The translations under genes were made by a program, and so were the position numbers. The notes under the pieces were generated by a model. The model did not search any database and was not told the origin of the DNA. It was given only the letters and a program-made list of their open reading frames with translations. From a virus, in IMG/VR virus record IMGVR_UViG_3300044616_001723, positions 1-61,833 of that record: a stretch of 61,833 nt of DNA; one strand, given 5' to 3'. Of the stretch, positions 1 through 61,833 are shown one piece after another. Position 1 is the stretch's first letter. The number at the start of each line of letters is the position of its first letter.

Positions 1-124
1 TCGTCGCCGTTTCCGTCTCGTTCACGATTTGGAGCAATGACGCACGATCGGCTTCCGACCAATCGGTGACGTCGATGTCCTGAATCATCTTCTTGCCGTC
101 TTTGGTCTCGATTTTGATCTTCAT
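1..124 (-). CDS. Tail assembly chaperone, 5' end only (duplicate of 61243-61830)
   Basis: The first 41 codons of the tail chaperone, start ATG at 124-122, running off the left edge. It is the same gene as 61243-61830 seen through the circular overlap. It lies just downstream of the tube gene, the normal sheath-tube-chaperone order. Confidence 0.85.
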   Translation of the reverse strand, partial: MKIKIETKDGKKMIQDIDVTDWSEADRASLLQIVNETETAT

Positions 125-127
125 TGG
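1..127. repeat. Terminal direct repeat, left copy
   Basis: Bases 1-127 are identical to 61707-61833. The repeat lies inside one ordinary gene (the tail chaperone) and carries no end-specific motif, so it is best read as the assembler overlap of a circular contig rather than a packaged terminal repeat. Unique genome length is then 61,706 bp. Confidence 0.93.
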
Positions 128-128
128 A

Positions 129-677
129 TCACCCGCTTACGCTGAGATTGCTATTGATGATCGTATCGATCCCATTGTTATCGATAGGATCGCGCACCAT
201 TGTGCAGACCTTGCCGTTGATTGTTCGGCGAATGGGCCGAATCACGCTCAGTTCGATCTTTTGGACGACGGCTTCGCCGCCCGTCTGGATGCCTTCTTCG
301 TGCGTGACGTACTTGCATCCCAAGATGTCAATCGCCGACAAACCGAGTGGGGCTGCCTCGCGCAGCTTCGCTTCGACGTTGAAGGGAACATCCCCCCAAC
401 CGTCGAGTCCGAGGCGATCGGCTTCGACTTGGAGCTGATAAATCAGCCGATCGCCTTGGCTCTTGATAATTTCAACCGACACGCTCGCCTTGTACACGCC
501 GCGCGTTCGGCCTATCGAGACGCCGCCCATGCCGTCTTGTGGCGTTCGAGGCACTTCCTCTTTCCAGTTGATTGTTCTGACGCCCACGTACTTGTTTTTG
601 AACAAGCGAATGACAGCGCTTGTCGCGCTGTACTCGTCGCCGTTCACGTTCAATACAAAACTACCGTTGCTGCTCAC
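129..677 (-). CDS. Tail tube protein
   Basis: 182 residues. Directly follows the sheath gene and precedes the tail chaperone, the position of the tube (Mu gpM) in contractile-tail phages. The protein is beta-rich without membrane segments and has the tube-like pattern of a modified Gly-rich loop (GMGGVSIGRT) between strands. It starts at GTG 677-675 behind a GGTGATCC ribosome site, 15 nt after the sheath stop. It would polymerise as hexameric rings under the sheath. Function rests on position and fold pattern, not a recognised signature. Confidence 0.65.
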   Translation of the reverse strand: MSSNGSFVLNVNGDEYSATSAVIRLFKNKYVGVRTINWKEEVPRTPQDGMGGVSIGRTRGVYKASVSVEIIKSQGDRLIYQLQVEADRLGLDGWGDVPFNVEAKLREAAPLGLSAIDILGCKYVTHEEGIQTGGEAVVQKIELSVIRPIRRTINGKVCTMVRDPIDNNGIDTIINSNLSVSG

Positions 678-692
678 GGATCACCACGCCTT

Positions 693-2480
693 TCACGCCG
701 CTGCTGGCGTGGCCAATTTTCGGACCAGCGAAATCGTCGCCTCGAACCCACCAATGTACGAAATCGGAATGATGCGGCACTCTGCCACAAGTTTCCCGTT
801 CGGGCCGATGATCGGCGCTGTTCTCGACACCTTGCATTGCACGAGCACTGCCCCCCGAGCAACGCCAGATCCTCCGACCGAAATCGCTTCGTTCACGGCC
901 TCGGTCAGGATCAAGTCGAACGACTGCGCCGCCGCTTCGTCGAGAAGTCCCGTGGTCTTATTTGTGGCAATGCCGAGGCCAAGCAAATCTTCTCCCACGA
1001 CCTGAAGAACTCCGCAGGCGATATCAAATATTCGCCGGTACGGGATGATCTTAAAATCATTGCCAGGCGGGGCCATTGTCGGAGAGCCGGCAAAATACAA
1101 CCCTTTGCGCCGTTTTCTTGTGGTCAACACGATGTAACGTGCGTCGTGTAAAACGCTCGATTTGCGCCCGTCGTACTCGACGATCGTTCCGTTTTCATCA
1201 CGGATATCTAGATCGTCCACGTCCCCAAGGGACCAATCGTGCAATGCCTCCGGAATCGGACGCGCGACAAGTCGCTCTGCGACTCGAAACGCTACCGGAC
1301 GACGCATCGACCAGCCACCACACGGATCAGTGATCCGCGCATATCCGCCGCTCACAAAGACTCTGTCCGCAGAGTTTGTCTCTGCCACAGTCGCCTCGGC
1401 TGCTGCATATTCGGTCATCGGCTCGCCCGGAGCTCGATCGCGCCCCGCGGTGAGAATCCCCGTGAACGTATCTTCCGCAACCAACGACGTAGCTCGCGCC
1501 TGTAGCGCGATGACGTCTGCACGCCGGCCCAAGTGGCCAACCGCGTGGACGAAAGAGAACTTCCCGGCGAAGGCGTCGTCCGCTTCGATCGCATCGAGCG
1601 CGGCAACCACGTCGGACGGTTGCGGTTCGGGTGGCGTCGTTCGGGCAACGATATTGTCGCCCGCCTTGTACGTGGACGTGGCCTGTAGCGTCAACGTGAC
1701 GCCGCTGCTCACTTCCGTGCCGTTCGGCTTCGTATAGTCCACCAACACGAACGTGTTTGCCGTCCCGAGACGCAATGCCTCTGTCCATCGGCGCCCGCCG
1801 TCAAGCGTGTACCGAAGCGTGATACCTTCGGTGCCAGTTGTTCCACCTTTGATGATTTCGGCCCGAATCTCGTATTGATCAATGGGCGTACCAGAAAACG
1901 CCATCTTCCCGCTGCTGCCGTCCTTTGTGACCGTCGTTCCGTACACCGTTGCCGACGCGGGAAGACACAGGATCGCCAAGGTCCCCTCGAACGCTTGCCC
2001 GGTTGTAAAAGTCACCGTAACGCCATTGGCCACGATGGTCAGGTTGGTGAGTAGCGTAGTAGTGGCTCCGTACGTCAATCCGCCATCCGTGGAGACCTGA
2101 TAAGAGGCTCCCGTCGTGCCGACCGTACCTGCGACGATGACCTTGATTTTGAGCAAACAACCCGTCGTGGGGGTTCCTGTCGGGGTGATCCCCGTGCCTC
2201 CAGTCCATTCGCCGAGACGCGTTTCAAAACTCGCCGCTCGAGCCGTCGCGGGGATGCGGACGAAAATCACGTTCGCCTCGTTCCTCGCGGCGACGTACGC
2301 GGCAGCCTTTACCGCGGGGCCGCCGCCAAACGTGTCGCACAAAGCGGAGTATCCGACCGTGCGAGGCGTATTGAGCGGACCATCCGTGGAACACCCGATG
2401 ACCAGGTGCACCAAGTCTGCGGCTTGCTCGATCAGCGCCAAGCCATTGTTTACGATCAGAATTCTGGATCTCGGAATCAC
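693..2480 (-). CDS. Contractile tail sheath protein
   Basis: 595 residues. The N-terminus (self versus RIP/ATARAASFE strand-rich region) and the long C-terminal domain, with an insertion domain between them at about residues 90-280, resemble phage tail sheath proteins. The C-terminal part (R(I/V)FDIACGVLQ, then a conserved hydrophobic tail ending in RIIPISYIGGFEATISLV) would form the inter-subunit handshake strands. GTG start with AAGGA upstream. The middle region contains Thr/Gly-rich Ig-like sequence likely exposed on the tail surface. It lies between the tail-terminator-like gene and the tube gene. Confidence 0.78.
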   Translation of the reverse strand: MIPRSRILIVNNGLALIEQAADLVHLVIGCSTDGPLNTPRTVGYSALCDTFGGGPAVKAAAYVAARNEANVIFVRIPATARAASFETRLGEWTGGTGITPTGTPTTGCLLKIKVIVAGTVGTTGASYQVSTDGGLTYGATTTLLTNLTIVANGVTVTFTTGQAFEGTLAILCLPASATVYGTTVTKDGSSGKMAFSGTPIDQYEIRAEIIKGGTTGTEGITLRYTLDGGRRWTEALRLGTANTFVLVDYTKPNGTEVSSGVTLTLQATSTYKAGDNIVARTTPPEPQPSDVVAALDAIEADDAFAGKFSFVHAVGHLGRRADVIALQARATSLVAEDTFTGILTAGRDRAPGEPMTEYAAAEATVAETNSADRVFVSGGYARITDPCGGWSMRRPVAFRVAERLVARPIPEALHDWSLGDVDDLDIRDENGTIVEYDGRKSSVLHDARYIVLTTRKRRKGLYFAGSPTMAPPGNDFKIIPYRRIFDIACGVLQVVGEDLLGLGIATNKTTGLLDEAAAQSFDLILTEAVNEAISVGGSGVARGAVLVQCKVSRTAPIIGPNGKLVAECRIIPISYIGGFEATISLVRKLATPAAA

Positions 2481-2492
2481 GGGCAGTTCCTT

Positions 2493-3155
2493 TCAAGGGG
2501 ATGGCTGAACCAAGGTCAACACGGCCACGGGTACGTTACCCGATGGCATTCCAGCAATCACCGTCACCTCGCCCGAAGGCTTGGCCAAAATCAATGGTTC
2601 GTCCGGTACTTCGGTACCGAGTGTTATTGTCAATTGAATCGCTGCACCATATTGGAATTCTTGCTCGTCTGGACGAACCCACGTCATCGGGATCGTCGCA
2701 GTCGGGCCGATGTGCAGAATATGGTAAACGGCCGCCAAAACTCGGGCGCGAAGTTGAAAAACGGACAACCTGGCAAGTATTGCCGGCTCGTCACCGCGCA
2801 AGTCGTCTGCCTCTTCGCCGCTCTCCGGAACCTGGCCAAGAATCGTCACCAGCATCCCGTCGAGACAAGTCCACAACGATCGCGTCTCGACGTCCACATC
2901 ATCGTCGTCGTCGTCTTTCATCTGCTGCCGAATGCCGAAGCCCGTGTTCGTTGCCCCGGCGCTCGGACGGGCTGCTACCGCGCTCGGTGCGAGGTCCACA
3001 TATACGTGCGGCGCGTCTTCTTGGCGGAAGGCAAGCCCCGACCCGTACGTGACGCGATCGGCAGTGAGAATGCCTTCGGTGACGAGTTTGTCTCGCAATC
3101 GATCCGCGAATGCGGAGAGCGGATCGTATACGGGAAAAGGCTTGCTTACGGTCAT
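2493..3155 (-). CDS. Tail terminator/completion-type protein (Mu gp37-like position)
   Basis: 220 residues. Sits between the gp10/virion-morphogenesis-like gene and the sheath, where Mu and relatives carry gp37, the neck/tail completion protein. The N-terminus (FADRLRDKLVTEGIL) resembles the start of such small connector proteins. Residues about 80-90 form an acidic run of consecutive Asp encoded by repeated GAC/GAT codons (about 2898-2920). No catalytic motif. Its start overlaps the preceding stop (ATGA). Assigned by synteny. Confidence 0.5.
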   Translation of the reverse strand: MTVSKPFPVYDPLSAFADRLRDKLVTEGILTADRVTYGSGLAFRQEDAPHVYVDLAPSAVAARPSAGATNTGFGIRQQMKDDDDDDVDVETRSLWTCLDGMLVTILGQVPESGEEADDLRGDEPAILARLSVFQLRARVLAAVYHILHIGPTATIPMTWVRPDEQEFQYGAAIQLTITLGTEVPDEPLILAKPSGEVTVIAGMPSGNVPVAVLTLVQPSP

Positions 3156-3523
3156 GTTATCTTCCCGAGCACGGCACCAAATGCCTTGTTGTGCTCTTCT
3201 TCAAGAATCTTGTCCCATTCAGCAGGCAGTTCGTCAGGAAACACGGGGCGCTTCTCGACGTGCCACTTTAGCACGTCCTCTGCCAAGCCAATGATATGCT
3301 GATCGTCGGCGTAAAACTCGACGGTTGCCGCGGGACGCTGAACTGCTACCTGCCCGTCCTTCCTTGGCTCCCAAGTCTTCTTGTCAGGACTTTGGCCTGC
3401 CTTGTACCCTGCACGCGCGTCTGTCTGAATGCGCGCTGCCGCCTTGTCCGCAGCGGTTCGCATGGTGCGTGCAGGATCGCCCAAGAATGCCGTGAGGGCC
3501 TGAAGTTCTGCCAAGCTGTTCAT
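3152..3523 (-). CDS. Neck/virion morphogenesis protein (HK97 gp10-like)
   Basis: 123 residues, start chosen at ATG 3523 (TAATG overlap with the upstream stop). Helical N-terminus followed by a central segment (RIQTDARAGYKAGQ...DKKTWEPRK) like gp10/gpG-type head-tail joining proteins. Lies in the connector block between the DUF1320-type gene and the tail terminator. Role inferred from order and general pattern. Confidence 0.5.
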   Translation of the reverse strand: MNSLAELQALTAFLGDPARTMRTAADKAAARIQTDARAGYKAGQSPDKKTWEPRKDGQVAVQRPAATVEFYADDQHIIGLAEDVLKWHVEKRPVFPDELPAEWDKILEEEHNKAFGAVLGKIT

Positions 3524-3990
3524 TAGCACCCCTTCTTGCATGGGTTGCTGCCGAGAAACCCATACAGCACTTCTTTGGCTGGTGTCATCGATCCCAGAAC
3601 AGGGCCGCCTTCGCTCTTATTGGGTGTTTGGTCAGCCTCGCGATCCAATCGGGCCGTCAACGTACGCAAATCGTCGATCCACTTCTGAGCAAGATCGTGC
3701 TGTTCCTTGATCTCTTTTACCACCGCCGCAGTGGGCGATATCCCGCGCACCAAATACAGTTCCCAAATTACGATTTTTACGACGGCCCAGACGATGGCAG
3801 GCGGAAACGGCGTGACCAGTGGCGTCGAGTACCGCACGCGAAGATACGAATTGATCCGATCCGATATCGCCAAAATGAGCTTTGGGATTCGCGTCGGTCT
3901 GTTCGTATTGGCTTTGACGATATCGGCTTCCGGCATGCTGCCGAGGTCGATAACGTCGTCCAAATCCGCGTACGGTACTGTCGCCGCCAT
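3523..3990 (-). CDS. Head-tail connector protein, DUF1320 (Mu gp36-like)
   Basis: 155 residues. The opening YADLDDVIDLG and the helical body with RINSYLRVRYSTPL match the DUF1320/gp36 family: an N-terminal short strand, then a helix with a conserved Asp-Arg-Ile-(N/D)-Tyr-Leu pattern and an aromatic WAVVKIVIWELYLVRG helix. These proteins complete the neck below the portal. It follows the major capsid gene, as in Mu. The C-terminus ends in Cys-Lys-Lys-Gly-Cys, which is unusual but short. Confidence 0.75.
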   Translation of the reverse strand: MAATVPYADLDDVIDLGSMPEADIVKANTNRPTRIPKLILAISDRINSYLRVRYSTPLVTPFPPAIVWAVVKIVIWELYLVRGISPTAAVVKEIKEQHDLAQKWIDDLRTLTARLDREADQTPNKSEGGPVLGSMTPAKEVLYGFLGSNPCKKGC

Positions 3991-4008
3991 GCTCCCGCCA
4001 TGCTCCGA

Positions 4009-4950
4009 TCAGAAAACGCCCGGCTGAGACCAAGACACCTTCCACGCGGCCTGCCCAACCACGACGTCTTCCACGTCGGCGCGCCATTGATGGTTGAGCA
4101 CAAGCCCGTTTTTTTCGATGCCGAAGTACATGACCCTCGGTGCCAAGGTGGCGTGGTATCCGAGCGGTTTCACGGTGCCCTTGTTGCTCGCAAGCATCCA
4201 AGCGCCGTCCGGGAAGTCCTCGATCTCGACCAGCTTGACCGAAGGGTCGTAGTTCGGGTTTCCCTGCGCGACGCCGGGAATTTGTTCCAATCCAACGATC
4301 GCTTTTGCCGTCGCCTTCAAGTTCGACGAATGCAAGAAATGCGTCGGTTTGGTGCGTCGCGGAATACCGTTCGGCCCCTTGCGCTTGGCCATATCCGAGC
4401 GCACCTTTTCGTAGTTCGTCGCATTGCACGCCAAATTGTAAAGATTTGGATACGTTCCCGCAGCCGCACCTTTCGCCGGGTCAATGAGTTGCGTTTGGCT
4501 GAAGAAGTTCGTCCCACCAAGCGTTTTTGCATTGATCAGGTTTGGCACGCCCGCACGAACAGCGTCTCCTTTTCGGTTTGCTGCACGAACGCCGACTTCC
4601 TTGGCCGTCGACGAAATGAGCCCTAACTGCTCCATGCGCATGTCGCGTTCCGTGATCGAGAGGAGTCCGCCAAACGGAGCCGTAAGCACTTCCATGCCGG
4701 CGATCATCGGCACGTATTCTTGAACCATGCTTCCAGCAGCACTCTGGAAGTTGAACTCGTTCGAGGGGACCAACAGGATCCCCTTTTCGTTCACCATCAT
4801 GCTGTCTTCGACGAGTTCGAGAAGCAGTGCCAAATCGAGGCTCGCGCCTTCGTCCAGACCTTCCTCGTACTTCGCCATGATTACGGCGTGTGCTGCTTTC
4901 GCATCCGCCGGAATCGCGATATTTTCGTACATGAAAACTTGCTCGCCCAT
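4009..4950 (-). CDS. Major capsid protein (Mu gpT-like)
   Basis: 313 residues, the size of Mu gpT. The C-terminal half contains the gpT-like arrangement WMLASNKGTVKPLGYH followed by MYFGIEKNGLVLNHQWRADV, i.e. strands of the HK97-fold peripheral domain. Preceded by the small decoration gene and the protease/scaffold gene, exactly the Mu I-(decoration)-T order. The ATG at 4950 follows AGAGCGTAGGTC, a leader almost identical to the one before the decoration gene (AGAGCGTAGTC), so the two capsid genes share a translation signal. Confidence 0.8.
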   Translation of the reverse strand: MGEQVFMYENIAIPADAKAAHAVIMAKYEEGLDEGASLDLALLLELVEDSMMVNEKGILLVPSNEFNFQSAAGSMVQEYVPMIAGMEVLTAPFGGLLSITERDMRMEQLGLISSTAKEVGVRAANRKGDAVRAGVPNLINAKTLGGTNFFSQTQLIDPAKGAAAGTYPNLYNLACNATNYEKVRSDMAKRKGPNGIPRRTKPTHFLHSSNLKATAKAIVGLEQIPGVAQGNPNYDPSVKLVEIEDFPDGAWMLASNKGTVKPLGYHATLAPRVMYFGIEKNGLVLNHQWRADVEDVVVGQAAWKVSWSQPGVF

Positions 4951-5004
4951 GACCTACGCTCTTCCTTATCCCGCGATTCTCACGCGATTGTTATGCCTTC
5001 CGAA

Positions 5005-5409
5005 TCACGCGAAGGGGTTGATGCAAACGAGAACGCAACCGTTCCCGTCAAATCCCATGATGAGCCCGGCCTTGGACCGCGTGCTGCTACCGTCCGTTTT
5101 CGCAACGCGAAACGGATCCGACGTTGCATAACACCAATTTCCAACGTCCGCTTGCGTAATGGCATCGCCGGAAGTGGAGTTCTGAAATTGCTCCCACCGA
5201 TCCTTGCTGCCAGGATTGACCGTAATCGGCTTGCCGTTTGAGCCGCCGGTATTGTCGAATTCGCAGGCAAAGGTTCCAATGGCCCGAGCGCCCGTGGTTT
5301 CTTGCCCTTGAATCACGTATCCGTTTTTGAGCATGGCAAGCCAACCAAGCTTGCCAATCGCGTTCGCCGCTGCTTTCAAGGGCCAAGTGCCCTGACCAAT
5401 CATCGCCAT
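5005..5409 (-). CDS. Head decoration protein (DUF2190-like)
   Basis: About 134 residues, placed between protease/scaffold and major capsid. Small beta-rich protein with a Gly/Thr-rich centre (EFDNTGGSNGKPITV) and a closing segment AGLIMGFDGNGCVLVCINPF, typical of small capsid-stabilising proteins. Start chosen at ATG 5409 because AGAGCGTAGTC precedes it, as before the capsid gene. A GTG at 5424 is possible. Function from position. Confidence 0.55.
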   Translation of the reverse strand: MAMIGQGTWPLKAAANAIGKLGWLAMLKNGYVIQGQETTGARAIGTFACEFDNTGGSNGKPITVNPGSKDRWEQFQNSTSGDAITQADVGNWCYATSDPFRVAKTDGSSTRSKAGLIMGFDGNGCVLVCINPFA

Positions 5410-5450
5410 GACTACGCTCTGCACTTCCTCGGCCGTTGGCCGTTTTCAAA

Positions 5451-6614
5451 TCACGCGCTCAGAACCTTGCGAAGCGTATCGAGTTGCTTCGGCTTGATCT
5501 TCCACTTCGTTGCCATGCTGGCGACACGAGTCTCGAAAACCTGTTGCTCGGCAGGGGACTTCTGGCTGGGAATCTTCACCGTCGTTACACCCTTCGGTGC
5601 AACCGGCGATTTCGCCGGAAGACGCGCGTTTGCACCCATATCCGAGACAAACGACGCAACCGTGGCAAGCGATGCCTTCCGCAGCAATGGCACGGCCGTT
5701 TTCGGGATGATCGACAAGTTTTTCTCGATCAACGCGTCTCGAGCCTTGATATTTGCCGCCTTCGCAAGTTCCTGATTCCTGATAATCGCAAGGCTCGCCG
5801 CAACGCTCGTGTCATCGTCGACAGCTTGCGCTGCCGCTGCCTGCTTCGCCTTGTCCTCATCGGACATGCTCGCCGCCTTCTTTGCCTCTTCTTCGAGCGC
5901 AGCGACAAGCTTCGCCTTGTCCTCGTCGGACATTGCAGCAGCACCGTCGTCCTCTTGTTCGAGCTCGCCAGCGGCCTGCATCGCGGCGTTCGCGTTTTCA
6001 CCGAGAGCTTCGGTCAACGCCGCATTTTGCTCCTTTGCCCACGTCGCGAGAGCTTCGTTCGAAGCGCCCATGAGCGCGAGCAACGTAAGCAGCGTGCGGC
6101 CTGCCAAAACCAAATCTTGCTGATCCATGCCGATCCCTTTCCTGCCCTTCTCTGCTGCAAGGCTTGCGAGCCTCCAGCAATGCCACGTCTTCGGATTGTT
6201 GGTCAGACCGACGTTATTGACTCGCGTTGGAATCGCGATGTCGCCGACCATCTTAAAAGAATACCACGGGGAAAGATAGCGAACTTTTGGCGGGTTGCAC
6301 AATAACCACCCTTCGACCATCGGATCCCACTCGACACCAATCGCCCACACTTCGCCATCGCCACGGGCTTCGAGCTTTTGGATCCATCCGGCAGCGGCTC
6401 TATTCTCCGGCGGGGCCTCGAGCGTCGTCGTCGCGTGGTCATGGTCGATCACCATGACGTTTCCGCGCGCATTAAAGATCGCTACCAACGCGTCTGCGGC
6501 TGGCCTCGTCATTCGATGCGGGCCGTCGTCGGTCATGAAATCGCCCGCGGGAAAAATGCGAAACTCCCGTGGCGCCTCTTTTACATCTGCGCTTGCGCCT
6601 TGCCGATCAGACAT
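5451..6614 (-). CDS. Capsid protease/scaffold protein (Mu I/Z-like)
   Basis: 387 residues. Residues about 15-140 match the Mu I protease family: FRIFPAGDF, then VMVIDHDHAT (active-site His region), ENRAAAGWI and WDPMVEGWL...YLSPWYSF. The rest is a long Ala/Glu/Lys-rich coiled-coil with a duplicated block (MSDEDKAK, twice) typical of the scaffold part, and a basic C-terminus that would bind the capsid protein. The start at ATG 6614 is backed by CAGGAG and overlaps the portal stop. It would template the prohead and cleave itself and possibly the capsid protein. Confidence 0.78.
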   Translation of the reverse strand: MSDRQGASADVKEAPREFRIFPAGDFMTDDGPHRMTRPAADALVAIFNARGNVMVIDHDHATTTLEAPPENRAAAGWIQKLEARGDGEVWAIGVEWDPMVEGWLLCNPPKVRYLSPWYSFKMVGDIAIPTRVNNVGLTNNPKTWHCWRLASLAAEKGRKGIGMDQQDLVLAGRTLLTLLALMGASNEALATWAKEQNAALTEALGENANAAMQAAGELEQEDDGAAAMSDEDKAKLVAALEEEAKKAASMSDEDKAKQAAAAQAVDDDTSVAASLAIIRNQELAKAANIKARDALIEKNLSIIPKTAVPLLRKASLATVASFVSDMGANARLPAKSPVAPKGVTTVKIPSQKSPAEQQVFETRVASMATKWKIKPKQLDTLRKVLSA

Positions 6615-8661
6615 GTGCGTTCTCCTGAGTTTGGCTTGGCACAATAACACTACCAGGCGACTTTTGCCCTATGGCTCTCCACGTAATAGGCCACTTATGG
6701 GGCTGTCCCCTCTTGCCAGGCACCATGCGACGGACGCGCTCGATGCCACATTGCCAGCACCTATTTACCCGATTGTGATCATTGCACCGATCAACAGAGT
6801 GCTCGGTCATGAGCCGCGCCAATTCCACTGCATCGGCATCTGCCGGCATGTCGTCCGGCGATGCTTCGCCTTCGTCTTGTGCCGCTGGCGGAAGTGCCAT
6901 CATGTCCGCGCGAGCACTCGCCTGTTCACCGTCAGGCAATGACGTCGTTTCATCAGCTCCGTCCGCTATGGTTTTTCTCGGCGCTGCATGAAGGATTCCG
7001 ACGATGGTCGCAAGATCGACTTCTCGCCACCCGCCAACAAGCTCCGGCCTTCCGACGAGCCGATACCATGCCTCGCGTGCGGACTGCATATCGCCGAACC
7101 CGACAAACAGCTTTACCTCGTCAGGGTTGCCTTCGTGGTCCAATTGTTTGAGCACAAACAGCCTATTCGTGCCCCTCATTGGTCCGACAAATACGTCGAT
7201 CGCTTCGCCGTCTTCGCCCTGCGTCCCTGGGATGTACCCATAAGCAATGGATCCCATCGACACAGCCCAAGGCACGCCACGCTCGTCCGTGCCCGTGCGG
7301 ACACTACCGGCTGGATACTCGACGACAACCGGAAGGCCATCGACGATCACCGTTGGATCTTCGAGCGGCTCCAAGTCTTCGATCTCTATCCCGGCAAGAG
7401 CCGCGAGAGGTTCAGCCTTCACCCGCTTCCCGCGCTTCACGAGCGAGGCATCTGCCTTGACCAGACCATCACCGTACGCGATAAGCGCATCGCCAACGGC
7501 CTTGCGATCTCTCGGCGGGGTTGGATCCCACTCGGCGCGTGGACACGGGTAGCCTTCGCGTTCCGCCCACGGCTCGAGCCCGTACCGCTGAACGACCTCA
7601 GAAAGGTGATCCGCATATTCTTCAATGAACGATTGTGCGGTGTTTTCGTGAATGTCGCCCTTCGACCAACCAGTGCCAGTTTGACCAGACGTTACGGTTT
7701 GCCCTGACAATGCAGTGGCAATATCCGCATCGCTTTCGTTTTTCGTGGCGGTCCACTGCTGGTAACCTTCGCCGGAAATGGACGTGTGTTTTATGTCGTA
7801 GCCCTTTTCGAGGGCCATGACCGGAGGCGTCGGACTCGAAATGATATGCGCCACGATCGCATTCGCGTCTTCGTCGCGGCTTTTCCCTTCGGGCGTTTCG
7901 AGCCACGTGATCCCAAGCGCATGCCGGGCACCTGCCACCGTCCTTTGCTCTTGCGCCTGAATCTTGTCGAGCCACGCCTTACCGCACGGACGCCATTTCC
8001 CATGCAGCCAAAATCTATTCAAGCCCCATGGCGCAAAGACAAACCATCGCCCGTTTCCAGGCTCGATGATGTGTTCGCCATCTTCACCGATAATAAAAAG
8101 GACCTGCTGCCGTGTTACTGGATCGCGTCGCCAATTGATGTGCTGCGCTTCTACAAAATGCAGAACGGGAAGCCCCGTTTTTGGGCATTCGACGAATTCG
8201 CCAAAACCAGCACCGAAGAGAATGCCCCAAATGATGATTCGAATGAGAACGGCGGACGGGAACATCTTCCAAAAGATGCCATCGGTACGCAGGTCTGGTT
8301 TTCCCGCGAGCTTGTAAACAAGCTCCGCAGCACCGTCGAATGTCAACGGCAGCCGAATCAGACCAGCGGCTTGGCTTTGAGTGACACCGCTGATAATCCC
8401 ATCGCCAAGCATCGACTCGACGAACTGCGCGACCATGAGCAACGACTGACCATCCGCGGCAATCATCGCCGCGACGTCGTCGCCTGGATTCCAGACGAGC
8501 CTTGTGCGGTAGTAGGCAACGCGTAGTGGGGCAGATGCAGGCCCGCCCGCGCGACCATCACTTTGACGATGCGCGAGCGAGGTAGATGTCTGGCCTGCCG
8601 GCGGTAATGCCGGTGTGCTTGAGCGAGTCAAGCGAGAAGCTAGCCAACGGAAGACACCCAC
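6607..8661 (-). CDS. Portal protein (Mu gp29/DUF935-like) with C-terminal inorganic-pyrophosphatase-like domain
   Basis: 684 residues, much longer than a bare portal. Residues about 45-400 look like the DUF935/gp29 portal: LVWNPGDDV, then VLHFVEAQHINWRRD, then GRWFVFAPWG and LSGQTVTSGQTGTGWSKGD. Residues about 440-570 match the InPase domain of phage polyvalent proteins: YGYIPGTQGEDGEAIDVFVGP, LFVLKQLD, VKLFVGFGD, AREAWYRLVGRPEL and VDLATI. The C-terminus adds a Cys/His cluster (RCNDHNRVNRCWQCGIERV). The GTG start has only a weak ribosome site. The portal role is solid by family and position. Enzyme activity of the second domain is unproven. Confidence 0.8.
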   Translation of the reverse strand: MGVFRWLASRLTRSSTPALPPAGQTSTSLAHRQSDGRAGGPASAPLRVAYYRTRLVWNPGDDVAAMIAADGQSLLMVAQFVESMLGDGIISGVTQSQAAGLIRLPLTFDGAAELVYKLAGKPDLRTDGIFWKMFPSAVLIRIIIWGILFGAGFGEFVECPKTGLPVLHFVEAQHINWRRDPVTRQQVLFIIGEDGEHIIEPGNGRWFVFAPWGLNRFWLHGKWRPCGKAWLDKIQAQEQRTVAGARHALGITWLETPEGKSRDEDANAIVAHIISSPTPPVMALEKGYDIKHTSISGEGYQQWTATKNESDADIATALSGQTVTSGQTGTGWSKGDIHENTAQSFIEEYADHLSEVVQRYGLEPWAEREGYPCPRAEWDPTPPRDRKAVGDALIAYGDGLVKADASLVKRGKRVKAEPLAALAGIEIEDLEPLEDPTVIVDGLPVVVEYPAGSVRTGTDERGVPWAVSMGSIAYGYIPGTQGEDGEAIDVFVGPMRGTNRLFVLKQLDHEGNPDEVKLFVGFGDMQSAREAWYRLVGRPELVGGWREVDLATIVGILHAAPRKTIADGADETTSLPDGEQASARADMMALPPAAQDEGEASPDDMPADADAVELARLMTEHSVDRCNDHNRVNRCWQCGIERVRRMVPGKRGQPHKWPITWRAIGQKSPGSVIVPSQTQENAHV

Positions 8662-8738
8662 AAAACGCAGTCTTACGTTCGTGTGCTTGTGATTGCAAAC
8701 GTTTTCTGCGTCGTCCTACAGTTCGTCTCTCATTGGCT

Positions 8739-9968
8739 TCACGCCGCTGTGACGGCCTTGGGCTGAAGCAAGATCTTGCATGTCTTTGCACCCGCATAAT
8801 TCGCCGGATCGAGACAAATACCCGCTTCGCTGACGAACCCTGCGACGGGCTTCGTAGCGGTGAACTTTCCCGCACCCGTATTCGTATCGTCGGCAGTAGC
8901 AGCGAGCCACACCCGCGCACCAGCGGCGGGCGAACCGCCTGCGGTGGTGAATTGAGCAGCCGCGACTTCGCCGCCCGTTACGAGCTCGCCAGAGGTCCCG
9001 TCGTACACGCCAGCAAATACGCTCTTCGCTTCGACCGCTCTGTCCGTTGCTGTCGCAGTGTTTGCCGCCGATATGTACGCCGCTTGCCCCGTTGCGAGTC
9101 CAGACGTTGTGAGTCCGTTGATCACAACTTGCTTGTGCTTGTGCAACGCTGTCGCGCTGCCTCCAGTGAGAGCGTCAAGGTTTGCCGCAGTGACATTTGC
9201 CGACACGGACGAACCTTCGATTTTGAACCGAGCGGTTCCGTTGTTCGGAAGGTTGAAATTGCCCGTACCCGTGGTTCCCAGCGTTGCGCCGGTTTGCACG
9301 GTGATCGATGTACCAGCGGAATCGATTTCCAGCGCCGTTGTTCCACCGCCCTGCAAACGCATTCCACCAGCACCGTTGACGGTCAAAAACCCGGCTGCTG
9401 TTGACCATGTTGCCGCTGCTGCGCTCGTCAACGTCAGTGCCCCGGCGCTCGTCGTGAAGCTTGACGCAGCGTTCGCCGTGAGTGCTACGGCCCCGCCCGT
9501 CGCGGTGAATGCGCCGACTCGCAACGCCTGCAATGCCCCAAGCGTTGCGTCATCGCCTTGGGTGATCAGCGAGAACACCCACCGCGCATTCGACTCGTCC
9601 CAGATGATCGCGGCCATGTCCCGCTTCGTTCCCGAAGCTTGCCCTCGATCCACGGCCACACCTACAATCGCCGCTGGAACAGCCTGATTACCAGTGCTCG
9701 CGTTCACGTGAATGACACGATCCGTGACGTTGAGCGTGTCGCTTGCGGTTTGCGTTCCTTCGACAATCAGGTTTCCTTTGACGATCACGTTTTTCGTGCT
9801 TCGCCCAAGTTCGACGCTTCCGGCGTTCGTCGCGCCAATCTTCATCGCGGCATCGGCCGCATTCGTGTCGATGCCGATTCCGACAAGAGCCGTATTCGCA
9901 TCCTCGATCGCTCCCTCGTCACGCACGAGTGCGCTATCGCGATAAGTCTTCACTTTTTCTTGTGCCAT
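8739..9968 (-). CDS. Virion fibre or decoration protein
   Basis: 409 residues. The N-terminus carries tail-fibre-like repeats (VKGNLIVEGTQTASDTLNV) and a long Ala/Thr/Gly-rich beta-repeat region at about 130-250. The C-terminal 120 residues resemble a DUF2190-like shell or binding domain (VFAGVYDGTSGELVTGGEVA). The ATG at 9968 follows an excellent GGGAGGACTC site. Lying between terminase and portal, it is more likely a capsid-attached fibre than a baseplate fibre, but either is possible. Confidence 0.5.
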   Translation of the reverse strand: MAQEKVKTYRDSALVRDEGAIEDANTALVGIGIDTNAADAAMKIGATNAGSVELGRSTKNVIVKGNLIVEGTQTASDTLNVTDRVIHVNASTGNQAVPAAIVGVAVDRGQASGTKRDMAAIIWDESNARWVFSLITQGDDATLGALQALRVGAFTATGGAVALTANAASSFTTSAGALTLTSAAAATWSTAAGFLTVNGAGGMRLQGGGTTALEIDSAGTSITVQTGATLGTTGTGNFNLPNNGTARFKIEGSSVSANVTAANLDALTGGSATALHKHKQVVINGLTTSGLATGQAAYISAANTATATDRAVEAKSVFAGVYDGTSGELVTGGEVAAAQFTTAGGSPAAGARVWLAATADDTNTGAGKFTATKPVAGFVSEAGICLDPANYAGAKTCKILLQPKAVTAA

Positions 9969-10041
9969 GAGTCCTCCCAAAGAACACGTTGCACGGCATA
10001 CACCGTGCGTGAACGGCGCGCATCATACACCAGGTTCTCAT

Positions 10042-11757
10042 TCACTGCTGCCGGAATCCCGTTGGCCATCCGTTCGTCGTGCGAACCCCTTGCATAGCCC
10101 CAACCACAAGCGGCTTCCTTGGGCCCATGGCTGCCTCTGCGGCCTTCTTTTCGTCTTTGCTCACGACTTCCGCGCCGATGCCAAACAGGCCGTCGATGAG
10201 CGCAGAGACGGCGTCGGCGTGTTTCGTCGTCGTTCCCCTGCCATCGGCGAGATCCGCCACCGTCGTGCGCGGCACGATGATCACGATCTTGCCGTTTCTG
10301 TTCACGGCCGTGATTGAGTTGAGCTGCACCCGAAGCGATTCCCTTACTTGCTCCGGTAGCGAACCGAGACGAAAGCGGCGTTTCGCAAGCAAACCCTGCA
10401 AAACCGTATACCGCGCGATCTTTGCCTCATGCCCGTCCGGCGGATGACGCAACGTGATCCGATATGGATCCAAGTGCTCTTTGTACGCTTCCGAATAATG
10501 CCGGTCTGCCCACACCGATGCGATCTCGAAGCCTCGAAGGATCACGGCAAATTCTGTGCATGTCTTGCTCGGCAGCAGCGGTTGCCCCTTCGCCGGAGAT
10601 ACCTCGCGCAACGCTGGAGATCCATAAGTGCCGTCGTCGTACGCGTAGACGATTCCGAGCGCCGCCGAGTCCTTCGTAAAACCCAAGTCGCTCCCCGCGC
10701 TTCGGTCGATCGGAGCGTACTCCGGCAGCATCATTTGCAGCGCTTCCGCCACTGCTACTGCATCGAAGAACGAACGGCTTCCCTTCGGCAGCGGAATGGC
10801 CAGAAGCTCGCGATCTGCGTTGATGTCCCCGCCTGGCAGCGAACGCTGCGCAGCTTCGTCCGATCCGTCTGGATCGAAGAGCGGATTTAGCCACCTTGTC
10901 GGAACACGCGCGACGACAAGAGCATGCGCGTGTTTCCCCCAATTTGCCGCGATCAGCTCTTCCATGAGTCCTTCGCCTTCGACCCATGGCGTGGACACGA
11001 TCCAAACAGATGCGCCTCGAGCCAAGCGCGGGCGAAGGCCGTCGAACACGGCTTGATCGTTCACCGCTGCACCTGGATCGGCCGCGAAGAAACACGCCTC
11101 TTCTAGGCCGGCGAAGACGATCGTGAATCCGCGTGCAGCTTCGCCGCCCCTTGCTGCGCTGGTGACTTCGATGCGCACACGAGCGCCGTCAGGACGCTCT
11201 ATCGTGATGCTCTCTCGCGTGACCATCATCCGCCCGCGTTCGTCCCGAGCAACCGCCGCACTCAGTATCGGCGAACGTCGGATCATGCCGACGACAAACC
11301 TGAACGTTTGCTTCGCGTGCCGGCGCTTCGGGCCGATCAAAACGGCCGCTGCCTCTTCACCCGGAGCGAGCAAAGACAGGTCTGCCGTCCACGCACTGTG
11401 AACGCATTTTGTCGCTAGAAATCGCGAGGTTTTACCGCTTCCACGACCAGCTCCCAACGTGACGATTCGGGCTTGCTTTCCAATCGGAAGCATGGAGACG
11501 ACACACCCGAAGATCTGCTCTGCACGTTTGTCGTCGAGACGTGGACGAACCCCATCGCTTGCGTCGACGATCGCCCAACCAACATCTGTGTAAAGTTCTG
11601 GACGAACCCCTCTTGGATCGAGATACGGCCTTGCGAATTGGTCGCTTTCTAGAAACTCTCGAAACGATAGCTTCATCGACTGCGCCGCTTTTTTGCGCGC
11701 TATACGACGATCGATCGCCTCGACAAACGCACCAGATATCTCGTTCTGCTGACTCAT
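10042..11757 (-). CDS. terL: Terminase large subunit
   Basis: 571 residues. ATPase domain with Walker A GAGRGSGKTSRF (about residue 105) and a Walker B-like strand TIVFAGLEEACFF in which GLEEA replaces the usual DEx. The nuclease domain begins GSDLGFTKDSAALG (first acidic residue), then VWADRHYSE and a C-terminal KHADAVSALIDGL. It packages DNA into proheads through the portal. The start at ATG 11757 overlaps the upstream stop (ATGA), coupling it to the putative small subunit. Length is normal for large terminases. Confidence 0.88.
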   Translation of the reverse strand: MSQQNEISGAFVEAIDRRIARKKAAQSMKLSFREFLESDQFARPYLDPRGVRPELYTDVGWAIVDASDGVRPRLDDKRAEQIFGCVVSMLPIGKQARIVTLGAGRGSGKTSRFLATKCVHSAWTADLSLLAPGEEAAAVLIGPKRRHAKQTFRFVVGMIRRSPILSAAVARDERGRMMVTRESITIERPDGARVRIEVTSAARGGEAARGFTIVFAGLEEACFFAADPGAAVNDQAVFDGLRPRLARGASVWIVSTPWVEGEGLMEELIAANWGKHAHALVVARVPTRWLNPLFDPDGSDEAAQRSLPGGDINADRELLAIPLPKGSRSFFDAVAVAEALQMMLPEYAPIDRSAGSDLGFTKDSAALGIVYAYDDGTYGSPALREVSPAKGQPLLPSKTCTEFAVILRGFEIASVWADRHYSEAYKEHLDPYRITLRHPPDGHEAKIARYTVLQGLLAKRRFRLGSLPEQVRESLRVQLNSITAVNRNGKIVIIVPRTTVADLADGRGTTTKHADAVSALIDGLFGIGAEVVSKDEKKAAEAAMGPRKPLVVGAMQGVRTTNGWPTGFRQQ

Positions 11758-12794
11758 GCAGCCTCGGACAAAACTTTCCGAACAGGCGCAAGACACTCTT
11801 CGCAGATCGTGTCAACGATTTTGTTCACAGTCGTTGAGAAATGCGGATGGTTGATGACGTTGATCGTCGTGCCTGTCGGAAACAACCCGAGAAGCTTCCC
11901 GAGGCTGACGATCACGCCCTCGGCGGTTTTGATCGCCGCGCCGACTGCCTTCACGTTTTCCGCCGTCAATCCCCCTTCACCGTCTCCATCGCCGCCCGCC
12001 TTGGTGGTCAATAGCGACTTGGCCGTCGTCACAAGATTCTCCGCATCGACCACAAGCGCCTCGAGCCGGCCCCGGAAAGCTTCGGCAGTCGTGAGGTTTG
12101 CCCGTTCGAGCATTTCGAGCCGAGCCGCCAAAATTGCGCGACCAACGCATTCGTCCCGATGTCGCCGAATGCCAGTGTCCGACGTCCCCGGAAACATTCT
12201 TTCAATGCGTGTGTATGGGACGCCTTCGGCCATTGCATTCTCGATGGCCGTCCGTTCGTCGTGACTGCATACCTTGCACAAAGGGCCCGGCCTCGGCTTG
12301 GCCTGCACCAAAAGGATCGCCCTCGCTTGCTCTTCGGCGCTGACGTCGTTTTTGTTTTCTTCGGAACCATTTGTTGTGGTGGTGGATCCGCCGGTTGGGC
12401 CCGGTTCATCCGCCACCACAACAGCCACCACCGGCGCTTGTTCTGGTGGCGGATCGGTTTGTAGTGGTGGCTGATTGGACTTGGCGCTTGGTTCCGTTGG
12501 CGGGGCCTTGGCGTCCGACGCGTCATCGATTGGTGGGTCGGTCGGTACAGTTGTTTGGCGCGTTCCTTTTGAAGACGGCGGGTCGGTCCCGTGATTCCTT
12601 GCATGACGCTTCAGCGAACTTTCGTTCACCTTGAACCGACCAGCTATTTTTGCCCAGCTTTCGCCTGATTGCTCGCGCCCACGAAGAGCCGCATTTATCG
12701 GCTCGCGTTCGTCGTGGTTGCAGATCGTGCACCTCGTTCGATCCCCTTGGTCGCTTCGGTCGGTCGGATCGTTCGCTCCCGGTCGGTCGGTCAT
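11754..12794 (-). CDS. Putative terminase small subunit with two C-x2-C/HTH modules
   Basis: 346 residues, directly upstream of and coupled to the large terminase. Two copies of a zinc/HTH module: RCTICNHDEREPINAAL...SLKRHARNH (about 21-68) and LCKVCSHDERTAIENAM...RRHRDEC (about 170-215), separated by a Pro/Thr-rich linker. The C-terminal half is helical and could oligomerise. DNA binding by the modules would suit packaging-site recognition. The same module type starts the ERF-like protein at 32183-33277. The start lies at the edge of a strong GGTC/GACC hairpin. Confidence 0.5.
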   Translation of the reverse strand: MTDRPGANDPTDRSDQGDRTRCTICNHDEREPINAALRGREQSGESWAKIAGRFKVNESSLKRHARNHGTDPPSSKGTRQTTVPTDPPIDDASDAKAPPTEPSAKSNQPPLQTDPPPEQAPVVAVVVADEPGPTGGSTTTTNGSEENKNDVSAEEQARAILLVQAKPRPGPLCKVCSHDERTAIENAMAEGVPYTRIERMFPGTSDTGIRRHRDECVGRAILAARLEMLERANLTTAEAFRGRLEALVVDAENLVTTAKSLLTTKAGGDGDGEGGLTAENVKAVGAAIKTAEGVIVSLGKLLGLFPTGTTINVINHPHFSTTVNKIVDTICEECLAPVRKVLSEAA

Positions 12795-12823
12795 TTTTCC
12801 ACTTTATCACGACCGACCGACCG
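12757..12823. repeat. CGGTC repeats and 13-bp inverted repeat over the start of the terminase gene
   Basis: CGGTCGGTCGGTC at 12780-12792 pairs perfectly with GACCGACCGACCG at 12811-12823 across an 18-nt loop. A further CGGTCGGTCGG lies at 12757-12767. On the minus strand the loop holds the ribosome site and most of the ATG of the small-terminase-like gene. It could be a translational hairpin, or a recognition (pac/cos-type) site for the terminase, which is often near this gene. Confidence 0.6.
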
Positions 12824-12974
12824 ACTGCCACGTGTGATTGGTTCCTTTTATCGATTCTAAGTGGTGGCGGATCCGCCGCTTACTTCGTACGAATCACTAA
12901 TTTACGCGCGACGATGCAGCGCGTTGGGTGGATTCGATGAAGGACCAGTGTCCGTCTGCATGCTAAAATGGCGC
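12824..12974. promoter_or_regulatory. Divergent intergenic region
   Basis: Separates the minus-strand packaging operon from the only plus-strand genes. Contains a GGCGGATCCGCC palindrome (12857-12868), a TTCGTACGAA palindrome (12884-12893) and, on the plus strand, TAAAAT (12964-12969) five nt before an ATG. I saw no good -35 for that TAAAAT. The palindromes are possible regulator sites shared by the divergent units. Confidence 0.35.
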
Positions 12975-13139
12975 ATGACTTCCACCCCCGATCCAAACCC
13001 CAAACCGTCGTCCGGCGCCGGCAACAATGCTTCACCGCGACGCACCGTGACGTCTTGCATTCGATCGTTCGTCTTGGGACTATGGCGACGCCTTCGAGGA
13101 ATAACCGTCCCATACCCCACGAAGCCCACCAAGCCATGA
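12975..13139 (+). CDS. Small plus-strand protein, Pro/Thr/Arg-rich
   Basis: 54 residues (starts MTSTPDPNPKPSSG). It lies 5 nt after a TAAAAT box and its TGA overlaps the ATG of the next gene (ATGA), the coupling used throughout this genome. No recognised family. Alternative readings start the neighbouring frame at 12968, but the overlap pattern favours this small gene. Modest confidence because of its length. Confidence 0.4.
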   Translation: MTSTPDPNPKPSSGAGNNASPRRTVTSCIRSFVLGLWRRLRGITVPYPTKPTKP

Positions 13140-13624
13140 TCGACCTGCAAAACCTTATCGCGCACATGATTCTGCCGTTCGTCGCATTCGCCACGTGGCG
13201 ACGTTCACGGCTCGTTTCTGCGGCCCTGGCAATCGCGTTTGTCGTCGCAACCGTGTATCTGCTCATTCCATGGGATCCGCTCCGTTGGGGATGTGCCGGC
13301 GTCACTGGCAGCTTGGGTATCGTTGCGCTCGTCCGTCAGATGCGTCTTCGGTACCAGCGAACGACGTTCGTCCCGTGGACTCCAGACGTACTTGCCGCGA
13401 TGCTCGTCGGCTCGTCCGTGGCCGATTACGTCTCGTTATGGCGCGAGGCCCATGGGCATCCGTGGGGTGCACTTTCGTTTTGGCAAATCGTCGTTTGTCT
13501 TGTCATGGCCGGTTTGTCATTTTCCGGCAAACGACCCGCCAAAGCCAACGATCGCGAATCCGTCTCGCGCATGCTCGCCGTCATGAAAACTGACCTTGCG
13601 GCACTGCAAGCGTTCAAAAACTAA
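13136..13624 (+). CDS. Multi-pass membrane protein
   Basis: 162 residues with about four or five hydrophobic segments (IAHMILPFVAFATW; AALAIAFVVATVYLLI; GVTGSLGIVALV; AAMLVGSSVADYVSLW; IVVCLVMAGLSF) and a basic, soluble C-terminus. One of only three plus-strand genes. Opposite a minus-strand membrane protein it may belong to lysis or superinfection functions, but nothing in the sequence decides. The start was chosen for ATGA coupling to the upstream small gene; starts at 12968 or 13082 would lengthen it. Confidence 0.55.
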   Translation: MIDLQNLIAHMILPFVAFATWRRSRLVSAALAIAFVVATVYLLIPWDPLRWGCAGVTGSLGIVALVRQMRLRYQRTTFVPWTPDVLAAMLVGSSVADYVSLWREAHGHPWGALSFWQIVVCLVMAGLSFSGKRPAKANDRESVSRMLAVMKTDLAALQAFKN

Positions 13625-13703
13625 CCGCGTTTCATCGGACTATCTACGTCCTACCGCCCACGATCCGGCGCGGCTTTCTGAACTTGCGTGGTATAATTTG
13701 TCG

Positions 13704-13931
13704 GTGGATTGGTACGGCTTTGTTCTGGCAGGGCTTGCGCTCGCGACGACTACGGGCGCGATGCTTGGCTTGGCCGTTGCGTTCGCCGCGAGGGGCGCGG
13801 CGCGATACTTTCGGGAGCGCACTGAGCGGCTTCTGGACTTGGCGGAGGCGCTGGATCGGAAGGTGGCGGAAGACGTCCAGACCGTTCCAAACGATCCAGC
13901 ACACCCGACACCCGCTCCATTACCGCGCTAA
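13704..13931 (+). CDS. Small single-pass membrane protein
   Basis: 75 residues: a hydrophobic segment (YGFVLAGLALATTTGAMLG), a second weaker one, then an amphipathic charged helix (RERTERLLDLAEALDRKVAED). GTG start 6 nt after a TATAAT (13692-13697). The same -10-to-start distance occurs in several promoters here, so a leaderless message is likely. The 3' end overlaps the convergent gene 13750-14139. Function unknown; the topology resembles small holins or antiholins. Confidence 0.45.
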   Translation: MDWYGFVLAGLALATTTGAMLGLAVAFAARGAARYFRERTERLLDLAEALDRKVAEDVQTVPNDPAHPTPAPLPR

Positions 13932-14139
13932 GTTTTATGAGCGCCGTCGTCCCCGCATTCATTTCTTTACGAATGTCGGTTCCGACGCCGACAATGCCGA
14001 GTTTTTCCGACCCGCGCCAAATGACGAGGATTGTCGCGCAACCGGCGAACACGACGAGCACAACGGCGCCAACCGCCGTCATATCCCGGACAAACGCGCT
14101 TACCTCTGCCGGATTCAACCAACCGCTTTGAAATGACAT
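13750..14139 (-). CDS. Membrane protein with helical and Pro-rich C-terminal tail
   Basis: 129 residues. One membrane segment at about 20-42 (VGAVVLVVFAGCATILVIW), an amphipathic helix (LIKLSAVMERVSGVLDRLE) and a Pro/Arg-rich tail. Preceded by an excellent AAAGGGG ribosome site. The last 60 codons run antisense to the plus-strand gene 13704-13931. It ends the minus-strand run from 16.0 kb. Possible holin-like or phage-exclusion membrane protein; no family recognised. Confidence 0.55.
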   Translation of the reverse strand: MSFQSGWLNPAEVSAFVRDMTAVGAVVLVVFAGCATILVIWRGSEKLGIVGVGTDIRKEMNAGTTALIKLSAVMERVSGVLDRLERSGRLPPPSDPAPPPSPEAAQCAPESIAPRPSRRTQRPSQASRP

Positions 14140-14150
14140 CGTCTACCCCT

Positions 14151-14318
14151 TTATCGCCTGATTATCCGATTGCCAGGCTGCATGACCTGCGGAGTTGGTT
14201 CTGTCGATGCCTGTCCATTGACGTCATTGACGGCAACACGGGTCGACCCGACCGGGGTCGTGGACGTTGGGACCGATGGATCGACGACTGCGTTTACGGG
14301 AACCTGTACGCTCGCCAT
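14151..14318 (-). CDS. Small hypothetical protein
   Basis: 55 residues (MASVQVPVNAVVDPSV...), Val/Pro/Thr-rich and without a hydrophobic segment. The ATG at 14318 has GAGGTGA five nt upstream and the gap to both neighbours is about 10 nt, so it fits the operon. Because it sits next to structural-looking genes it may be a minor virion part. No family recognised. Confidence 0.55.
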   Translation of the reverse strand: MASVQVPVNAVVDPSVPTSTTPVGSTRVAVNDVNGQASTEPTPQVMQPGNRIIRR

Positions 14319-14326
14319 TGGTCACC

Positions 14327-15394
14327 TCACGACGCAAGGAAATCTTGACCGGGAACCCACGGTCGGAACTGATCACCAACAACCGCAAGACGCCCCGCGG
14401 GATATGGCGACGACGCTGCGGAAATGTTGGTCGTGACAAGGGTCAAAGGAGCCCACCAAACGTCGTTCAATTCGCCGTGCACGCCTTGAACGGGGGCCGC
14501 CGATTTGCCAAGCGACTGTTCATACATGTCCCATTCGTCAGAAATTCCGTTCACCGCAGTTGCGAGCGTCATCGCCAACGTTCCGGCAATGTATGGCGCG
14601 GCCAGCGAGAACGTGACGGCCTGCGCTTCTGCGTACGCGTAAAAATTTGCCACGGTATGCATGAGCGAAACGGTGACAACCGAGTTTGCAGCGGATGCGC
14701 CTTTGCAGTACACGACCGACGGGTTTGTCCAATTGGCGCTGGACACGACCGGCTTTTCGACACGAAAGACCGTGTTTGGTTCTCCGCCGTTGCACATGAT
14801 CACTTCGAACACATCACCAACATCCGTTTTCCAGACGTGGATTTTCAGTGCTGCGTTTGTCGTGGAAACGCCACCCCACGCTGCCAACGTCTGCACAGTG
14901 TATGCACCTACTGGAGTTGACGGATTGGCCGTGGTTGTACCTGCGGCAAAACGATTGCCCGTTGCCGCGTACGGCGAAACGATGACGGTGTGCGTCGCTC
15001 CGCTCGCATTGGCAGCATCGAAGGCGATCATTACCTCGACTCCGATCACGGTGAAATCGAAGATTGCCCACGTGTGCGCATTGCCCGCCGCCGCGAACAC
15101 GAAGTGGGTCGGTAGCGTGATGTTGTTCACGCCAAGCGACGAAACTGCCGAGCCGTTGCAGGTGTATCGAATCGCCGCGAAGTTAGCAGGGGATGCAACC
15201 GCGTTGCCGTTCGTATCGTACCAGTCGAACGTTCCCGCTCCGACGTCTCCATTGACGTTATACGAACCGAGTCCGAGTAGCGCATTGAACATGTTGAGCA
15301 ATGCAGTGCGGTTGGTTGTGAGCGTGTCGGCTTGCGCGGCAAGCGCATTGTTAGGCGAGATCTGCCAGTTCTTTTTGAATGCGTAGAGAGTCAT
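14327..15394 (-). CDS. Putative virion surface protein
   Basis: 355 residues with no charged clusters, rich in Ala/Thr/Val/Asn and Gly, typical of an all-beta structural protein. The N-terminus MTLYAFKKNWQISPNNALAAQ is followed by a helical segment (LLNMFNALLGLG). The ATG at 15394 follows AGGTGAACCG. It lies far from the tail block and beside membrane proteins. It may be an accessory fibre or capsid decoration; no family recognised. Confidence 0.5.
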   Translation of the reverse strand: MTLYAFKKNWQISPNNALAAQADTLTTNRTALLNMFNALLGLGSYNVNGDVGAGTFDWYDTNGNAVASPANFAAIRYTCNGSAVSSLGVNNITLPTHFVFAAAGNAHTWAIFDFTVIGVEVMIAFDAANASGATHTVIVSPYAATGNRFAAGTTTANPSTPVGAYTVQTLAAWGGVSTTNAALKIHVWKTDVGDVFEVIMCNGGEPNTVFRVEKPVVSSANWTNPSVVYCKGASAANSVVTVSLMHTVANFYAYAEAQAVTFSLAAPYIAGTLAMTLATAVNGISDEWDMYEQSLGKSAAPVQGVHGELNDVWWAPLTLVTTNISAASSPYPAGRLAVVGDQFRPWVPGQDFLAS

Positions 15395-15398
15395 CGGT

Positions 15399-16025
15399 TC
15401 ACCTGGTTTGCAAGTGTAGTTTCTGGCCGGTGTGTCCGGCAGCGGCGACGACAAACCCCTGGTCGGCGTTTGTCATTCGAGGAATAAGAGCGCCTTCACG
15501 CTTGAGCCATCCAGGAGTATTCACCGAATCGATATCGGCATCCCCGAAGTAGATCGGATGCGTATTGTCCGCGTGCGCGATAACCAGCATTTCCGAACAC
15601 GGGATGTCCGGCAATTGCGTCAATCCGCTTGGTTCGACGCCAACCGTTATCAACGTGCTCGTTTTCCACATTCCGAGAGGCGCAGAAAGCAATCGCACTT
15701 CGTCCAGAATGTCCACAATGCTCGCGCCTGGCACGAACACGGGGAACATTGGTTCCCCCTCCGATGCGAAGACAACGATCAGCGGCAGCGCTGTGGTGCC
15801 TTCTTGAATCATCTCCTGACCACATCCAGGGAACGTCGTGCCCACGAGCTGATCGGTTATCGCGATCGTCTCCGTGGTTTGTCCCGTGAGAGGGCTCGCT
15901 GGTTTGATCACCAAATTGCCGGTGGCCAATGGCGTGATCGAGTTTATTTTCAGGCCCGGCGTAAGCTCGAACTTCAGCCCCCCGGCCGGGATCGAAGTGA
16001 CTTTTTTCATGGTGGCAGCGGACAT
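15399..16025 (-). CDS. Hypothetical beta-rich protein, possibly virion-associated
   Basis: 208 residues. The start may be 16025 or the in-frame ATG at 16010 (MKKVTSIPAGG). Composition and the HPIYFGDADIDSVNTPGWLKREGALIPRM segment (given here in parts: HPIYFGDAD, TPGWLKREG) recall phage structural accessory proteins that report position-like values. Followed after 4 nt by the putative surface protein, with which it probably works. No catalytic motif seen. Confidence 0.45.
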   Translation of the reverse strand: MSAATMKKVTSIPAGGLKFELTPGLKINSITPLATGNLVIKPASPLTGQTTETIAITDQLVGTTFPGCGQEMIQEGTTALPLIVVFASEGEPMFPVFVPGASIVDILDEVRLLSAPLGMWKTSTLITVGVEPSGLTQLPDIPCSEMLVIAHADNTHPIYFGDADIDSVNTPGWLKREGALIPRMTNADQGFVVAAAGHTGQKLHLQTR

Positions 16026-16146
16026 ACCGACGACGCTGCCACGGTCGAACCCGCCTGTCTAGCAAAAAAGTGCTGTTGGATCCAGCCGTCTTGGGTGTGG
16101 CTGCTCGAGCTCCGGGCGACGTATCGTCGCCGGCGCCGAACGACGG
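16026..16146. promoter_or_regulatory. Short intergenic gap
   Basis: 121 nt between the deoxyribosyltransferase-like gene and the structural-looking pair. It probably holds the leader of 15399-16025. I see no convincing promoter, operator palindrome or terminator hairpin in it. Confidence 0.3.
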
Positions 16147-16782
16147 TCATGGTGCGAAGGTGTATTGGGGCGATTCTTTGGACTCGCCGTCTCGAAGGCC
16201 GCAGAGGCCTCGAACGTATTCGAATGCCGCTTCGTGAGCATCGAATTGAGCATTTGTCAGGCGGTTGAACAGGTTCCGGTGAACGCTCTTTCCGGACGCC
16301 ACCAAGATCATCCTGTGCCCCGCGAGCGCTCGAGCGGCGAGAGCGATCCCGAGTTCCGTCGCGGCCCCTTCCGAGAGCTGCTGCGGAACGAGGATCCAGA
16401 CGATGTCTGCGGAAAGCACCGCATCGAAGTCTCGTTTCGCGACGCCCTGCCAAGCCTGGTGCACGTTTTTGTCCAGCCAACCCAAAAGCCAATCGGGATC
16501 GTAGCTGTCGCAAGCCGTCCAATCATAGGCGACTTCGATACCCGCTTCGCGGGCCCGCTGAATCCACTTCTGACCAACGTCGATCCGTTCGGTGGATCCC
16601 CCGGCGATGTAGACCCGCTTCACGTGTTTGTCGCGACAGATGGCCCGTGACGAATCGCATGAAGCACCGCGAATGCCCGCGTGCCTTCGAGCCAAAGCCC
16701 TGCCGAGGATCGTCTCCGACCCGTCGCGGACTGCGTTCGTGCGCCCATTGCACGACGTTCGTTGGTTGCCGTCGTGACTCAT
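16147..16782 (-). CDS. Nucleoside 2-deoxyribosyltransferase-like protein
   Basis: 211 residues. After a basic N-terminal 60 residues, KRVYIAGGSTERID gives the Gly-rich first loop, WTACDSYDPDW a nucleobase/deoxyribose contact, DAVLSADIVWILVP the Rossmann-like core strand, and GAATELGIALAA the conserved Glu region used as nucleophile in this superfamily (NDRT/DUF4406). Coupled by ATGA to the MazG gene, so both may handle nucleotides. Substrate unknown. The true start could be later, near the Gly loop. Confidence 0.62.
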   Translation of the reverse strand: MSHDGNQRTSCNGRTNAVRDGSETILGRALARRHAGIRGASCDSSRAICRDKHVKRVYIAGGSTERIDVGQKWIQRAREAGIEVAYDWTACDSYDPDWLLGWLDKNVHQAWQGVAKRDFDAVLSADIVWILVPQQLSEGAATELGIALAARALAGHRMILVASGKSVHRNLFNRLTNAQFDAHEAAFEYVRGLCGLRDGESKESPQYTFAP

Positions 16783-17696
16783 TGGCCACCCTCGACAACC
16801 GCGCCGCAATGCCTTCCCGAGTCCAGATGTTTGGAAATGATGGCTTCGGCTTTCGCGCGATCTTCTTCCTCGAGTTCGACGCCAGGATGCGGCGTCCCGC
16901 CATCATGCAGCGCGATCGCGAGCGGGACGCCGCCGCACCCGACACACAAGCCGTCTTGGTCCACAGCCGGCGATGCGGAGCACGCGCAAGTCACGCACGA
17001 TCCGCACGGGCATCCTTGCAATTGGAACGTGATTGGTGGCAACCCGTCGTTCAGCCTTTGTATTTCTGCTGCATCCGGCGTATTGCCCAATCCCATCACG
17101 TAAACAACAGCGTAGCCATTCGCTTGTGATATCGCGCGAAGCTTGTTCAGGTTCTCGTTCATCACATATTCCAACGAAATGCCCATGGAGTCAGCCATCG
17201 AATCAACAAAAGCGAGAATCTTGCCGAGTTCTTCGACAATCGACTTTTGACGATTCTCTGTCAGAGCGCCATAATCATCACGGATCGCCTTCTTCATGTG
17301 CTCGGCAATGCGTCCGGCGTGAATGACGATTTTGCAACCGAATGCGAGAGCCAACGGCAAGTCGCTTGTCGCCATTCTGTGATTGGTATCGAGTGCCGAC
17401 ATGTGCACACCCAATTCGTCGCAAATTGCCGCGATGTACCACAATACATCACCAAGCTCTTGTATGGTGTTCAGTCGTTGCCACGGGTGCAACAGCAGCG
17501 TTTCGACGACCTCGGAAGATTCGCCAACAAGGCCAAAAAAGATCAAGTGCCCCGAACGCTTGTCCGGGAATCGAGCAAGTCGCGCCGATTCGAGCTGATA
17601 CGCGTCAAGCGCAAGCCGCAACCGGGTCAACTCGTTTTCCCCGTACTTTGCTTCGGGTCCGTTTTTCACCAGCATACTTTCCATCGTACGATTCAC
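16779..17696 (-). CDS. MazG-like nucleoside triphosphate pyrophosphohydrolase
   Basis: 305 residues. Residues about 50-100 carry the MazG signature: GLVGESSEVVETLL then QELGDVLWYIAAICDELGV, giving the E-x3-E and E-x2-D metal sites. A second helical region (GRIAEHMKKAIRDDYG...SIVEELGKILAFVDSMAD) looks like a partner half of the same fold. The C-terminus has a Cys-rich finger (GCPCGSCVTCACSAS...GLCVGCGG). It likely hydrolyses dNTPs or ppGpp. The start GTG 17696 overlaps the GIY-YIG gene. Confidence 0.78.
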   Translation of the reverse strand: MNRTMESMLVKNGPEAKYGENELTRLRLALDAYQLESARLARFPDKRSGHLIFFGLVGESSEVVETLLLHPWQRLNTIQELGDVLWYIAAICDELGVHMSALDTNHRMATSDLPLALAFGCKIVIHAGRIAEHMKKAIRDDYGALTENRQKSIVEELGKILAFVDSMADSMGISLEYVMNENLNKLRAISQANGYAVVYVMGLGNTPDAAEIQRLNDGLPPITFQLQGCPCGSCVTCACSASPAVDQDGLCVGCGGVPLAIALHDGGTPHPGVELEEEDRAKAEAIISKHLDSGRHCGAVVEGGQ

Positions 17697-17991
17697 CTTT
17701 CGATGCTTGTGGAGAGCACCGCGGGCACATCCGCGGTGTGCATTTCTTGTTCTTCAGCGACCGTTCAAAGATCCTCGATTCGCCTTCCCACGTTCGAGTC
17801 ACGGACCATCCGATCCCCGCTGCAATGAGGGCCGCGAGCAGCCTCGCGCCTTGTCCGAGGCGATGCTCGTTCAGGCGTCGATCGAGGTCCGAGGCCCATC
17901 CGAGGTAATGCCGAGCATGCGCCAAAGGACGTTCGAAGCAAAGCAGATAGACCGTCCCCGGTACGTTTTTCTGACCCTTGAACCTATCCAT
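17605..17991 (-). CDS. GIY-YIG family nuclease
   Basis: 128 residues. The GIY-YIG core appears as GTVYLLCFE (for GIY), then HARHYLGWASDL (for YIG), the catalytic Arg in DLDRRLNEHR and the ARLLAALIAAGI helix. A basic tail with a C-x2-C pair (MCPRCS) follows. Small stand-alone members occur in many phages. Overlaps the upstream coiled-coil gene by 8 nt and the downstream MazG gene by 92 nt. Free-standing homing or repair nuclease; target unknown. Confidence 0.75.
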   Translation of the reverse strand: MDRFKGQKNVPGTVYLLCFERPLAHARHYLGWASDLDRRLNEHRLGQGARLLAALIAAGIGWSVTRTWEGESRIFERSLKNKKCTPRMCPRCSPQASKGESYDGKYAGEKRTRSKVRGKRVDPVAACA

Positions 17992-18418
17992 GGGCTTCTA
18001 CCGCCTTTTCGCACCGTGTTGTCGAAGCGCAGCCGATGTCCCCTTTGACCTGCGTCTTCAATGCGTCGATCTCGCGCTGCATCCGTGCCGTCTTTGCCTT
18101 TTCTTCGGCAAGCTGCTGTTGCCATACTCGATTTTTATCGAGTTCATTCAATAGCCGCTCGTGCTCCCATCGAAGATCATTGCTTTGGCCATCGCTATGC
18201 TTGCGCAAAAATTCACAATTCTTTTCGGCGAGAGCAAGTTTTGCGAACACTTCGCGCAAGCCTTCCGCAGTGAGGGCTTCTGTCGACTTGTGATTATATG
18301 CGACAGCGACCAGCGCGATCGCGTTTTTTGCTTTTTCTGAAGCTTCGGGCCATGGCTGGATCATAAACCCAGCGGCCCGAAGCTCTTCCCACAATCGTTG
18401 TGCGTCCGATGTCATCAC
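17984..18418 (-). CDS. Coiled-coil hypothetical protein
   Basis: 144 residues. N-terminal globular part (ELRAAGFMIQPWP...) and a long C-terminal coiled coil (LLNELDKNRVWQQQLAEEKAKTARMQ, in part). Start overlaps the DUF4942 stop (ATGA-type). No family recognised. Confidence 0.6.
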   Translation of the reverse strand: MMTSDAQRLWEELRAAGFMIQPWPEASEKAKNAIALVAVAYNHKSTEALTAEGLREVFAKLALAEKNCEFLRKHSDGQSNDLRWEHERLLNELDKNRVWQQQLAEEKAKTARMQREIDALKTQVKGDIGCASTTRCEKAVEAHG

Positions 18419-19269
18419 GCCGCCTTCGCTTTTCCGCCCGCATTCTTGGCCAGGTTCTTCCCGCCTGCCCTTCGATTGAATTCGGCAAGCAGATCCGCCC
18501 TCAAGAATTCGATGTGCAGGTTTCCGTTTTTGTGCGCCTTGAAGCGGAAGTATTCGGTTTCTCCTGTCCCATCCGGAGACGCGTTGATCGCATCCTCCAG
18601 CTCGCTATTGTACCGCTTTCCCGCGGCGCCTTTGCCGTCAAGAGCCTTGAACACATTTTCCAACGTCCTGAGACGTTGTTGCGATCCGAATGCTCCATGG
18701 TCGAAGTCCACGCGAAACATGCCACGTCCAAGAAGACACGATCGAGTCACCATGCTTGGACGAATGACCTTGTTTCCCACCAGCTCTTGCTTGTTTGTCA
18801 CGTACTTCGCCATATACGAATCAGCTCGCGGTCGGAGCCAATTGAACACTTCCTCGATCAATTCGTCGACAAGTGCATGCAGTGCTTCCGGCGTAATAAA
18901 GTTCGCCGCTAATTGCGCCACGCTTTGCTCGTTCAGCTCCGGCATCTTGCCTTCATCGAGCAGCTTGCGGAGCTGCTCGGCCTTTGTCTCGCTCATGACC
19001 GGCCAAATTTCCAACCGATCAACGATATGTTTCCACGCGTCACGCTCCATGCGTGCAATGATATCGTCAGCAGAATCGAACCCGCGTCGATAGTAGCCTT
19101 CCAAAACGATATCGATGCCGGAATGCCCGCCAAGCTTAAAGCGCTCGTTCAATGCCAATTGCGCTGCATTGATGATGCCTACAGCAGTGCGGACATCGTC
19201 ACACGCCTTGTGAAAGACTTGGATCAAGTCGCGAACTGTGGACCTTTGGACAAGACCTTCGCTGCTCAT
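18415..19269 (-). CDS. DUF4942 family protein
   Basis: 284 residues. Pattern of DUF4942 proteins: helical N-terminal half, a central NFITPEALHALVDELIEEVFNWLRP region, then KVIRPSMV...LRTLENVFKALDG and the C-terminal TEYFRFKAHKNGNLHIEF with LRADLLAEFNR. These are common in phage early regions with unknown function. GAGGAACT precedes the ATG. Confidence 0.75.
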   Translation of the reverse strand: MSSEGLVQRSTVRDLIQVFHKACDDVRTAVGIINAAQLALNERFKLGGHSGIDIVLEGYYRRGFDSADDIIARMERDAWKHIVDRLEIWPVMSETKAEQLRKLLDEGKMPELNEQSVAQLAANFITPEALHALVDELIEEVFNWLRPRADSYMAKYVTNKQELVGNKVIRPSMVTRSCLLGRGMFRVDFDHGAFGSQQRLRTLENVFKALDGKGAAGKRYNSELEDAINASPDGTGETEYFRFKAHKNGNLHIEFLRADLLAEFNRRAGGKNLAKNAGGKAKAA

Positions 19270-19290
19270 AGTTCCTCGTATGAAAGTAAA

Positions 19291-19557
19291 TCAATGGCGA
19301 ACGACTCGCGTCCCCGCCGGTTCCCACCACACCGTCAAAACGCTCCGCGGAGAATCGATCGACCCGCCGTCGAGAGTGAGCAGCGACGCCGCAAGGCTGC
19401 CCTTGTGCCCATACCCGAACGATGCCGTCGAGAGACGGGCAAACGAATACCGATGCTCGATGCCATCCATTCCGGCCTCGAGCGCTGCGTCTACGGCAGC
19501 AATCACGGCCGCATCTTCAAGCCCTGGATTCGCAACGATGTCTTTCAATTCGATCAT
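19291..19557 (-). CDS. Hypothetical protein
   Basis: 88 residues (MIELKDIVANPGLED...). The ATG at 19557 is preceded by AAAGAGGG; a GTG at 19587 overlapping the previous stop is also possible. Acidic N-terminal half and a C-terminal strand-rich part. Second gene of the unit that starts at 19946. Confidence 0.6.
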   Translation of the reverse strand: MIELKDIVANPGLEDAAVIAAVDAALEAGMDGIEHRYSFARLSTASFGYGHKGSLAASLLTLDGGSIDSPRSVLTVWWEPAGTRVVRH

Positions 19558-19583
19558 GACAAGGCCCTCTTTCGTCGCTTCGT

Positions 19584-19946
19584 TCACGCCGCCAAACGAG
19601 CGGCAACGCCTGCACGGTATTCGCCGATCGTGATGTGCGTCTGGACTCGACTCGTGCGCGCCGTTCCCCATCGTCCGATTTCGTCTACCACCGCAACTTC
19701 GACGGCTTCGAGATCCGCGTCGGAAAGCTCCGGCCATTCGCCAGAATCGGCATTGCCTTCGCAGAACACGACGACGCCACCGAGCGCCACGGGAACCAAC
19801 AAGCCGGCAATCGACACGGGGATGAGCAGGCCAACCGGCCCGCGCCATTGCGCGCTTTCATCGCCGAAGTCGCGAACAGCCACCACCTGCGAAAGGTCCG
19901 CCACCACTTCGCCCGCGCTCGTCTTGACAACCACCGTCGTGTTCAT
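19584..19946 (-). CDS. Hypothetical protein with hydrophobic centre, leaderless start
   Basis: 120 residues, first gene after promoter A. The ATG lies 6 nt after the TATATA -10, so the mRNA probably has no leader. A hydrophobic stretch (VGLLIPVSIAGLLVPVALGGVVVF) may cross the membrane. The C-terminal half is acidic then helical. No family recognised. Confidence 0.65.
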   Translation of the reverse strand: MNTTVVVKTSAGEVVADLSQVVAVRDFGDESAQWRGPVGLLIPVSIAGLLVPVALGGVVVFCEGNADSGEWPELSDADLEAVEVAVVDEIGRWGTARTSRVQTHITIGEYRAGVAARLAA

Positions 19947-19952
19947 GCCCTA

Positions 19953-20009
19953 TATATAAACCAGGGCTTTCCCGAACGCAAGCGAAAAGTTCAAGTCTTT
20001 AGAACTTTT
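19953..20009 (-). promoter_or_regulatory. Promoter A with 25-bp palindromic operator
   Basis: Operator 19985-20009 (arms AAAAGTT/AACTTTT), then 3 nt, -35 TTGCGT (19981-19976), 17-nt spacer, -10 TATATA (19958-19953), 6 nt to the ATG. The TAA stop of the upstream gene lies inside the operator. One of nine copies. Confidence 0.82.
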
Positions 20010-20775
20010 TTTCTAGCTCGCCCCGAAGTCTGTTCGGGTACGTCGGGGCGTCCTTCGCGTCGATCGGGAACGCGCCGTCAGGCAAGGTTTGCATCGGCGA
20101 CGAACCCGATCCAACGCCTCGAAACCGAGTAAGATCAGGCTCGGGTGCGTCTGCGGCAAATGGATCGTATGGGTTGCGCATGTCGTCGGGAAGCATGCTC
20201 TCGACCGTTTGCGCGGGCTTTGTCGCCTTCTTGCTCTTGCGCTTTCGCTTGTTCTTCGGCGCGAGCTCCCTCGCGTAGAAGCTTGGCCACTCCGCTCGAG
20301 CGTTTCGCACCCGCCGATCATTCGGGCCCGCCGTTCCGATGATCCGGTCCTTCGAGACCGTCTTCGGCTGCCGGAAGTGCATCGGCCCCGCGCTCCATGC
20401 CACCACGTCAACGAACTCGCTGTACTCTTGGAGAACGACCGCCACCTGCGTCATGGACGCGCCAAAGCGAACGATGACCACCCGCCGGCCGCCAAACAGT
20501 TCGGCGCTCCTATCCCGCAAGTCCTGGACAGGATGCGGCATCGTGAGCGGCAGAAGCGCTTCCGGCTTCTTGCACGTCTGGCAATACCAGAATCGGATCC
20601 TTCGACCCGAGACCACCCGATCCTCATGCGACCATCCGAGGGTCACGGCTCGAGCTGCATCCGACCACTTCTCGCGGATTGTGCATCCTTCGCCGTGGCA
20701 TTGCAGCACGCGACGGCCTGCATCTAGATCGAGGTTTGCCCGCGCATACGCGAGCCGGTCTTTTTGTTGGCTCAT
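19999..20775 (-). CDS. Hypothetical zinc-binding, Lys-rich protein
   Basis: 258 residues. Two Cys pairs (CHGEGC; YCQTCKK) near 25-70 suggest a zinc ribbon. FGGRRVVIVRFGASMTQV is a conserved-looking strand pair. A basic patch (KNKRKRKSKKATK) may bind nucleic acid. The last codons and stop lie within operator A. Function unknown. Confidence 0.65.
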   Translation of the reverse strand: MSQQKDRLAYARANLDLDAGRRVLQCHGEGCTIREKWSDAARAVTLGWSHEDRVVSGRRIRFWYCQTCKKPEALLPLTMPHPVQDLRDRSAELFGGRRVVIVRFGASMTQVAVVLQEYSEFVDVVAWSAGPMHFRQPKTVSKDRIIGTAGPNDRRVRNARAEWPSFYARELAPKNKRKRKSKKATKPAQTVESMLPDDMRNPYDPFAADAPEPDLTRFRGVGSGSSPMQTLPDGAFPIDAKDAPTYPNRLRGELEKKF

Positions 20776-20777
20776 GC

Positions 20778-21104
20778 TCAGTACCCTTCAAATTGGCCTT
20801 CGGTGGATCCACCTGGGACCGCCAGCACATAACAAGTCATGCATGACGTAGCTTCTGGTCGATAGGTCGAAAGTCCAAGCACATCGTTGAACTTGTCCCT
20901 TTCCGCACCGCATAAAGCCGTTTCGCCATGACGCGGCCCAAGATGGCGAACGACGCACCTCGCACACGCGCACCATTTTTCATGCGGACCTTTGAGAAAG
21001 GTTTGCCTCGGTGCCTGACGCGACAAAGCCTGGTTGCTCCCATATTTCCAATCACCAAGGAATATGGTTTGGCCATCCGAGCGGCTTTGCCGGCTTCGAT
21101 TCAT
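20778..21104 (-). CDS. Hypothetical Cys-rich protein
   Basis: 108 residues. Cys spacing WCACARCVVRHLG...ALCGAERDKF...SCMTCY suggests one zinc site. The frame was chosen over an overlapping frame (20837-21076) because its Cys/His pattern is protein-like and its stop abuts the next ATG. The start overlaps the secreted-protein gene. Confidence 0.55.
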   Translation of the reverse strand: MNRSRQSRSDGQTIFLGDWKYGSNQALSRQAPRQTFLKGPHEKWCACARCVVRHLGPRHGETALCGAERDKFNDVLGLSTYRPEATSCMTCYVLAVPGGSTEGQFEGY

Positions 21105-21402
21105 TCCAGCATGCGCCCGTCATGTTCGAGTAATTGCGCGATTTCGCCCCCGCGAGATCGAACCGTTGCAAATGGATCTTGTGGACCTCATGCGCAAACA
21201 CGAGCGCCGAGGTGTCCGAATCGCCTGGCACTCCGCCCACTTCTGGCGTCGCGTGCCACTTTTCGGATCGCGTGCCGTTTTTCCAAACCGCGCTCCAATA
21301 AAGCGCCGACCTGCAAACCCAATACTTAGGCGGCACCCAATCGTCCGCCGACACTGATCGTGACACGAGTAGCACCGCCAAAACCAACAACACGCTTTTC
21401 AT
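21052..21402 (-). CDS. Secreted hypothetical protein
   Basis: 116 residues. A clear signal peptide, MKSVLLVLAVLLVSRSVSA, is followed by a predicted cleavage before DDW. The mature part has HEVHKIHLQRFDLAG and three Cys residues. The 5' end overlaps the SprT-like gene by 77 nt in another frame. Because it would be exported it may act in the periplasm, e.g. in lysis or exclusion. No enzyme motif apart from an H-E-V-H-K-I-H, which is not a canonical protease motif. Confidence 0.55.
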   Translation of the reverse strand: MKSVLLVLAVLLVSRSVSADDWVPPKYWVCRSALYWSAVWKNGTRSEKWHATPEVGGVPGDSDTSALVFAHEVHKIHLQRFDLAGAKSRNYSNMTGACWNESKPAKPLGWPNHIPW

Positions 21403-22141
21403 CGCCGCCCCCATTATCGTCATCGTCTTCGTCGTCCTGCATCTTGAACTCACCCGCGCATTCATCGCACGAGGCTTTGATGCCCTTTTTGCACCAGATG
21501 TTTTTCCCACACCCGCACGTGTGCTTCATCTTGCTCGGGTCTTTTTTCGGTTTCGGCGCTGAGGCATCGCCTAGAAGCCCAATCCCGGAGCGCCAAGGCA
21601 TCTTGAATTCGTCCGGCATTTCATTCCAAGCCCGTGCGAATGCGCCTCCATCGAGAACGTAGTGGGTCATGTTTTTGCCCGTTCGACGGCCGCCCGGTGC
21701 GCCCGTAGACGACGGCATGAGCCCAATCGTCTCCATCTTCGTTCCCCATTCTTTGTTGTGGTAACCCCTCGATCCTTTCTTCTTTCCCAGCACTTCTTGC
21801 CAAAGGTGCACCATTTCGTGCACCAGCGTCGAAGCTACCGCCCGCGCATCACGCCCAAAGTGGTCCGGATTCAGGCTGATCTCGTGCGTTTTCATCGTGG
21901 CGTCTTTGCCTTGTTCCTCGGTTGTTCCACCGAGATTCCAACGCTCCGGCGCGAAAAACCCGTAGCTCTTCGCGTGCCTGCTCATATTGAGCATGATGTG
22001 CGGAAGTTCGCCGTCGAATAGCTTCGCGTTAAAAAAGCGAAACTGCGACCATAACGCGGTGAATTGTTCACGCGTCGGTTCACGGCTTGTGGTGGTGGCG
22101 GATGTGGTGGGTGATTCCGTCTTCGTGGTGGCTGAAGCCAT
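21326..22141 (-). CDS. SprT-like zinc metalloprotease
   Basis: 271 residues. SprT-like pattern: FNAKLFDGELPHIMLNMSR at about 35-55, active site STLVHEMVHLWQ (H-E-x2-H) near 100, and a third metal ligand in the GYHNKEWGTKM region. The C-terminal zinc ribbon HTCGCGKNIWC...CDECAG is as in SprT/Spartan-type proteins. An acidic tail follows. The start at 22141 was chosen because promoter B places its -10 seven nt upstream. Spartan relatives cut DNA-protein crosslinks; the substrate here is unknown. Confidence 0.78.
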   Translation of the reverse strand: MASATTKTESPTTSATTTSREPTREQFTALWSQFRFFNAKLFDGELPHIMLNMSRHAKSYGFFAPERWNLGGTTEEQGKDATMKTHEISLNPDHFGRDARAVASTLVHEMVHLWQEVLGKKKGSRGYHNKEWGTKMETIGLMPSSTGAPGGRRTGKNMTHYVLDGGAFARAWNEMPDEFKMPWRSGIGLLGDASAPKPKKDPSKMKHTCGCGKNIWCKKGIKASCDECAGEFKMQDDEDDDDNGGGDEKRVVGFGGATRVTISVGGRLGAA

Positions 22142-22148
22142 ACGGACG

Positions 22149-22205
22149 GTTCTAGTCGAAGTTTCCTTCGTACGCAAGAAAAAAGTTCAAGACGTTGAAA
22201 CTTTT
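22149..22205 (-). promoter_or_regulatory. Promoter B with 25-bp palindromic operator
   Basis: Operator 22181-22205, 3 nt, -35 TTGCGT (22177-22172), 17-nt spacer, -10 TAGAAC (22154-22149), 7 nt to the ATG of the SprT-like gene. The last codons of the upstream HAD gene (stop 22187) fall within the operator. Confidence 0.8.
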
Positions 22206-22966
22206 ACTGCGTCCGGTCGCTGTGCGCGAGGAGGCACATATTTCATTGGTGCTTCATACGGAACGTGAAACCACCACTTCCCGCGACACGTGTCGCATTG
22301 CTCCGCGAAAAAAGCCGAACCATCCGCACAAATGCGCGGACGCAGTCTTCCGTCACGGCAACGCGGACAAATGCCAAGGTCGAACCGCATCATGAGCAAG
22401 TCGGAGCTTCCGTCGTCCACTGGAACCCACGCCGGGCCGATGTTCGCTTGCACCCGCTGAAGCAACCATGTCGTCCACTCGTGCTTGGTCTTTCCGCAGA
22501 AATCCCATGCCCATTGAAAATTGATGCCGGCGGCTTCCGCAGCAAGCCGATCCGTATCGAGATCCCCGACAAACGTTGTCTCGTTCGGGCCGATCCCATA
22601 GTTCTCCATGATGGCCAAGAGCATCGCCGGGGCAGGCTTGCGACATTTGCAATTTTCTGCCGGGTCGTGTGGGCAATACCAGATTGCGCGATGTTCGACG
22701 TTTTCGTATGCGTGTGGCGGCAGCACCTCTTGCGCGCATTCGAGCAGCATTCGCCACGCCGTCATGCTCGAAAGACATCCTTTTGCTATGCCAGCCTGAT
22801 TGCTCGCAATGCCAAACCGCGTATCTCTCCAGTCCACTGCCGCAAGGGCGTCTTTCGCCCACGGGATGATCTCCCATTCTCCATTGCCGTTTGGACAACC
22901 TTGATCCGGAACGGTGCACCTTCGGAGCGTTGCGTCAGCGTCAAAAATCAGGAGCTTCCTGGTCAT
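22187..22966 (-). CDS. HAD-family phosphatase with zinc ribbon
   Basis: 259 residues. HAD motifs: FDADATLR (DxDx[TV], nucleophile region), FGIASNQAGIAKG (motif II), CKCRKPAPAML with the motif III Lys, and FVGDLDTDRLAAEAAG (motif IV). The layout and Cys cluster (CPHDPAENCKC) resemble GmhB/histidinol-phosphatase-type enzymes and the 3'-phosphatase part of polynucleotide kinases. The C-terminus adds a zinc ribbon (CPRCRDG...QCDTCRG). Could dephosphorylate nucleotides or nucleic acid ends. The start overlaps the previous stop (ATGA). Confidence 0.75.
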   Translation of the reverse strand: MTRKLLIFDADATLRRCTVPDQGCPNGNGEWEIIPWAKDALAAVDWRDTRFGIASNQAGIAKGCLSSMTAWRMLLECAQEVLPPHAYENVEHRAIWYCPHDPAENCKCRKPAPAMLLAIMENYGIGPNETTFVGDLDTDRLAAEAAGINFQWAWDFCGKTKHEWTTWLLQRVQANIGPAWVPVDDGSSDLLMMRFDLGICPRCRDGRLRPRICADGSAFFAEQCDTCRGKWWFHVPYEAPMKYVPPRAQRPDAVKVSTS

Positions 22967-23292
22967 CGTTGCGCCTCGTTTTCTTGTGTCGATTTTGCTT
23001 GACTTCGCATTATGCCGAGCAAGTAGCGGACTTGCGCGAGGTCGATGTTTGTCTCTTTCGTCGATTCAGGCCCAACCCGATCGAACCCTTCGTGTGCTCG
23101 TTCTGCTGCATCTTTGATCCACTGCGGAGGCTCCCACTTGTCCGACGTGAGCACTCCCATAGCTTCGAGCCTTCTACCGAGCGCGTCCGCATCGTACGTG
23201 CTCGGATCGACCTCGAGCCAATGCACGAGTCCTTCGATCGCTTCGGCGAGAATGAGCAGGCTTTCCGCGGTTACTTTGGCCATTACATTCAC
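22963..23292 (-). CDS. Hypothetical helical protein
   Basis: 109 residues, helical throughout; contains WEPPQWIKDAAERAHEGFD. GTG start within a GTGA overlap with the upstream gene. No family recognised. Confidence 0.6.
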   Translation of the reverse strand: MNVMAKVTAESLLILAEAIEGLVHWLEVDPSTYDADALGRRLEAMGVLTSDKWEPPQWIKDAAERAHEGFDRVGPESTKETNIDLAQVRYLLGIMRSQAKSTQENEAQR

Positions 23293-23975
23293 CCCTCACC
23301 GATCGAATTGATGGCATTGAGTTCTTCGACTTCAGGCTTGTCTTTTCGACAGCCCATTGTGAACGCCACCGGATCGCCTTTGAACCAAGCTACTGCGCAC
23401 GACCATGTTTTTGATACGGTCCACTGCACCTTGCCAAACGCCCGCTCGATTCTTTCGATTTGCGCACGAACCACGTGCACCTTTGTACCCGATACGCCGT
23501 AGAAAAGACGGTACGTCAGTTCGTAGCATCCGGGCCGCAATGGGCATTCCCACGATGCATGGTGCATCGGGCAAGAGCACGGCTCGCACGGGCCTACGTG
23601 GGCATACCCGCCGCTTAGATCGCAATCGGGATCAATGCAGCACGACGCGCCCGGAGCTTGCCGGCGAAAGACCACTTCGGGGCGCGAGTGATGCTCGCCA
23701 GATGGATCGAGAACTTCCTCGGTGGCATCTGCCGCGACAGATCGAAGCATTGCGCCGCGCACGGCCAAGCCCGGAAACTTCACGGGGTCCGTTTTTGCAG
23801 CAGCTTCCGCGTCATCACGCGCGTAGTCTTCGAGGTGCCCCGTATGCGCATCGGCGACGATCGCGAAGTGCGCAGACGTTATGCACCCAAAGACAAGGTA
23901 TAAACGCCCGAAGGCGACGGCCGACGTGTGTTCGGTGCCGTCGCCTTCGACGAAGCAGCGATCTTTGCAGGTCAT
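23289..23975 (-). CDS. Hypothetical Cys-rich protein
   Basis: 228 residues. Residues about 110-150 hold a dense Cys/His cluster (SCCIDPDCDLSGGY; PCEPCSCPMHH; CPLRPGC) that would bind two zinc ions. The C-terminal part resembles a small alpha/beta module (VHVVRAQIERIERAFGKVQW). Between the coiled-coil gene and the HAD operon. Function unknown. Confidence 0.6.
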   Translation of the reverse strand: MTCKDRCFVEGDGTEHTSAVAFGRLYLVFGCITSAHFAIVADAHTGHLEDYARDDAEAAAKTDPVKFPGLAVRGAMLRSVAADATEEVLDPSGEHHSRPEVVFRRQAPGASCCIDPDCDLSGGYAHVGPCEPCSCPMHHASWECPLRPGCYELTYRLFYGVSGTKVHVVRAQIERIERAFGKVQWTVSKTWSCAVAWFKGDPVAFTMGCRKDKPEVEELNAINSIGEG

Positions 23976-23976
23976 T

Positions 23977-24522
23977 TCAGGCCGTCTTGCGGCGAATAGG
24001 AATGATGGGGGCGACGTCCGATGCGGGCGCAGCAGCTTCCGCCACGATCAATTCGATCTTGACCTTCGCCGTTTGCTCTTCTTCGATTCGGGCCGCCATG
24101 ACCAGAGCCAAGGTCTCGGCGGGCAATCCAAGCTCGATACGGTGCTGCAATCGCTCGGCATCGACGCTGTACGTCAGCACATCATCGGCCAATTCTTCGG
24201 GCCATTTCTCCAGCGCCATTTCCGAGTTATACGAAATCTTCGGCTTGGTTCCGCTTACAGACACCTTGATCGACTCGTTCTCGAAGACGATGACGTTCTC
24301 GCCCACTTCTGCCTTGGCACGCGCGGCTTCCTTCAACTTTTCTTCGAGTCCTTTCCGCTCTTTGGCGGATTGGGCCAAGTTCGCCTTGATTTGCTTCAAG
24401 CGGTCAACGCCGTAATGGGCTTGCAAAACAACCTCGATGCCTTCGAGGATGTCGCGCTCTTGCTTGGCAAGCGCCACGATTTGCGATGAGAGTGACTGAA
24501 TGGTCGACTTGGGATTGCTCAT
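23977..24522 (-). CDS. Coiled-coil protein, possibly Gp157-like
   Basis: 181 residues: N-terminal coiled coil (LKQIKANLAQSAKERKGLEE) followed by a beta segment (VIVFENESIKVSVSGTKPK) in an arrangement that recalls phage Gp157 proteins. First gene after promoter C, with a leader of about 35 nt and TAGGAG before the ATG. Family assignment is tentative. Confidence 0.6.
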   Translation of the reverse strand: MSNPKSTIQSLSSQIVALAKQERDILEGIEVVLQAHYGVDRLKQIKANLAQSAKERKGLEEKLKEAARAKAEVGENVIVFENESIKVSVSGTKPKISYNSEMALEKWPEELADDVLTYSVDAERLQHRIELGLPAETLALVMAARIEEEQTAKVKIELIVAEAAAPASDVAPIIPIRRKTA

Positions 24523-24562
24523 GGTCGGATCTCCTATGGCGTCGCGCGCCGATGACTTCCTA

Positions 24563-24619
24563 TATCTACACCCTCTCAGACGAGAGTGCAAGAGAAAAGT
24601 TCTAAAGACTTGAACTTTT
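24563..24619 (-). promoter_or_regulatory. Promoter C with 25-bp palindromic operator
   Basis: Operator 24595-24619, 3 nt, -35 TTGCAC (24591-24586), 17-nt spacer, -10 TAGATA (24568-24563). Transcription should start about 24556 and the gene has a normal ribosome site, unlike the leaderless copies. Confidence 0.8.
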
Positions 24620-24622
24620 TTT

Positions 24623-24877
24623 CTAGGTCGGTCCCGTGAACCTGAACCGGACACCTTGTCCGCTCTGAGAGGACACCTTGTCCTCGCTGAAACCAATGAA
24701 ACGGCTTGCTCTCGTGATGCGGTGTGCGCGCTCAATGCATGGCGTGCAGCAGTTGATCCCGCCCTTGCCGTGGCGCTCTCGCATCGCCGTCACGAGCCGT
24801 TCGGGCAGACCATCATCCGGCCACTCATGGATCTCGCACGGGCCCTCGGATGCCTTGAAATGAATCTTGTCTTTCAT
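24623..24877 (-). CDS. Hypothetical protein carrying iteron-like DNA in its 3' end
   Basis: 84 residues (MKDKIHFKASEGPCEIHEW...). ATGA overlap upstream; the TAG stop directly abuts operator C. C-terminal residues EDKVSSQSGQGVRF are encoded by DNA shared with the repeat block in the initiator gene. A Cys pair (NCCTPC) is present. No family recognised. Confidence 0.6.
   Translation of the reverse strand: MKDKIHFKASEGPCEIHEWPDDGLPERLVTAMRERHGKGGINCCTPCIERAHRITRASRFIGFSEDKVSSQSGQGVRFRFTGPT
24650..24692. repeat. GGACA/TGTCC repeats similar to those in the initiator gene
   Basis: Two GGACACCTTGTCC near-palindromes flank CGCTCTGAGA, matching the 48566-48689 repeats over TTGTCCGCTCTGAG. It may be a second binding site for the initiator. 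Confidence 0.6.
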
Positions 24878-25191
24878 TCCACGCCCCCGAAGAAGTGCGT
24901 GAGGGTTTTCCACTGCGCCCATATCATGTCCTGCCATCCGCTTCGGCCAACAGACGTATCGATCGACAAAGCCCTGGTTGCACTTTCGATATCGCTGTCT
25001 GTACCTTTCCAATCACCAGCCTTGTTCGCGTGTTCCACCATCACCGAAATGGTTTCATCCTTCGTGAATGGCGCTGTTGCCCGAAGCAACACGGCAAGAA
25101 TCGGCGCAAGCTCATGCGCTGGATTCTCCGCGAGAAACATTTGCAGGGCTGCTCTTGCCTTGGCAAACTCTGACCTTGTCGGTCGATTCAT
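24874..25191 (-). CDS. Hypothetical helical protein
   Basis: 105 residues (MNRPTRSEFAKARAALQMF...), helical. ATGA overlaps on both sides place it firmly in the operon 26997-24623. No family recognised. Confidence 0.6.
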   Translation of the reverse strand: MNRPTRSEFAKARAALQMFLAENPAHELAPILAVLLRATAPFTKDETISVMVEHANKAGDWKGTDSDIESATRALSIDTSVGRSGWQDMIWAQWKTLTHFFGGVE

Positions 25192-25697
25192 CTGTGCACC
25201 TTGTTCTGGGATCCTGCTTCCGCCTTGAATTGGTCGAAGCGTTGCCGGATCCCCAAAAGCTCGCGGTTCTCGGCGTGCGTGTAAAGCGCACTCCATCCGT
25301 CTGGCCAGTGCCTTTGTTGTGCGTCTTTCCCGAACGCTTCCGCGATCGGGTCGACGATTTGCTTCGCCAGCACGACGATGGCTGCGCTCTTTTTGCTCGT
25401 GTCCAACATGTGGATCACGCACCTGAATTCGTATTTGTACCCGATGCGCCTCGAGCCGCGCCGTCCACGGGTACGAGATCGAGCTTGCGAGCGTCGTTCC
25501 CTCGGCTTCAGCGAGAACGAGCGGCCAACCCTGACGGCCTCGAGCTTCTGTTCGGTAAAACCACGCATGAACAAGATATCGCCAGAATCGAATCCGATTC
25601 TGGCCACTTCGGCAGGAACCACGAAATGGTGCGAGTCCTCTTTGATTCGCTCCAAATTACCATCGATCCAAACGTACATCGGAACGATTACGTTCAC
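25188..25697 (-). CDS. Hypothetical protein
   Basis: 169 residues from the GTG at 25697 (GTGA overlap). Mixed alpha/beta with YVWIDGNLERIKEDSHHFVV, a basic linker (RERRSQARSRTRGRRG), and a C-terminal helical part. No family recognised. Confidence 0.58.
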   Translation of the reverse strand: MNVIVPMYVWIDGNLERIKEDSHHFVVPAEVARIGFDSGDILFMRGFTEQKLEAVRVGRSFSLKPRERRSQARSRTRGRRGSRRIGYKYEFRCVIHMLDTSKKSAAIVVLAKQIVDPIAEAFGKDAQQRHWPDGWSALYTHAENRELLGIRQRFDQFKAEAGSQNKVHR

Positions 25698-25951
25698 GGT
25701 TGGCCGTCCTCTTCTGCATCTAACCGCCGAGCTGGCGGCTTTGGCATGCTTTTGTTGATTGTCATCGGTGCATGCTGCGCGCACCGCGATTCATTGCCGA
25801 CTTTGCGCATGTGCGTGTCGCACAATGGTTTGCCGCATTCTCCGAATTGGCACGATGCCCGCGCGGTCGATTTGCACGCGTGGCATTCACTGCGGCTTGA
25901 TCCGCACACGAATAGGTCCACGTTTGGCGCGCTAAACCGGTGACATGGCAT
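25694..25951 (-). CDS. Small B-box-like zinc finger protein
   Basis: 85 residues. The ligand pattern CGSSRSECHACK...CQFGECGKPLCDTHMRK...CAQH fits two zinc ions in a treble-clef or B-box arrangement. Overlaps both neighbours. Likely a protein-interaction or nucleic-acid adaptor; unknown target. Confidence 0.6.
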   Translation of the reverse strand: MPCHRFSAPNVDLFVCGSSRSECHACKSTARASCQFGECGKPLCDTHMRKVGNESRCAQHAPMTINKSMPKPPARRLDAEEDGQP

Positions 25952-26297
25952 CGTGCGTGTCCTTTTCCGGCGCCTGCACACCTGCCGTGATTTCGTCCAC
26001 GACCTCCTGCAACAGCGACGCAGCACTAACCGGAAGGCAATGCGGCTCGTTTTCTCGCGCGATGTACGCGCGCAATGTTGCCAATGCATCACGCCCGTTG
26101 ACCACCGCTGCATGTGTGTACACCAACGAGTCAACCGCAGCCTCGAGACGGATCGATTTGTTCAGGTTCGGCGAGTCGCGATCGTATCGATCGGCGCGAT
26201 CGCAATCGGCCTTGAACGCTGCCTGCACTTCCATGTGCGCATCGAGCAGCCTATGAGCTGCTGCACGGATGATTTCGGCCTGGTGTATCGTGCTCAT
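25932..26297 (-). CDS. Hypothetical helical protein
   Basis: 121 residues, almost all helix (HQAEIIRAAAHRLLDAHME...), acidic. Overlaps the upstream gene by 47 nt. No family recognised. Confidence 0.58.
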   Translation of the reverse strand: MSTIHQAEIIRAAAHRLLDAHMEVQAAFKADCDRADRYDRDSPNLNKSIRLEAAVDSLVYTHAAVVNGRDALATLRAYIARENEPHCLPVSAASLLQEVVDEITAGVQAPEKDTHDAMSPV

Positions 26298-26529
26298 GGT
26301 TCGTGGACCTTTCTAGATGTTCTACCGTATTGCGAAGCGCACGCGCGAATTGCGTGTGGTGTCCAATGATAATCGAATGTGCAAGCCCCGAATTATGATA
26401 TCCGCCATTACGCTCGTGCCAAAGTACGCGCGACGCCCCGGCTTTCGCCTTCCGCTCTTCGTCTTCGGCACTATCGAGCAAAAACGCAATGCATGATTTT
26501 GTCGTCAACCCTTCCGGAACTTCACTCAT
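26251..26529 (-). CDS. Hypothetical protein
   Basis: 92 residues (MSEVPEGLTTKSCIAF...), His-rich in the second half. First gene after the tRNA-like element. No family recognised. Confidence 0.5.
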   Translation of the reverse strand: MSEVPEGLTTKSCIAFLLDSAEDEERKAKAGASRVLWHERNGGYHNSGLAHSIIIGHHTQFARALRNTVEHLERSTNHEHDTPGRNHPCSSS

Positions 26530-26574
26530 TGTTTGCCGCCGTTTGTTCGTCTTGTACTCATGAATGAGATCGGC

Positions 26575-26652
26575 GACCCGTCCCGGAATCGAACCGGGTA
26601 GCGGAAGGCAGGGAACACGCCCTACCCTCTCAGGAAACCGTACCCACGGGCC
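26575..26652 (-). tRNA. tRNA-like element, anticodon not assigned
   Basis: 78 nt in the only wide gap of this operon. The 7-bp acceptor (GGCCCGT/ACGGGTC, one G-U) and a perfect T-arm (CCCGG, loop TTCGATT, CCGGG) are canonical. The anticodon region forms a 7-bp stem with a 6-nt loop, and the D-arm is poor, so no anticodon can be assigned. No CCA encoded. Real but unusual tRNA, decayed tRNA, or tRNA-like processing signal. Confidence 0.45.
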
Positions 26653-26658
26653 TCATTG

Positions 26659-26997
26659 TCAGAAAACCAGAAGCTTGTGCGCCTGCTTCAGCAGCGCCTC
26701 AACTGCTTCGGGCGTTTGCACCTTGGTGCCCGGCCGGGGACACCGCTCGCGCCACGATCGCACATCGGCCGCAACGCTCTCGGACCACGTCAGGATTTCG
26801 TTGTACCAGGCAGCCGCAATGCCCATCGGCAATTGCATACCGTTGGTCAGACCGAAATACCGGCACTGAAGCACCACCGCTTCCGCGAGTTCGTAGGCCC
26901 ACGCAGTGCCGTTCGCGCGAAAGCGCGCAAGCGTTGCGTCGGAAACGAGTTTGTCTTCGGTGATGTTCGTGCCGTGGTACGAGATTGCGTTCGACAT
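26659..26997 (-). CDS. Hypothetical protein, leaderless start
   Basis: 112 residues, ATG 6 nt after the -10 of promoter D. Helical core (WAYELAEAVVLQCRYFGL; AAAWYNEILTWSESVAADV). First gene of the unit leading into the tRNA-like element. No family recognised. Confidence 0.65.
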   Translation of the reverse strand: MSNAISYHGTNITEDKLVSDATLARFRANGTAWAYELAEAVVLQCRYFGLTNGMQLPMGIAAAWYNEILTWSESVAADVRSWRERCPRPGTKVQTPEAVEALLKQAHKLLVF

Positions 26998-27003
26998 GCC
27001 GGG

Positions 27004-27061
27004 AGATTACATCTTGACGTTTCACCCGTCAAGCAAAAAAGTTCAAGTCTTTAGAACTTTT
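27004..27061 (-). promoter_or_regulatory. Promoter D with 25-bp palindromic operator
   Basis: Operator 27037-27061, 4 nt, -35 TTGACG (27032-27027), 17-nt spacer, -10 TAATCT (27009-27004), 6 nt to the ATG. Best match to sigma-70 consensus among the copies. Confidence 0.82.
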
Positions 27062-27086
27062 TTAGAACGCTACGAAACAAGGCTTT

Positions 27087-27863
27087 TCACGTGGCAGAGA
27101 ACTTCTTGAAAGCTTCGCGCGCCCGTGCAGCGTTGTTCTCCGTCACGACGATGTCGAACTTTCCTCGTACGAAGAAACTGCCAAACGTGACCAGGTTCGA
27201 GCCCTTCGCCGGCTCAAGCACGAAGAGCCGCGCCGAGTCGCCTTTCGAAGCGAGCACGGCGATTCGTTTCCAGCCCTCTGCCAAGCCCGTCACGACGTTT
27301 TTGGACTTCGTGCGCCCCGATAACTCGACCGGCGTCTTGACCTTGAACGTGACGCCTTCCTCGGCGCCACAACGAACCTCGAGCGGAGCTGCCGCTGGTG
27401 GCGGGCCCCGGCGCGAGACGCGGTACGCCGTGACCACCACCGGATCCAAATAGTAGATACCTGCCTCGCGCCAAGAAGAAAGCCGGCCCGAATGGATCGC
27501 CTGCCGTACGGCACCCTCGGTGATGTCGAGCAGCTTCGCCGCTTGCGAGACGGTCATCGTGTGCCGTGCTCGAACTGCCGCAAGGTCCAGATGGCCCGTT
27601 GCCGCGCGCTTGCGCCCGATCATGTCCAGCATCACGAGGAAGCACGGATTGGCGTACGTCGCCACCGTGACCACTGCGCGTCCCGGCAAGATATCCTTCG
27701 CGAGCAGCGGATTTTCGAGGCCGTACACAAGCGCCTCGATCTGCACCACAAGCACGCCGGGATCCTCGGACGCAGCACGAACCCGATCCACGAATGCGGC
27801 GAGCTCTGCCGTCGCCGGGTTGCATTCGATCGTCTCGCCTGAAATCGTCAGATACTTTTTCAT
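27087..27863 (-). CDS. HTH DNA-binding protein (excisionase/MerR-type helix)
   Basis: 258 residues. Residues about 100-150 form an HTH_17-type winged helix: MTVSQAAKLLDITEGAVRQAIHSG then LSSWREAGIYYLDPVVVTAY (recognition helix and wing). N-terminal alpha/beta domain and C-terminal beta domain (RLFVLEPAKGSNLVTFGSFF). The gene follows a large branched hairpin and precedes operator D, so it may be a regulator of its own region. Target unknown. Confidence 0.7.
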   Translation of the reverse strand: MKKYLTISGETIECNPATAELAAFVDRVRAASEDPGVLVVQIEALVYGLENPLLAKDILPGRAVVTVATYANPCFLVMLDMIGRKRAATGHLDLAAVRARHTMTVSQAAKLLDITEGAVRQAIHSGRLSSWREAGIYYLDPVVVTAYRVSRRGPPPAAAPLEVRCGAEEGVTFKVKTPVELSGRTKSKNVVTGLAEGWKRIAVLASKGDSARLFVLEPAKGSNLVTFGSFFVRGKFDIVVTENNAARAREAFKKFSAT

Positions 27864-27876
27864 TTTACGTCATCCA

Positions 27877-27967
27877 CAACTAGGGCCTCATGGCGGCACA
27901 CCACCGTAGGCCCTCTTGCTTGCGCAACAGGGCCCCCGGCGGCGTATCCGCCATGAGGCCCTAGTTG
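27877..27967. repeat. 20-bp perfect inverted repeat with nested stem
   Basis: Arms 27877-27896 and 27948-27967 (CAACTAGGGCCTCATGGCGG and its complement) close a 51-nt loop that contains a second stem (GGCCCT/AGGGCC). As RNA it would give a branched hairpin in the leader of the HTH gene on the minus strand. No T-run follows, so it is not a plain intrinsic terminator. Candidate regulatory RNA, operator or recombination site. Confidence 0.8.
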
Positions 27968-27979
27968 CTCATTCCTTGC

Positions 27980-28324
27980 TTATGCCGTCGTCGGCGATGC
28001 CACTGGCACCGCTTCCACCGGCACCGCTAGCTCGAAGTCTGGACCGCAATCTATGGAGAAAGGCAGCCCGTCTATCGCGTGCGTCTTATCGCCCACGCGA
28101 TACTTCTTTAGCGTGCTCAGAAGCTTGCTTGTCATCTTTCCTGTCGCCGACGTGACGAGCGCGTCAGGCGACTTGTCTGCCAATTGAAAACCAGGCAACC
28201 GCGGCAAAGCCGCTTTTGCGTGCGCTTCCGACTCGAAACAAAGGACCACGACGCACCAATACGTGCCGTGGAACTTGTGAAACCAGCGCCCCGTCGCCTT
28301 GACGGTAGGAATACGTCGTTTCAT
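27980..28324 (-). CDS. Hypothetical protein
   Basis: 114 residues. WFHKFHGTYWCVVVLCFE and a tail with AVPVEAVPVASP. Coupled to the upstream gene at 28324. No family recognised. Confidence 0.58.
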   Translation of the reverse strand: MKRRIPTVKATGRWFHKFHGTYWCVVVLCFESEAHAKAALPRLPGFQLADKSPDALVTSATGKMTSKLLSTLKKYRVGDKTHAIDGLPFSIDCGPDFELAVPVEAVPVASPTTA

Positions 28325-28635
28325 TAGATCACCTCCGAAACGCCGAGATAGCGCACGTAGATGGTCCTTTGCTCGTAATGCTGCGCGGCGTATCGCACCG
28401 CGATGCGGAGCTTGTCCGCGATCGCGAGAATACCGTCAACGGCAATCACGTACGCCCTTGTGTGGTCATTAAAAACCACGCCACCGTCAGCCCATGCGCC
28501 AACGACAGAACCAGGAAGCAGCGAGAACCCGCCGAACGTTTCAACCACGTAGCGTTCCCAAGTCTGATGATGAGCAGGCGCAAAAACCTTCCCTTCATTG
28601 CCTTGGATCGGAATGAGAATCGTCAACTCGACCAT
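28324..28635 (-). CDS. Conserved hypothetical protein
   Basis: 103 residues. The pattern FGGFSLLPGSVVGAWADGGVVFNDHTRAY, cut here as FGGFSLLPGSVVG and VVFNDHTRAY, and the closing TIYVRYLGVSEVI match a widespread family of small uncharacterised bacterial proteins. Preceded by a strong promoter and AGGAGG. Function unknown. Confidence 0.65.
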   Translation of the reverse strand: MVELTILIPIQGNEGKVFAPAHHQTWERYVVETFGGFSLLPGSVVGAWADGGVVFNDHTRAYVIAVDGILAIADKLRIAVRYAAQHYEQRTIYVRYLGVSEVI

Positions 28636-28959
28636 GGGTCGATTCCTCCTATGGAGGCTCTCGGAACCCCCGAGCGGGATGAGTCACCGTCGACTCATGA
28701 ACCTATTATACACGCTCGTTCACGACACGCAACAGAAAACAACAGTTTCTTTCGACGAACCTCGCGGACAAACCCGATTGTCCGGACAGATGCAAGCACA
28801 ATCAGCCGCGCTATGCTTTTTTTTCTGCATGTGGCGTGGGAGCTGCGCACACGCCGTTGTCACGTCCCGTGCATTCGCACGGCCCGCGCCAACGGCGCTG
28901 AATGAATAGGCTTCGCCTTCGGTTTTGCTGAAACGCTGTCCCGCGTCGGCGATCGCGAT
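28636..28959. promoter_or_regulatory. Intergenic region with strong promoter and operator-like palindrome
   Basis: On the minus strand: -35 TTGCGT (28732-28727), 16-nt spacer, -10 TATAAT (28710-28705), then a palindrome ATGAGTC-6 nt-GACTCAT (28679-28698) over the predicted start of transcription, and AGGAGG before 28635. A GGACA...TGTCC stem lies near 28772-28789. The rest (28790-28959) shows no supported gene; an A8 run lies at 28806-28815. Confidence 0.6.
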
Positions 28960-29391
28960 TCACGCCGCAGGCGGGCGCATCGGCGTTTTCATGGCCCTGT
29001 GCGGCTCGACAAAGACTGCCGTCTTTGCCATTTCGATCAGGCGTTCGTCCAAGTGGTTGCAACGCTTTCGATGAACATCGAACTGCCATCGAAAGGTTCG
29101 CGCGTCCGTCGCCACTTGCTTCTCGAGTTGCGCAACACGCGGCGCGATGTCGCCATTGTTCGGGCGCATGAACGCGTCCAGGCGATCCACTCGAAGAGCG
29201 AGCGCCGGCGCGATCGGTGCGGCTTCGAATAGCTCGCGGAGCGTCTGCACGTCCTGTTTTGCATCCTTGGCGTCCTGCCGCGCCTCTTTTAGTTCCGCCT
29301 CCATCGGCCGAAGCTTCACGGCCCAGAGAGCGGCGTACGCGAGCCCGATACCAATCAACAAGAAGATCACGCAAGCGCCAAAGAGAACCAT
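28960..29391 (-). CDS. Membrane-anchored coiled-coil protein (i-spanin-like)
   Basis: 143 residues from ATG 29391 (GGAGG upstream). An N-terminal membrane helix (GACVIFLLIGIGLAYAALWAV) is followed by a long coiled coil (MEAELKEARQDAKDAKQDV; RVAQLEKQVATDARTF). This is the topology of inner-membrane spanins (Rz). It lies near a Pro-rich lipoprotein (29798-29980). Role inferred. Confidence 0.6.
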   Translation of the reverse strand: MVLFGACVIFLLIGIGLAYAALWAVKLRPMEAELKEARQDAKDAKQDVQTLRELFEAAPIAPALALRVDRLDAFMRPNNGDIAPRVAQLEKQVATDARTFRWQFDVHRKRCNHLDERLIEMAKTAVFVEPHRAMKTPMRPPAA

Positions 29392-29798
29392 CGGAACCTC
29401 CATTCAGGCAGCAACGAACAACAGATCAGAAGCGCGCACGCGATGTACTGCAATGGCGACACGATCCATTCATTGATCGCCGCCGAAGCAGGCAAGGCCA
29501 GCACATCCAAAACCCCAGATACGAAGACAACCAAACCGAGCAACGCAGGACGCGACGAACGCCGGCCTCGATACGCCTCGGCGAAGAGCTTCGAGAAACC
29601 CAAGATTGCCGAAAGAATCGGCACGATCGCGCGTGCAGGGTGATCCACCGCAAGCTCAATGTGGGTGTGCATCACGTAAAAGTTTGCCATCACGGGACAC
29701 GCGATCGCCAACGTCACGATCCACGAATGCCGCGCGGCAAAAAGCGCCGTGATGCTCATGAGTCCCGTCACGATGTATAAAAGCGCCTCGTTCATCAT
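29367..29798 (-). CDS. Four-pass membrane protein (holin-like)
   Basis: 143 residues with about four membrane segments (LLYIVTGLMSITALFAA; IVTLAIACPVMANFYVM; LLGLVVFVSGVLDVLAL; IACALLICCSLL). Between o-spanin-like and i-spanin-like genes and coupled to both (TGATG; 25-nt overlap). Likely a holin or other pore-forming lysis protein; not proven. Confidence 0.5.
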   Translation of the reverse strand: MMNEALLYIVTGLMSITALFAARHSWIVTLAIACPVMANFYVMHTHIELAVDHPARAIVPILSAILGFSKLFAEAYRGRRSSRPALLGLVVFVSGVLDVLALPASAAINEWIVSPLQYIACALLICCSLLPEWRFRWFSLALA

Positions 29799-29980
29799 CA
29801 CTGCCCCGTCGACGGCGGAGGTGGTGGCGGAGGCGGGGGAAGTGGTGGCGAAGGGGTTTGCGACGGCGGCGGCTTTGCAATGGTCAAGGCCGTGTTGGTC
29901 GTGGCCACCGGCGCGCACGCCGGAACGAAGACGACGCTAACCGCCGCAACAGACACGAGACATCGAATTGATCTTTTCAC
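29798..29980 (-). CDS. Pro-rich lipoprotein (o-spanin/Rz1-like)
   Basis: 60 residues. Signal peptide with lipobox (SVVFVPAC), then a short mature part ending in repeated Pro (SPPLPPPPPPPPPS). Size and Pro-richness are typical of outer-membrane spanins (Rz1). GTG start in a GTGA overlap. Confidence 0.68.
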   Translation of the reverse strand: MKRSIRCLVSVAAVSVVFVPACAPVATTNTALTIAKPPPSQTPSPPLPPPPPPPPPSTGQ

Positions 29981-30882
29981 GATTTTGCCCTTTCACTGAA
30001 TGCCGGATGAACCTCTTCGGGATCCGGATCGTAGCTGTTCCAAATGGTCCCGACCATCCGCGCCCGAGTCACGCACATATCGTTAGGCGGACCATCTTCT
30101 TCGTCGAAAACAGATTTGCCGCTGGCCATTCGTTCGGCCATTTCCTTGTCCGCGAAAAACGCTAGTTGTTCACCTGGGAATGATTCTGAACAGCCGACTG
30201 CCCAATATTTTCCAGCATCGATCGGCGCTTCGCCACCACTTCTTGGCCATTCTCGCACGTGGACGATCATGTTGTCGTCGTCGTGCTGCTCGTAGGTTCC
30301 TTGCGCCTGAATGCGATCGGCAAGGTATCGAAGGTCATTCGCGATATCTTTCGGAGAATCGCCAAGTAGCTGGATCGTTGCAATCAACGACTCGGCGCGT
30401 TGCTTCGGTTTCTCCGCTTCTCGGACGGTTTTCCATTCGACGCGCGACTTGCGCCACGCCGGCATAAGGACGCGCCCCCATGCGACACGCACGAGCGTCG
30501 TCCCAACGGATACCAAGAGCACGACGCCAAACAGCTTGCTCTCCGCGGCCTGCACGAGCGCCGCCAACCCCGGCCAGATCCACGTCACCAGCGCGAGCGT
30601 CTTCGTCCGTTGTTCCGCCCTTGCAACTTTTTCCGATGGCAACGGGAGCACGCCACCACGTTCCGCGTGCCGACCCGCCACCGAGGCATCTTCCCGGCGA
30701 AGTTCGGTCTCGTAGAGGCGAAGCACTGCGACCAGGCCATAGGCCAAACCGGATCGGACGCTCGTCACGATCGGCAGCGCGCCTACGACGAGCAAAACGA
30801 ACTCCAAAAGAAAGTTCGCCGCACGCTCATACTCGAACGTTTTACGGCGCGACTTGTCCAGGTATTTGTGAATGAAAGACAT
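29977..30882 (-). CDS. Membrane protein, function unknown
   Basis: 301 residues. Two or three hydrophobic segments (FLLEFVLLVVGALPIVTSV; GLVAVLRLY; LFGVVLLVSVGTTLVRV), then a soluble C-terminal half (YLADRIQAQGTYEQHDDDN...). Start at ATG 30882 with GGAGGAT, not the upstream in-frame ATG. First gene of the lysis unit. Confidence 0.65.
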   Translation of the reverse strand: MSFIHKYLDKSRRKTFEYERAANFLLEFVLLVVGALPIVTSVRSGLAYGLVAVLRLYETELRREDASVAGRHAERGGVLPLPSEKVARAEQRTKTLALVTWIWPGLAALVQAAESKLFGVVLLVSVGTTLVRVAWGRVLMPAWRKSRVEWKTVREAEKPKQRAESLIATIQLLGDSPKDIANDLRYLADRIQAQGTYEQHDDDNMIVHVREWPRSGGEAPIDAGKYWAVGCSESFPGEQLAFFADKEMAERMASGKSVFDEEDGPPNDMCVTRARMVGTIWNSYDPDPEEVHPAFSERAKS

Positions 30883-30937
30883 CTTGGATCCTCCGTTGGT
30901 CTCGAACGCTGCCATGTAACCGACGTAATGTCTAGAG

Positions 30938-30962
30938 AAAAGTTTCAAAGACTTGAACTTTT
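30938..30962 (-). promoter_or_regulatory. 25-bp palindromic operator E (degenerate promoter)
   Basis: Same 25-bp element. Where the others have TTGNNN this copy has TAGACA, and no credible -10 is found 17 nt further. The downstream gene has a strong ribosome site. The site may bind the regulator but drive weakly. Confidence 0.6.
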
Positions 30963-30978
30963 CTCCGTTGCCTATGCT

Positions 30979-31434
30979 TCACGGGGCGCGAGACTTTCGT
31001 CTGCCGACTTGATCGGCACGCATGTGCTCGCGTTTACGCGCATCTTCCAGCGCCTTGTCTCGCTGTTCTGATGGAATGTGGTTCACGAACGTGGCAACAT
31101 CGGCAGGCGTCGCACCAGCGCACCACGGCGGAACTTGCTCGAGCGTTGACCACATGCATCTGCCTTCATCGGGCAATTTCAGAACGCGTTCCTTGCTGCC
31201 GGCGAACCGTTGCCTTGGGCAACCTGATCCGCCTTGCTGCTTCACTTCGGCGCATACCACGCACTTGTTCAGGAATCGATGCAGGTAATCGACCTTGTCT
31301 TCGGCGCTCTCCGTTGCGCGTGTCTTATTGTAGGCGGCCCGTTCCTCGGCAGCCCTGGCACTTCGCCGATCGGCGCACTCCATGCACTTGTCGGCACTCG
31401 GCAAGCAGGGCGGCCCATTCTCGCATCCGAGCAC
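30979..31434 (-). CDS. Hypothetical Cys-rich protein
   Basis: 151 residues. Cys groups MLGCENGPPCLPSADKCMEC and KCVVCAEVKQQGGSGC suggest two zinc sites. Charged helical C-terminus (KALEDARKREHMR). GTG start. Its stop is followed by operator E. Function unknown. Confidence 0.58.
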   Translation of the reverse strand: MLGCENGPPCLPSADKCMECADRRSARAAEERAAYNKTRATESAEDKVDYLHRFLNKCVVCAEVKQQGGSGCPRQRFAGSKERVLKLPDEGRCMWSTLEQVPPWCAGATPADVATFVNHIPSEQRDKALEDARKREHMRADQVGRRKSRAP

Positions 31435-31455
31435 GATCGGCTCGTCCGCGGTCCC

Positions 31456-31647
31456 TCATATCTTGAACTCGTGCAGGCGACGCCCGTGCGGGCATTCTTC
31501 GACGCACACTTTGCCGTGAGGACACTTGTGCGCGATGACCCGATCCACCGGGACCGCGCCCCACTTCGCCGCGCGCCATGGCTGAAGCGTCAGGCACCGC
31601 GGGCATTCGATAACGAACTTCGGGATCGGAACTTCTTTGGTGCTCAT
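31456..31647 (-). CDS. Small zinc-ribbon protein
   Basis: 63 residues. ECPRCLTLQPW and HKCPHGKVCVEECPHG form a compact Cys/His cluster like a zinc ribbon. ATGA overlap with the upstream gene. Function unknown. Confidence 0.6.
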   Translation of the reverse strand: MSTKEVPIPKFVIECPRCLTLQPWRAAKWGAVPVDRVIAHKCPHGKVCVEECPHGRRLHEFKI

Positions 31648-32186
31648 GGTCGCTTCGCGATGGCCATATCTTGCAAAAGTTCACGCACGAGCGCCCATTC
31701 GCGATTTCCGGCACCGCTCGCTACGTACACCCGCAGTTTCTTAAAGTTGTGCGAGTTCTCTCGGATGAAGTCTTCGCAAGCCGACTCGGTAAAACATGCT
31801 GTGACGAACTTCCACCGCTCCTTTCCGCGTTCGACACGTGACTCCTGCACCAAAAAGATCGGGTTATGCGTGGATTGGTTGTCCTGATCGACGATTCTTT
31901 GGCCAATCGCCCGCAGTCGCCCGAGCAGCACGACCTTCGACGAATCGATTATTTCGCCGCCTTTCGCGCAGATCAAGACGAGTTCTGCACAAATAGCACG
32001 TCCAAGAATTCCAAGTGGCATTTCAAGCCCTATGGTCCCACCGTCTGGCGTCCGAATCTTGCCACGGAAAACGAACTGACCTGGCCATATTTTAGAAAGT
32101 CGCTTCTCTTCGCAGTCTTTTTGCACATGACCATCTAAGCCGCATTTTTTGCACGTATTCAATGACGCATCCATATTCGTATTCAC
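31644..32186 (-). CDS. Zinc-knuckle protein
   Basis: 180 residues. The N-terminus has a CCHC knuckle (CKKCGLDGHVQKDC); the rest is alpha/beta (AICAELVLICAKGG; RWKFVTACFTESACEDFI) and could bind nucleic acid. GTG start inside a GTGA overlap with the ERF-like gene, so it may assist recombination. Function unknown. Confidence 0.6.
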   Translation of the reverse strand: MNTNMDASLNTCKKCGLDGHVQKDCEEKRLSKIWPGQFVFRGKIRTPDGGTIGLEMPLGILGRAICAELVLICAKGGEIIDSSKVVLLGRLRAIGQRIVDQDNQSTHNPIFLVQESRVERGKERWKFVTACFTESACEDFIRENSHNFKKLRVYVASGAGNREWALVRELLQDMAIAKRP

Positions 32187-33277
32187 TCCGAAATGTCCTC
32201 GGTTCCTCGCGAACTTGCCGCCGCTGCCTCTTTTTTGCGAATGTTCCGTTGGGCGAATTCGCGCCCACGTGCATCTTTTTGATGCTTTTTGACCAGAGCG
32301 TCGGTCCCCGGCGGAAGCACCGGGCCAACATGCGCATCACGAAGTCTTTGTTCGTGCTCCTCTCGCGCCTCATCTGAAATGGGCGTGTCTGGCATGAGCC
32401 CCCAAGGATCCGGTTCGCTCGCGGGTATCGACGGCAATAACACGTCTCTGTCGTCCTCTTGTTCTTCGATCTGAAGAATTCTTTTGTACGTTAGTCGCAA
32501 TGCGTACGTCGACGCACTGCTTGTACGAAAATGATAATCCTGCGATTTGTCGCTCGGTATTATCATATCCGTCTCGATGTATTCCAATTGCGCCGGGTTC
32601 GTCCTGACGTATCGAAGCAAGTACAGCAACGTCAGTACCGGCGTTCGACTGACGATTTTCACGGTTTGGCTGACCTGCGTCAAAACGATCCCCTCGGCGA
32701 GCAACGCTGCACGACCGGCCCGAATGATGTCCGTCGTGCGTGCCGTTTTGTATTTCCGTCCGTCCGCCGCCACGGCCGGCTCGGTTTTTCGAATTGTTTC
32801 CACCGCCATTTGCGCGCGGCCCAAGGCAGCATCGAGCGTATTGGCCTGAAGATAGTTCCTTGCCGCCGCGCTATCGTTGCCCTCGTTTGCCGGCGCGAGT
32901 CGAAGCTGTGGAGCGATCCACGCCGCCGGTGGCGGTTCTGATGGCTCTGCCGCTTGTTCTTCCTCGTCTTCTTCTTCGTCCGGCTGCTCTTCGTGCGTTT
33001 CCTGTTCACCATCGCTATCGCCGCCACCACCAGATCCCGGAGCGTCCGCCACTTGTGCCGGTGGCTGGTGGCTGGTGGCTGGTGGCTGCTCTGAATCCGC
33101 GGAAGCTGGTGCGCCCGGAAGGTGGTGGCCTTGATCTCGATGCCGGCGAAGTGGTGATTCCGCCACTTCGAAGCGCCGTGCGACTTCGGCGATCATGTGT
33201 TTGACAGAAAGCGCCGCGTCTATTTCGACGCGTCTTTCTTGCTTGCAAATGCCGCATTTGGGCTGTCGTGTCGACAT
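32183..33277 (-). CDS. ERF-like single-strand annealing protein with N-terminal zinc/HTH module
   Basis: 364 residues. Residues about 8-55 form the C-x2-C/HTH module (KCGICKQERRVEIDAAL...PLRRHRD) also found twice in 11754-12794. After an acidic, Pro-rich linker, residues about 150-280 resemble the ERF family: ALGRAQMAVETIRK, DIIRAGRAALLAEGIVL, and DYHFRTSSASTYALRLTYKR. ERF proteins anneal single-stranded DNA. ATG 33277 follows TGAGGTGAGG. Coupled to a zinc-knuckle gene. Confidence 0.62.
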   Translation of the reverse strand: MSTRQPKCGICKQERRVEIDAALSVKHMIAEVARRFEVAESPLRRHRDQGHHLPGAPASADSEQPPATSHQPPAQVADAPGSGGGGDSDGEQETHEEQPDEEEDEEEQAAEPSEPPPAAWIAPQLRLAPANEGNDSAAARNYLQANTLDAALGRAQMAVETIRKTEPAVAADGRKYKTARTTDIIRAGRAALLAEGIVLTQVSQTVKIVSRTPVLTLLYLLRYVRTNPAQLEYIETDMIIPSDKSQDYHFRTSSASTYALRLTYKRILQIEEQEDDRDVLLPSIPASEPDPWGLMPDTPISDEAREEHEQRLRDAHVGPVLPPGTDALVKKHQKDARGREFAQRNIRKKEAAAASSRGTEDISE

Positions 33278-33383
33278 CCTCACCTCAATATCGAGATCCG
33301 CTCGATGCGTAGCGGGTCAAAGAAAGCCGCCCTTGACGGTGACTCGTTTGTCTCTAACGAACCTCGACCGTCCACCGCTTCAC

Positions 33384-33440
33384 TGAATACACCACCACCC
33401 ACCACTTCGCAAGCGAAAAGTTCAAGACGTTAAAACTTTT
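33384..33440 (-). promoter_or_regulatory. Promoter F with 25-bp palindromic operator
   Basis: Operator 33416-33440, 3 nt, -35 TTGCGA (33412-33407), 17-nt spacer (made of GTGGTGG repeats), -10 TATTCA (33389-33384). About 100 nt of leader precede the ERF-like gene. Confidence 0.75.
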
Positions 33441-33542
33441 TTGGTGGCTGATCTGGTGGCGTGCGGTGACGTGTCACGGCTTGTCATTCTGGATTCTATT
33501 CATTCGCCCGCCCCGATGTTGGGCAGGACGTTCGCGCGTGTT
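33441..33542. other. Short gap
   Basis: Between the small membrane-protein gene and operator F. It holds no supported gene; part is GTGGTGG-like repeat. Confidence 0.3.
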
Positions 33543-33794
33543 CTACTCTTCGCGCAGTAGGCTTCGGGGCTCGGTGCTCTTCGCGGTTGCCGGGCCATGC
33601 CCGCCTTCTCCGCTGCCGCTTCCCGCCGAGCTGACCACGTGACGGATGCACACGAGCAAGGCGAACCGTAGCGCCATTCCAGCGAGAAGCAGGGCGGCCG
33701 TCTTCCCGCCCGGAATGGCCCAAAGCCCAACGATGACCGCGAACACTTCGACGGCGAGCGTGTCCGCGTACTTTTTGAACGATTTGACGAGCAT
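33543..33794 (-). CDS. Small membrane protein
   Basis: 83 residues (MLVKSFKKYADTLAVEVF...). Two hydrophobic segments (VEVFAVIVGLWAIP; TAALLLAGMALRFALLVCI) and a Gly/Ser-rich soluble tail. Weak ribosome site. Last gene of unit G. Confidence 0.5.
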   Translation of the reverse strand: MLVKSFKKYADTLAVEVFAVIVGLWAIPGGKTAALLLAGMALRFALLVCIRHVVSSAGSGSGEGGHGPATAKSTEPRSLLREE

Positions 33795-33826
33795 GCCGCC
33801 ACGTATACACCATCCAACGCAGTGCG

Positions 33827-34447
33827 CTAGTTCGTTGCCTGCGCCCGACCCGATCCCATGTTGATCGGCGTCTTGCCCAAGATTCCGCATGCAATCTTGA
33901 GATCTTCCCACACCGTCGCCTTGGACTTCGGAACCCGAAGGCAATATGCCGGGTGAAACGTCGGGATCAGCTTTGCCCCACTCGGCAGATCGAACACTTT
34001 CCCGCGCACGTCCCCGAACTTCGAGAACAGCTTCGGCACGAGCACTTCGCCCGCCGTCTGACCTAGTGCAACGATCACCTTCGGCTTGACGTGCTCGAGC
34101 TGGGAAATCAGGTACGGCTTGCACGCGTCCACTTCGTTCGGCGCAGGCTTTCGGTTTTCCGGAGGCCGGCATTTCACGACGTTGCATACGTAGACTTCGG
34201 ATCGCTGGTATCCCATTGCCTCGATCATCTTATTCAGCAATCGTCCAGACGCACCGACAAACGGCTCTCCGCTCGCGTCTTCGTCCGCGCCGGGACCTTC
34301 CCCGATGAACACGAGTTCCGCATACGGATCCCCGCTCGCGAACACGACACGCGTGCGCTTTTCATGGAGACGGCAAAGCTTGCAGCTTCCCGCCCCCGCC
34401 GCCATCACCTGCAAAACATGTTTCCTCGAGTCTTCCGGCTGTCGCAT
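33827..34447 (-). CDS. Uracil-DNA glycosylase, family 4
   Basis: 206 residues. Motif A ELVFIGEGPGADEDASGEPFVGASG (parts: FIGEGPGADED; PFVGASGRLLN), iron-sulphur Cys residues (SCKLCRLH; CNVVKCRPPENR; the later C of PYLISQ...; YCLRVPK), and the closing FHPAYCL (motif B H-P-x-x). This is a complete family 4 UDG that excises uracil from DNA and fits a phage that repairs or guards its DNA. Preceded by AAGGAAACGAGGAAAG. Confidence 0.88.
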   Translation of the reverse strand: MRQPEDSRKHVLQVMAAGAGSCKLCRLHEKRTRVVFASGDPYAELVFIGEGPGADEDASGEPFVGASGRLLNKMIEAMGYQRSEVYVCNVVKCRPPENRKPAPNEVDACKPYLISQLEHVKPKVIVALGQTAGEVLVPKLFSKFGDVRGKVFDLPSGAKLIPTFHPAYCLRVPKSKATVWEDLKIACGILGKTPINMGSGRAQATN

Positions 34448-34480
34448 GCTTTCCTCGTTTCCTTCGTACGATTCGTTTGC

Positions 34481-34858
34481 TCACTTGCAATAACAAACGT
34501 ATTCTGGGCACTTCTCGCAAATAACAGACTCGCCGACGAGCACGTCTCGCTGCGCGACGATTGTACGGTCATTCTTTCCGTCGTATTGGCGAATCGTGAT
34601 CGTGTCGTAGATCGGAATGATCGGCCCATCCAAACCGAGGTATTTTTGGACATCGCCCTCTGCTTTGCCGATCCGTTTGGGGGTCAAGATCCGCCTACGC
34701 TCCGCGAGATAGACCGCACACACGAATGCCATCAAAAGCTCGTACGGCGTGCAGAGTACCCGATCGTCACGGGCAACAGCATTGCGCAGACTTTCGGGCG
34801 CACCAGCGAGCAAACAGCCCGCTTGTGTTCGGTCATCGAAATAAAGTTCCCAATACAT
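34481..34858 (-). CDS. Hypothetical protein with C-terminal Cys pairs
   Basis: 125 residues from ATG 34858 (AAAGG). Central helix (LLMAFVCAVYLAERR) and a C-terminal CEKCPEYVCYC cluster. A TTG start at 34930 overlapping the previous stop is possible. No family recognised. Confidence 0.5.
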   Translation of the reverse strand: MYWELYFDDRTQAGCLLAGAPESLRNAVARDDRVLCTPYELLMAFVCAVYLAERRRILTPKRIGKAEGDVQKYLGLDGPIIPIYDTITIRQYDGKNDRTIVAQRDVLVGESVICEKCPEYVCYCK

Positions 34859-34926
34859 GTCTCGACCTTTCTGCGACAGCATCAAGTGATCGGCGTCCGT
34901 CCGATCACTCGATGCGTCATGCCCAA

Positions 34927-35601
34927 TCAATTCAACTGATTCTTGGAACGCTTCGGCTTGTCGTCCCGCACTTCGAGGATCTTGGCTTGCTCTTCTCGGA
35001 GCGCCTTGTTCTTTTCGCGCAACAAATCGGCCACCTCTCCGATCTGTTCCGATGCCATTTCGTACATCTCCGAATCTTTAACGATCGCGACGGCTAGTCG
35101 CTTTCGGCGAACGCTGAACAGCGCTACACACACCGCCAGCAACGCTATCGCCAAACCGGAAAACCAAAGCGACGCCGCGCCATTTAGAAGTATTGCAGCA
35201 AGCACGAGCGTCACCACGATCATGAATTCGCGCAATGCGTCGAACATCTTCACAACGTACCCGACAACCGGCATCGTCTCCGGGCTCGTCTCTTCCTCGT
35301 CTTGCGGGGCATTTTCTGACCAAGGCCCAACCGCAAAATCGTCTCCGATGTATTGCGAAAGCATAATTTGGCTGTTCAGCCCCTTGCCCTTCGCACTGCG
35401 CTTGCTCGTGTCCTCGATCCACACGTGCGCGATCGGTAGACCAGAGACGATCAAGCCATGCTTCCCTGATTCCAGCAACGTGTGAAACCTTGCGAGCGCC
35501 GTCTCTCGACTGCATTCGTGCGCTTCGCCATCTGGCGCATACACGTGAGGTTCGCCGTTTTCAGCCGCGATTTGACTTTTGAAGAAAACCTTGAAGGTCA
35601 T
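34927..35601 (-). CDS. Membrane protein with soluble N-terminal domain
   Basis: 224 residues. Soluble N-terminal 120 residues (MTFKVFFKSQIAAENGE..., LLESGKHGLIVSGLPIAHV), two adjacent membrane segments (FMIVVTLVLAAILL; LWFSGLAIALLAVCVALF), then a C-terminal coiled coil (VADLLREKNKALREEQAKI). GAGAGGTG ribosome site. No family recognised. Confidence 0.62.
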   Translation of the reverse strand: MTFKVFFKSQIAAENGEPHVYAPDGEAHECSRETALARFHTLLESGKHGLIVSGLPIAHVWIEDTSKRSAKGKGLNSQIMLSQYIGDDFAVGPWSENAPQDEEETSPETMPVVGYVVKMFDALREFMIVVTLVLAAILLNGAASLWFSGLAIALLAVCVALFSVRRKRLAVAIVKDSEMYEMASEQIGEVADLLREKNKALREEQAKILEVRDDKPKRSKNQLN

Positions 35602-35686
35602 AAGCTGCACCTCTCGATCGGCAATGCCCCGGCGATGCGGTTGTCCGCATGCAGCCGAGGCCATTACACGAGCGCGCGGTGCGTCG

Positions 35687-36025
35687 TTATCTGATTTCGG
35701 TGCGCACCAGGTAGAACTGCGCGGCGTCGAGAAAAACGCCCTTCCCTCCGGAGTATGCATCGAACGAAGCCCACATACTTTTTGAAGCCCCCGCGAATTC
35801 AGGCTTGTCGAGTTCGTTGATCCCGATAGGCAAGTCCACGTCCGAATCTTCCAGATCCGAGATCACCAAATACCCCAACACTGCGCTGCCTTCGCACCAC
35901 TGCGGATCCTCGCCATTGAATTCTCGGCAGAATTCTTCCAATTCAACGCTATCGTCCCCAAACAAAACCGTATCTGATTTGCGTCGTTTCGCTCCGTACA
36001 TCAAGCTCAAAACTTGTCTGCCCAC
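35687..36025 (-). CDS. Hypothetical acidic protein
   Basis: 112 residues, acidic, beta-rich (VLGYLVISDLEDSDVDLP). GTG start with GAGGTGGAT. Lies in unit G. No family recognised. Confidence 0.55.
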   Translation of the reverse strand: MGRQVLSLMYGAKRRKSDTVLFGDDSVELEEFCREFNGEDPQWCEGSAVLGYLVISDLEDSDVDLPIGINELDKPEFAGASKSMWASFDAYSGGKGVFLDAAQFYLVRTEIR

Positions 36026-36043
36026 GATCCACCTCGTTCCGTT

Positions 36044-36265
36044 CTATTGTTTTACCACAATGGCAAGACTGAAAAGCAGCATGAGTGCTCGCGCTGCACC
36101 TGCACTCGATTCGCCTTCCGTGTGTTCGCATTGCTTGCGCGAGCAGAACACGCGCTCAGTTTGATCGTGTTTGACCCACGTCCAGTTGCCGCAATGGGCG
36201 CAAGGTCGGGGCGCGTATCCGGCATTCGCCGCATCGATGGCCGAACCATGGAATGAGGGCATCAT
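36044..36265 (-). CDS. Small zinc-binding membrane protein
   Basis: 73 residues. CAHCGNWTWVKH and VFCSRKQCEHTEG bind one zinc; a C-terminal hydrophobic segment (AARALMLLFSLAIVV) may anchor it. Strong AAGGAG. The start overlaps the stop of the 19-residue ORF below. Confidence 0.6.
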   Translation of the reverse strand: MMPSFHGSAIDAANAGYAPRPCAHCGNWTWVKHDQTERVFCSRKQCEHTEGESSAGAARALMLLFSLAIVVKQ

Positions 36266-36321
36266 TGGCCAACTCCTTGGGTAACTTGTCCGAGGTGGGT
36301 CGTATGCAGCTCGATTTGCAT
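36262..36321 (-). CDS. Possible leader peptide
   Basis: 19 residues (MQIELHTTHLGQVTQGVGQ). The ATG is 6 nt after the -10-like CATCAT of promoter G and the TGA overlaps the next ATG (ATGA). It also contains the ribosome site of the next gene, so it may couple or regulate it. Short; moderate confidence. Confidence 0.4.
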   Translation of the reverse strand: MQIELHTTHLGQVTQGVGQ

Positions 36322-36327
36322 ACCCGA

Positions 36328-36384
36328 ATGATGCATCCGTCCAGTGCACCGTGCAAGAGAAAAGTTCAAGTCTTTAGAACTTTT
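36328..36384 (-). promoter_or_regulatory. Promoter G with 25-bp palindromic operator
   Basis: Operator 36360-36384, 3 nt, -35 TTGCAC (36356-36351), 17-nt spacer, -10 CATCAT (36333-36328, poor), 6 nt to the leader ATG. Upstream gene stop at 36410. Confidence 0.7.
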
Positions 36385-36409
36385 CTTTCTGGTCTCGTTT
36401 CGTAGCTGT

Positions 36410-36781
36410 TTACGCGATGCCGCGTGCGCCGAACATGGCCATGGCAACCAACGGCGTCATGGTCCGCTTGTATCCAAGCGTCTTCGTGTGTTCGCTCGGC
36501 ATAAACGCCACACGTGCGCCGCCCGGACCATCGGCAGCGATAAGCAAAGGACGCCCGAACGGGCCGGGGACAACATCAACCACGACCCTCGGTCTGCCAG
36601 TGCACTCGCCCTTTCCGCAGTCGCACGAGACCACCGTGCCCGGCGGATATTGCACGAGCAGCGCACGTGCCTCGTTTGGGTACGGGAACAGCATCGCCTT
36701 GCACATCGTCTCGATCGAGTTTGGGCAGATCGGCGCCTCGAGCCATGCGCCAACCCACTGGTTTGTCTTTGCTTCGTTCAT
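36410..36781 (-). CDS. Hypothetical protein
   Basis: 123 residues (MNEAKTNQWVGAWLEAP...). Small Cys cluster (SCDCGKGECTG) and a Gly/Pro-rich middle; C-terminal KTLGYKRTMTPLVAMAMFG. AAGG upstream. End of the unit that starts at promoter H. No family recognised. Confidence 0.55.
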   Translation of the reverse strand: MNEAKTNQWVGAWLEAPICPNSIETMCKAMLFPYPNEARALLVQYPPGTVVSCDCGKGECTGRPRVVVDVVPGPFGRPLLIAADGPGGARVAFMPSEHTKTLGYKRTMTPLVAMAMFGARGIA

Positions 36782-36816
36782 GGTAAAACCTTGATAATTC
36801 CGCACGTTTTTCGATG

Positions 36817-37092
36817 TCAAGCGGCTTTTTCTTGTGCTCGTACTTTTTTCTCGACGCGCACAAGCGTTTCTTTTCTCACACGTTCCACTTCTGAAGCCTG
36901 CCGGTGTTGCGACGCCGTGTCGTGGATCTCGACGTACGTGTACGTGTCGCCGTGCTGCCATTGCCGAACCGCGCACGTCACCTTGCCCGTGCGGCGTTCC
37001 GCCAAGATCCTTTGCTCCAATGCATCGAGCGCTTCAGGCGTTGCCTCGTTTGGGTGAATCGTGCGAACTTCTTCGATCGTGACTGTAATCAT
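36817..37092 (-). CDS. Hypothetical charged protein
   Basis: 91 residues (MITVTIEEVRTIHP...), helical and highly charged C-terminus (VERVRKETLVRVEKKVRAQEK, here in part: VRVEKKVRAQ). ATGA overlap upstream, GAGGAAG site. No family recognised. Confidence 0.58.
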   Translation of the reverse strand: MITVTIEEVRTIHPNEATPEALDALEQRILAERRTGKVTCAVRQWQHGDTYTYVEIHDTASQHRQASEVERVRKETLVRVEKKVRAQEKAA

Positions 37093-37550
37093 GTTCCGCT
37101 TCCTCTATTCTCGAATTCCGACAGATCGACTTGCCAATTCTCGATCACGCCACTGGCATTGATGTTCATGATGACGTAATCGCCATATCCATCATCGCCG
37201 GGGGACATCATCGTTGGCACGTATTCCCTAATCAATGCCTTCACGACGTTACGAGCCTCATCGAGCAGCTCGTAGTCGCCATCGTCGCAAACCTTGTAAT
37301 GAATTTGGGCCCTCGTACCTTTGGGCCAATCCTCGATCGTCCCAGTTTCCAAGACGATCGTCGGACGCCAATTCCCACCGCCGAGGTGATCGTTATCGGC
37401 TGCCGTTCCCTCTCGGCACGGAATACGTGAACCGTCATCGTCTTGCTCGCCATTAACGATCGCATCTTCCCAATATCGGACACCGCAACGGACGCGTAGA
37501 TATTTCACCTCGGCGGCTTGTCGAACGCCCACACTACTTGTTCTGCTCAT
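37089..37550 (-). CDS. Hypothetical protein
   Basis: 153 residues, beta-rich (VKYLRVRCGVRYWEDA; YKVCDDGDYELLDEA). ATGA overlaps on both sides. No family recognised. Confidence 0.58.
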   Translation of the reverse strand: MSRTSSVGVRQAAEVKYLRVRCGVRYWEDAIVNGEQDDDGSRIPCREGTAADNDHLGGGNWRPTIVLETGTIEDWPKGTRAQIHYKVCDDGDYELLDEARNVVKALIREYVPTMMSPGDDGYGDYVIMNINASGVIENWQVDLSEFENRGSGT

Positions 37551-38002
37551 CTTGTTACCTCTTGTTTCACCAACGTAGAAAACGACTTCGCCACCATCCC
37601 AAAGACATCCGGCGGAATCGATAGAACAGCATGCAGCAAATACCGTGTCGCGTACATTGAATCTCCAGACAATCGAAACACGAATTCGCCGAGACCAGCG
37701 CCATACCTTTCCCTCACGACCATCCGAAAGTCATCACCAGCGATCTGTTCGAGCGAAACGCACCAATGCCGTTCGAGTCTTCGAGCGATCAAATCGGCCA
37801 ACCACGGGACGTGAGTCAAGACATTGATTCCGGTGTAGTGATCACCCACCAGCGCAAATGACTGAGCATTCAGTTCTTCGCGCATTCTCGGCGTGCTCGA
37901 TCCGCCGATCCACTTCTCGATCGCCCACATTAGCGGCTTACACCGATCGCATTGTTTGCACAATGTCTCGCACCCAATTGGAGCCCTATCGCGACGCGCC
38001 AT
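37547..38002 (-). CDS. Hypothetical protein with C-x3-C-x2-C-x2-C cluster
   Basis: 151 residues. N-terminal CETLCKQCDRCKPLMW suggests zinc or iron binding. Mixed alpha/beta body (WCVSLEQIAGDDFRMVV). TGATG overlap with the RuvC-like gene. Function unknown. Confidence 0.55.
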   Translation of the reverse strand: MARRDRAPIGCETLCKQCDRCKPLMWAIEKWIGGSSTPRMREELNAQSFALVGDHYTGINVLTHVPWLADLIARRLERHWCVSLEQIAGDDFRMVVRERYGAGLGEFVFRLSGDSMYATRYLLHAVLSIPPDVFGMVAKSFSTLVKQEVTR

Positions 38003-38736
38003 CACCGCACCCGCACACCTTTGGCCAAAAGATTGCCGTGCCCTTGCTCTCGCATGGCTTTCGCGAGACTTTCCGGGATATTCGCGAGCGTCCCGCCGTT
38101 GCCGATGTTCTTCGTACGATTCGTTTTTGTTGCGGCTTTCGATTTTTGGATCGCCTTCGCTCGGAACAACTCGGCGCCATACCGGATTTTCCGCCCAAGG
38201 ATCCACGACCCGATCACAAATCCCGCCGCTGCTGCGTCGCGCCCGTGGACATTGCACCGCCCAACGATTCGAATGTTCCCCTCGAGCGCCGCCGTGACTT
38301 CTGGATCCGTTGCGGATTTGTCAAGGCACAAGCCTGGGAATACCAGCCGGCCATTCGCCACGCGACCGCCTCGAACTTCGTGCGCCGATAGCTGCTCGAC
38401 ACGATATCCGAGCGCCCACGCGATCGACGCAAAGCGTTCTGCCGCGAGACAAGTCGCGTTCACGTCCCTGCCTCGAGCCAAGATTTCTTGCGTCGTCTCG
38501 CCAAACGGGATCCCTTCTGGCGTTTCGACAGCCACCACGCACCGTTCGCGCTCGATGCCCGCGAATGCCGCCTCAATCGCCACCACGACGTCTTTGCGTT
38601 CTGGACCGATCGCGATGCCTCCGGACCACTCCGGGAGCTGTTGCGGCGAGAAGTCCAGGCACGCGGCCCATCGGTGAACCTTGCCAGGGTCGTACCCAAG
38701 CACGCGAAGCTTGCCTTCGTGCTCATTCAGCGTCAT
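38002..38736 (-). CDS. RuvC-like RNase H-fold nuclease (putative resolvase)
   Basis: 244 residues. Strand with RVLGYDPGKVHRWAACL (catalytic D-P-G), VVAVETPEG (second acidic residue), and a late DAAAAGFVIGSWILG region (D-A-x2-A) that fits RuvC-type resolvases. Extra basic C-terminal tail (KKSKAATKTNRTKN, seen as KSKAATKTN). Resolves branched DNA before packaging, if the family holds. GGGAG before ATG 38736. Confidence 0.6.
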   Translation of the reverse strand: MTLNEHEGKLRVLGYDPGKVHRWAACLDFSPQQLPEWSGGIAIGPERKDVVVAIEAAFAGIERERCVVAVETPEGIPFGETTQEILARGRDVNATCLAAERFASIAWALGYRVEQLSAHEVRGGRVANGRLVFPGLCLDKSATDPEVTAALEGNIRIVGRCNVHGRDAAAAGFVIGSWILGRKIRYGAELFRAKAIQKSKAATKTNRTKNIGNGGTLANIPESLAKAMREQGHGNLLAKGVRVR

Positions 38737-38815
38737 TGTAAGTTCTCCCGTAGAAAGCAACGGCCGGGTTTATGCGCCCCGACCGTTGCATCATCACTTT
38801 GCTTTGACGAACCGA

Positions 38816-39196
38816 TCAGTTGCAGCACCAGATCGGATTCGGCACGCCTGTAGACGGCGTTTCAATAAAGAACACATTGCAGTGCTTAGGCGGGTCGACC
38901 GGGTATCCACACAAATATCCGGTCTCCCCGTGCGCACATGCCTTCTCGCGCTTCGGCCAGCAGTCTCGTTCGGGCTGCTGGCATAGGTTCCAAGGCTGCT
39001 CGTAGAGGCATTCCTCGGCAGGCGGCGTCTCTGCCGAATTCTGCTCGCTTTCTCCATTCCCGACACACGACTCGGATCCCTTCGACTCTTCGTCTTGGCA
39101 TTCCACCACCACTGCGGCGCATCCGCCACCACCAGCCACCAACGCCGCCACCACCAACCACCGCCCCATTTTTACTTCGTACGATTCGCGATTCAT
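38816..39196 (-). CDS. Cys-rich lipoprotein
   Basis: 126 residues. Hydrophobic leader and lipobox (WLVVAALVAGGGGC), then a mature part with about 11 Cys that could form disulphides in the periplasm (CLYEQPWNLCQQPERDC; CAHGETGYLCGYP). ATG 39196 has AAAGGGAT. Host-interaction or exclusion role is possible; no family recognised. Confidence 0.6.
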   Translation of the reverse strand: MNRESYEVKMGRWLVVAALVAGGGGCAAVVVECQDEESKGSESCVGNGESEQNSAETPPAEECLYEQPWNLCQQPERDCWPKREKACAHGETGYLCGYPVDPPKHCNVFFIETPSTGVPNPIWCCN

Positions 39197-39343
39197 CTGA
39201 TGATCCCTTTCCGCGGCGCAACGTTTCCACGGTTCGCCACGAAACAAGCCAATTTCCACGCCATGGATCACATGACGCTTGCAACGATAATGCCTGTCTG
39301 AGACGTCGCGGTACGACTTTCTTTCTTTTTACGTTTCGTCACG
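39197..39343. other. Gap with no clear element
   Basis: 147 nt upstream of the lipoprotein gene. It contains TTGCAA and TTATCG-like hexamers but I could not fit a 17-nt-spaced pair or an operator, so any promoter remains unclear. Confidence 0.25.
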
Positions 39344-40147
39344 TCACCCACCACTTGGCATGACAACAAGTGGTGGGTAGCCGAAATGCGCCGCGATCCG
39401 CTCTGATTCTTCCCTGCACGCCCGCTGTCCTCGCGCGTAGGCTTCCGAGTAGATTGCTCCGGTGCGGGGATGATCAAACCAGTTCGGACGCATCGCCATA
39501 CCCCCTGCACCATCCCTCCAACCCTGGACGGCAGCGTAATACCGGCGGACTGGAGGCGTCTCCGCTTCGGCTTCCGTGGCGCCTTCCTTGGCCGGCACGA
39601 GGTCTTCCTCGGCGAAGTGCCGTGTGGCTCGTTTGCGCCCCTTTGCGGGTCGTTTGCAGCCCGCCGGGGAATCGAGGTACACGACCCAATCGTCGTTGGG
39701 CAGAGGCGACTTGTACCCGATGTCGCCCCGTCGCCCCTCGTAGTTTCCACCCACCACTTCCACCCGCATGCCTTCTTCGAAGTGGTGGCTGGTGGTGGAT
39801 ACCGTCTCTCCGAACATCGCGTGAAAGATGGCGACGAAGATCAATGATCTCGATGTCTCATCCAGTGGCACACATCCAATCTCGCGGCTCAGTCTACGAG
39901 CGTTCGGGACGTCAAGCCGCAGAACCATGCATGCAGCCTTGGGCCCGCGCATGAGAATCGCCTTGTCCTTCGCGCAACGGAGCTCGAGCAGCCCGTCTTG
40001 GAATGATGCCGCCGACGCCACCCCGCGATCCGCAAGCTGCTGCTGAATCATCGAAGCGATGTCGAACAGGCGCGCGTCAGGCTCTTGATTCGATGATGCC
40101 ACGGCGGTTTCCCTGTCCCCTTCGTTGTGTACTTTTGGGTAGCTCAT
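39344..40147 (-). CDS. Hypothetical protein with KOW-like segment
   Basis: 267 residues. Centre VEVVGGNYEGRRGDIGY...DWVVYLDSP resembles a KOW-type beta motif. The last codons form a 12-bp hairpin (39346-39378). Overlaps the transglutaminase-like gene by 71 nt. Function unknown. Confidence 0.58.
   Translation of the reverse strand: MSYPKVHNEGDRETAVASSNQEPDARLFDIASMIQQQLADRGVASAASFQDGLLELRCAKDKAILMRGPKAACMVLRLDVPNARRLSREIGCVPLDETSRSLIFVAIFHAMFGETVSTTSHHFEEGMRVEVVGGNYEGRRGDIGYKSPLPNDDWVVYLDSPAGCKRPAKGRKRATRHFAEEDLVPAKEGATEAEAETPPVRRYYAAVQGWRDGAGGMAMRPNWFDHPRTGAIYSEAYARGQRACREESERIAAHFGYPPLVVMPSGG
39346..39378. terminator. 12-bp inverted repeat at the gene end
   Basis: ACCCACCACTTG (39346-39357) and its complement (39367-39378) with a 9-nt loop overlap the stop codon of 39344-40147. 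GC-rich stem, but no T-run follows on either strand. A possible terminator or RNA-stabilising hairpin. Confidence 0.5.
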
Positions 40148-40649
40148 AGTTTTCGACTCCCATCCTCCGCAAAATTCTCTCGATTGCTTTGAGGTGATTC
40201 CCTGGCCAGCAACCGTGTGGATGCCAGTTTTTCGGTAGGCGAACCATGCTCTGCAATTCGAGCGTTAGTTCGTGTTTCGTTGGTTTCCGCCGATCGACTC
40301 GCGGGCCCGATTCGTGGTCGAATTGGCTCCACGTTGGGTCAACCCTCGTTCCGCATGCTGTTCGCGCAAAATAATGTCCCGGCACATACCGAATCGTCGC
40401 GTCATAACCACGTTCGTTCAGCACACGAACGACGATATACGCCGCGATGCAGCATGCACCACGAAGAAACCGGCCAACGTACCATGTCCGCGTCCACGTC
40501 TGAATCCACGCCAAACCAGTTTCTAGACGGACCACGTGCTGAAACGAGCCTTGCCCTCGCTCGTACTCGATCCAGCACGCGACCTCGTGCGCAATCCGCA
40601 CGGCATCCGCACGATCCAGCTTCCTGATACTCGTGCTGCCGATGCTCAT
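40077..40649 (-). CDS. Transglutaminase/papain-fold-like protein
   Basis: 190 residues. A Cys in GACCIAAYIVVRVLNERGYD, a His in RYVPGHYFARTA and an Asp in VDPTWSQF have the spacing and context of a transglutaminase-like Cys-His-Asp triad. N-terminal helical part. Could be a cysteine protease or acyl-transferase; structure-based search needed. ATGA overlap with the XRE gene. Confidence 0.45.
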   Translation of the reverse strand: MSIGSTSIRKLDRADAVRIAHEVACWIEYERGQGSFQHVVRLETGLAWIQTWTRTWYVGRFLRGACCIAAYIVVRVLNERGYDATIRYVPGHYFARTACGTRVDPTWSQFDHESGPRVDRRKPTKHELTLELQSMVRLPKNWHPHGCWPGNHLKAIERILRRMGVENYELPKSTQRRGQGNRRGIIESRA

Positions 40650-41125
40650 TTCTTCGACTCCGCGCGTGCCACGAACTCGGACACCCTGATACCAAGGCCC
40701 TTACAAATCGCCTCGAGCGTATCGAGCGTCGGTCTTTTGCGCTCCGCTTCGATGTGCGAAATGTAGCTCTTGGACAAACCGCACGTGACCGCGAGCTTTT
40801 CCTGAGTCAACCTTTTTTCTCGACGAATCGACCGCAGTGCCTTGCCGTACTTCGTAATCGTCACGAAGCCGTTCGGAATGGTTCGCATGTCATAGTTCCA
40901 TTGATTGTATCCACCGGGACCGACTTCGACCTCGTGCCATGTCTTCACGTGGCCAGGTACGCAATGACAAACGTCACCGTCTCGGCTTATCGCTCCGCAC
41001 TTCCCGCGCTTCTTGGCTTCTCTTTTTGCGGCGCGGGCCCACCTGTCGTTCGTGCAGTTGCCTCGACGATAGTTGTCCAGTTCGTCCGGGGACAAGCCCG
41101 TCGCCCATGCCCGGAGCTTGTTCAT
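40646..41125 (-). CDS. XRE-family HTH protein with zinc-like N-terminal half
   Basis: 159 residues. C-terminal HTH (LRSIRREKRLTQEKLAV; YISHIEAERKRPTLDTLEAICKGLG) is a clean Cro/XRE domain. N-terminal half has Cys/His positions (GKCGAISRDGDVCHCVPGH) suggesting zinc. ATGA overlap. Candidate regulator of the palindromic operators. Confidence 0.72.
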   Translation of the reverse strand: MNKLRAWATGLSPDELDNYRRGNCTNDRWARAAKREAKKRGKCGAISRDGDVCHCVPGHVKTWHEVEVGPGGYNQWNYDMRTIPNGFVTITKYGKALRSIRREKRLTQEKLAVTCGLSKSYISHIEAERKRPTLDTLEAICKGLGIRVSEFVARAESKK

Positions 41126-41658
41126 GTATCCCTCGAAAACTCGCCCATAATCGCGATCGCCATTTCGCGCGGCGACGGAGCCCCGAGCGTCTCCAAGAGA
41201 CGCAACAGAAGCGCCGGGTAGTGCCGGCAAATCGCGTGATAGTCTGCGTCGACGTTCTCCCACCTGTCGCCATGTTCGGCGCTGCTATGCGGCAGCACGT
41301 GCCCCTTGGCCCGATCGCACGTCTCTTTTTTCTTCGCTTGCTCTCCGCATCGCTCGATGCCGCGAGACTTGAGAATCGTCTTCAGCAATTGAGCCCTGCC
41401 CTTTCGCGTAGAAACGACGAGCAGCATTTGCGTCTGCGCAACCACGATCGGAATGGGGGAGAGCGGGTTCGGCGTGGGCTCGAGGTTCCTCTCGTCAGGC
41501 TGAAGCAACTTCGAGCGACGGGACCGAAATTCAGACCACCACCGGATTGCCTCCAGATGCCGCGGATTGTCGAGATCCATCTGACGAAGATCTTCTACCG
41601 ACGTGCGTGTCTGCTTTCGTTTCGGTTTTTCTTGGCTACGCTCGTGAGTTTTTTGCAT
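41122..41658 (-). CDS. Hypothetical basic protein
   Basis: 178 residues (MQKTHERSQEKPKRKQTRT...). Two conserved-looking parts: NPRHLEAIRWWSEFRSRR and the C-terminal DYHAICRHYPALLLRLLETL. GAGGAAGG site; overlaps the exonuclease gene. No family recognised. Confidence 0.55.
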   Translation of the reverse strand: MQKTHERSQEKPKRKQTRTSVEDLRQMDLDNPRHLEAIRWWSEFRSRRSKLLQPDERNLEPTPNPLSPIPIVVAQTQMLLVVSTRKGRAQLLKTILKSRGIERCGEQAKKKETCDRAKGHVLPHSSAEHGDRWENVDADYHAICRHYPALLLRLLETLGAPSPREMAIAIMGEFSRDT

Positions 41659-43102
41659 ATCGACGTCCTTCCTCAATAAGCTTTTCCGCAAGTCCCAACG
41701 CGTCCACGCGAAGCGCCTCGATCGTGAGATCCGGCAGGCACTCGTCGCGCAGACGAACCAATTCCCGACAAACCCGGATGCGTTCCGTGTTTGCCTGGAA
41801 AACCTTTCGGTACTTCGCAGGCACCCAATAATAATTTGCGCCGCGAAGTAGCTCGGCGAGCGTCTTGCCATCCGAGCCGTTCAGCAGTTCAGCAGCCTTC
41901 GCCGGTCCCCAACCCGGCACGCCGCTGATCCCGTCGCCTTCATCCCCCGCAAGCGCGAGCAAGTCACCGAGGCGCCACGGCGGAACCTTCCACCGTTTGA
42001 GGATCTGCGCGGCCCCAATCGCCGCCGAGACGTTCCCGCCCTTCGCGCCGTCCCAAAGCATTACTTCTTCGGCATCGTCGACGATCTGCCCCATGTCCTT
42101 GTCCGGCGTCATGACGACAACCGGCAACTTTTCTTCTTCCGAAAGCCCACGACAGAGCCTTGCGGCGGCTGCCAGCACATCGTCAGCCTCGAAGCCGAGC
42201 GGTGCGTATACAGGCGCCAAGAGCGCGATCAAGATGTTCTTCACGGCCTGTTCGTCGCGAACGAGTTCCGCGGGCGAAGGCTTGCGCGACGCCTTGTATT
42301 CTTTGCTTTCTTCCTCGCGTATCGAGCCATCGCCCTCGAAGGCGAAGATCGCATGGGTCGGCTGCCGCGCCCGGAGCATCCGCGCGAGTTCCTTGCACAC
42401 GGCTTCCACCACCGCCCCCGGCTTCGGGCCTTCCCCCTTTTGCATCCCGTAGAAGATGCGCCGAAGACTCGGAACGTCGAACGCCACCAGATGTCGCGAG
42501 CCTTGCGCCGGCAGTTCGACGGCCGCGTATATTTCAGGCTCGCGCTTTGGCAGAACAGGTTCCGGCTGTTTCACCGCGACAAGACGAAAGCCTTTCGCAC
42601 CAGCGTCCTCCATGAGCCCCTTGATCACTTCGAGCGGATCGCGCCCATTCAGCTCGATCGTTGCTGGATTTCCTGAATCGGTTATCTGCCTAAGAATCGA
42701 ACCTTCCGCCGGGACGAACGCATGCCCGTCAAAAAATACCTGTTCGACGCGACGACGCACTTCCGGATCCATGTGCGGAAGCATGCGGTACAGTTCGCCA
42801 CGACGAAGCAGGTATCGTGCACGCATCACGCGTACTTCTCGCGGCTTCAATTCCAGCGTTACATTATCGTAATAGACTCGATAGTCGCCGTTTTCGAGCA
42901 GCACACACTCGCACGGCCATTCGTTCGGCCCTCTCGTCACAATCACAGGCGAATACGCGACGTCGAGCATCACGCTTTCGGCCGCCTCTTCGACGTTGCA
43001 ACCATTGACGATTTCAGGCGCAAACGCTTCTGGAAATGAGTTTTTTAGGGCATTCTCAAACCCCGTCACCAACTGCTCTGAATCCGATCCCGTTTCGTTC
43101 AT
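41636..43102 (-). CDS. 5'-3' exonuclease (FEN/PIN-type)
   Basis: 488 residues. The C-terminal 300 residues are FEN-like: HLVAFDVPSLRRIFYG (first Asp), HAIFAFEGDGSIREEESKEYKASR (FEGDG, in place of FDG), EADDVLAAAARL, VMTPDKDMGQIV (TPDKD) and LALAGDEGDGISGVPGWGPAKA (helix-hairpin-helix). The N-terminal 190 residues are an unassigned extension. GGAGAGG before ATG 43102. DNA replication/repair role. Confidence 0.82.
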   Translation of the reverse strand: MNETGSDSEQLVTGFENALKNSFPEAFAPEIVNGCNVEEAAESVMLDVAYSPVIVTRGPNEWPCECVLLENGDYRVYYDNVTLELKPREVRVMRARYLLRRGELYRMLPHMDPEVRRRVEQVFFDGHAFVPAEGSILRQITDSGNPATIELNGRDPLEVIKGLMEDAGAKGFRLVAVKQPEPVLPKREPEIYAAVELPAQGSRHLVAFDVPSLRRIFYGMQKGEGPKPGAVVEAVCKELARMLRARQPTHAIFAFEGDGSIREEESKEYKASRKPSPAELVRDEQAVKNILIALLAPVYAPLGFEADDVLAAAARLCRGLSEEEKLPVVVMTPDKDMGQIVDDAEEVMLWDGAKGGNVSAAIGAAQILKRWKVPPWRLGDLLALAGDEGDGISGVPGWGPAKAAELLNGSDGKTLAELLRGANYYWVPAKYRKVFQANTERIRVCRELVRLRDECLPDLTIEALRVDALGLAEKLIEEGRRYAKNSRA

Positions 43103-43115
43103 GTTGCCTCTCCAT

Positions 43116-44780
43116 TCATGCCGATTGGAACATTTGCGCAAACACGACGCGCTCTGCTATCGGCGGACAAACCGAGTTTCCAGCAAGTGCCGTTTGCGCC
43201 GTTTTCGTAAGCGGCTTCCCGTTGTATATTGGCGAAATGTTGTAATCGCTAGGAAAGCCCTGCGCGGCGAACAATTCGCTCGGATCCAACATCCTCATGC
43301 CAATGTCCACGATGTCGTACAACTGCCCTTTGATGCTGATTCGCCCCATGTCTCTCGACTTGTCGCCAGAGGCATCCGATCCGAACGTCAATTGGACATT
43401 CGCCTGCCTTCGGTTCTCTGCATGCTTTTTAAGAAAAGCACGCACCTCGGCGATATGACCGCACCCGACGATTGTCGGCAGCGGGTGGTCAACCGTCGCG
43501 CCGGTGCCTTGCCCGTAAAACTTCGTCAAGAATGCAGCGGCTAGACCGTGGTGGTCGGTTTCTGTAACTGCACCAAGCGGCTCATTGATATCTAATCCAG
43601 GCGGTGGTTTGCCATTGTCCCCACCTCCGAAGTGCTTCATGACGAACGGCATAACGATATGCTTGTCATTCGTCGCGCATACCGTAGCCAACGGGCTTTC
43701 GAGCGGCTGTCCTCGAAATGTCCCTGCCCCGCATCCTTCATCGATGCCTGCACCTGTGATCGTCGAGTAGTGCCCGTGTCGCACGATGAACGGAGCCACG
43801 ATCGCGTGATGGTCTACAGTCGTTATCGTACCGATCGGCGTTCGTGCATCGGCACCAGACGTGCCCCTTGGGCCGCCAAAATGCTTCGCGATGAACGGCG
43901 CAACGAATGCCAGTTCGCCTCGATTCGCCGCCGTCACGGTGCGCATCGGGTCATCGATGCCGTACGCCCTCGGCTCCCCTTGGTGGGTCAATGGGATGAT
44001 AAACGGCTGCTTCGCCCCAAAGACATAACGATCAAGTCCTTTCGCGATGCGCTTCAGCGTCGCATCCGCGAGCGGACGAGAGCGTTCGAATATGCTCGTG
44101 CATGGGATGTTCCAGTTGATCACTTCCGACGCCGGCCGCCACGCCTTGCTTCGACCTTTGCCATGCGTTGGTTCTGGCCAAACGATCGGCTGTCCGTCGC
44201 ATCGCGCCACAATGAAAAGACGGTTGCGCGTTGTAGGTGCGCCATAATCAGCAGCTACCATCGAACGGTATTCGACCTTGTATCCAAGATCCGACATTCG
44301 CCCGATCCATGCCCTGAAATCGCTCCCGATCTGTTCCTTTATCGGACGCCCTTCGTCATCGAGCGGGCCCCATGTTTCGAACTCGGTTACGTTCTCGATG
44401 CAAATCACCCTCGGACGAACCGCCTCGATCCACCGAATTACCACCCACGCCAAACTGCGGATCTCTTTCTTCCTCGGTTGTCCGCCCTTCGCTCGACTAA
44501 AATGCGTGCAGTCCGGGCTTGCCCAAAGCAATGCCACGCTTTTGGACCCGCACGCCTCACGTGGATCCACGCTCCAAATATCCTCTTGATAGTGTCGCGT
44601 TTCCGGATGATTCGCGGCGTGCATGGCAATCGCGCGAGGGTCATGGTTGATGGCGATATCCACCGAACGATTGATGGCCTTTTCGATGCCCGTCGACGCA
44701 CCGCCACCGCCGGCGAACAGGTCAACCACCATTTCGTCAGAACCGACTCCATAAACGCGCAACGCAGGGGGACGTGCCAT
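43116..44780 (-). CDS. DNA (cytosine-5) methyltransferase
   Basis: 554 residues. Motif I VVDLFAGGGGASTG, motif IV LWASPDCTHFSRAKGG (Cys in SPDC), motif VI VICIENVTEF, then motif VIII-like YGAPTTRNRLFIV (QxRxR region), a long target-recognition region with three similar segments (APFIAKHFGG; PFVMKHFGGG; AAFLTKFYG), and motifs IX-X (ELFAAQGFPSDY; ALAGNSVCPPIAERV). Likely protects phage DNA from restriction. It follows the ASCH gene in unit H. Confidence 0.85.
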   Translation of the reverse strand: MARPPALRVYGVGSDEMVVDLFAGGGGASTGIEKAINRSVDIAINHDPRAIAMHAANHPETRHYQEDIWSVDPREACGSKSVALLWASPDCTHFSRAKGGQPRKKEIRSLAWVVIRWIEAVRPRVICIENVTEFETWGPLDDEGRPIKEQIGSDFRAWIGRMSDLGYKVEYRSMVAADYGAPTTRNRLFIVARCDGQPIVWPEPTHGKGRSKAWRPASEVINWNIPCTSIFERSRPLADATLKRIAKGLDRYVFGAKQPFIIPLTHQGEPRAYGIDDPMRTVTAANRGELAFVAPFIAKHFGGPRGTSGADARTPIGTITTVDHHAIVAPFIVRHGHYSTITGAGIDEGCGAGTFRGQPLESPLATVCATNDKHIVMPFVMKHFGGGDNGKPPPGLDINEPLGAVTETDHHGLAAAFLTKFYGQGTGATVDHPLPTIVGCGHIAEVRAFLKKHAENRRQANVQLTFGSDASGDKSRDMGRISIKGQLYDIVDIGMRMLDPSELFAAQGFPSDYNISPIYNGKPLTKTAQTALAGNSVCPPIAERVVFAQMFQSA

Positions 44781-44791
44781 TTGATCACCAA

Positions 44792-45292
44792 TCAAGCTGC
44801 AATACCAAGCGAACGAAGCACCACGCTTCGATCGACGCTGGAAAACTTTTGCGGGCCTCGGAATGGCTCGTGATGCACGAACCTTCGCGCGTGCTTCAAT
44901 GGCCACGCGTATCGATCCGCCGCATAAAAACACGCCGCCGCTTCGTCTTCCGGCAGCAGCAGCCGAGACGGCGCCTCGACCCAAACCAGCCCCGCCAATT
45001 GGCCAGACAAGTACCCGAAGAACGGCAACCCGAGCCGATTGCATACCGACTTGTCGAGATGTTTGGCCGCTTGAATCACGAGCCAACTCGACTCGTATGG
45101 CCACGGCCACGTGCGCGTCTCAATGGTTTTCTTGCCGTCCACGACCAAACTCGCGTACGGCTCCCATAACGAAATCACTCGCACCATGTCCGGCAGTGGA
45201 AAGGGCAAGATCCCGCATTGACCATTTGCCGCTTTTGGCAATGAGTCATCGAATAGAAAAAGACTCGCCGTCTTTGCGCGAGCGATTGGCAT
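44792..45292 (-). CDS. ASCH-domain protein
   Basis: 166 residues. ISLWEPYASLVVDGKKTIETRTW is the ASCH opening; WLVIQAAKHLD and LAGLVWVEA follow as the RNA/nucleotide-binding barrel strands. Start at ATG 45292 with GGGAAG. ASCH proteins bind RNA or modified nucleosides. First gene of unit H. Confidence 0.78.
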   Translation of the reverse strand: MPIARAKTASLFLFDDSLPKAANGQCGILPFPLPDMVRVISLWEPYASLVVDGKKTIETRTWPWPYESSWLVIQAAKHLDKSVCNRLGLPFFGYLSGQLAGLVWVEAPSRLLLPEDEAAACFYAADRYAWPLKHARRFVHHEPFRGPQKFSSVDRSVVLRSLGIAA

Positions 45293-45337
45293 ACGCTTCC
45301 CTTGCGCCCGTTCACTTGGGTGATGACGCGTGGTCAA

Positions 45338-45394
45338 CTGTTACACGCGTTCGGAACGGTGTGCAAGCGAAAAGTTACAACGCGTTGAACTTTT
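45338..45394 (-). promoter_or_regulatory. Promoter H with 25-bp palindromic operator
   Basis: Operator 45370-45394, 3 nt, -35 TTGCAC (45366-45361), 17-nt spacer, -10 TAACAG (45343-45338). The stop of the sigma-like gene is 14 nt upstream. Drives the ASCH-methyltransferase-exonuclease unit. Confidence 0.8.
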
Positions 45395-45408
45395 CTCTGA
45401 CGCCTTTT

Positions 45409-45945
45409 CTACTCGTCGCTTTCGATGTGTATTTCATCGAAGATTCCAGGCCTGTCAGTCGACTCGATCGGGCCCGTGGCGAGCAGCTCTTTCAAGGTTG
45501 GATGCTTCCGCATCTTTTCAAGCAAGGTCAATTCGATCTGTCTTACCCGCTCGCGTGTCATATTGAGCAGCGTGCCAAGTCCCTCGAGCGTGACTGCGTC
45601 ACGTTCCGCGACATCCAAGGCGCACGTGTCGCTCATGAGTTCAAGTATCGGCGTGTCATCATCGCCGAGAAGATCCGGGAAATTGAACTTGATGCTGCCC
45701 CTTTTGGCATCGACGTCGAGAAACAGGTGGTATTTGCAAGAAATGAAAGGGCACGGGCGTTCGGCCTCGGAACACTCCGATCGAGTCATCGGAAGCCGTC
45801 TTCGGCCATCGTCCGGTTCTTCTTCACGCCACCGTGCGATTGTTTTTTTTGTTAGCTTTCCGACAGCAAGCGTCGTCGCACGAACGACACGCTTGCGTGT
45901 GTTGCGCGTGTCGTGGCGTTTTCCCGACGCAGCATCCGTGGACAT
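45409..45945 (-). CDS. Sigma-factor region-4-like DNA-binding protein
   Basis: 178 residues. Residues about 120-165 show a sigma70 region 4 HTH: LEGLGTLLNMTRERVRQIE followed by LLEKMRKHPTL. Upstream lies PCPFISCKYHLFLDV and SIKFNFPDL, a pattern I associate with sigma-4-like proteins of Myxococcota. It lacks regions 1-3, so it cannot be a full sigma factor; it may act as a transcription regulator touching -35 elements. TGATG overlap. Strong candidate for the operator regulon. Confidence 0.75.
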   Translation of the reverse strand: MSTDAASGKRHDTRNTRKRVVRATTLAVGKLTKKTIARWREEEPDDGRRRLPMTRSECSEAERPCPFISCKYHLFLDVDAKRGSIKFNFPDLLGDDDTPILELMSDTCALDVAERDAVTLEGLGTLLNMTRERVRQIELTLLEKMRKHPTLKELLATGPIESTDRPGIFDEIHIESDE

Positions 45946-47033
45946 CAGATCGCCGTTCCGTTGGAAATGGTGGCTGAAGTGGTGGGTGGTGGAATCGAAA
46001 TCGTTGTGGTGGCTGCCGCAAAAAGGCCGAGCTGTCCGGTGCGTTTTGCCTGCACCGACAACCCCATGGCTTCGGCTTCGAGCCGCTCCGCGCCTTTTGC
46101 CGCTTGCTCTGGGCGCATCTCGAACATGTCGCACCGGCGCTCGAGCCGCATCGCCGCAACGCCAGTGGTGCAGCCGCCGGCGCAAAAGTCGTAAATGAGA
46201 TCGCCCTTGTCGGTAAAGTCAGTGATCAGTTCGAGCATCAAAGCTTCCGGCTTTTGGGTCTCATTGATTCTGACCTCGCCCCCGAATCGTTCCACCACCA
46301 CCGGATGGCTGTAGATTCCGCGCTTCCCGCCCCCATTCCATCGGCGTCGTTCGCGGCCTTTCCCGGAATATGGATGCGCGCAGATGATCGCGTCTGCGCC
46401 GAGCGGCTCGTCGCATTCTGGGCAGATATCGTGTCGGCTTCGGAGATCGGACAGAACCATCCGCGCAAGCTTTTCGATGTCTTTCTTTCTTGCCCCGCCT
46501 TTTTCGACCATCCGCGCAAGCAACGCCATCTCTCGCATGTCAAATCCGGCCATCGGTGCGCCGCTGCTGGCGTGCGCGGCCACTATGCTTTCGCATGCGA
46601 CGGCAGGCTGATCGCCCGTGAACTGCGGCGTGCATGCCTGTTTTTCCCAAATGCACGTGCGCCTAAAATCGAGCCCCGCCGCCATTAGAGCGAACTTCCA
46701 AAGCCATCCCGACTCCATGTCGCAAAACGTGAGCGTCCATCGCTTGGACAAACGCGCGGCTTCTTTCGCGAGAAAGCGGCGAAGCTTTGGATCCAAGTGG
46801 GCAAACCCGAAGTCCACGGCCCGCGAAATTGCAGCCTTGCCGATCTTCCCATTGCCCGATGCAAGCGGCTCCGTTCGAGCTCCTGCACGCGATTTCGAGT
46901 GAACATGCCGCGAGTACGGAGGATCCATTATCACCGAACCTTGCTCGGTGAAGAGCTTGGTCAGATCTTCGGCACGGCCGCAGAACAGTCGCACGCCACG
47001 GCCTTCCCATAACGGCTTCGGCAAGCTTTTCAT
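45945..47033 (-). CDS. DNA methyltransferase (DPPY, N6-adenine or N4-cytosine type)
   Basis: 362 residues. Motif IV is SVIMDPPYSRHVH near the N-terminus, motif I YDFCAGGCTTGVAAMRL near the C-terminus: the order of beta-class enzymes. A zinc-like insertion (ICPECDEPLG...IICAHPYSGKG) lies between. C-terminal Thr-rich tail. ATGA overlap with the DnaC-like gene. Protects or marks phage DNA. Confidence 0.82.
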   Translation of the reverse strand: MKSLPKPLWEGRGVRLFCGRAEDLTKLFTEQGSVIMDPPYSRHVHSKSRAGARTEPLASGNGKIGKAAISRAVDFGFAHLDPKLRRFLAKEAARLSKRWTLTFCDMESGWLWKFALMAAGLDFRRTCIWEKQACTPQFTGDQPAVACESIVAAHASSGAPMAGFDMREMALLARMVEKGGARKKDIEKLARMVLSDLRSRHDICPECDEPLGADAIICAHPYSGKGRERRRWNGGGKRGIYSHPVVVERFGGEVRINETQKPEALMLELITDFTDKGDLIYDFCAGGCTTGVAAMRLERRCDMFEMRPEQAAKGAERLEAEAMGLSVQAKRTGQLGLFAAATTTISIPPPTTSATISNGTAI

Positions 47034-47977
47034 TGTGCACCATCTTCCGGCCACATACCCAAATCGATCACGTTTGCGTTCTCGAACAATCGCCCAGCTA
47101 CCCCGTCGCCATAAAGCGCCGCTATGGTTTCGCGTGGAAAACCAGTTGTCGTCAGCATGCGTTTGTCTCTGTTCGACCTTCGTTCAACGACGGCCTTCGA
47201 GAGCGCAATCCGCGACGTGATCCATCCGGACCCAAGCGGCGCAGAATCAAGTTCAGCCCCGAAGTCGTCAAAGACAAGAAACGGCGCTGCTATGGCTTCC
47301 TCGCGCAGCGCGATCGTCGTCGGCGTCTGTTCTTTGAGCAATGCCACTGGTAGGAACCTCGCGCCTCTGGCCATAGTCACCTGCGGTGGCAATATCGCCG
47401 TCTTTCGCCATTCCAAGATCGTTTCTGCGCTGCATGACGTGAATTTTCCGCGCTTGATAATCCAGTGCATCGCCAGCATTGCAAGGCTTGTTTTTCCGCG
47501 TCTCGCCCCGCCGGTGATGATGATATTTTTGTTCGTTGCCAGCGCTTTTCTGAGCTGTTCTCGCGCAATGTCCCAACCTTGCACGGCTGTCTTGAAAAAC
47601 GCGCATTCGCTGCCTTCGCGAGTCCACTTGAAATGCTTCGGAACCGTCTCGTGTGCGGGTCTAAGTTCTTCAAGCCATTCGCGTCTTGTCGACTCGTCGC
47701 CACACCGCCGGCAAATTCCGGGGAACTCCAGCTTCGCATCGCACACCCACGGCTGGCCCGTTTTGACGTCCGTTTTGAGCCACAACACGCCCTTGCATTC
47801 GTGGTCCCCGCCCGCAAACTCCGGAACCTCTGCAAACGAAGGTATCGGCCGCGCAATCGGAATCGTCTGCCTTGGGACGATCTTGGCCACGAATGCTTCG
47901 ACTTTTTCATCGTGAAGCACTTCCGCACGCGTACGTTTGTCCGGCCCAAAGATCATTCTTTCAAGGTCGTTGTTCAT
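47030..47977 (-). CDS. DnaC-like replicative helicase loader (AAA+ ATPase)
   Basis: 315 residues. N-terminal zinc Cys set (KGVLW...VCDAKLEFPGICRRCGDE), Walker A GGARRGKTSLA, Walker B FLVFDDFGAE, then sensor 1 (MLTTTGFPRE). This is the DnaC/IstB-like fold that loads the host helicase. Directly downstream of the HTH initiator, mirroring the lambda O-P pair. ATGA overlap. Confidence 0.85.
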   Translation of the reverse strand: MNNDLERMIFGPDKRTRAEVLHDEKVEAFVAKIVPRQTIPIARPIPSFAEVPEFAGGDHECKGVLWLKTDVKTGQPWVCDAKLEFPGICRRCGDESTRREWLEELRPAHETVPKHFKWTREGSECAFFKTAVQGWDIAREQLRKALATNKNIIITGGARRGKTSLAMLAMHWIIKRGKFTSCSAETILEWRKTAILPPQVTMARGARFLPVALLKEQTPTTIALREEAIAAPFLVFDDFGAELDSAPLGSGWITSRIALSKAVVERRSNRDKRMLTTTGFPRETIAALYGDGVAGRLFENANVIDLGMWPEDGAQ

Positions 47978-49053
47978 AGGTCGATCACCTTTGCCTTCTC
48001 ACCTAAGTTTCTTCGATCTTCGTCGGTCATCGACAGCCCAGATTGCCAGCTCGTAGCCTGGTTTTTCCCGGCAGGCTGCACGCCTATCGGCTTTTGCACT
48101 GCTGCCTGATTCGACGTCGATCCATTTAGCCAATCATTAAATTTGTGATACGCGAACGGGACATTTCCAAAGCGCTTCCCGAATTCTTCGGCCTTGGATT
48201 CGATCCACGCGAGCAAGTCCGGCCCGCGCAGTTCGCTGCCGTCCGCGGTCGATTTTGCGTGTGTTTTGCAGCATCGGACCAACACATGGTCCGGGCCGCG
48301 AATACCTTCGAGCGAAACAACCTGGCCAACCCCACGCGAGAATCCCGTCTGAAATGCCGCGACGTACCCGCGGAACCGCTCGGCTTTGGACACCTCTTTG
48401 GGAGCTGCATCCGCTGCCTTCTTCTTTTCCTTCGTACGATGTCGTTTTTTCGGAGCTAGTGGTTCGAGCACGAACGTTCGCACTGTCGTGGGCACTCGAG
48501 CGGCGTCCGGAACAGCCCCCTCTTGATCCTCATGATCCTCAGAGAGATCCTCAATGGGGGGCACTGTGTCCGCTCTGAGGGGACCGCTTGTCCGCTCTCC
48601 GGGGGACACGGTGTCCGCCCTCGTCCGCTCTGAGAGAGGATCCAGTGTCCGCTCTGAGGGGACCGCTTGTCCGCTCTCCGGGGGACACGATGTCCGCTCT
48701 CGACGTCGCCGTGACGGCCGCTCTTGGTTCTCTGCCGCTTCCGTCGCCGCCTCCATCGCGCCAAGGTCGATGCGGTAGACGGCCGATGACCTTGGCGTCT
48801 CTGGCGTCACGCAAACGACCACGCCACGCGCAAGCAACCCCGGCATGACGCGACGGACGGAGCGCACGTCAAGGCTCGTTCCGTCGCTGATACCGCTATG
48901 CCCTGGGCTCGATTCGCCTGTCTCGTCCATGGACGCGACGATGCCATACAGGCACAACCGCTCGGCAGGGGTGAACACACCGACCGCGCGGCGAACAGCC
49001 CACAACGCGAGGAACGTTGGACCTGTTTTTTTGGCTTGCGCTTTTCTTGTCAT
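47974..49053 (-). CDS. Replication initiator-like HTH protein (lambda O-like position)
   Basis: 359 residues. N-terminal winged-helix region (FTPAERLCLYGIVASMDE; SLDVRSVRRVMPGLLARGVV), then a linker coded by a 79-bp-period repeat (SERT...LRADTV; residues about 115-160), a Lys-rich region and a C-terminal FGKRFGNVPFAYHKFNDWLNG typical of replisome organisers. Start ATG 49053; TTG 49074 also possible. With the loader it should start replication at the internal repeats. Confidence 0.72.
   Translation of the reverse strand: MTRKAQAKKTGPTFLALWAVRRAVGVFTPAERLCLYGIVASMDETGESSPGHSGISDGTSLDVRSVRRVMPGLLARGVVVCVTPETPRSSAVYRIDLGAMEAATEAAENQERPSRRRRERTSCPPESGQAVPSERTLDPLSERTRADTVSPGERTSGPLRADTVPPIEDLSEDHEDQEGAVPDAARVPTTVRTFVLEPLAPKKRHRTKEKKKAADAAPKEVSKAERFRGYVAAFQTGFSRGVGQVVSLEGIRGPDHVLVRCCKTHAKSTADGSELRGPDLLAWIESKAEEFGKRFGNVPFAYHKFNDWLNGSTSNQAAVQKPIGVQPAGKNQATSWQSGLSMTDEDRRNLGEKAKVIDL
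48566..48702. repeat. Iteron-like direct repeats within the initiator gene (putative origin)
   Basis: A 45-bp unit is repeated exactly at 48566-48610 and 48645-48689 (79-bp period). It contains GGACACG-type half-palindromes and CGCTCTGAG or CGCTCTCC blocks. Further TGTCCGC copies lie between and after. Position inside a lambda O-like gene favours an origin, as in lambdoid phages. Confidence 0.65.
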
Positions 49054-49093
49054 GTGGTATCCGCCGCGGTCCAAAAAGCAAGTTTTGCCAAAG

Positions 49094-50197
49094 TCAAGCG
49101 CTCTTTAGAGTTCCCACCGAATTCACACCGAGCCAACCATGCCGCGGTTCTGGTAGCTGCCGCACACGCAAACGCTCGGGAAGCTCGGCAAGATCACCGC
49201 CCTTTTTGTCTGCCAGCTTCAGGCGTCGTTTGTTGCCGTCGACGATGTCCACGGGGTTGCGCCCGGCCTGCTTCACGAAGCTGAAGACGTCGGCACGTTG
49301 GAATTGATCCAGCATCGATTGGATCGCCGCGTACTCACAATCGCGTGCGCGTGCTCCGCCGCTTTCTCCGCCGATGATGCCCCAATCGAGGAAAGACCCG
49401 CTGCCTTCGCACCAATGACATGCGCTGTCGAATGGATCGCCACCAACCGGGGACGCGACTTCACCCGCGCCAAACCCGCTGCACATTGGACACGAAAGCA
49501 GTCCGAGTCGATTCGACGTGCTTTCGATGTCTATGCCGAAGTCAATGTCCTCTAAAAGAGGCTCGAACGAGCCAAATCGAACGAATGCCGGCAGTTTCGC
49601 GAGCAGCGGCAATCGTTCTTCCGCGTCTCGCTTGGTCGATATCGAGACACCTTGCCACCAATTCTTCGGCGGCGAGATCTTCCAATTCTGCGGAATGATA
49701 TCCGCCATGAACTCGGGCCGCTTCGTGAGCAGCAAGAAGTCGAGGTTTGTGCATTTCTCGACAAGCTCGAAAAGCCGGCACCTTGCTTCGTCGCACACGC
49801 GTTGATTTCGTTGCACGGCCGCGATGTGCTCAGACGTCGGGACAATGCCATGCAGTTCGATCCACGCGTCGAATTCGCGCATCGGCATTTCTCCTACGTC
49901 GCCGAGGCTGTAGCAAAAGACGCGGTGTCTTTCCCCTTGGGCCAAGGCATCTTTGTCCCATTGCAGCGGCGCCTTCCACATTGCAGGCGACGCAAGCACG
50001 CGCGTGCCGAGGACACCCCACACGCCGAGCAATCCAGGATTTCTGTACGACATCGTCTCGGCGTAGCAGTTGTCGCATCCGCTCGTGTAAAATCCTTGTT
50101 TTGGATCGGTATCCACCCGAGCGACAAGCTTTTTGGTGCACCCACGCATACCGTTCAAGGTATGCGTGCACCATTCTATTTTGGAATTAGCTCCCAT
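49094..50197 (-). CDS. DUF5131 (phage Gp37/Gp68) family protein
   Basis: 367 residues. N-terminal KIEWCTHTLNGMRGCTKK and SGCDNCYAET give the Cys cluster of the family, then FLLLTKRPEFMADII, VSISTKRDAEERLPLL, FGSFEPLL, and the closing WGIIGGESGGARARDCEYA. A DnaJ-like double C-x2-C insert (CPMCSGFGAG...CHWCEGSG) is an extra. These radical-SAM-like proteins are common in phages with unknown function. AGGTGA before ATG 50197. Confidence 0.82.
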   Translation of the reverse strand: MGANSKIEWCTHTLNGMRGCTKKLVARVDTDPKQGFYTSGCDNCYAETMSYRNPGLLGVWGVLGTRVLASPAMWKAPLQWDKDALAQGERHRVFCYSLGDVGEMPMREFDAWIELHGIVPTSEHIAAVQRNQRVCDEARCRLFELVEKCTNLDFLLLTKRPEFMADIIPQNWKISPPKNWWQGVSISTKRDAEERLPLLAKLPAFVRFGSFEPLLEDIDFGIDIESTSNRLGLLSCPMCSGFGAGEVASPVGGDPFDSACHWCEGSGSFLDWGIIGGESGGARARDCEYAAIQSMLDQFQRADVFSFVKQAGRNPVDIVDGNKRRLKLADKKGGDLAELPERLRVRQLPEPRHGWLGVNSVGTLKSA

Positions 50198-50513
50198 CTG
50201 TTTCACCTGCATCCGCTCGCACGGGCCCAAGTCTTGCCGAGTTTGGCGTCCAAGCCCATTCCCAGACCGCCCCGTTGCCTTTTGCGATCGTCAGCTTCCC
50301 GTCGAGAAACCAGATCCCATCGTCGTCAGGCGTGCACTGAATCAATGCCGCTCTGCATTCGTCGGCAATCCCTTGCCAATCTCGCGGCAACAGCGTTTTG
50401 CGCTGCGGATCAATCGAAAAGCCTTGGCCTTCGTATTTGGCAAGAATTGCCCTCAATTGTTCAAGCCATTGAGGCACGCATGCGCACACGTTTGCTGTCG
50501 CGAGCCCGCCCAT
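50187..50513 (-). CDS. Hypothetical protein
   Basis: 108 residues. DECRAALIQCTPDDDGIWFLDG and WEWAWTPN. TAATG overlap upstream, 11-nt overlap downstream. No family recognised. Confidence 0.58.
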   Translation of the reverse strand: MGGLATANVCACVPQWLEQLRAILAKYEGQGFSIDPQRKTLLPRDWQGIADECRAALIQCTPDDDGIWFLDGKLTIAKGNGAVWEWAWTPNSARLGPVRADAGETDGS

Positions 50514-50920
50514 TACGGGCCTCCCGCTTCGCGACTCGCATCATGGTCGCTTCCCGCCGCCTTGCGCTTCTTGGGCCTGGCCTTCGCTTCGGCCTCGAGA
50601 GCCGCCACGAACTCGATCACGCGTTGAATGGCAGGCTTGTCGAGTCCGCGCACGGAAACCTCGCCCGAATGAGCAGCGAACGCCACCCAAAAGTCGCGCG
50701 CATCTTCTTCGTCGCGCGCCAAATGCTTGATAAGCAGCGCCGCCTTTTCTCGCGAAATAGATCCGGTTCCGCTTTCCAATGACGAAATGGCGCCTTTCTG
50801 GTTTTTGCTGCCAAACGCCAACTCGGACAATTCCGCCATCGTCAGGTTTTTTCGTTCGCGTCCGGCGCGAACCTGCGCGCCAAGTGCTTCGTACTTCTTT
50901 TTGGTAATGGTCGTTGTCAT
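50513..50920 (-). CDS. XRE-family HTH regulator
   Basis: 135 residues. HTH at about 10-55 (LGAQVRAGRERKNLTMAELSE; AISSLESGTGSISREKAALL) and a basic C-terminal half (ALEAEAKARPKKRKAAG). ATG 50920 with GAGGG. Candidate early repressor or regulator of the palindromic operators. Confidence 0.7.
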   Translation of the reverse strand: MTTTITKKKYEALGAQVRAGRERKNLTMAELSELAFGSKNQKGAISSLESGTGSISREKAALLIKHLARDEEDARDFWVAFAAHSGEVSVRGLDKPAIQRVIEFVAALEAEAKARPKKRKAAGSDHDASREAGGP

Positions 50921-50933
50921 GTTCATCCCTCGA

Positions 50934-51236
50934 TCAAAACGGAGCATCTTCGAGCGCAGCCTCTGCACGTGCCAAACCTCTCGATGTACGTGCGCCGTCG
51001 CCTTCTTGATTGCATTCTCCGCACGATGTAACCAGGTTTGTCGTGTCGTGCTTCCCGCCCTGGGCCCGTGGTACGAAGTGGTCTAGCTGCGGTTTCAGTC
51101 CGCTCTCGTGCGTTGCTTTCGGATCGAGCTTCTTGCGGCACCACACGCACCGCAATTTGTCCCGCAAAAGAATCGCACATCGCGTCGCGGGAGACATCGA
51201 CCACGACCAGCACCACGTCGAATTTCTATGACCCAT
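50934..51236 (-). CDS. HNH endonuclease
   Basis: 100 residues. RCVWCRKKLDPKA and SCGECN provide the zinc Cys pairs; LDHFVPRAQGGKHDTTNLV gives the H-x-N/H core. Start ATG 51236 after GGAG. May be a homing nuclease or act in packaging or replication, as in other phages. Confidence 0.8.
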   Translation of the reverse strand: MGHRNSTWCWSWSMSPATRCAILLRDKLRCVWCRKKLDPKATHESGLKPQLDHFVPRAQGGKHDTTNLVTSCGECNQEGDGARTSRGLARAEAALEDAPF

Positions 51237-51246
51237 GAGCAGGCTC

Positions 51247-52536
51247 CTACGCCGTTCTGCCGAGACGCCGGCGTCGCAATGGGCTGCCGCCTTCATCCGT
51301 TTCAATCGGGCGTCGCAATGAGCCGCCAGCGACCGGCGCTGGTGCTCTGCTCAAATGTTGTATCTCAATCGTGGCCACCTGCATCGGGCCGCCGTGGGAA
51401 AAGTCCACAACGACTTTTTCGCGATAGTCCTCGAACCGGACTATCTTTCCGCGCTTGTTTGCGTGTGCCGGATGATCTGACGCTACCCGAACGTATTCGT
51501 CTACCTCGAGTTCTTTGTCGCCTGTTTTCTGCGACGAAGCACCAACGTCTTGCGGCGCCGGCGACGACGCATCGTCGTCCACGCTAATGGCTTGCTCTTC
51601 GGGATCGACCTTCTTGCCCCATTCCACGCCATCGGGGCCGATAAGTCGTTGGCGGCATTCTTGGACAAGAAGCGAAAATAACGCCGGTGTGTTTTCTCCG
51701 AATGTCGACAATGCCGCATCAGTAAACCCGAAAAACACCAGCGAGTGCGCACGGATTAGGCTTTCTCCCATTGATGGCGTGGCAACTCGGATGCACACAT
51801 GCCGCCCATCGTGTCGACGGATCCTCTTGCCAAACGTGCACTTCAGCGTATGCCCGCTCTCGTACGCCATTTTGTACGGATCCAATTCGATCAGCCTTTG
51901 GATCTCCGCGGCACACTCGGCGACATCGCCATCGCTTCCTTCTGGGCCCGCAAAGATGATCGCCAAAACTTCTTCCTCTGGTGCCTGTTTGCTCAAATCA
52001 ACATTCCAAGCCGCATGAATTGCGGCCTTGATCATTTCGTGGAATGACGGCAATTCCTTCGCCACCACGTCAACCGCGCCCGAACCACTTCCGCCACCAC
52101 CCACCGGATCCGCCACTGGCGACTTCTCCGGTTCAGCCACCACATTCCCCGGCTCTTCGATGATCGCCCGCGTGCCCCTGCCGTCTCCGACCATTATCGT
52201 GATTCTACGGGTCGAGACGTTTTGCGCATCGGTATGCACGTTGTCCCAACGGACGCGTCCCACCGCGCCCGTATTCGGGCCATTGACGACACGCACGAGC
52301 GTTCCCATCGAGTAGCGTTTGTCGAACGCTTCGTTGCTTGCGCGGTCATCGTCCTTCGGTGCGTCTTTGGTCTTTTCCGTCCGCTCACTCCATGCGATGA
52401 ACCCGCGAGCGGCCCATAGCGCGGCTGTTTTTGCCGCATTCTGGATCAGCAGCGGGACCGATTTGTTTCCGCCCATGACCACGAGCCCGATAAGGCCGTG
52501 CAAAAATGCCATCATTCCGGTTTTTGATGCGCTCAC
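51247..52536 (-). CDS. Hypothetical protein with KOW-like motifs
   Basis: 429 residues. An N-terminal hydrophobic segment (MMAFLHGLIGLVVMGG) and AARGFIAWSERTEKTK. Two KOW-like segments: MGTLVRVVNGPNTGAVGRVRW (about 70) and EYVRVASDHPAHANKRGKIV near the C-terminus. GTG start in a GTGA overlap. May bind nucleic acid or the ribosome. Function unknown. Confidence 0.55.
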   Translation of the reverse strand: MSASKTGMMAFLHGLIGLVVMGGNKSVPLLIQNAAKTAALWAARGFIAWSERTEKTKDAPKDDDRASNEAFDKRYSMGTLVRVVNGPNTGAVGRVRWDNVHTDAQNVSTRRITIMVGDGRGTRAIIEEPGNVVAEPEKSPVADPVGGGGSGSGAVDVVAKELPSFHEMIKAAIHAAWNVDLSKQAPEEEVLAIIFAGPEGSDGDVAECAAEIQRLIELDPYKMAYESGHTLKCTFGKRIRRHDGRHVCIRVATPSMGESLIRAHSLVFFGFTDAALSTFGENTPALFSLLVQECRQRLIGPDGVEWGKKVDPEEQAISVDDDASSPAPQDVGASSQKTGDKELEVDEYVRVASDHPAHANKRGKIVRFEDYREKVVVDFSHGGPMQVATIEIQHLSRAPAPVAGGSLRRPIETDEGGSPLRRRRLGRTA

Positions 52537-52991
52537 GATTCGTCTCCATGCGTGGGTTCTTCCCACGGTATTCCGATGTTTTCTGCCGCCAATGGCAATG
52601 AAAAGATCCTGCTCTCCAATGCCGCAAGTTCGTCCGCCCCGATGCCCATGCAGACCATTTCGTCCGGCCAAATCTGCACCGATCCGTTCCATGGCCACAC
52701 GCCAGCAAAATCGCCATTCAGGCGCCACAACACGGCCACTTGCACAGGAACCACGCACGCCACCTCGAGCACCTTCATGGTGAAGGCAGCACCGATCCCA
52801 GCGCCCAACGTGGTTGCAGGTTGGCCACCTTCGTGCGCGTCCCACGCCATTGACGCGGCCAATCGTTCGAGCGCGTTCCGACGCACGAGCGGATCTGGAT
52901 CCTCTCCGTATCGGGCGGCATGCTCGTCATCGGCCCGCACCATCTCGGCGAGCGCCTCTGCAAGCGTGGGTTGGTCGGGTGAAATGTTCAC
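52533..52991 (-). CDS. Hypothetical protein, leaderless start
   Basis: 152 residues. GTG start 7 nt after the -10 of promoter I. N-terminal part helical (LAEALAEMVRADDEHAARY), C-terminal beta (VPVQVAVLWRLNGDFAG). First gene of the replication unit. No family recognised. Confidence 0.62.
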   Translation of the reverse strand: MNISPDQPTLAEALAEMVRADDEHAARYGEDPDPLVRRNALERLAASMAWDAHEGGQPATTLGAGIGAAFTMKVLEVACVVPVQVAVLWRLNGDFAGVWPWNGSVQIWPDEMVCMGIGADELAALESRIFSLPLAAENIGIPWEEPTHGDES

Positions 52992-52998
52992 GCCGCTA

Positions 52999-53055
52999 GA
53001 ACTAACCTAGCGCGTGACACGACGCAAGAGAAAAGTTACAACGAGTTGAACTTTT
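52999..53055 (-). promoter_or_regulatory. Promoter I with 25-bp palindromic operator
   Basis: Operator 53031-53055, 3 nt, -35 TTGCGT (53027-53022), 17-nt spacer, -10 TAGTTC (53004-52999), 7 nt to the GTG. Marks the border between tail-fibre genes and the replication unit. Confidence 0.8.
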
Positions 53056-53077
53056 TTTTGATCGCTGCTTTGCGTGG

Positions 53078-54085
53078 TCAGGATAACCCGACTGCGTATC
53101 CCACAGGGAAGGTCAGTCCAAGCAATATCGAGTCAAGCTGCAATCCAATTGCGGAATCGGATCCATACTCAGGAGTGAGCTTTGCGTAATATGTGTAGTT
53201 TACGCGGTCAACCGTATGGTTCGAACAGGTAACCTCGGTCCAATGAGAATCTCGGTATGGTTGAGCGGTCGCCGCCGAGCCATCAACATTTGTTCCCACG
53301 ACGGTTTCCGCGTGTGTCTCTACGTGCCGACGTATTACGCTGTACGTTGGCAAGTATTCAGGATCTGGGTTTGCCCCGGCTCCCTGCGAATTGAAGTTCA
53401 CGTTTGTCAGCACGGACTTATCAGGCAAATCCAACTGGATGTAGCATTCTGCTTCCGACGCGATCACGGCTTGCTTTGCTGTACCAGTGCTTGTGGGGAC
53501 CCAAGACTCGGCCCCACTTACGATTGCGCCACGCCAATGTAAAGGTGCAGAGCGATTGACAGATACAGCGGTCTTGAGTTTGAACGCATTTCCGTTGACG
53601 TAACCACTTGCATCGTACATCGCTATTGTGGTTGGCGTGGCGATCTGGTTGGCAGCATCGATTTTTGTTTTATCGGCTGCACTCATGCTGCCAGCCGCGC
53701 TCGTCGTTGCTGCCGAAATTCCGATAGTAGGCGAAAGCGCGGCGCCTGATTTCGTTATCGGTGCAGTGACAGAAACAGCGGTGACGTAGCCGAGCGCGTC
53801 CAGACCGTCGAGCTTCGCTTTGTCCGCCGCGCTCATAAAACCGGCAACCATCGTCGTCGCGAGTGCATGGAGCGCACCGCCAGCAAGGCTTCCGTGCTGA
53901 GCAACTGTAATTTCAGGCAATGAAATCACCGTCGAAGCAGTGGAAGGATCATCGTAAGCGATAAGTCCTTCGACTCTAATCTTTGCCCGTTCGGGAAGCT
54001 TATCGCCGATGTGGCTGACGATTACTCGGATTCCAAACAGGCGTCCGATCCATCTTGTGTAAATCGAACTTTCACCAGTGGCCAT
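53078..54085 (-). CDS. Tail fibre protein
   Basis: 335 residues. Two fibre repeats (GFMSAADKAKLDGLDALGYV; AGSMSAADKTKIDAAN) with intervening Ala/Thr/Gly stretches, and a beta-rich C-terminal receptor-type domain. N-terminal 60 residues likely attach to the baseplate. Start ATG 54085 with AGGAG; GTG 54091 possible. Last gene of the tail block. Confidence 0.72.
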   Translation of the reverse strand: MATGESSIYTRWIGRLFGIRVIVSHIGDKLPERAKIRVEGLIAYDDPSTASTVISLPEITVAQHGSLAGGALHALATTMVAGFMSAADKAKLDGLDALGYVTAVSVTAPITKSGAALSPTIGISAATTSAAGSMSAADKTKIDAANQIATPTTIAMYDASGYVNGNAFKLKTAVSVNRSAPLHWRGAIVSGAESWVPTSTGTAKQAVIASEAECYIQLDLPDKSVLTNVNFNSQGAGANPDPEYLPTYSVIRRHVETHAETVVGTNVDGSAATAQPYRDSHWTEVTCSNHTVDRVNYTYYAKLTPEYGSDSAIGLQLDSILLGLTFPVGYAVGLS

Positions 54086-54087
54086 GT

Positions 54088-54861
54088 TCACTCTTCTCCT
54101 ATTTTCGACCGCGAGAACAACACTCGCGGATGGAATACGCGGAGCCCTTGATCGGCGTATGTCGCCGCTGCTACCGCATTAAGGCCTTCTTCGCCTCGAA
54201 CGCCGATGACAAGTATGTCATCCGCGCCCCACGATGAATAGCTCAATGTGATCGACAGATCGTGCGCGGCCTCGTACGCCGTCACGTCAGGCTGCGCATC
54301 TTGTACCGTCGTGATCGACGTCATCAGCCCAAGATTTGACGTGGTCTGTTTCCACAGCCGAAGTATTGGCTGCTCGGCGGGCAGGTTGCCACCGCGTCCG
54401 CCGGCAGCCGGCTTGATATGCACCTTGACGCTCGTCAGGGTGCTCCCCGCTGGAACGCGCCACCTGAACGTCAGCCACGGCGCTGTCGGCGAAAGCGGGG
54501 AATACGCCTGTTTGTACGCCGGCCGTGGCGTAGTCGCTTCCTCTTCCGCTTCGGCCCACCACGACGCCGGATTGCGACTTGGCAGGCCATCGACGACACG
54601 TGGATACGAGCGGGCGCTTGGAGAGGCTACGCTTATGCCCGTCGCCCCCGCAAGCACCAACCCGCCTGAAAAAATAAACGTGCCGCTATTTTGCGGCGTT
54701 GGATGCGTCGAATCATGAAGAAACGTCGTGTACAAGTGGTCTGTTCGCCACTTCAATGCCTCGAAAGAGATGTTGAGGTTTGCCGCTGAACGGCTGTCGC
54801 CGTCAGTCGGTTTCACCACATCGTCTACCCAGGTCGGATCAAAAGATATCGACGTTGCCAC
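54088..54861 (-). CDS. Baseplate/fibre-attached structural protein
   Basis: 257 residues. N-terminal helical part (NLNISFEALKWRTDHLYTTF) and a beta C-terminal half with carbohydrate-binding-like strands (WLTFRWRVPAGSTLTSVKVHI). Between the gp48-like protein and fibre. Likely fibre base or receptor-binding accessory. No family recognised. Confidence 0.5.
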   Translation of the reverse strand: MATSISFDPTWVDDVVKPTDGDSRSAANLNISFEALKWRTDHLYTTFLHDSTHPTPQNSGTFIFSGGLVLAGATGISVASPSARSYPRVVDGLPSRNPASWWAEAEEEATTPRPAYKQAYSPLSPTAPWLTFRWRVPAGSTLTSVKVHIKPAAGGRGGNLPAEQPILRLWKQTTSNLGLMTSITTVQDAQPDVTAYEAAHDLSITLSYSSWGADDILVIGVRGEEGLNAVAAATYADQGLRVFHPRVLFSRSKIGEE

Positions 54862-54864
54862 GGC

Positions 54865-55713
54865 TCAAACCCCTTTCCAATATCGTGCGGTTTGCAGCCG
54901 CGTGAGTTCATTGTGATCGCCAACAATGATCGAATCGTTGGCCCATGTTCCGTCTGGCATGCCCGGCGTTCCCGCCGCTGCCGTATGATCGAAGCTACTC
55001 GGATCGAATGCCAAGACAATCCATTCGATCAATACATCTGCCGGTTTGAGCAGATCCGCCGTCTCGCGAGTACGTGTCGCGTATTCGAGGAATGCGTTCG
55101 TCCCGATCGTCGGGAAGTCGATCACTCCATCGAACCTGATCTTCGTCTCGCCAAACGTGCTCAGACCATCACCGAACGGGCCTTCGATTTCTGTCGCAAG
55201 CGCCGCCGGAACCCAAATAATGAGCCACGCGCGCTTTTGCTTATTGACGCCGTCCCAATCAAAGTTTGTCGGCGTCTGTACGTGTTCGACGAACGTGCCG
55301 TCTGAATTGCGAATTGTCCATCGTGCACTCGTCGTTCCACTCGCCCAACCGAAGTTTCTGACGAATGCCATCTTCGGCGGGTTCGGTCCCCAGACGGCCG
55401 CGATCATGCCCAAAACGACGCGCGTCCTTCCCGACGCGGCCCATATTTGCCGCCACAATGACGCACGCTGCATGTACGCTCGTGCGGTCTCGAAAAACCC
55501 CGGCGGAATGTTCCGGTCTTTCGAGATCAATGGGGGCGCATCGGCAGCGACGTCATCACCGAAAACGTCCAGAATGCCCATGCGCACGTCCGAAGCTGCG
55601 GACATGAGCACGTCCAAGACGAGCGCCCACGCGTCCATAAAGTCCCTGCCGGGGCCTTCGGCGAGCCAACCCGGCAAAGCTTCCTCATATTCGCGACTCC
55701 CGAGGATGCTCAC
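54865..55713 (-). CDS. Baseplate protein (Mu gp48/gpI-like position)
   Basis: 282 residues, directly after gpJ-type baseplate protein, where Mu carries gp48. N-terminal helical region with GWLAEGPGRDFMDAW; later beta strands (FGETKIRFDGVIDFP). Likely links baseplate and fibre. Family not confirmed. Confidence 0.52.
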   Translation of the reverse strand: MSILGSREYEEALPGWLAEGPGRDFMDAWALVLDVLMSAASDVRMGILDVFGDDVAADAPPLISKDRNIPPGFFETARAYMQRASLWRQIWAASGRTRVVLGMIAAVWGPNPPKMAFVRNFGWASGTTSARWTIRNSDGTFVEHVQTPTNFDWDGVNKQKRAWLIIWVPAALATEIEGPFGDGLSTFGETKIRFDGVIDFPTIGTNAFLEYATRTRETADLLKPADVLIEWIVLAFDPSSFDHTAAAGTPGMPDGTWANDSIIVGDHNELTRLQTARYWKGV

Positions 55714-56882
55714 TTGTCGATCCTTTCAATCGCGATCGACACGGACCCGAGCACAGGGACGCCGCTGGTGCTCACGCTCGTGTCCACGTCCACAGAATCG
55801 ACCAGGAATATCGCCGGATGCGCGGCCGATATGATCGCAACGATTTCCGCGACGTACACCTTGCCCGTCGCTTGCACGTTCGATTTGAAAAACCCGCCGA
55901 TTGGTGCCGTCCGGAAAAACTCGACAAGCAACACTTTCGCCAATGCGACAAGATCAACGTTCGCAGGAACAGACCCACGTTTGACGTACAGCGTTGCGGA
56001 AACGTTGACCACTACGTTCGTCGCGGACGCTACCGTTGCCGTCGTGCACAACGGTTCTACCTTTTCGACGATTGCCGTCTGGATCAGGGTGACGTCCGAT
56101 CCATCGACCGCCCCCGCGGGCCCCGCGATGTATATGGCCAGCGTGCCGTCTCCAAGCGGGGCAGGAATGTGCACCCGCGTGATCGGTATCGTTGACCCAT
56201 TAGAACGTTTCGTGCTGCGCGCGACGCGGTCGTAGGCGAGCTTGGGGCCGCCGTCCGAACGCTCCGCAGCAGCGCCGCGAGCTCGCACCCGAAGATCGGC
56301 ATCACGTTCCTGATCCTGTCCGACCCATGCACTTTGCTGAACAATGTGCAGGCCGATTTGATCCGAGACCACCTCGAGCGGATCGACGCCCTGGACGAGA
56401 ATCGAGCCGCTTCCGATTTCTTCGGCTCGAAAGAGGATGTCGGGAAGCGTTGGGTATGGGCCCGATCCGCTCCATGCAGCGAGATTGCCGCCAGTGACGT
56501 TCGTGTAAAACTTGCCATTGATTCCGCGCACGCGGATATCGCCAGCCGAAAAGCTGAACACGTCGCCATCGCGGTTCTCTATGTCGGCAAAGCCTTCGGA
56601 GAACGTTGCTTCGTACCGCAGCGTCCCATAGAGCGCGAACGCGACGAGCGTCAAAATATCGCCGACGCAATAATCGAGGAATGGTGCGGACAGGATCGGC
56701 AGAACGCCTTCGTTCCAAAGTTTGGCAATGATTCTGGCGATGATTTCCAGTATCGCATAAACCGGCTCTCCGGTTTGCCATGCCGTTGTCGGCAAACCGA
56801 TCACGACAGCCGCCTCGAAAAAGAGGTCTAGGATCTCTTGCTCGGATAGCGGTTTCAATACGTCGGTTATGGGGACAGCCAT
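55710..56882 (-). CDS. Baseplate J-like protein (Mu gp47-like)
   Basis: 390 residues. Contains the gpJ-like pattern: N-terminal helix (LSEQEILDLFFEAA), FSFSAGDIRVRG strand, RVRARGAAAERSDGG, and C-terminal TRVHIPAPLGDGTLAIYI and ATLYVKRGSVP. Forms the wedge of the contractile baseplate. ATGA overlap downstream. Confidence 0.82.
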   Translation of the reverse strand: MAVPITDVLKPLSEQEILDLFFEAAVVIGLPTTAWQTGEPVYAILEIIARIIAKLWNEGVLPILSAPFLDYCVGDILTLVAFALYGTLRYEATFSEGFADIENRDGDVFSFSAGDIRVRGINGKFYTNVTGGNLAAWSGSGPYPTLPDILFRAEEIGSGSILVQGVDPLEVVSDQIGLHIVQQSAWVGQDQERDADLRVRARGAAAERSDGGPKLAYDRVARSTKRSNGSTIPITRVHIPAPLGDGTLAIYIAGPAGAVDGSDVTLIQTAIVEKVEPLCTTATVASATNVVVNVSATLYVKRGSVPANVDLVALAKVLLVEFFRTAPIGGFFKSNVQATGKVYVAEIVAIISAAHPAIFLVDSVDVDTSVSTSGVPVLGSVSIAIERIDK

Positions 56883-57314
56883 TTAAGATTTGCCCTTCAA
56901 AAGCGAGACCTTATCACTCGTGAGAGTGAACGTCATTTGAAACGGTTCTCCCGTCCTCGGCACGACCGACAATCGAACCTTGACCATCGCGTCAGGCGTC
57001 CCGAGTCCAGTTACAGAAAACACCTTCGCTTCGGCCTGAAGAACACGCTCATCTTCTTCGGCCTGCGACTTCATGGCCAGCTCGAGCGTGCCGAGCGAGT
57101 CCGCAGTGATGCCCTTGCCGATCAAGTCTTCTAGATTCAGCCCGTGATCCGGGTCGGTGAAGTACGTGCCAGGATTCGTCGCAAATCTACGCGACAATGC
57201 ATTTGCGAGGATCTTTTGCCCCGCCGCGTCGTTTTCTTCCTCCGAACGCAGAACGGTCCACGCTGGATTGATCCCATCGGCATCTGCATCGAGCGTGATT
57301 TGGATGTTCGCCAC
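56883..57314 (-). CDS. Baseplate wedge protein (gp25/gpW/Mu gp46-like)
   Basis: 143 residues. PAWTVLRSEEENDAAGQKIL and a lysozyme-like helix pair typical of gp25; GTYFTDPDHGLNLEDLIGKG is the gp25 hallmark. Sits between spike and gpJ, as in Mu. Confidence 0.78.
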   Translation of the reverse strand: MANIQITLDADADGINPAWTVLRSEEENDAAGQKILANALSRRFATNPGTYFTDPDHGLNLEDLIGKGITADSLGTLELAMKSQAEEDERVLQAEAKVFSVTGLGTPDAMVKVRLSVVPRTGEPFQMTFTLTSDKVSLLKGKS

Positions 57315-57908
57315 TCATGCCCCCTTTATCTTCGTCGCCTTCGCGCCGATAGGGTAATTCTGTACAACGTTCGAAGCTGCCGTGGCGAGCAGCCCGCGGG
57401 CACTCGTGACGACTCCCATCGCCCCCACCAAAGGCCCCGGTGACGGTTCAATCAACGGCGTAGCCGCGACCATCCAAGCCTGCACCGAAGTCACATACGT
57501 ATTCAGCGACGACAGCCACGACGAGAACGGATTGAAGAGCATCACCGGCGAAGTGGACGCCGAGCCCTTCCCCTTGATCGTGACCTCATTTTCAACCTGA
57601 ATCGTGATCTCCGACGCCTCTTCATCGCCAAAAGAATGAACAAAAGGCGCGTTCGGATCCCCTCCCTCGAAAACGATCCAGACCGTTGTTCGATTATTGA
57701 TGCGCGATGTCATCCCCGGCGTGCCGTGCGACATTTCGCACGCCTTCAATGTGCGCAATCCGAGTTCTGCATTCACCGGCACAAGGTCCGGTTTTGCCGG
57801 CGGGTCTCCGATGAACCGCGCCCTGTACCGATAGATACCGTAGTACCTAACGCGTCCGAGGATTGCCTCTTCGACGAATTGGTCGATTTTCCTCTTGACA
57901 TCACTCAC
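57315..57908 (-). CDS. Baseplate spike protein (gpV/Mu gp45-like)
   Basis: 197 residues. N-terminal OB-like domain (YRARFIGDPPAKPDLVPV; GMTSRINNRTTVWIVFEGG) and a C-terminal Ser/Thr/Gly-rich part. Needle at the tip of the tail tube. Position and fold fit. Confidence 0.65.
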   Translation of the reverse strand: MSDVKRKIDQFVEEAILGRVRYYGIYRYRARFIGDPPAKPDLVPVNAELGLRTLKACEMSHGTPGMTSRINNRTTVWIVFEGGDPNAPFVHSFGDEEASEITIQVENEVTIKGKGSASTSPVMLFNPFSSWLSSLNTYVTSVQAWMVAATPLIEPSPGPLVGAMGVVTSARGLLATAASNVVQNYPIGAKATKIKGA

Positions 57909-57912
57909 GGTT

Positions 57913-58629
57913 TCACCTGTACACCGTCACGCGAAGCGTCTTTTCTTCGACGATGCGCATTGTTTTGATCTCAAACGATCCCGTGATCGGGTCTCCAGAA
58001 ATCGAACCTTTCACCGCATTTACAAGCGCCGCAAGTCCAGCGCCGTTGCGTATCGCAAGCGGCAGATTGTCGCCGTGTGCGTCGACATCTTGCACTGCAT
58101 AATCACTCGCCGGCACGACGTTTGTCGTTGCGTACCCGACGTTCGTGGTGCCGTCTGCACCGACAAACCACGGTACTCCGAATAAGTGAATCAGTGCGCT
58201 CCCCGCTGCCGTCATCGGCGCCCATGCCTTCCCGAGTACCTTGTCTCCCGCGTGGAGTTTGATGCTCTCGGCGTGGCCAATCCCGCCGCTCTTGCTCGCC
58301 ACGTTTGCGACGTCTTGCTCGAGCATGTCGAGCGCTGTCGCCAATCGAATGCCGCCATCCGAGCGGAGCGCTGTCGGGGCACATTTCAGCCGCCACCCAC
58401 CACCACCACCCACCACCACGAACTGGCCACGTCCGACAAATGGCGGATTGCGGATCACGCACCCTCGAAACGTGACGACTTCCTCCATGATGATCTCGAC
58501 AAGCGAGCCGATCGGAATTGGCGCCTCTTTGGTGGTGCGCACTTCCCCGCGCCACACGCGATGACCGTATGACGAGATGTCCACGAAGCTCGTGCCGTAA
58601 TCGATTCCATTAAAACGGAGCATGCTCAT
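57913..58629 (-). CDS. Baseplate hub protein (Mu P/gpD-like position)
   Basis: 238 residues from ATG 58629 (ATGA overlap). FNGIDYGTSFVDISS and GWRLKCAPTALRSDG; C-terminal half beta-rich. Between N-position protein and spike, where Mu carries P and other phages gpD. Shorter than typical hubs, so possibly only the tube-contacting half. Confidence 0.5.
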   Translation of the reverse strand: MSMLRFNGIDYGTSFVDISSYGHRVWRGEVRTTKEAPIPIGSLVEIIMEEVVTFRGCVIRNPPFVGRGQFVVVGGGGGWRLKCAPTALRSDGGIRLATALDMLEQDVANVASKSGGIGHAESIKLHAGDKVLGKAWAPMTAAGSALIHLFGVPWFVGADGTTNVGYATTNVVPASDYAVQDVDAHGDNLPLAIRNGAGLAALVNAVKGSISGDPITGSFEIKTMRIVEEKTLRVTVYR

Positions 58630-59210
58630 AGTCCAAGCCCCGAACTGATCGCAGACACGACCGGAGCCGCAGACGTCTGGAGTGTCTGCACGGCTGCTGC
58701 TGCCTCTTTTTGCGCGGCATTCCGCTCCGCTATGGCCTTCTCGCTTTCGGCCTTGAACGCGTCTTGCACCGCCTTGTTTGCCGGTTCGCGAGGTATTGGC
58801 CGGAGCTTTTGGTATTCGATCAAATCGATTTCGCGAGCCCATTTTCCAGGCTCTACGTCGATCTGTTTCGAGATCCTTTTGACAACGAACTTCGGACCAA
58901 CATCGATCCGAGGGTCGAGAACTTCTATCGTTTCCGGACGCGGCCTCTTTTTGCGGGCCGCATTGAGTATTTTGTAAAGTATTCGCCAATCTGCGAAGTC
59001 TTTATGCTTCCACAGTTCAAAGCGATAGGTGATCTGCGACAGTTCTTCGGCTCGATAAATCGCAATCTTGCCGGCGTATCCAGGTTGCGTCTGGATATCG
59101 ACCTGCATTTCGCGATCGCCGCCGGACACAAGGATGCACTTTCCGGGCGTCTTCAGGCCGGCAATGGTGATCTTGTCGTAGATGTCCGGCGTGTCTCTCG
59201 GTGTGGTCAT
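58626..59210 (-). CDS. Tail protein (Mu N-position)
   Basis: 194 residues. N-terminal beta region (ITIAGLKTPGKCILVSGGDR; YAGKIAIYRAEELSQITYRF), C-terminal Ala/Lys-rich helix (AERNAAQKEAAAAVQTL). After tape measure and before hub, the position of gpN/DNA-circularisation or a LysM-like hub adaptor. Family not confirmed. Confidence 0.48.
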   Translation of the reverse strand: MTTPRDTPDIYDKITIAGLKTPGKCILVSGGDREMQVDIQTQPGYAGKIAIYRAEELSQITYRFELWKHKDFADWRILYKILNAARKKRPRPETIEVLDPRIDVGPKFVVKRISKQIDVEPGKWAREIDLIEYQKLRPIPREPANKAVQDAFKAESEKAIAERNAAQKEAAAAVQTLQTSAAPVVSAISSGLGL

Positions 59211-61081
59211 GCGACCTCCGCGAGATCGTCCGATTCTTCGGATCTGTCGAATGCGCGGATAATCGAGCGATCCACCATCGCCTGAATATCCGACTCCGTT
59301 TGCGTGCCATTAAAAATGGAACCACGAAGATCAATATGGTAAAACTTACCGGCGCGGCCAGCGGCCCCCATCCCGCCACCGCCGCCACTAAAATCCGGAA
59401 TGAGCGCCTTGGCGGCATCCTGCACCGCGCTTTGCTCGTCCTGCATGCCGAGGCGCGTGCCTTCGCCAAGTCTCTTGCCAATCTCCCGGCGGGCCTTACC
59501 GGACGGGCTCTTGATTTCGCCCTCTTTCTTTGCGCCGGTGATAGCGGCCTTCGTGAGTGCAGCACCGCCGGCGGCGACTTCCGCCTCGGTGGCTTTCATC
59601 CCCACGACGATACCCTTGCCAATGTCCTGGCCTACCGGCTTCGCAGACGCTTGCGCCTCGCCTTTTTTGGCGTATTTGCCGAGGCCATACTTTTTATCGT
59701 AATCGTCTCCAGTGGTCATTCCCTGGCGTTTTGCCATGGCCTCTTGATCGCCACTGAATTGATTCTTTATTTGCTGCCAACTGTTGTCATCCCATGATTC
59801 CTTCAGTTCTTTCCACTGCTTGTATGCCGCTACAACTGCCAAAATAGCGGCAGTTGTAGCGGCAAGAGCAGGGTTTGACGCGACGATCGCCGCGCCCCAT
59901 TTGATCAATGCAGCAGCACCAGCTACCGCTTGCGTGGTCATGATGCCAATACCGGCAGCCGCCACGGCCCAACCAACCCCGCCGCCCAATGCCCCGGCGA
60001 TGTACGAAACGACCGAACTGACCGCGCTTAGCGCGACACTCACGCCTTGTGCCGCTATTCGAATTGCACCAAGCCTCGATTCGGATGCACTCGCCCACGA
60101 AAGCACGCTCGATCCGATGCGCAATCCCGCGGTGACAACCTTGTAGAATCCAGTCTCGACCTTGACGCTACCGACGAGCATCTTTGCGAATGCGAGCTCC
60201 GCGTAGGGCACAAGCGCCGTCACGACGGTCCCGATCCCATCGAACGACCGCTTGACCTGTTCGCCCATGAACTTGCCAGTGGCGGTATTCTTGTCGAACA
60301 TCGCCGCCCCGCGGTCGAGAGCGGCGAGCATTGGCGTCAGGTTGGCATTACGCGATATCTCGCGCATTCCGAGGTTGTACCGAGCCTGAACAGCGTTCAG
60401 CCGCGCTTGCGCTCCGACCTGCGATTGCAGAGCACGCGACACGACACTCGAAAATACTACCGTTGCCGCTCCGACAATGGCCAGTCCCGCCGCTGCTGCC
60501 GATGCTGCTGCATACTTGGTCCCCGTCCAGAGAGCCGAACCCGTAGCTGCATTGTCCTTGTCCGCAGTGGCCTTGTCCTTCTTGCGCTTCGCGGTCTCTT
60601 CTTTTTCCTTTTTGGTTCGCTCGGCAGCTTCTTTTGCAGCCGCTTTCGTCTCGTCCTTTTCGGCTTGCTCGCTTTTTTTCTTTGTCTCGGCAAACCATTT
60701 GTCGCTTGCCTTTACGCGATCGTCCCATTCCTTCGGATCGAATTTGCGCCCGCCCTTGTCGCCGATTTCTTGATTCAGCGCAGCGACCTTGTTTCGAGCG
60801 CCTTCGATCTCCCCCTGCAAATCGCGCCATTGCCCAATATCGACCGTGCCGCTGCTCTGCATCCTTTTCGAGGTGCGCTCGAGGTGCGCAAGCTCGGCTT
60901 CGGCCTTCGACAGATCGCCGTACATGCTGCGCATGGCCGTATTCGAAACGGCCATGGTGGCAGTTAGGCCAGCGGCAGCGCCATCCGCAGCCCGAAGCCC
61001 CGACTGGAGTCCGATCGCGGCCCCATGCGCAGCTCTTGCGCCTGGTACGAAGTTACCGCCGAGATCTAGGACCCATTGCAT
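59207..61081 (-). CDS. Tail tape measure protein
   Basis: 624 residues. N-terminal 200 helical (LHE-type coiled region), Lys/Glu-rich coiled coil at about 110-170 (KKSEQAEKDETKAAAKEA), hydrophobic segments (AASAAAAGLAIVGAATVVF; WAVAAAGIGIMTTQAVAG; LAATTAAILAVVAAY), and a C-terminal KFYHIDLRGSIFNG domain. Fixes tail length. AAAGAG before the ATG, 3 nt after the end of the frameshift extension. Confidence 0.78.
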   Translation of the reverse strand: MQWVLDLGGNFVPGARAAHGAAIGLQSGLRAADGAAAGLTATMAVSNTAMRSMYGDLSKAEAELAHLERTSKRMQSSGTVDIGQWRDLQGEIEGARNKVAALNQEIGDKGGRKFDPKEWDDRVKASDKWFAETKKKSEQAEKDETKAAAKEAAERTKKEKEETAKRKKDKATADKDNAATGSALWTGTKYAAASAAAAGLAIVGAATVVFSSVVSRALQSQVGAQARLNAVQARYNLGMREISRNANLTPMLAALDRGAAMFDKNTATGKFMGEQVKRSFDGIGTVVTALVPYAELAFAKMLVGSVKVETGFYKVVTAGLRIGSSVLSWASASESRLGAIRIAAQGVSVALSAVSSVVSYIAGALGGGVGWAVAAAGIGIMTTQAVAGAAALIKWGAAIVASNPALAATTAAILAVVAAYKQWKELKESWDDNSWQQIKNQFSGDQEAMAKRQGMTTGDDYDKKYGLGKYAKKGEAQASAKPVGQDIGKGIVVGMKATEAEVAAGGAALTKAAITGAKKEGEIKSPSGKARREIGKRLGEGTRLGMQDEQSAVQDAAKALIPDFSGGGGGMGAAGRAGKFYHIDLRGSIFNGTQTESDIQAMVDRSIIRAFDRSEESDDLAEVA

Positions 61082-61084
61082 AGA

Positions 61085-61830
61085 TCACTCTTTCAGAAGC
61101 CGTTTCAACAAACGGACAATCAACGTCCCGAGCAGATAGCAGGCAGCTCTCGCCTGATTTGAGCCATGCAGCCGTGCGGGCAGGAACGCCGCCAATAGGT
61201 CTCCTGCCAGCCGTGGATCTGTCGCTGCTTGTGTTGCAAGGCTCAATCGAAAGGGCGGCGTTCGTCTGCGCGCGACGATTGCAGCATTTGTACCGCGTAA
61301 TTGAGGTCTTCCCACAATCCAGGCCACTTCGACGCAATCTCGCGAACCGGCTCCGGTTTGTCAGGGTTCGCGTCGACAGGATAAATCACCATTGACGCGA
61401 GATAATCTCTTGCAACCGACTCGCGCTCGATCGGCTTGATGTCCAAGATCGCGAGACCTTGAGACACCGTTTCTTCTTCCGTTGGGCATCGGACCACGAC
61501 CATGCCCTCTTTCGTCGGAAGCCGTTTCAGGCGTTTTTTGCCGTGTTCTTTCACGAGCTTTGACCAATGCAGCTCTTCGATCGTTGCACGCTCGAGCGCC
61601 GCTTTGGCAGCAATCGCTTCCTCGCGCTCTTCTTGCTTGCGCGCCAATACGGCTGCCGGACTCTCGTAAAGCCGCTTTTGATCGGCGATGATCTGGGCGG
61701 CTTCGCTCGTCGCCGTTTCCGTCTCGTTCACGATTTGGAGCAATGACGCACGATCGGCTTCCGACCAATCGGTGACGTCGATGTCCTGAATCATCTTCTT
61801 GCCGTCTTTGGTCTCGATTTTGATCTTCAT
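61085..61830 (-). CDS. Tail assembly chaperone, -1 frameshift fusion product
   Basis: Same start as 61243-61830. At the slippery heptamer CCCTTTC (minus strand, 61255-61249; codons C CCT TTC), three codons before the zero-frame stop, a -1 shift gives CCC TTT and continues as RLSLATQAATDPRLAGD for about 54 more residues, ending 3 nt before the tape measure start. This mirrors lambda gpG/gpGT. Total about 248 residues; the extension likely binds tail tube subunits. Confidence 0.72.
61243..61830 (-). CDS. Tail assembly chaperone (zero-frame product)
   Basis: 195 residues. N-terminal IKIETKDGKKMIQDIDVTDW, helical centre, and KWPGLWEDLNYAVQMLQ near the end. Lies between tube and tape measure. Ends with a zero-frame TGA at 61245-61243, just after the slippery site. 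Acts with the frameshifted form to coat the tape measure during tail assembly. Confidence 0.75.
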   Translation of the reverse strand: MKIKIETKDGKKMIQDIDVTDWSEADRASLLQIVNETETATSEAAQIIADQKRLYESPAAVLARKQEEREEAIAAKAALERATIEELHWSKLVKEHGKKRLKRLPTKEGMVVVRCPTEEETVSQGLAILDIKPIERESVARDYLASMVIYPVDANPDKPEPVREIASKWPGLWEDLNYAVQMLQSSRADERRPFD

Positions 61831-61833
61831 TGG
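61707..61833. repeat. Terminal direct repeat, right copy
   Basis: Identical to bases 1-127; see the left copy. It covers the first 41 codons of the tail chaperone plus three bases. Confidence 0.93.

Follow-up and report, generated by a model that had tools for sequence, protein, structure and literature searches.

Portals are ring proteins through which DNA passes into and out of the phage head, and their C-terminus faces the head interior. Fusion of an InPase domain to a portal was reported earlier for BcepF1.124 by Iyer et al. 2017 (PMC5512222), who proposed that the domain is injected and might either clear pyrophosphate (PPi) or attack nucleotide signals, and who described the InPase subfamily as lacking the beta-hairpin of the cellular family I enzymes. 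Furthermore, a later survey named portal or MuF proteins that bear a fused 2H, Nudix or ART domain (PMC9503650), and in temperate phages MuF genes lie immediately downstream of the portal genes and carry toxin domains (PMC5576092). A literature search combining "pyrophosphatase domain", "portal protein" and "phage" returned nothing, the fusion having been published under the name InPase.

The portals of this described type combine a Phage_portal_3 core with an InPase domain and comprise BcepF1.124, PB1 gp18, Pa193/E217 gp19 and the proteins of vB_Eco4M-7 and Serratia phage SMP. In PB1, BcepF1, vB_Eco4M-7 and SMP the InPase domain lies at the end of a protein listed as "minor head protein" or "structural protein", whose homologue in Pa193 is the portal gp19. 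The E217 portal was modelled for residues 97-528 of 765 (PMC10329688), and residues 529-765 of Pa193 gp19 gave no discernible density in a structure paper from which the word pyrophosphatase is absent (PMC11042391). We found the InPase domain of Pa193 gp19 (PDB 9b41) at residues 636-747, inside the stretch without density.

The window, by which we mean the whole 61,833-base stretch of virus DNA analysed here, encodes such a fusion on a portal of another family (Table 1). An earlier note on this DNA had read the gene as a gp29-type portal running into an InPase domain, and both the profile searches and the predicted fold bear this reading out. The gene is a single frame of 684 aa with a GTG start on the minus strand, and its coordinates, 6607-8661, were confirmed. 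We regard the architecture, Portal_Mu and InPase in one protein, as virtually certain. The portal-InPase fusion is already published as a kind and the note identified it rightly; what is added here is the Mu-type portal partner, the recurrence of the domain on portals, the retention of its invariant residues, and the swapping-in of other enzyme domains at that position.

Table 1. Features of the portal-InPase fusion gene and of neighbouring head genes (positions in the window).
Feature	Position	Strand	Basis or remark
Portal-InPase fusion gene	6607..8661	-	684 aa; true start possibly up to ~40 codons further in
Portal_Mu domain, residues 81-418	7408..8421	-	Pfam PF06074 and structure matches
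Short linker between portal core and InPase, residues 419-437	7351..7407	-	Edges of both profile matches
InPase domain, residues 438-560 (profile match 438-535)	6982..7350	-	PF18823, AlphaFold2/Foldseek, invariant residues
C-terminal tail, residues 561-684	6607..6981	-	Mostly low-confidence model; no relatives found
CX2HX5CX2C cluster, residues 626-638, possible zinc site	6748..6786	-	Pattern; no homologue found
Mu I-type head-maturation protease, overlapping the portal end; candidate processing enzyme	5451..6650	-	Mu-like_Pro PF10123, 85.9 bits; phrog_328
Terminase large subunit	10042..11796	-	Terminase_6N (weak, just above cut-off) and phrog_2
Major capsid protein, Mu gpT-like	4009..4950	-	Phage_capsid_4, Mu-like_gpT, phrog_371

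The Portal_Mu profile matched with 75 bits (cut-off 23.9, E 9e-21) over model positions 4-329 of 336, and the best PDB matches of the modelled portal were the portals of JBD30 (8rka) and Mu (9knu/9khx), with probability 1.00. The gene is placed between the terminase and the head protease and capsid genes, in an ordinary Mu-like head/tail module that has the terminase upstream and the protease, gpT-like capsid, gp36-like and DUF2586 proteins downstream. From its family, the portal is expected to form a dodecamer at the head vertex. The gap between terminase and portal holds a 413-aa ORF (8739-9980, minus strand) with no Pfam or PHROG match; Mu-like phages usually have no gene there. Elsewhere in the record we observed a 664-aa protein (43116-45110, minus strand) with C-5 cytosine DNA methylase matches in two stretches, and a 305-aa MazG-type protein (16779-17696, minus strand; PF03819 and PF12643 matches), a possible functional partner of InPase. 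MazG nucleotide pyrophosphohydrolases are enzymes of the type that releases PPi.

Could the fusion have come from faulty assembly, or from a degraded frame read through by chance? The record is metagenomic, neither the whole portal nor the terminase found a close relative in viral contigs, and the exact junction is thus seen in this genome alone. However, the junction is in frame, and between the portal part and the InPase part there is no jump in G+C, third-position G+C or codon usage, which argues against a chimeric assembly. With head genes in ordinary order on both sides, and with equivalent fusions in other contigs and in isolated phages, we consider such an origin extremely improbable.

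The InPase profile search that the earlier note had suggested as a check gave a strong match on residues 438-535, with 90.8 bits against a cut-off of 26.8 (PF18823, E 8.5e-26, model positions 14-111 of 135), and this was the single InPase match in the whole record. The peptide that the note had quoted, YGYIPGTQGEDGEAIDVFVG, corresponds to residues 474-493 of the fusion protein. A full-length AlphaFold model was good for the portal and poor for InPase, whose rows were nearly missing from the underlying alignment, and a separate AlphaFold2 model of the domain and tail, with 33 other viral InPase rows, was used for this part. In that model residues 438-560 mostly have pLDDT above 90, and all 50 PDB matches listed by Foldseek are family I inorganic pyrophosphatases (probability 1.00). 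The TM-scores to these enzymes are low over the whole chain (0.23-0.30), a result for which the disordered tail is, in our view, at least in part responsible. By these matches the predicted domain has the OB-type fold of family I pyrophosphatases.

We judged residue conservation over 91 phage InPase domains, and found that the window domain retains every invariant or near-invariant column, namely E448, R455, G457, W465, Y474-G475, D484, D489, Q506, D514-E515 and K517. The acidic metal-binding residues (E448, D484, E486, D489, D514 and E515), whose absence had been named beforehand as evidence against the reading, are likewise kept. Aligned to E. coli Ppa, the domain pairs E448 with E20, Y474 with Y55, D484 with D65, E486 with D67, D489 with D70, E515 with D102 and K517 with K104. 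The functions of these paired Ppa active-site residues are established. The two proteins share the fold, the YGY...D-G-D/E-x2-D motif and a downstream acidic-x-Lys; unlike Ppa, the window domain is fused to a portal, its alignment leaves the E31/R43 stretch unmatched, and the C-terminal Tyr-Lys pair is unrecognisable; E31, R43, Y141 and K142 have no clear counterpart. A profile comparison with canonical pyrophosphatases covered 26 columns, aligning the YGY...D core alone. In the alignment with Ppa, the gap opposite the residues around R43 and the shorter stretch from E448 to Y474 agree with the beta-hairpin absence published for the subfamily (PMC5512222).

Catalysis might have been lost, leaving InPase with a structural part in the head, for example in binding DNA, scaffold or protease. 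The window domain has E486 for a commoner Asp, Val516 where a His is usual beside the Asp-Glu pair, a long branch in the domain tree, and no canonical R43 region. However, Glu at the E486 column is an accepted state (18% of the 91 domains, against 82% with Asp), the near-invariant residues are all kept, and the same invariant set is retained in every other portal-fused InPase examined; we consider a purely structural role unlikely. Retention of the near-invariant and metal-site residues makes hydrolase chemistry likely, and we think it probable, from the alignment, that the domain is catalytically active as a metal-dependent phosphohydrolase.

Downstream of the domain, the Cys/His cluster at the end of the protein that the earlier note had pointed out is present, as C626-x2-H629-x5-C635-x2-C638. 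When the whole window was shuffled 100 times, 13 of the shuffles gave at least one such pattern, so the motif is weak on its own. A search for relatives of the tail that contains it found none, and as the pattern is also not rare enough, we claim no function for this tail.

Turning to distribution, the terminase of the window phage has one distant phage relative (Virus Rctr16k). In viral contigs, whose loci carry L numbers here, InPase occurs in long proteins, InPase-DarA_N proteins, short standalone ORFs and portals; the portal-fused loci are Phage_portal_3 fusions in L075 and L082 and a Portal_Mu fusion in L076. The polyvalent and InPase-DarA_N proteins share PF18823 and the invariant residues with the window domain, and differ in that their InPase belongs to large multi-enzyme or DarA_N proteins rather than a portal. 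In a 468-aa protein (L094:5206-6609) the InPase domain is preceded by a metallopeptidase-like HELGH motif. The Phage_portal_3 group and the window have in common a C-terminal InPase domain on the portal, the same invariant residues and a head gene module; in contrast, the portal belongs to PF06381 in that group and to PF06074 in the window, and InPase starts ~160-180 residues after the portal core there and ~20 after it here.

Relatives of the window portal were found at 53 viral loci; their C-terminal tails are short or helical, and InPase is absent from all of them. A search of genome contigs gave just three portal relatives, again without InPase. With some 50 relatives lacking it, the domain is not essential to this portal type. 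In a second, distant Portal_Mu clade (43 loci), with C-terminal extensions from ~20 to 1,532 residues, we found InPase on the portals of five distinct phages (L159/L160, L161, L177, L191/L192 and L194), while four further members have it as a separate ORF inside the fetched flank. These fusions resemble the window protein in their Mu-type core and C-terminal InPase and differ in their longer linkers; one, a 936-aa protein (L076:3583-6390, also L080, L159 and L160), has a weak nucleotidyltransferase-like match (NTP_transf_2, E 0.03) between the two domains. We found no published description of Portal_Mu-InPase portals in viral contigs. Furthermore, a 2026-aa protein of the same clade (L155:5932-12009; L155 and L165 share a contig) starts as a Portal_Mu portal and runs on into matches to methyltransferase, PAPS reductase and ART-PolyVal, so that by its domain matches this portal is a polyvalent protein in its own right. 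At L086:4139-6465 a standalone InPase ORF of 182 aa follows and overlaps a weakly portal-like one of 598 aa, a pair that looks like an unfused version of the portal-InPase pairing.

On the portal-core tree the InPase label needs at least four changes, the starred branches alone forcing four, and the window portal lies apart from the other InPase cases, its nearest relatives (L096-L099) having no InPase. The tree shows what reads as repeated, independent gain or loss of InPase on Mu-type portals. The InPase domain tree has little resolving power, and none of the alternative groupings was rejected by AU tests; the domain itself may have been captured once or several times by portals, and only the portal tree speaks for repeated events.

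MuF polymorphic toxins likewise place an enzyme domain on a head protein at the portal vertex (PMC5576092), but there the carrier is the MuF protein and in the window it is the portal itself. Whereas a MuF-type head-morphogenesis gene comes next in the Phage_portal_3 phages, none was found in the window record, where PF04233, the MuF family searched, gave no match at E <= 1; MuF as the carrier was therefore dropped. No toxin or immunity gene was identified in the record.

As a whole, the explanation we find best, with about an even chance of being right, is a portal-carried InPase delivered to the new host. The Mu-type portal carries an InPase of the polyvalent-protein kind at its C-terminus, the end that in portals faces the head interior. 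The domain would be a working metal-dependent phosphohydrolase, and, given the portal family, up to twelve copies per virion could be tethered there as cargo. Most likely the head-maturation protease encoded next door would cut it loose, or it would come free at ejection, and it may then act early in the newly infected cell, either by removing PPi in favour of phage synthesis or by cleaving a nucleotide signal of host defence. The earlier note had anticipated twelve virion copies, cleavage by the prohead protease and an effector role on DNA entry, which are plausible and agree with the published proposals for InPase (PMC5512222). In other phage proteins we found InPase beside DarA_N and ddrB-ParB domains. 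These two domains are known from virion-packaged antirestriction proteins, and together with the other enzymes on related portals this is the strongest indirect support for a delivered effector, a role to which we give about even odds.

What speaks most against delivery is that no release step can be seen. The linker has only ~20 residues, no protease site was recognised, and the missing density for the InPase part of the Pa193 portal fits flexibility as well as removal. InPase might instead stay on the portal, undelivered, and hold the local PPi down by its pyrophosphatase activity, either within the cell that makes the phage or at the vertex, while heads are assembled and packaged or earlier. 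The intact active-site residues and the missing cleavage site suit this reading, the MazG-like gene of the record is a possible PPi source, and no portal is known to exit the virion. However, packaging converts ATP to ADP and phosphate, not to PPi, twelve copies per head would gain little beside the abundant host enzyme, and the relatives of this InPase are mostly found in large virion-type polyvalent proteins; we consider an attached pyrophosphatase rather doubtful.

The best reading of the comparison is that the portal C-terminus, inside the head, is a recurrent attachment site for virion-carried enzymes. A bolder and distinctly speculative form of this idea is that the Mu-type portal C-terminus would serve quite generally as a docking site, used over and over, for enzymes that can replace one another (InPase, nucleotidyltransferase-like, ADP-ribosyltransferase and PAPS reductase). 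Released by processing, these would enter the cell along with the DNA and counter host defence in the first minute, filling the role of MuF-borne domains elsewhere; the target of InPase would then be a nucleotide signal induced by infection and not plain PPi.

Portals are usually regarded as fixed structural parts. That one enzyme domain was attached repeatedly to portals of two families, and keeps its invariant residues there, suggests that the portal vertex carries enzymes in the virion. In addition, a stretch left unmodelled in published virion structures, residues 529-765 of Pa193 gp19, can now be said to contain an InPase domain. As isolated Pbunaviruses that grow on P. aeruginosa PAO1 bear such portals, the question is open to direct study.
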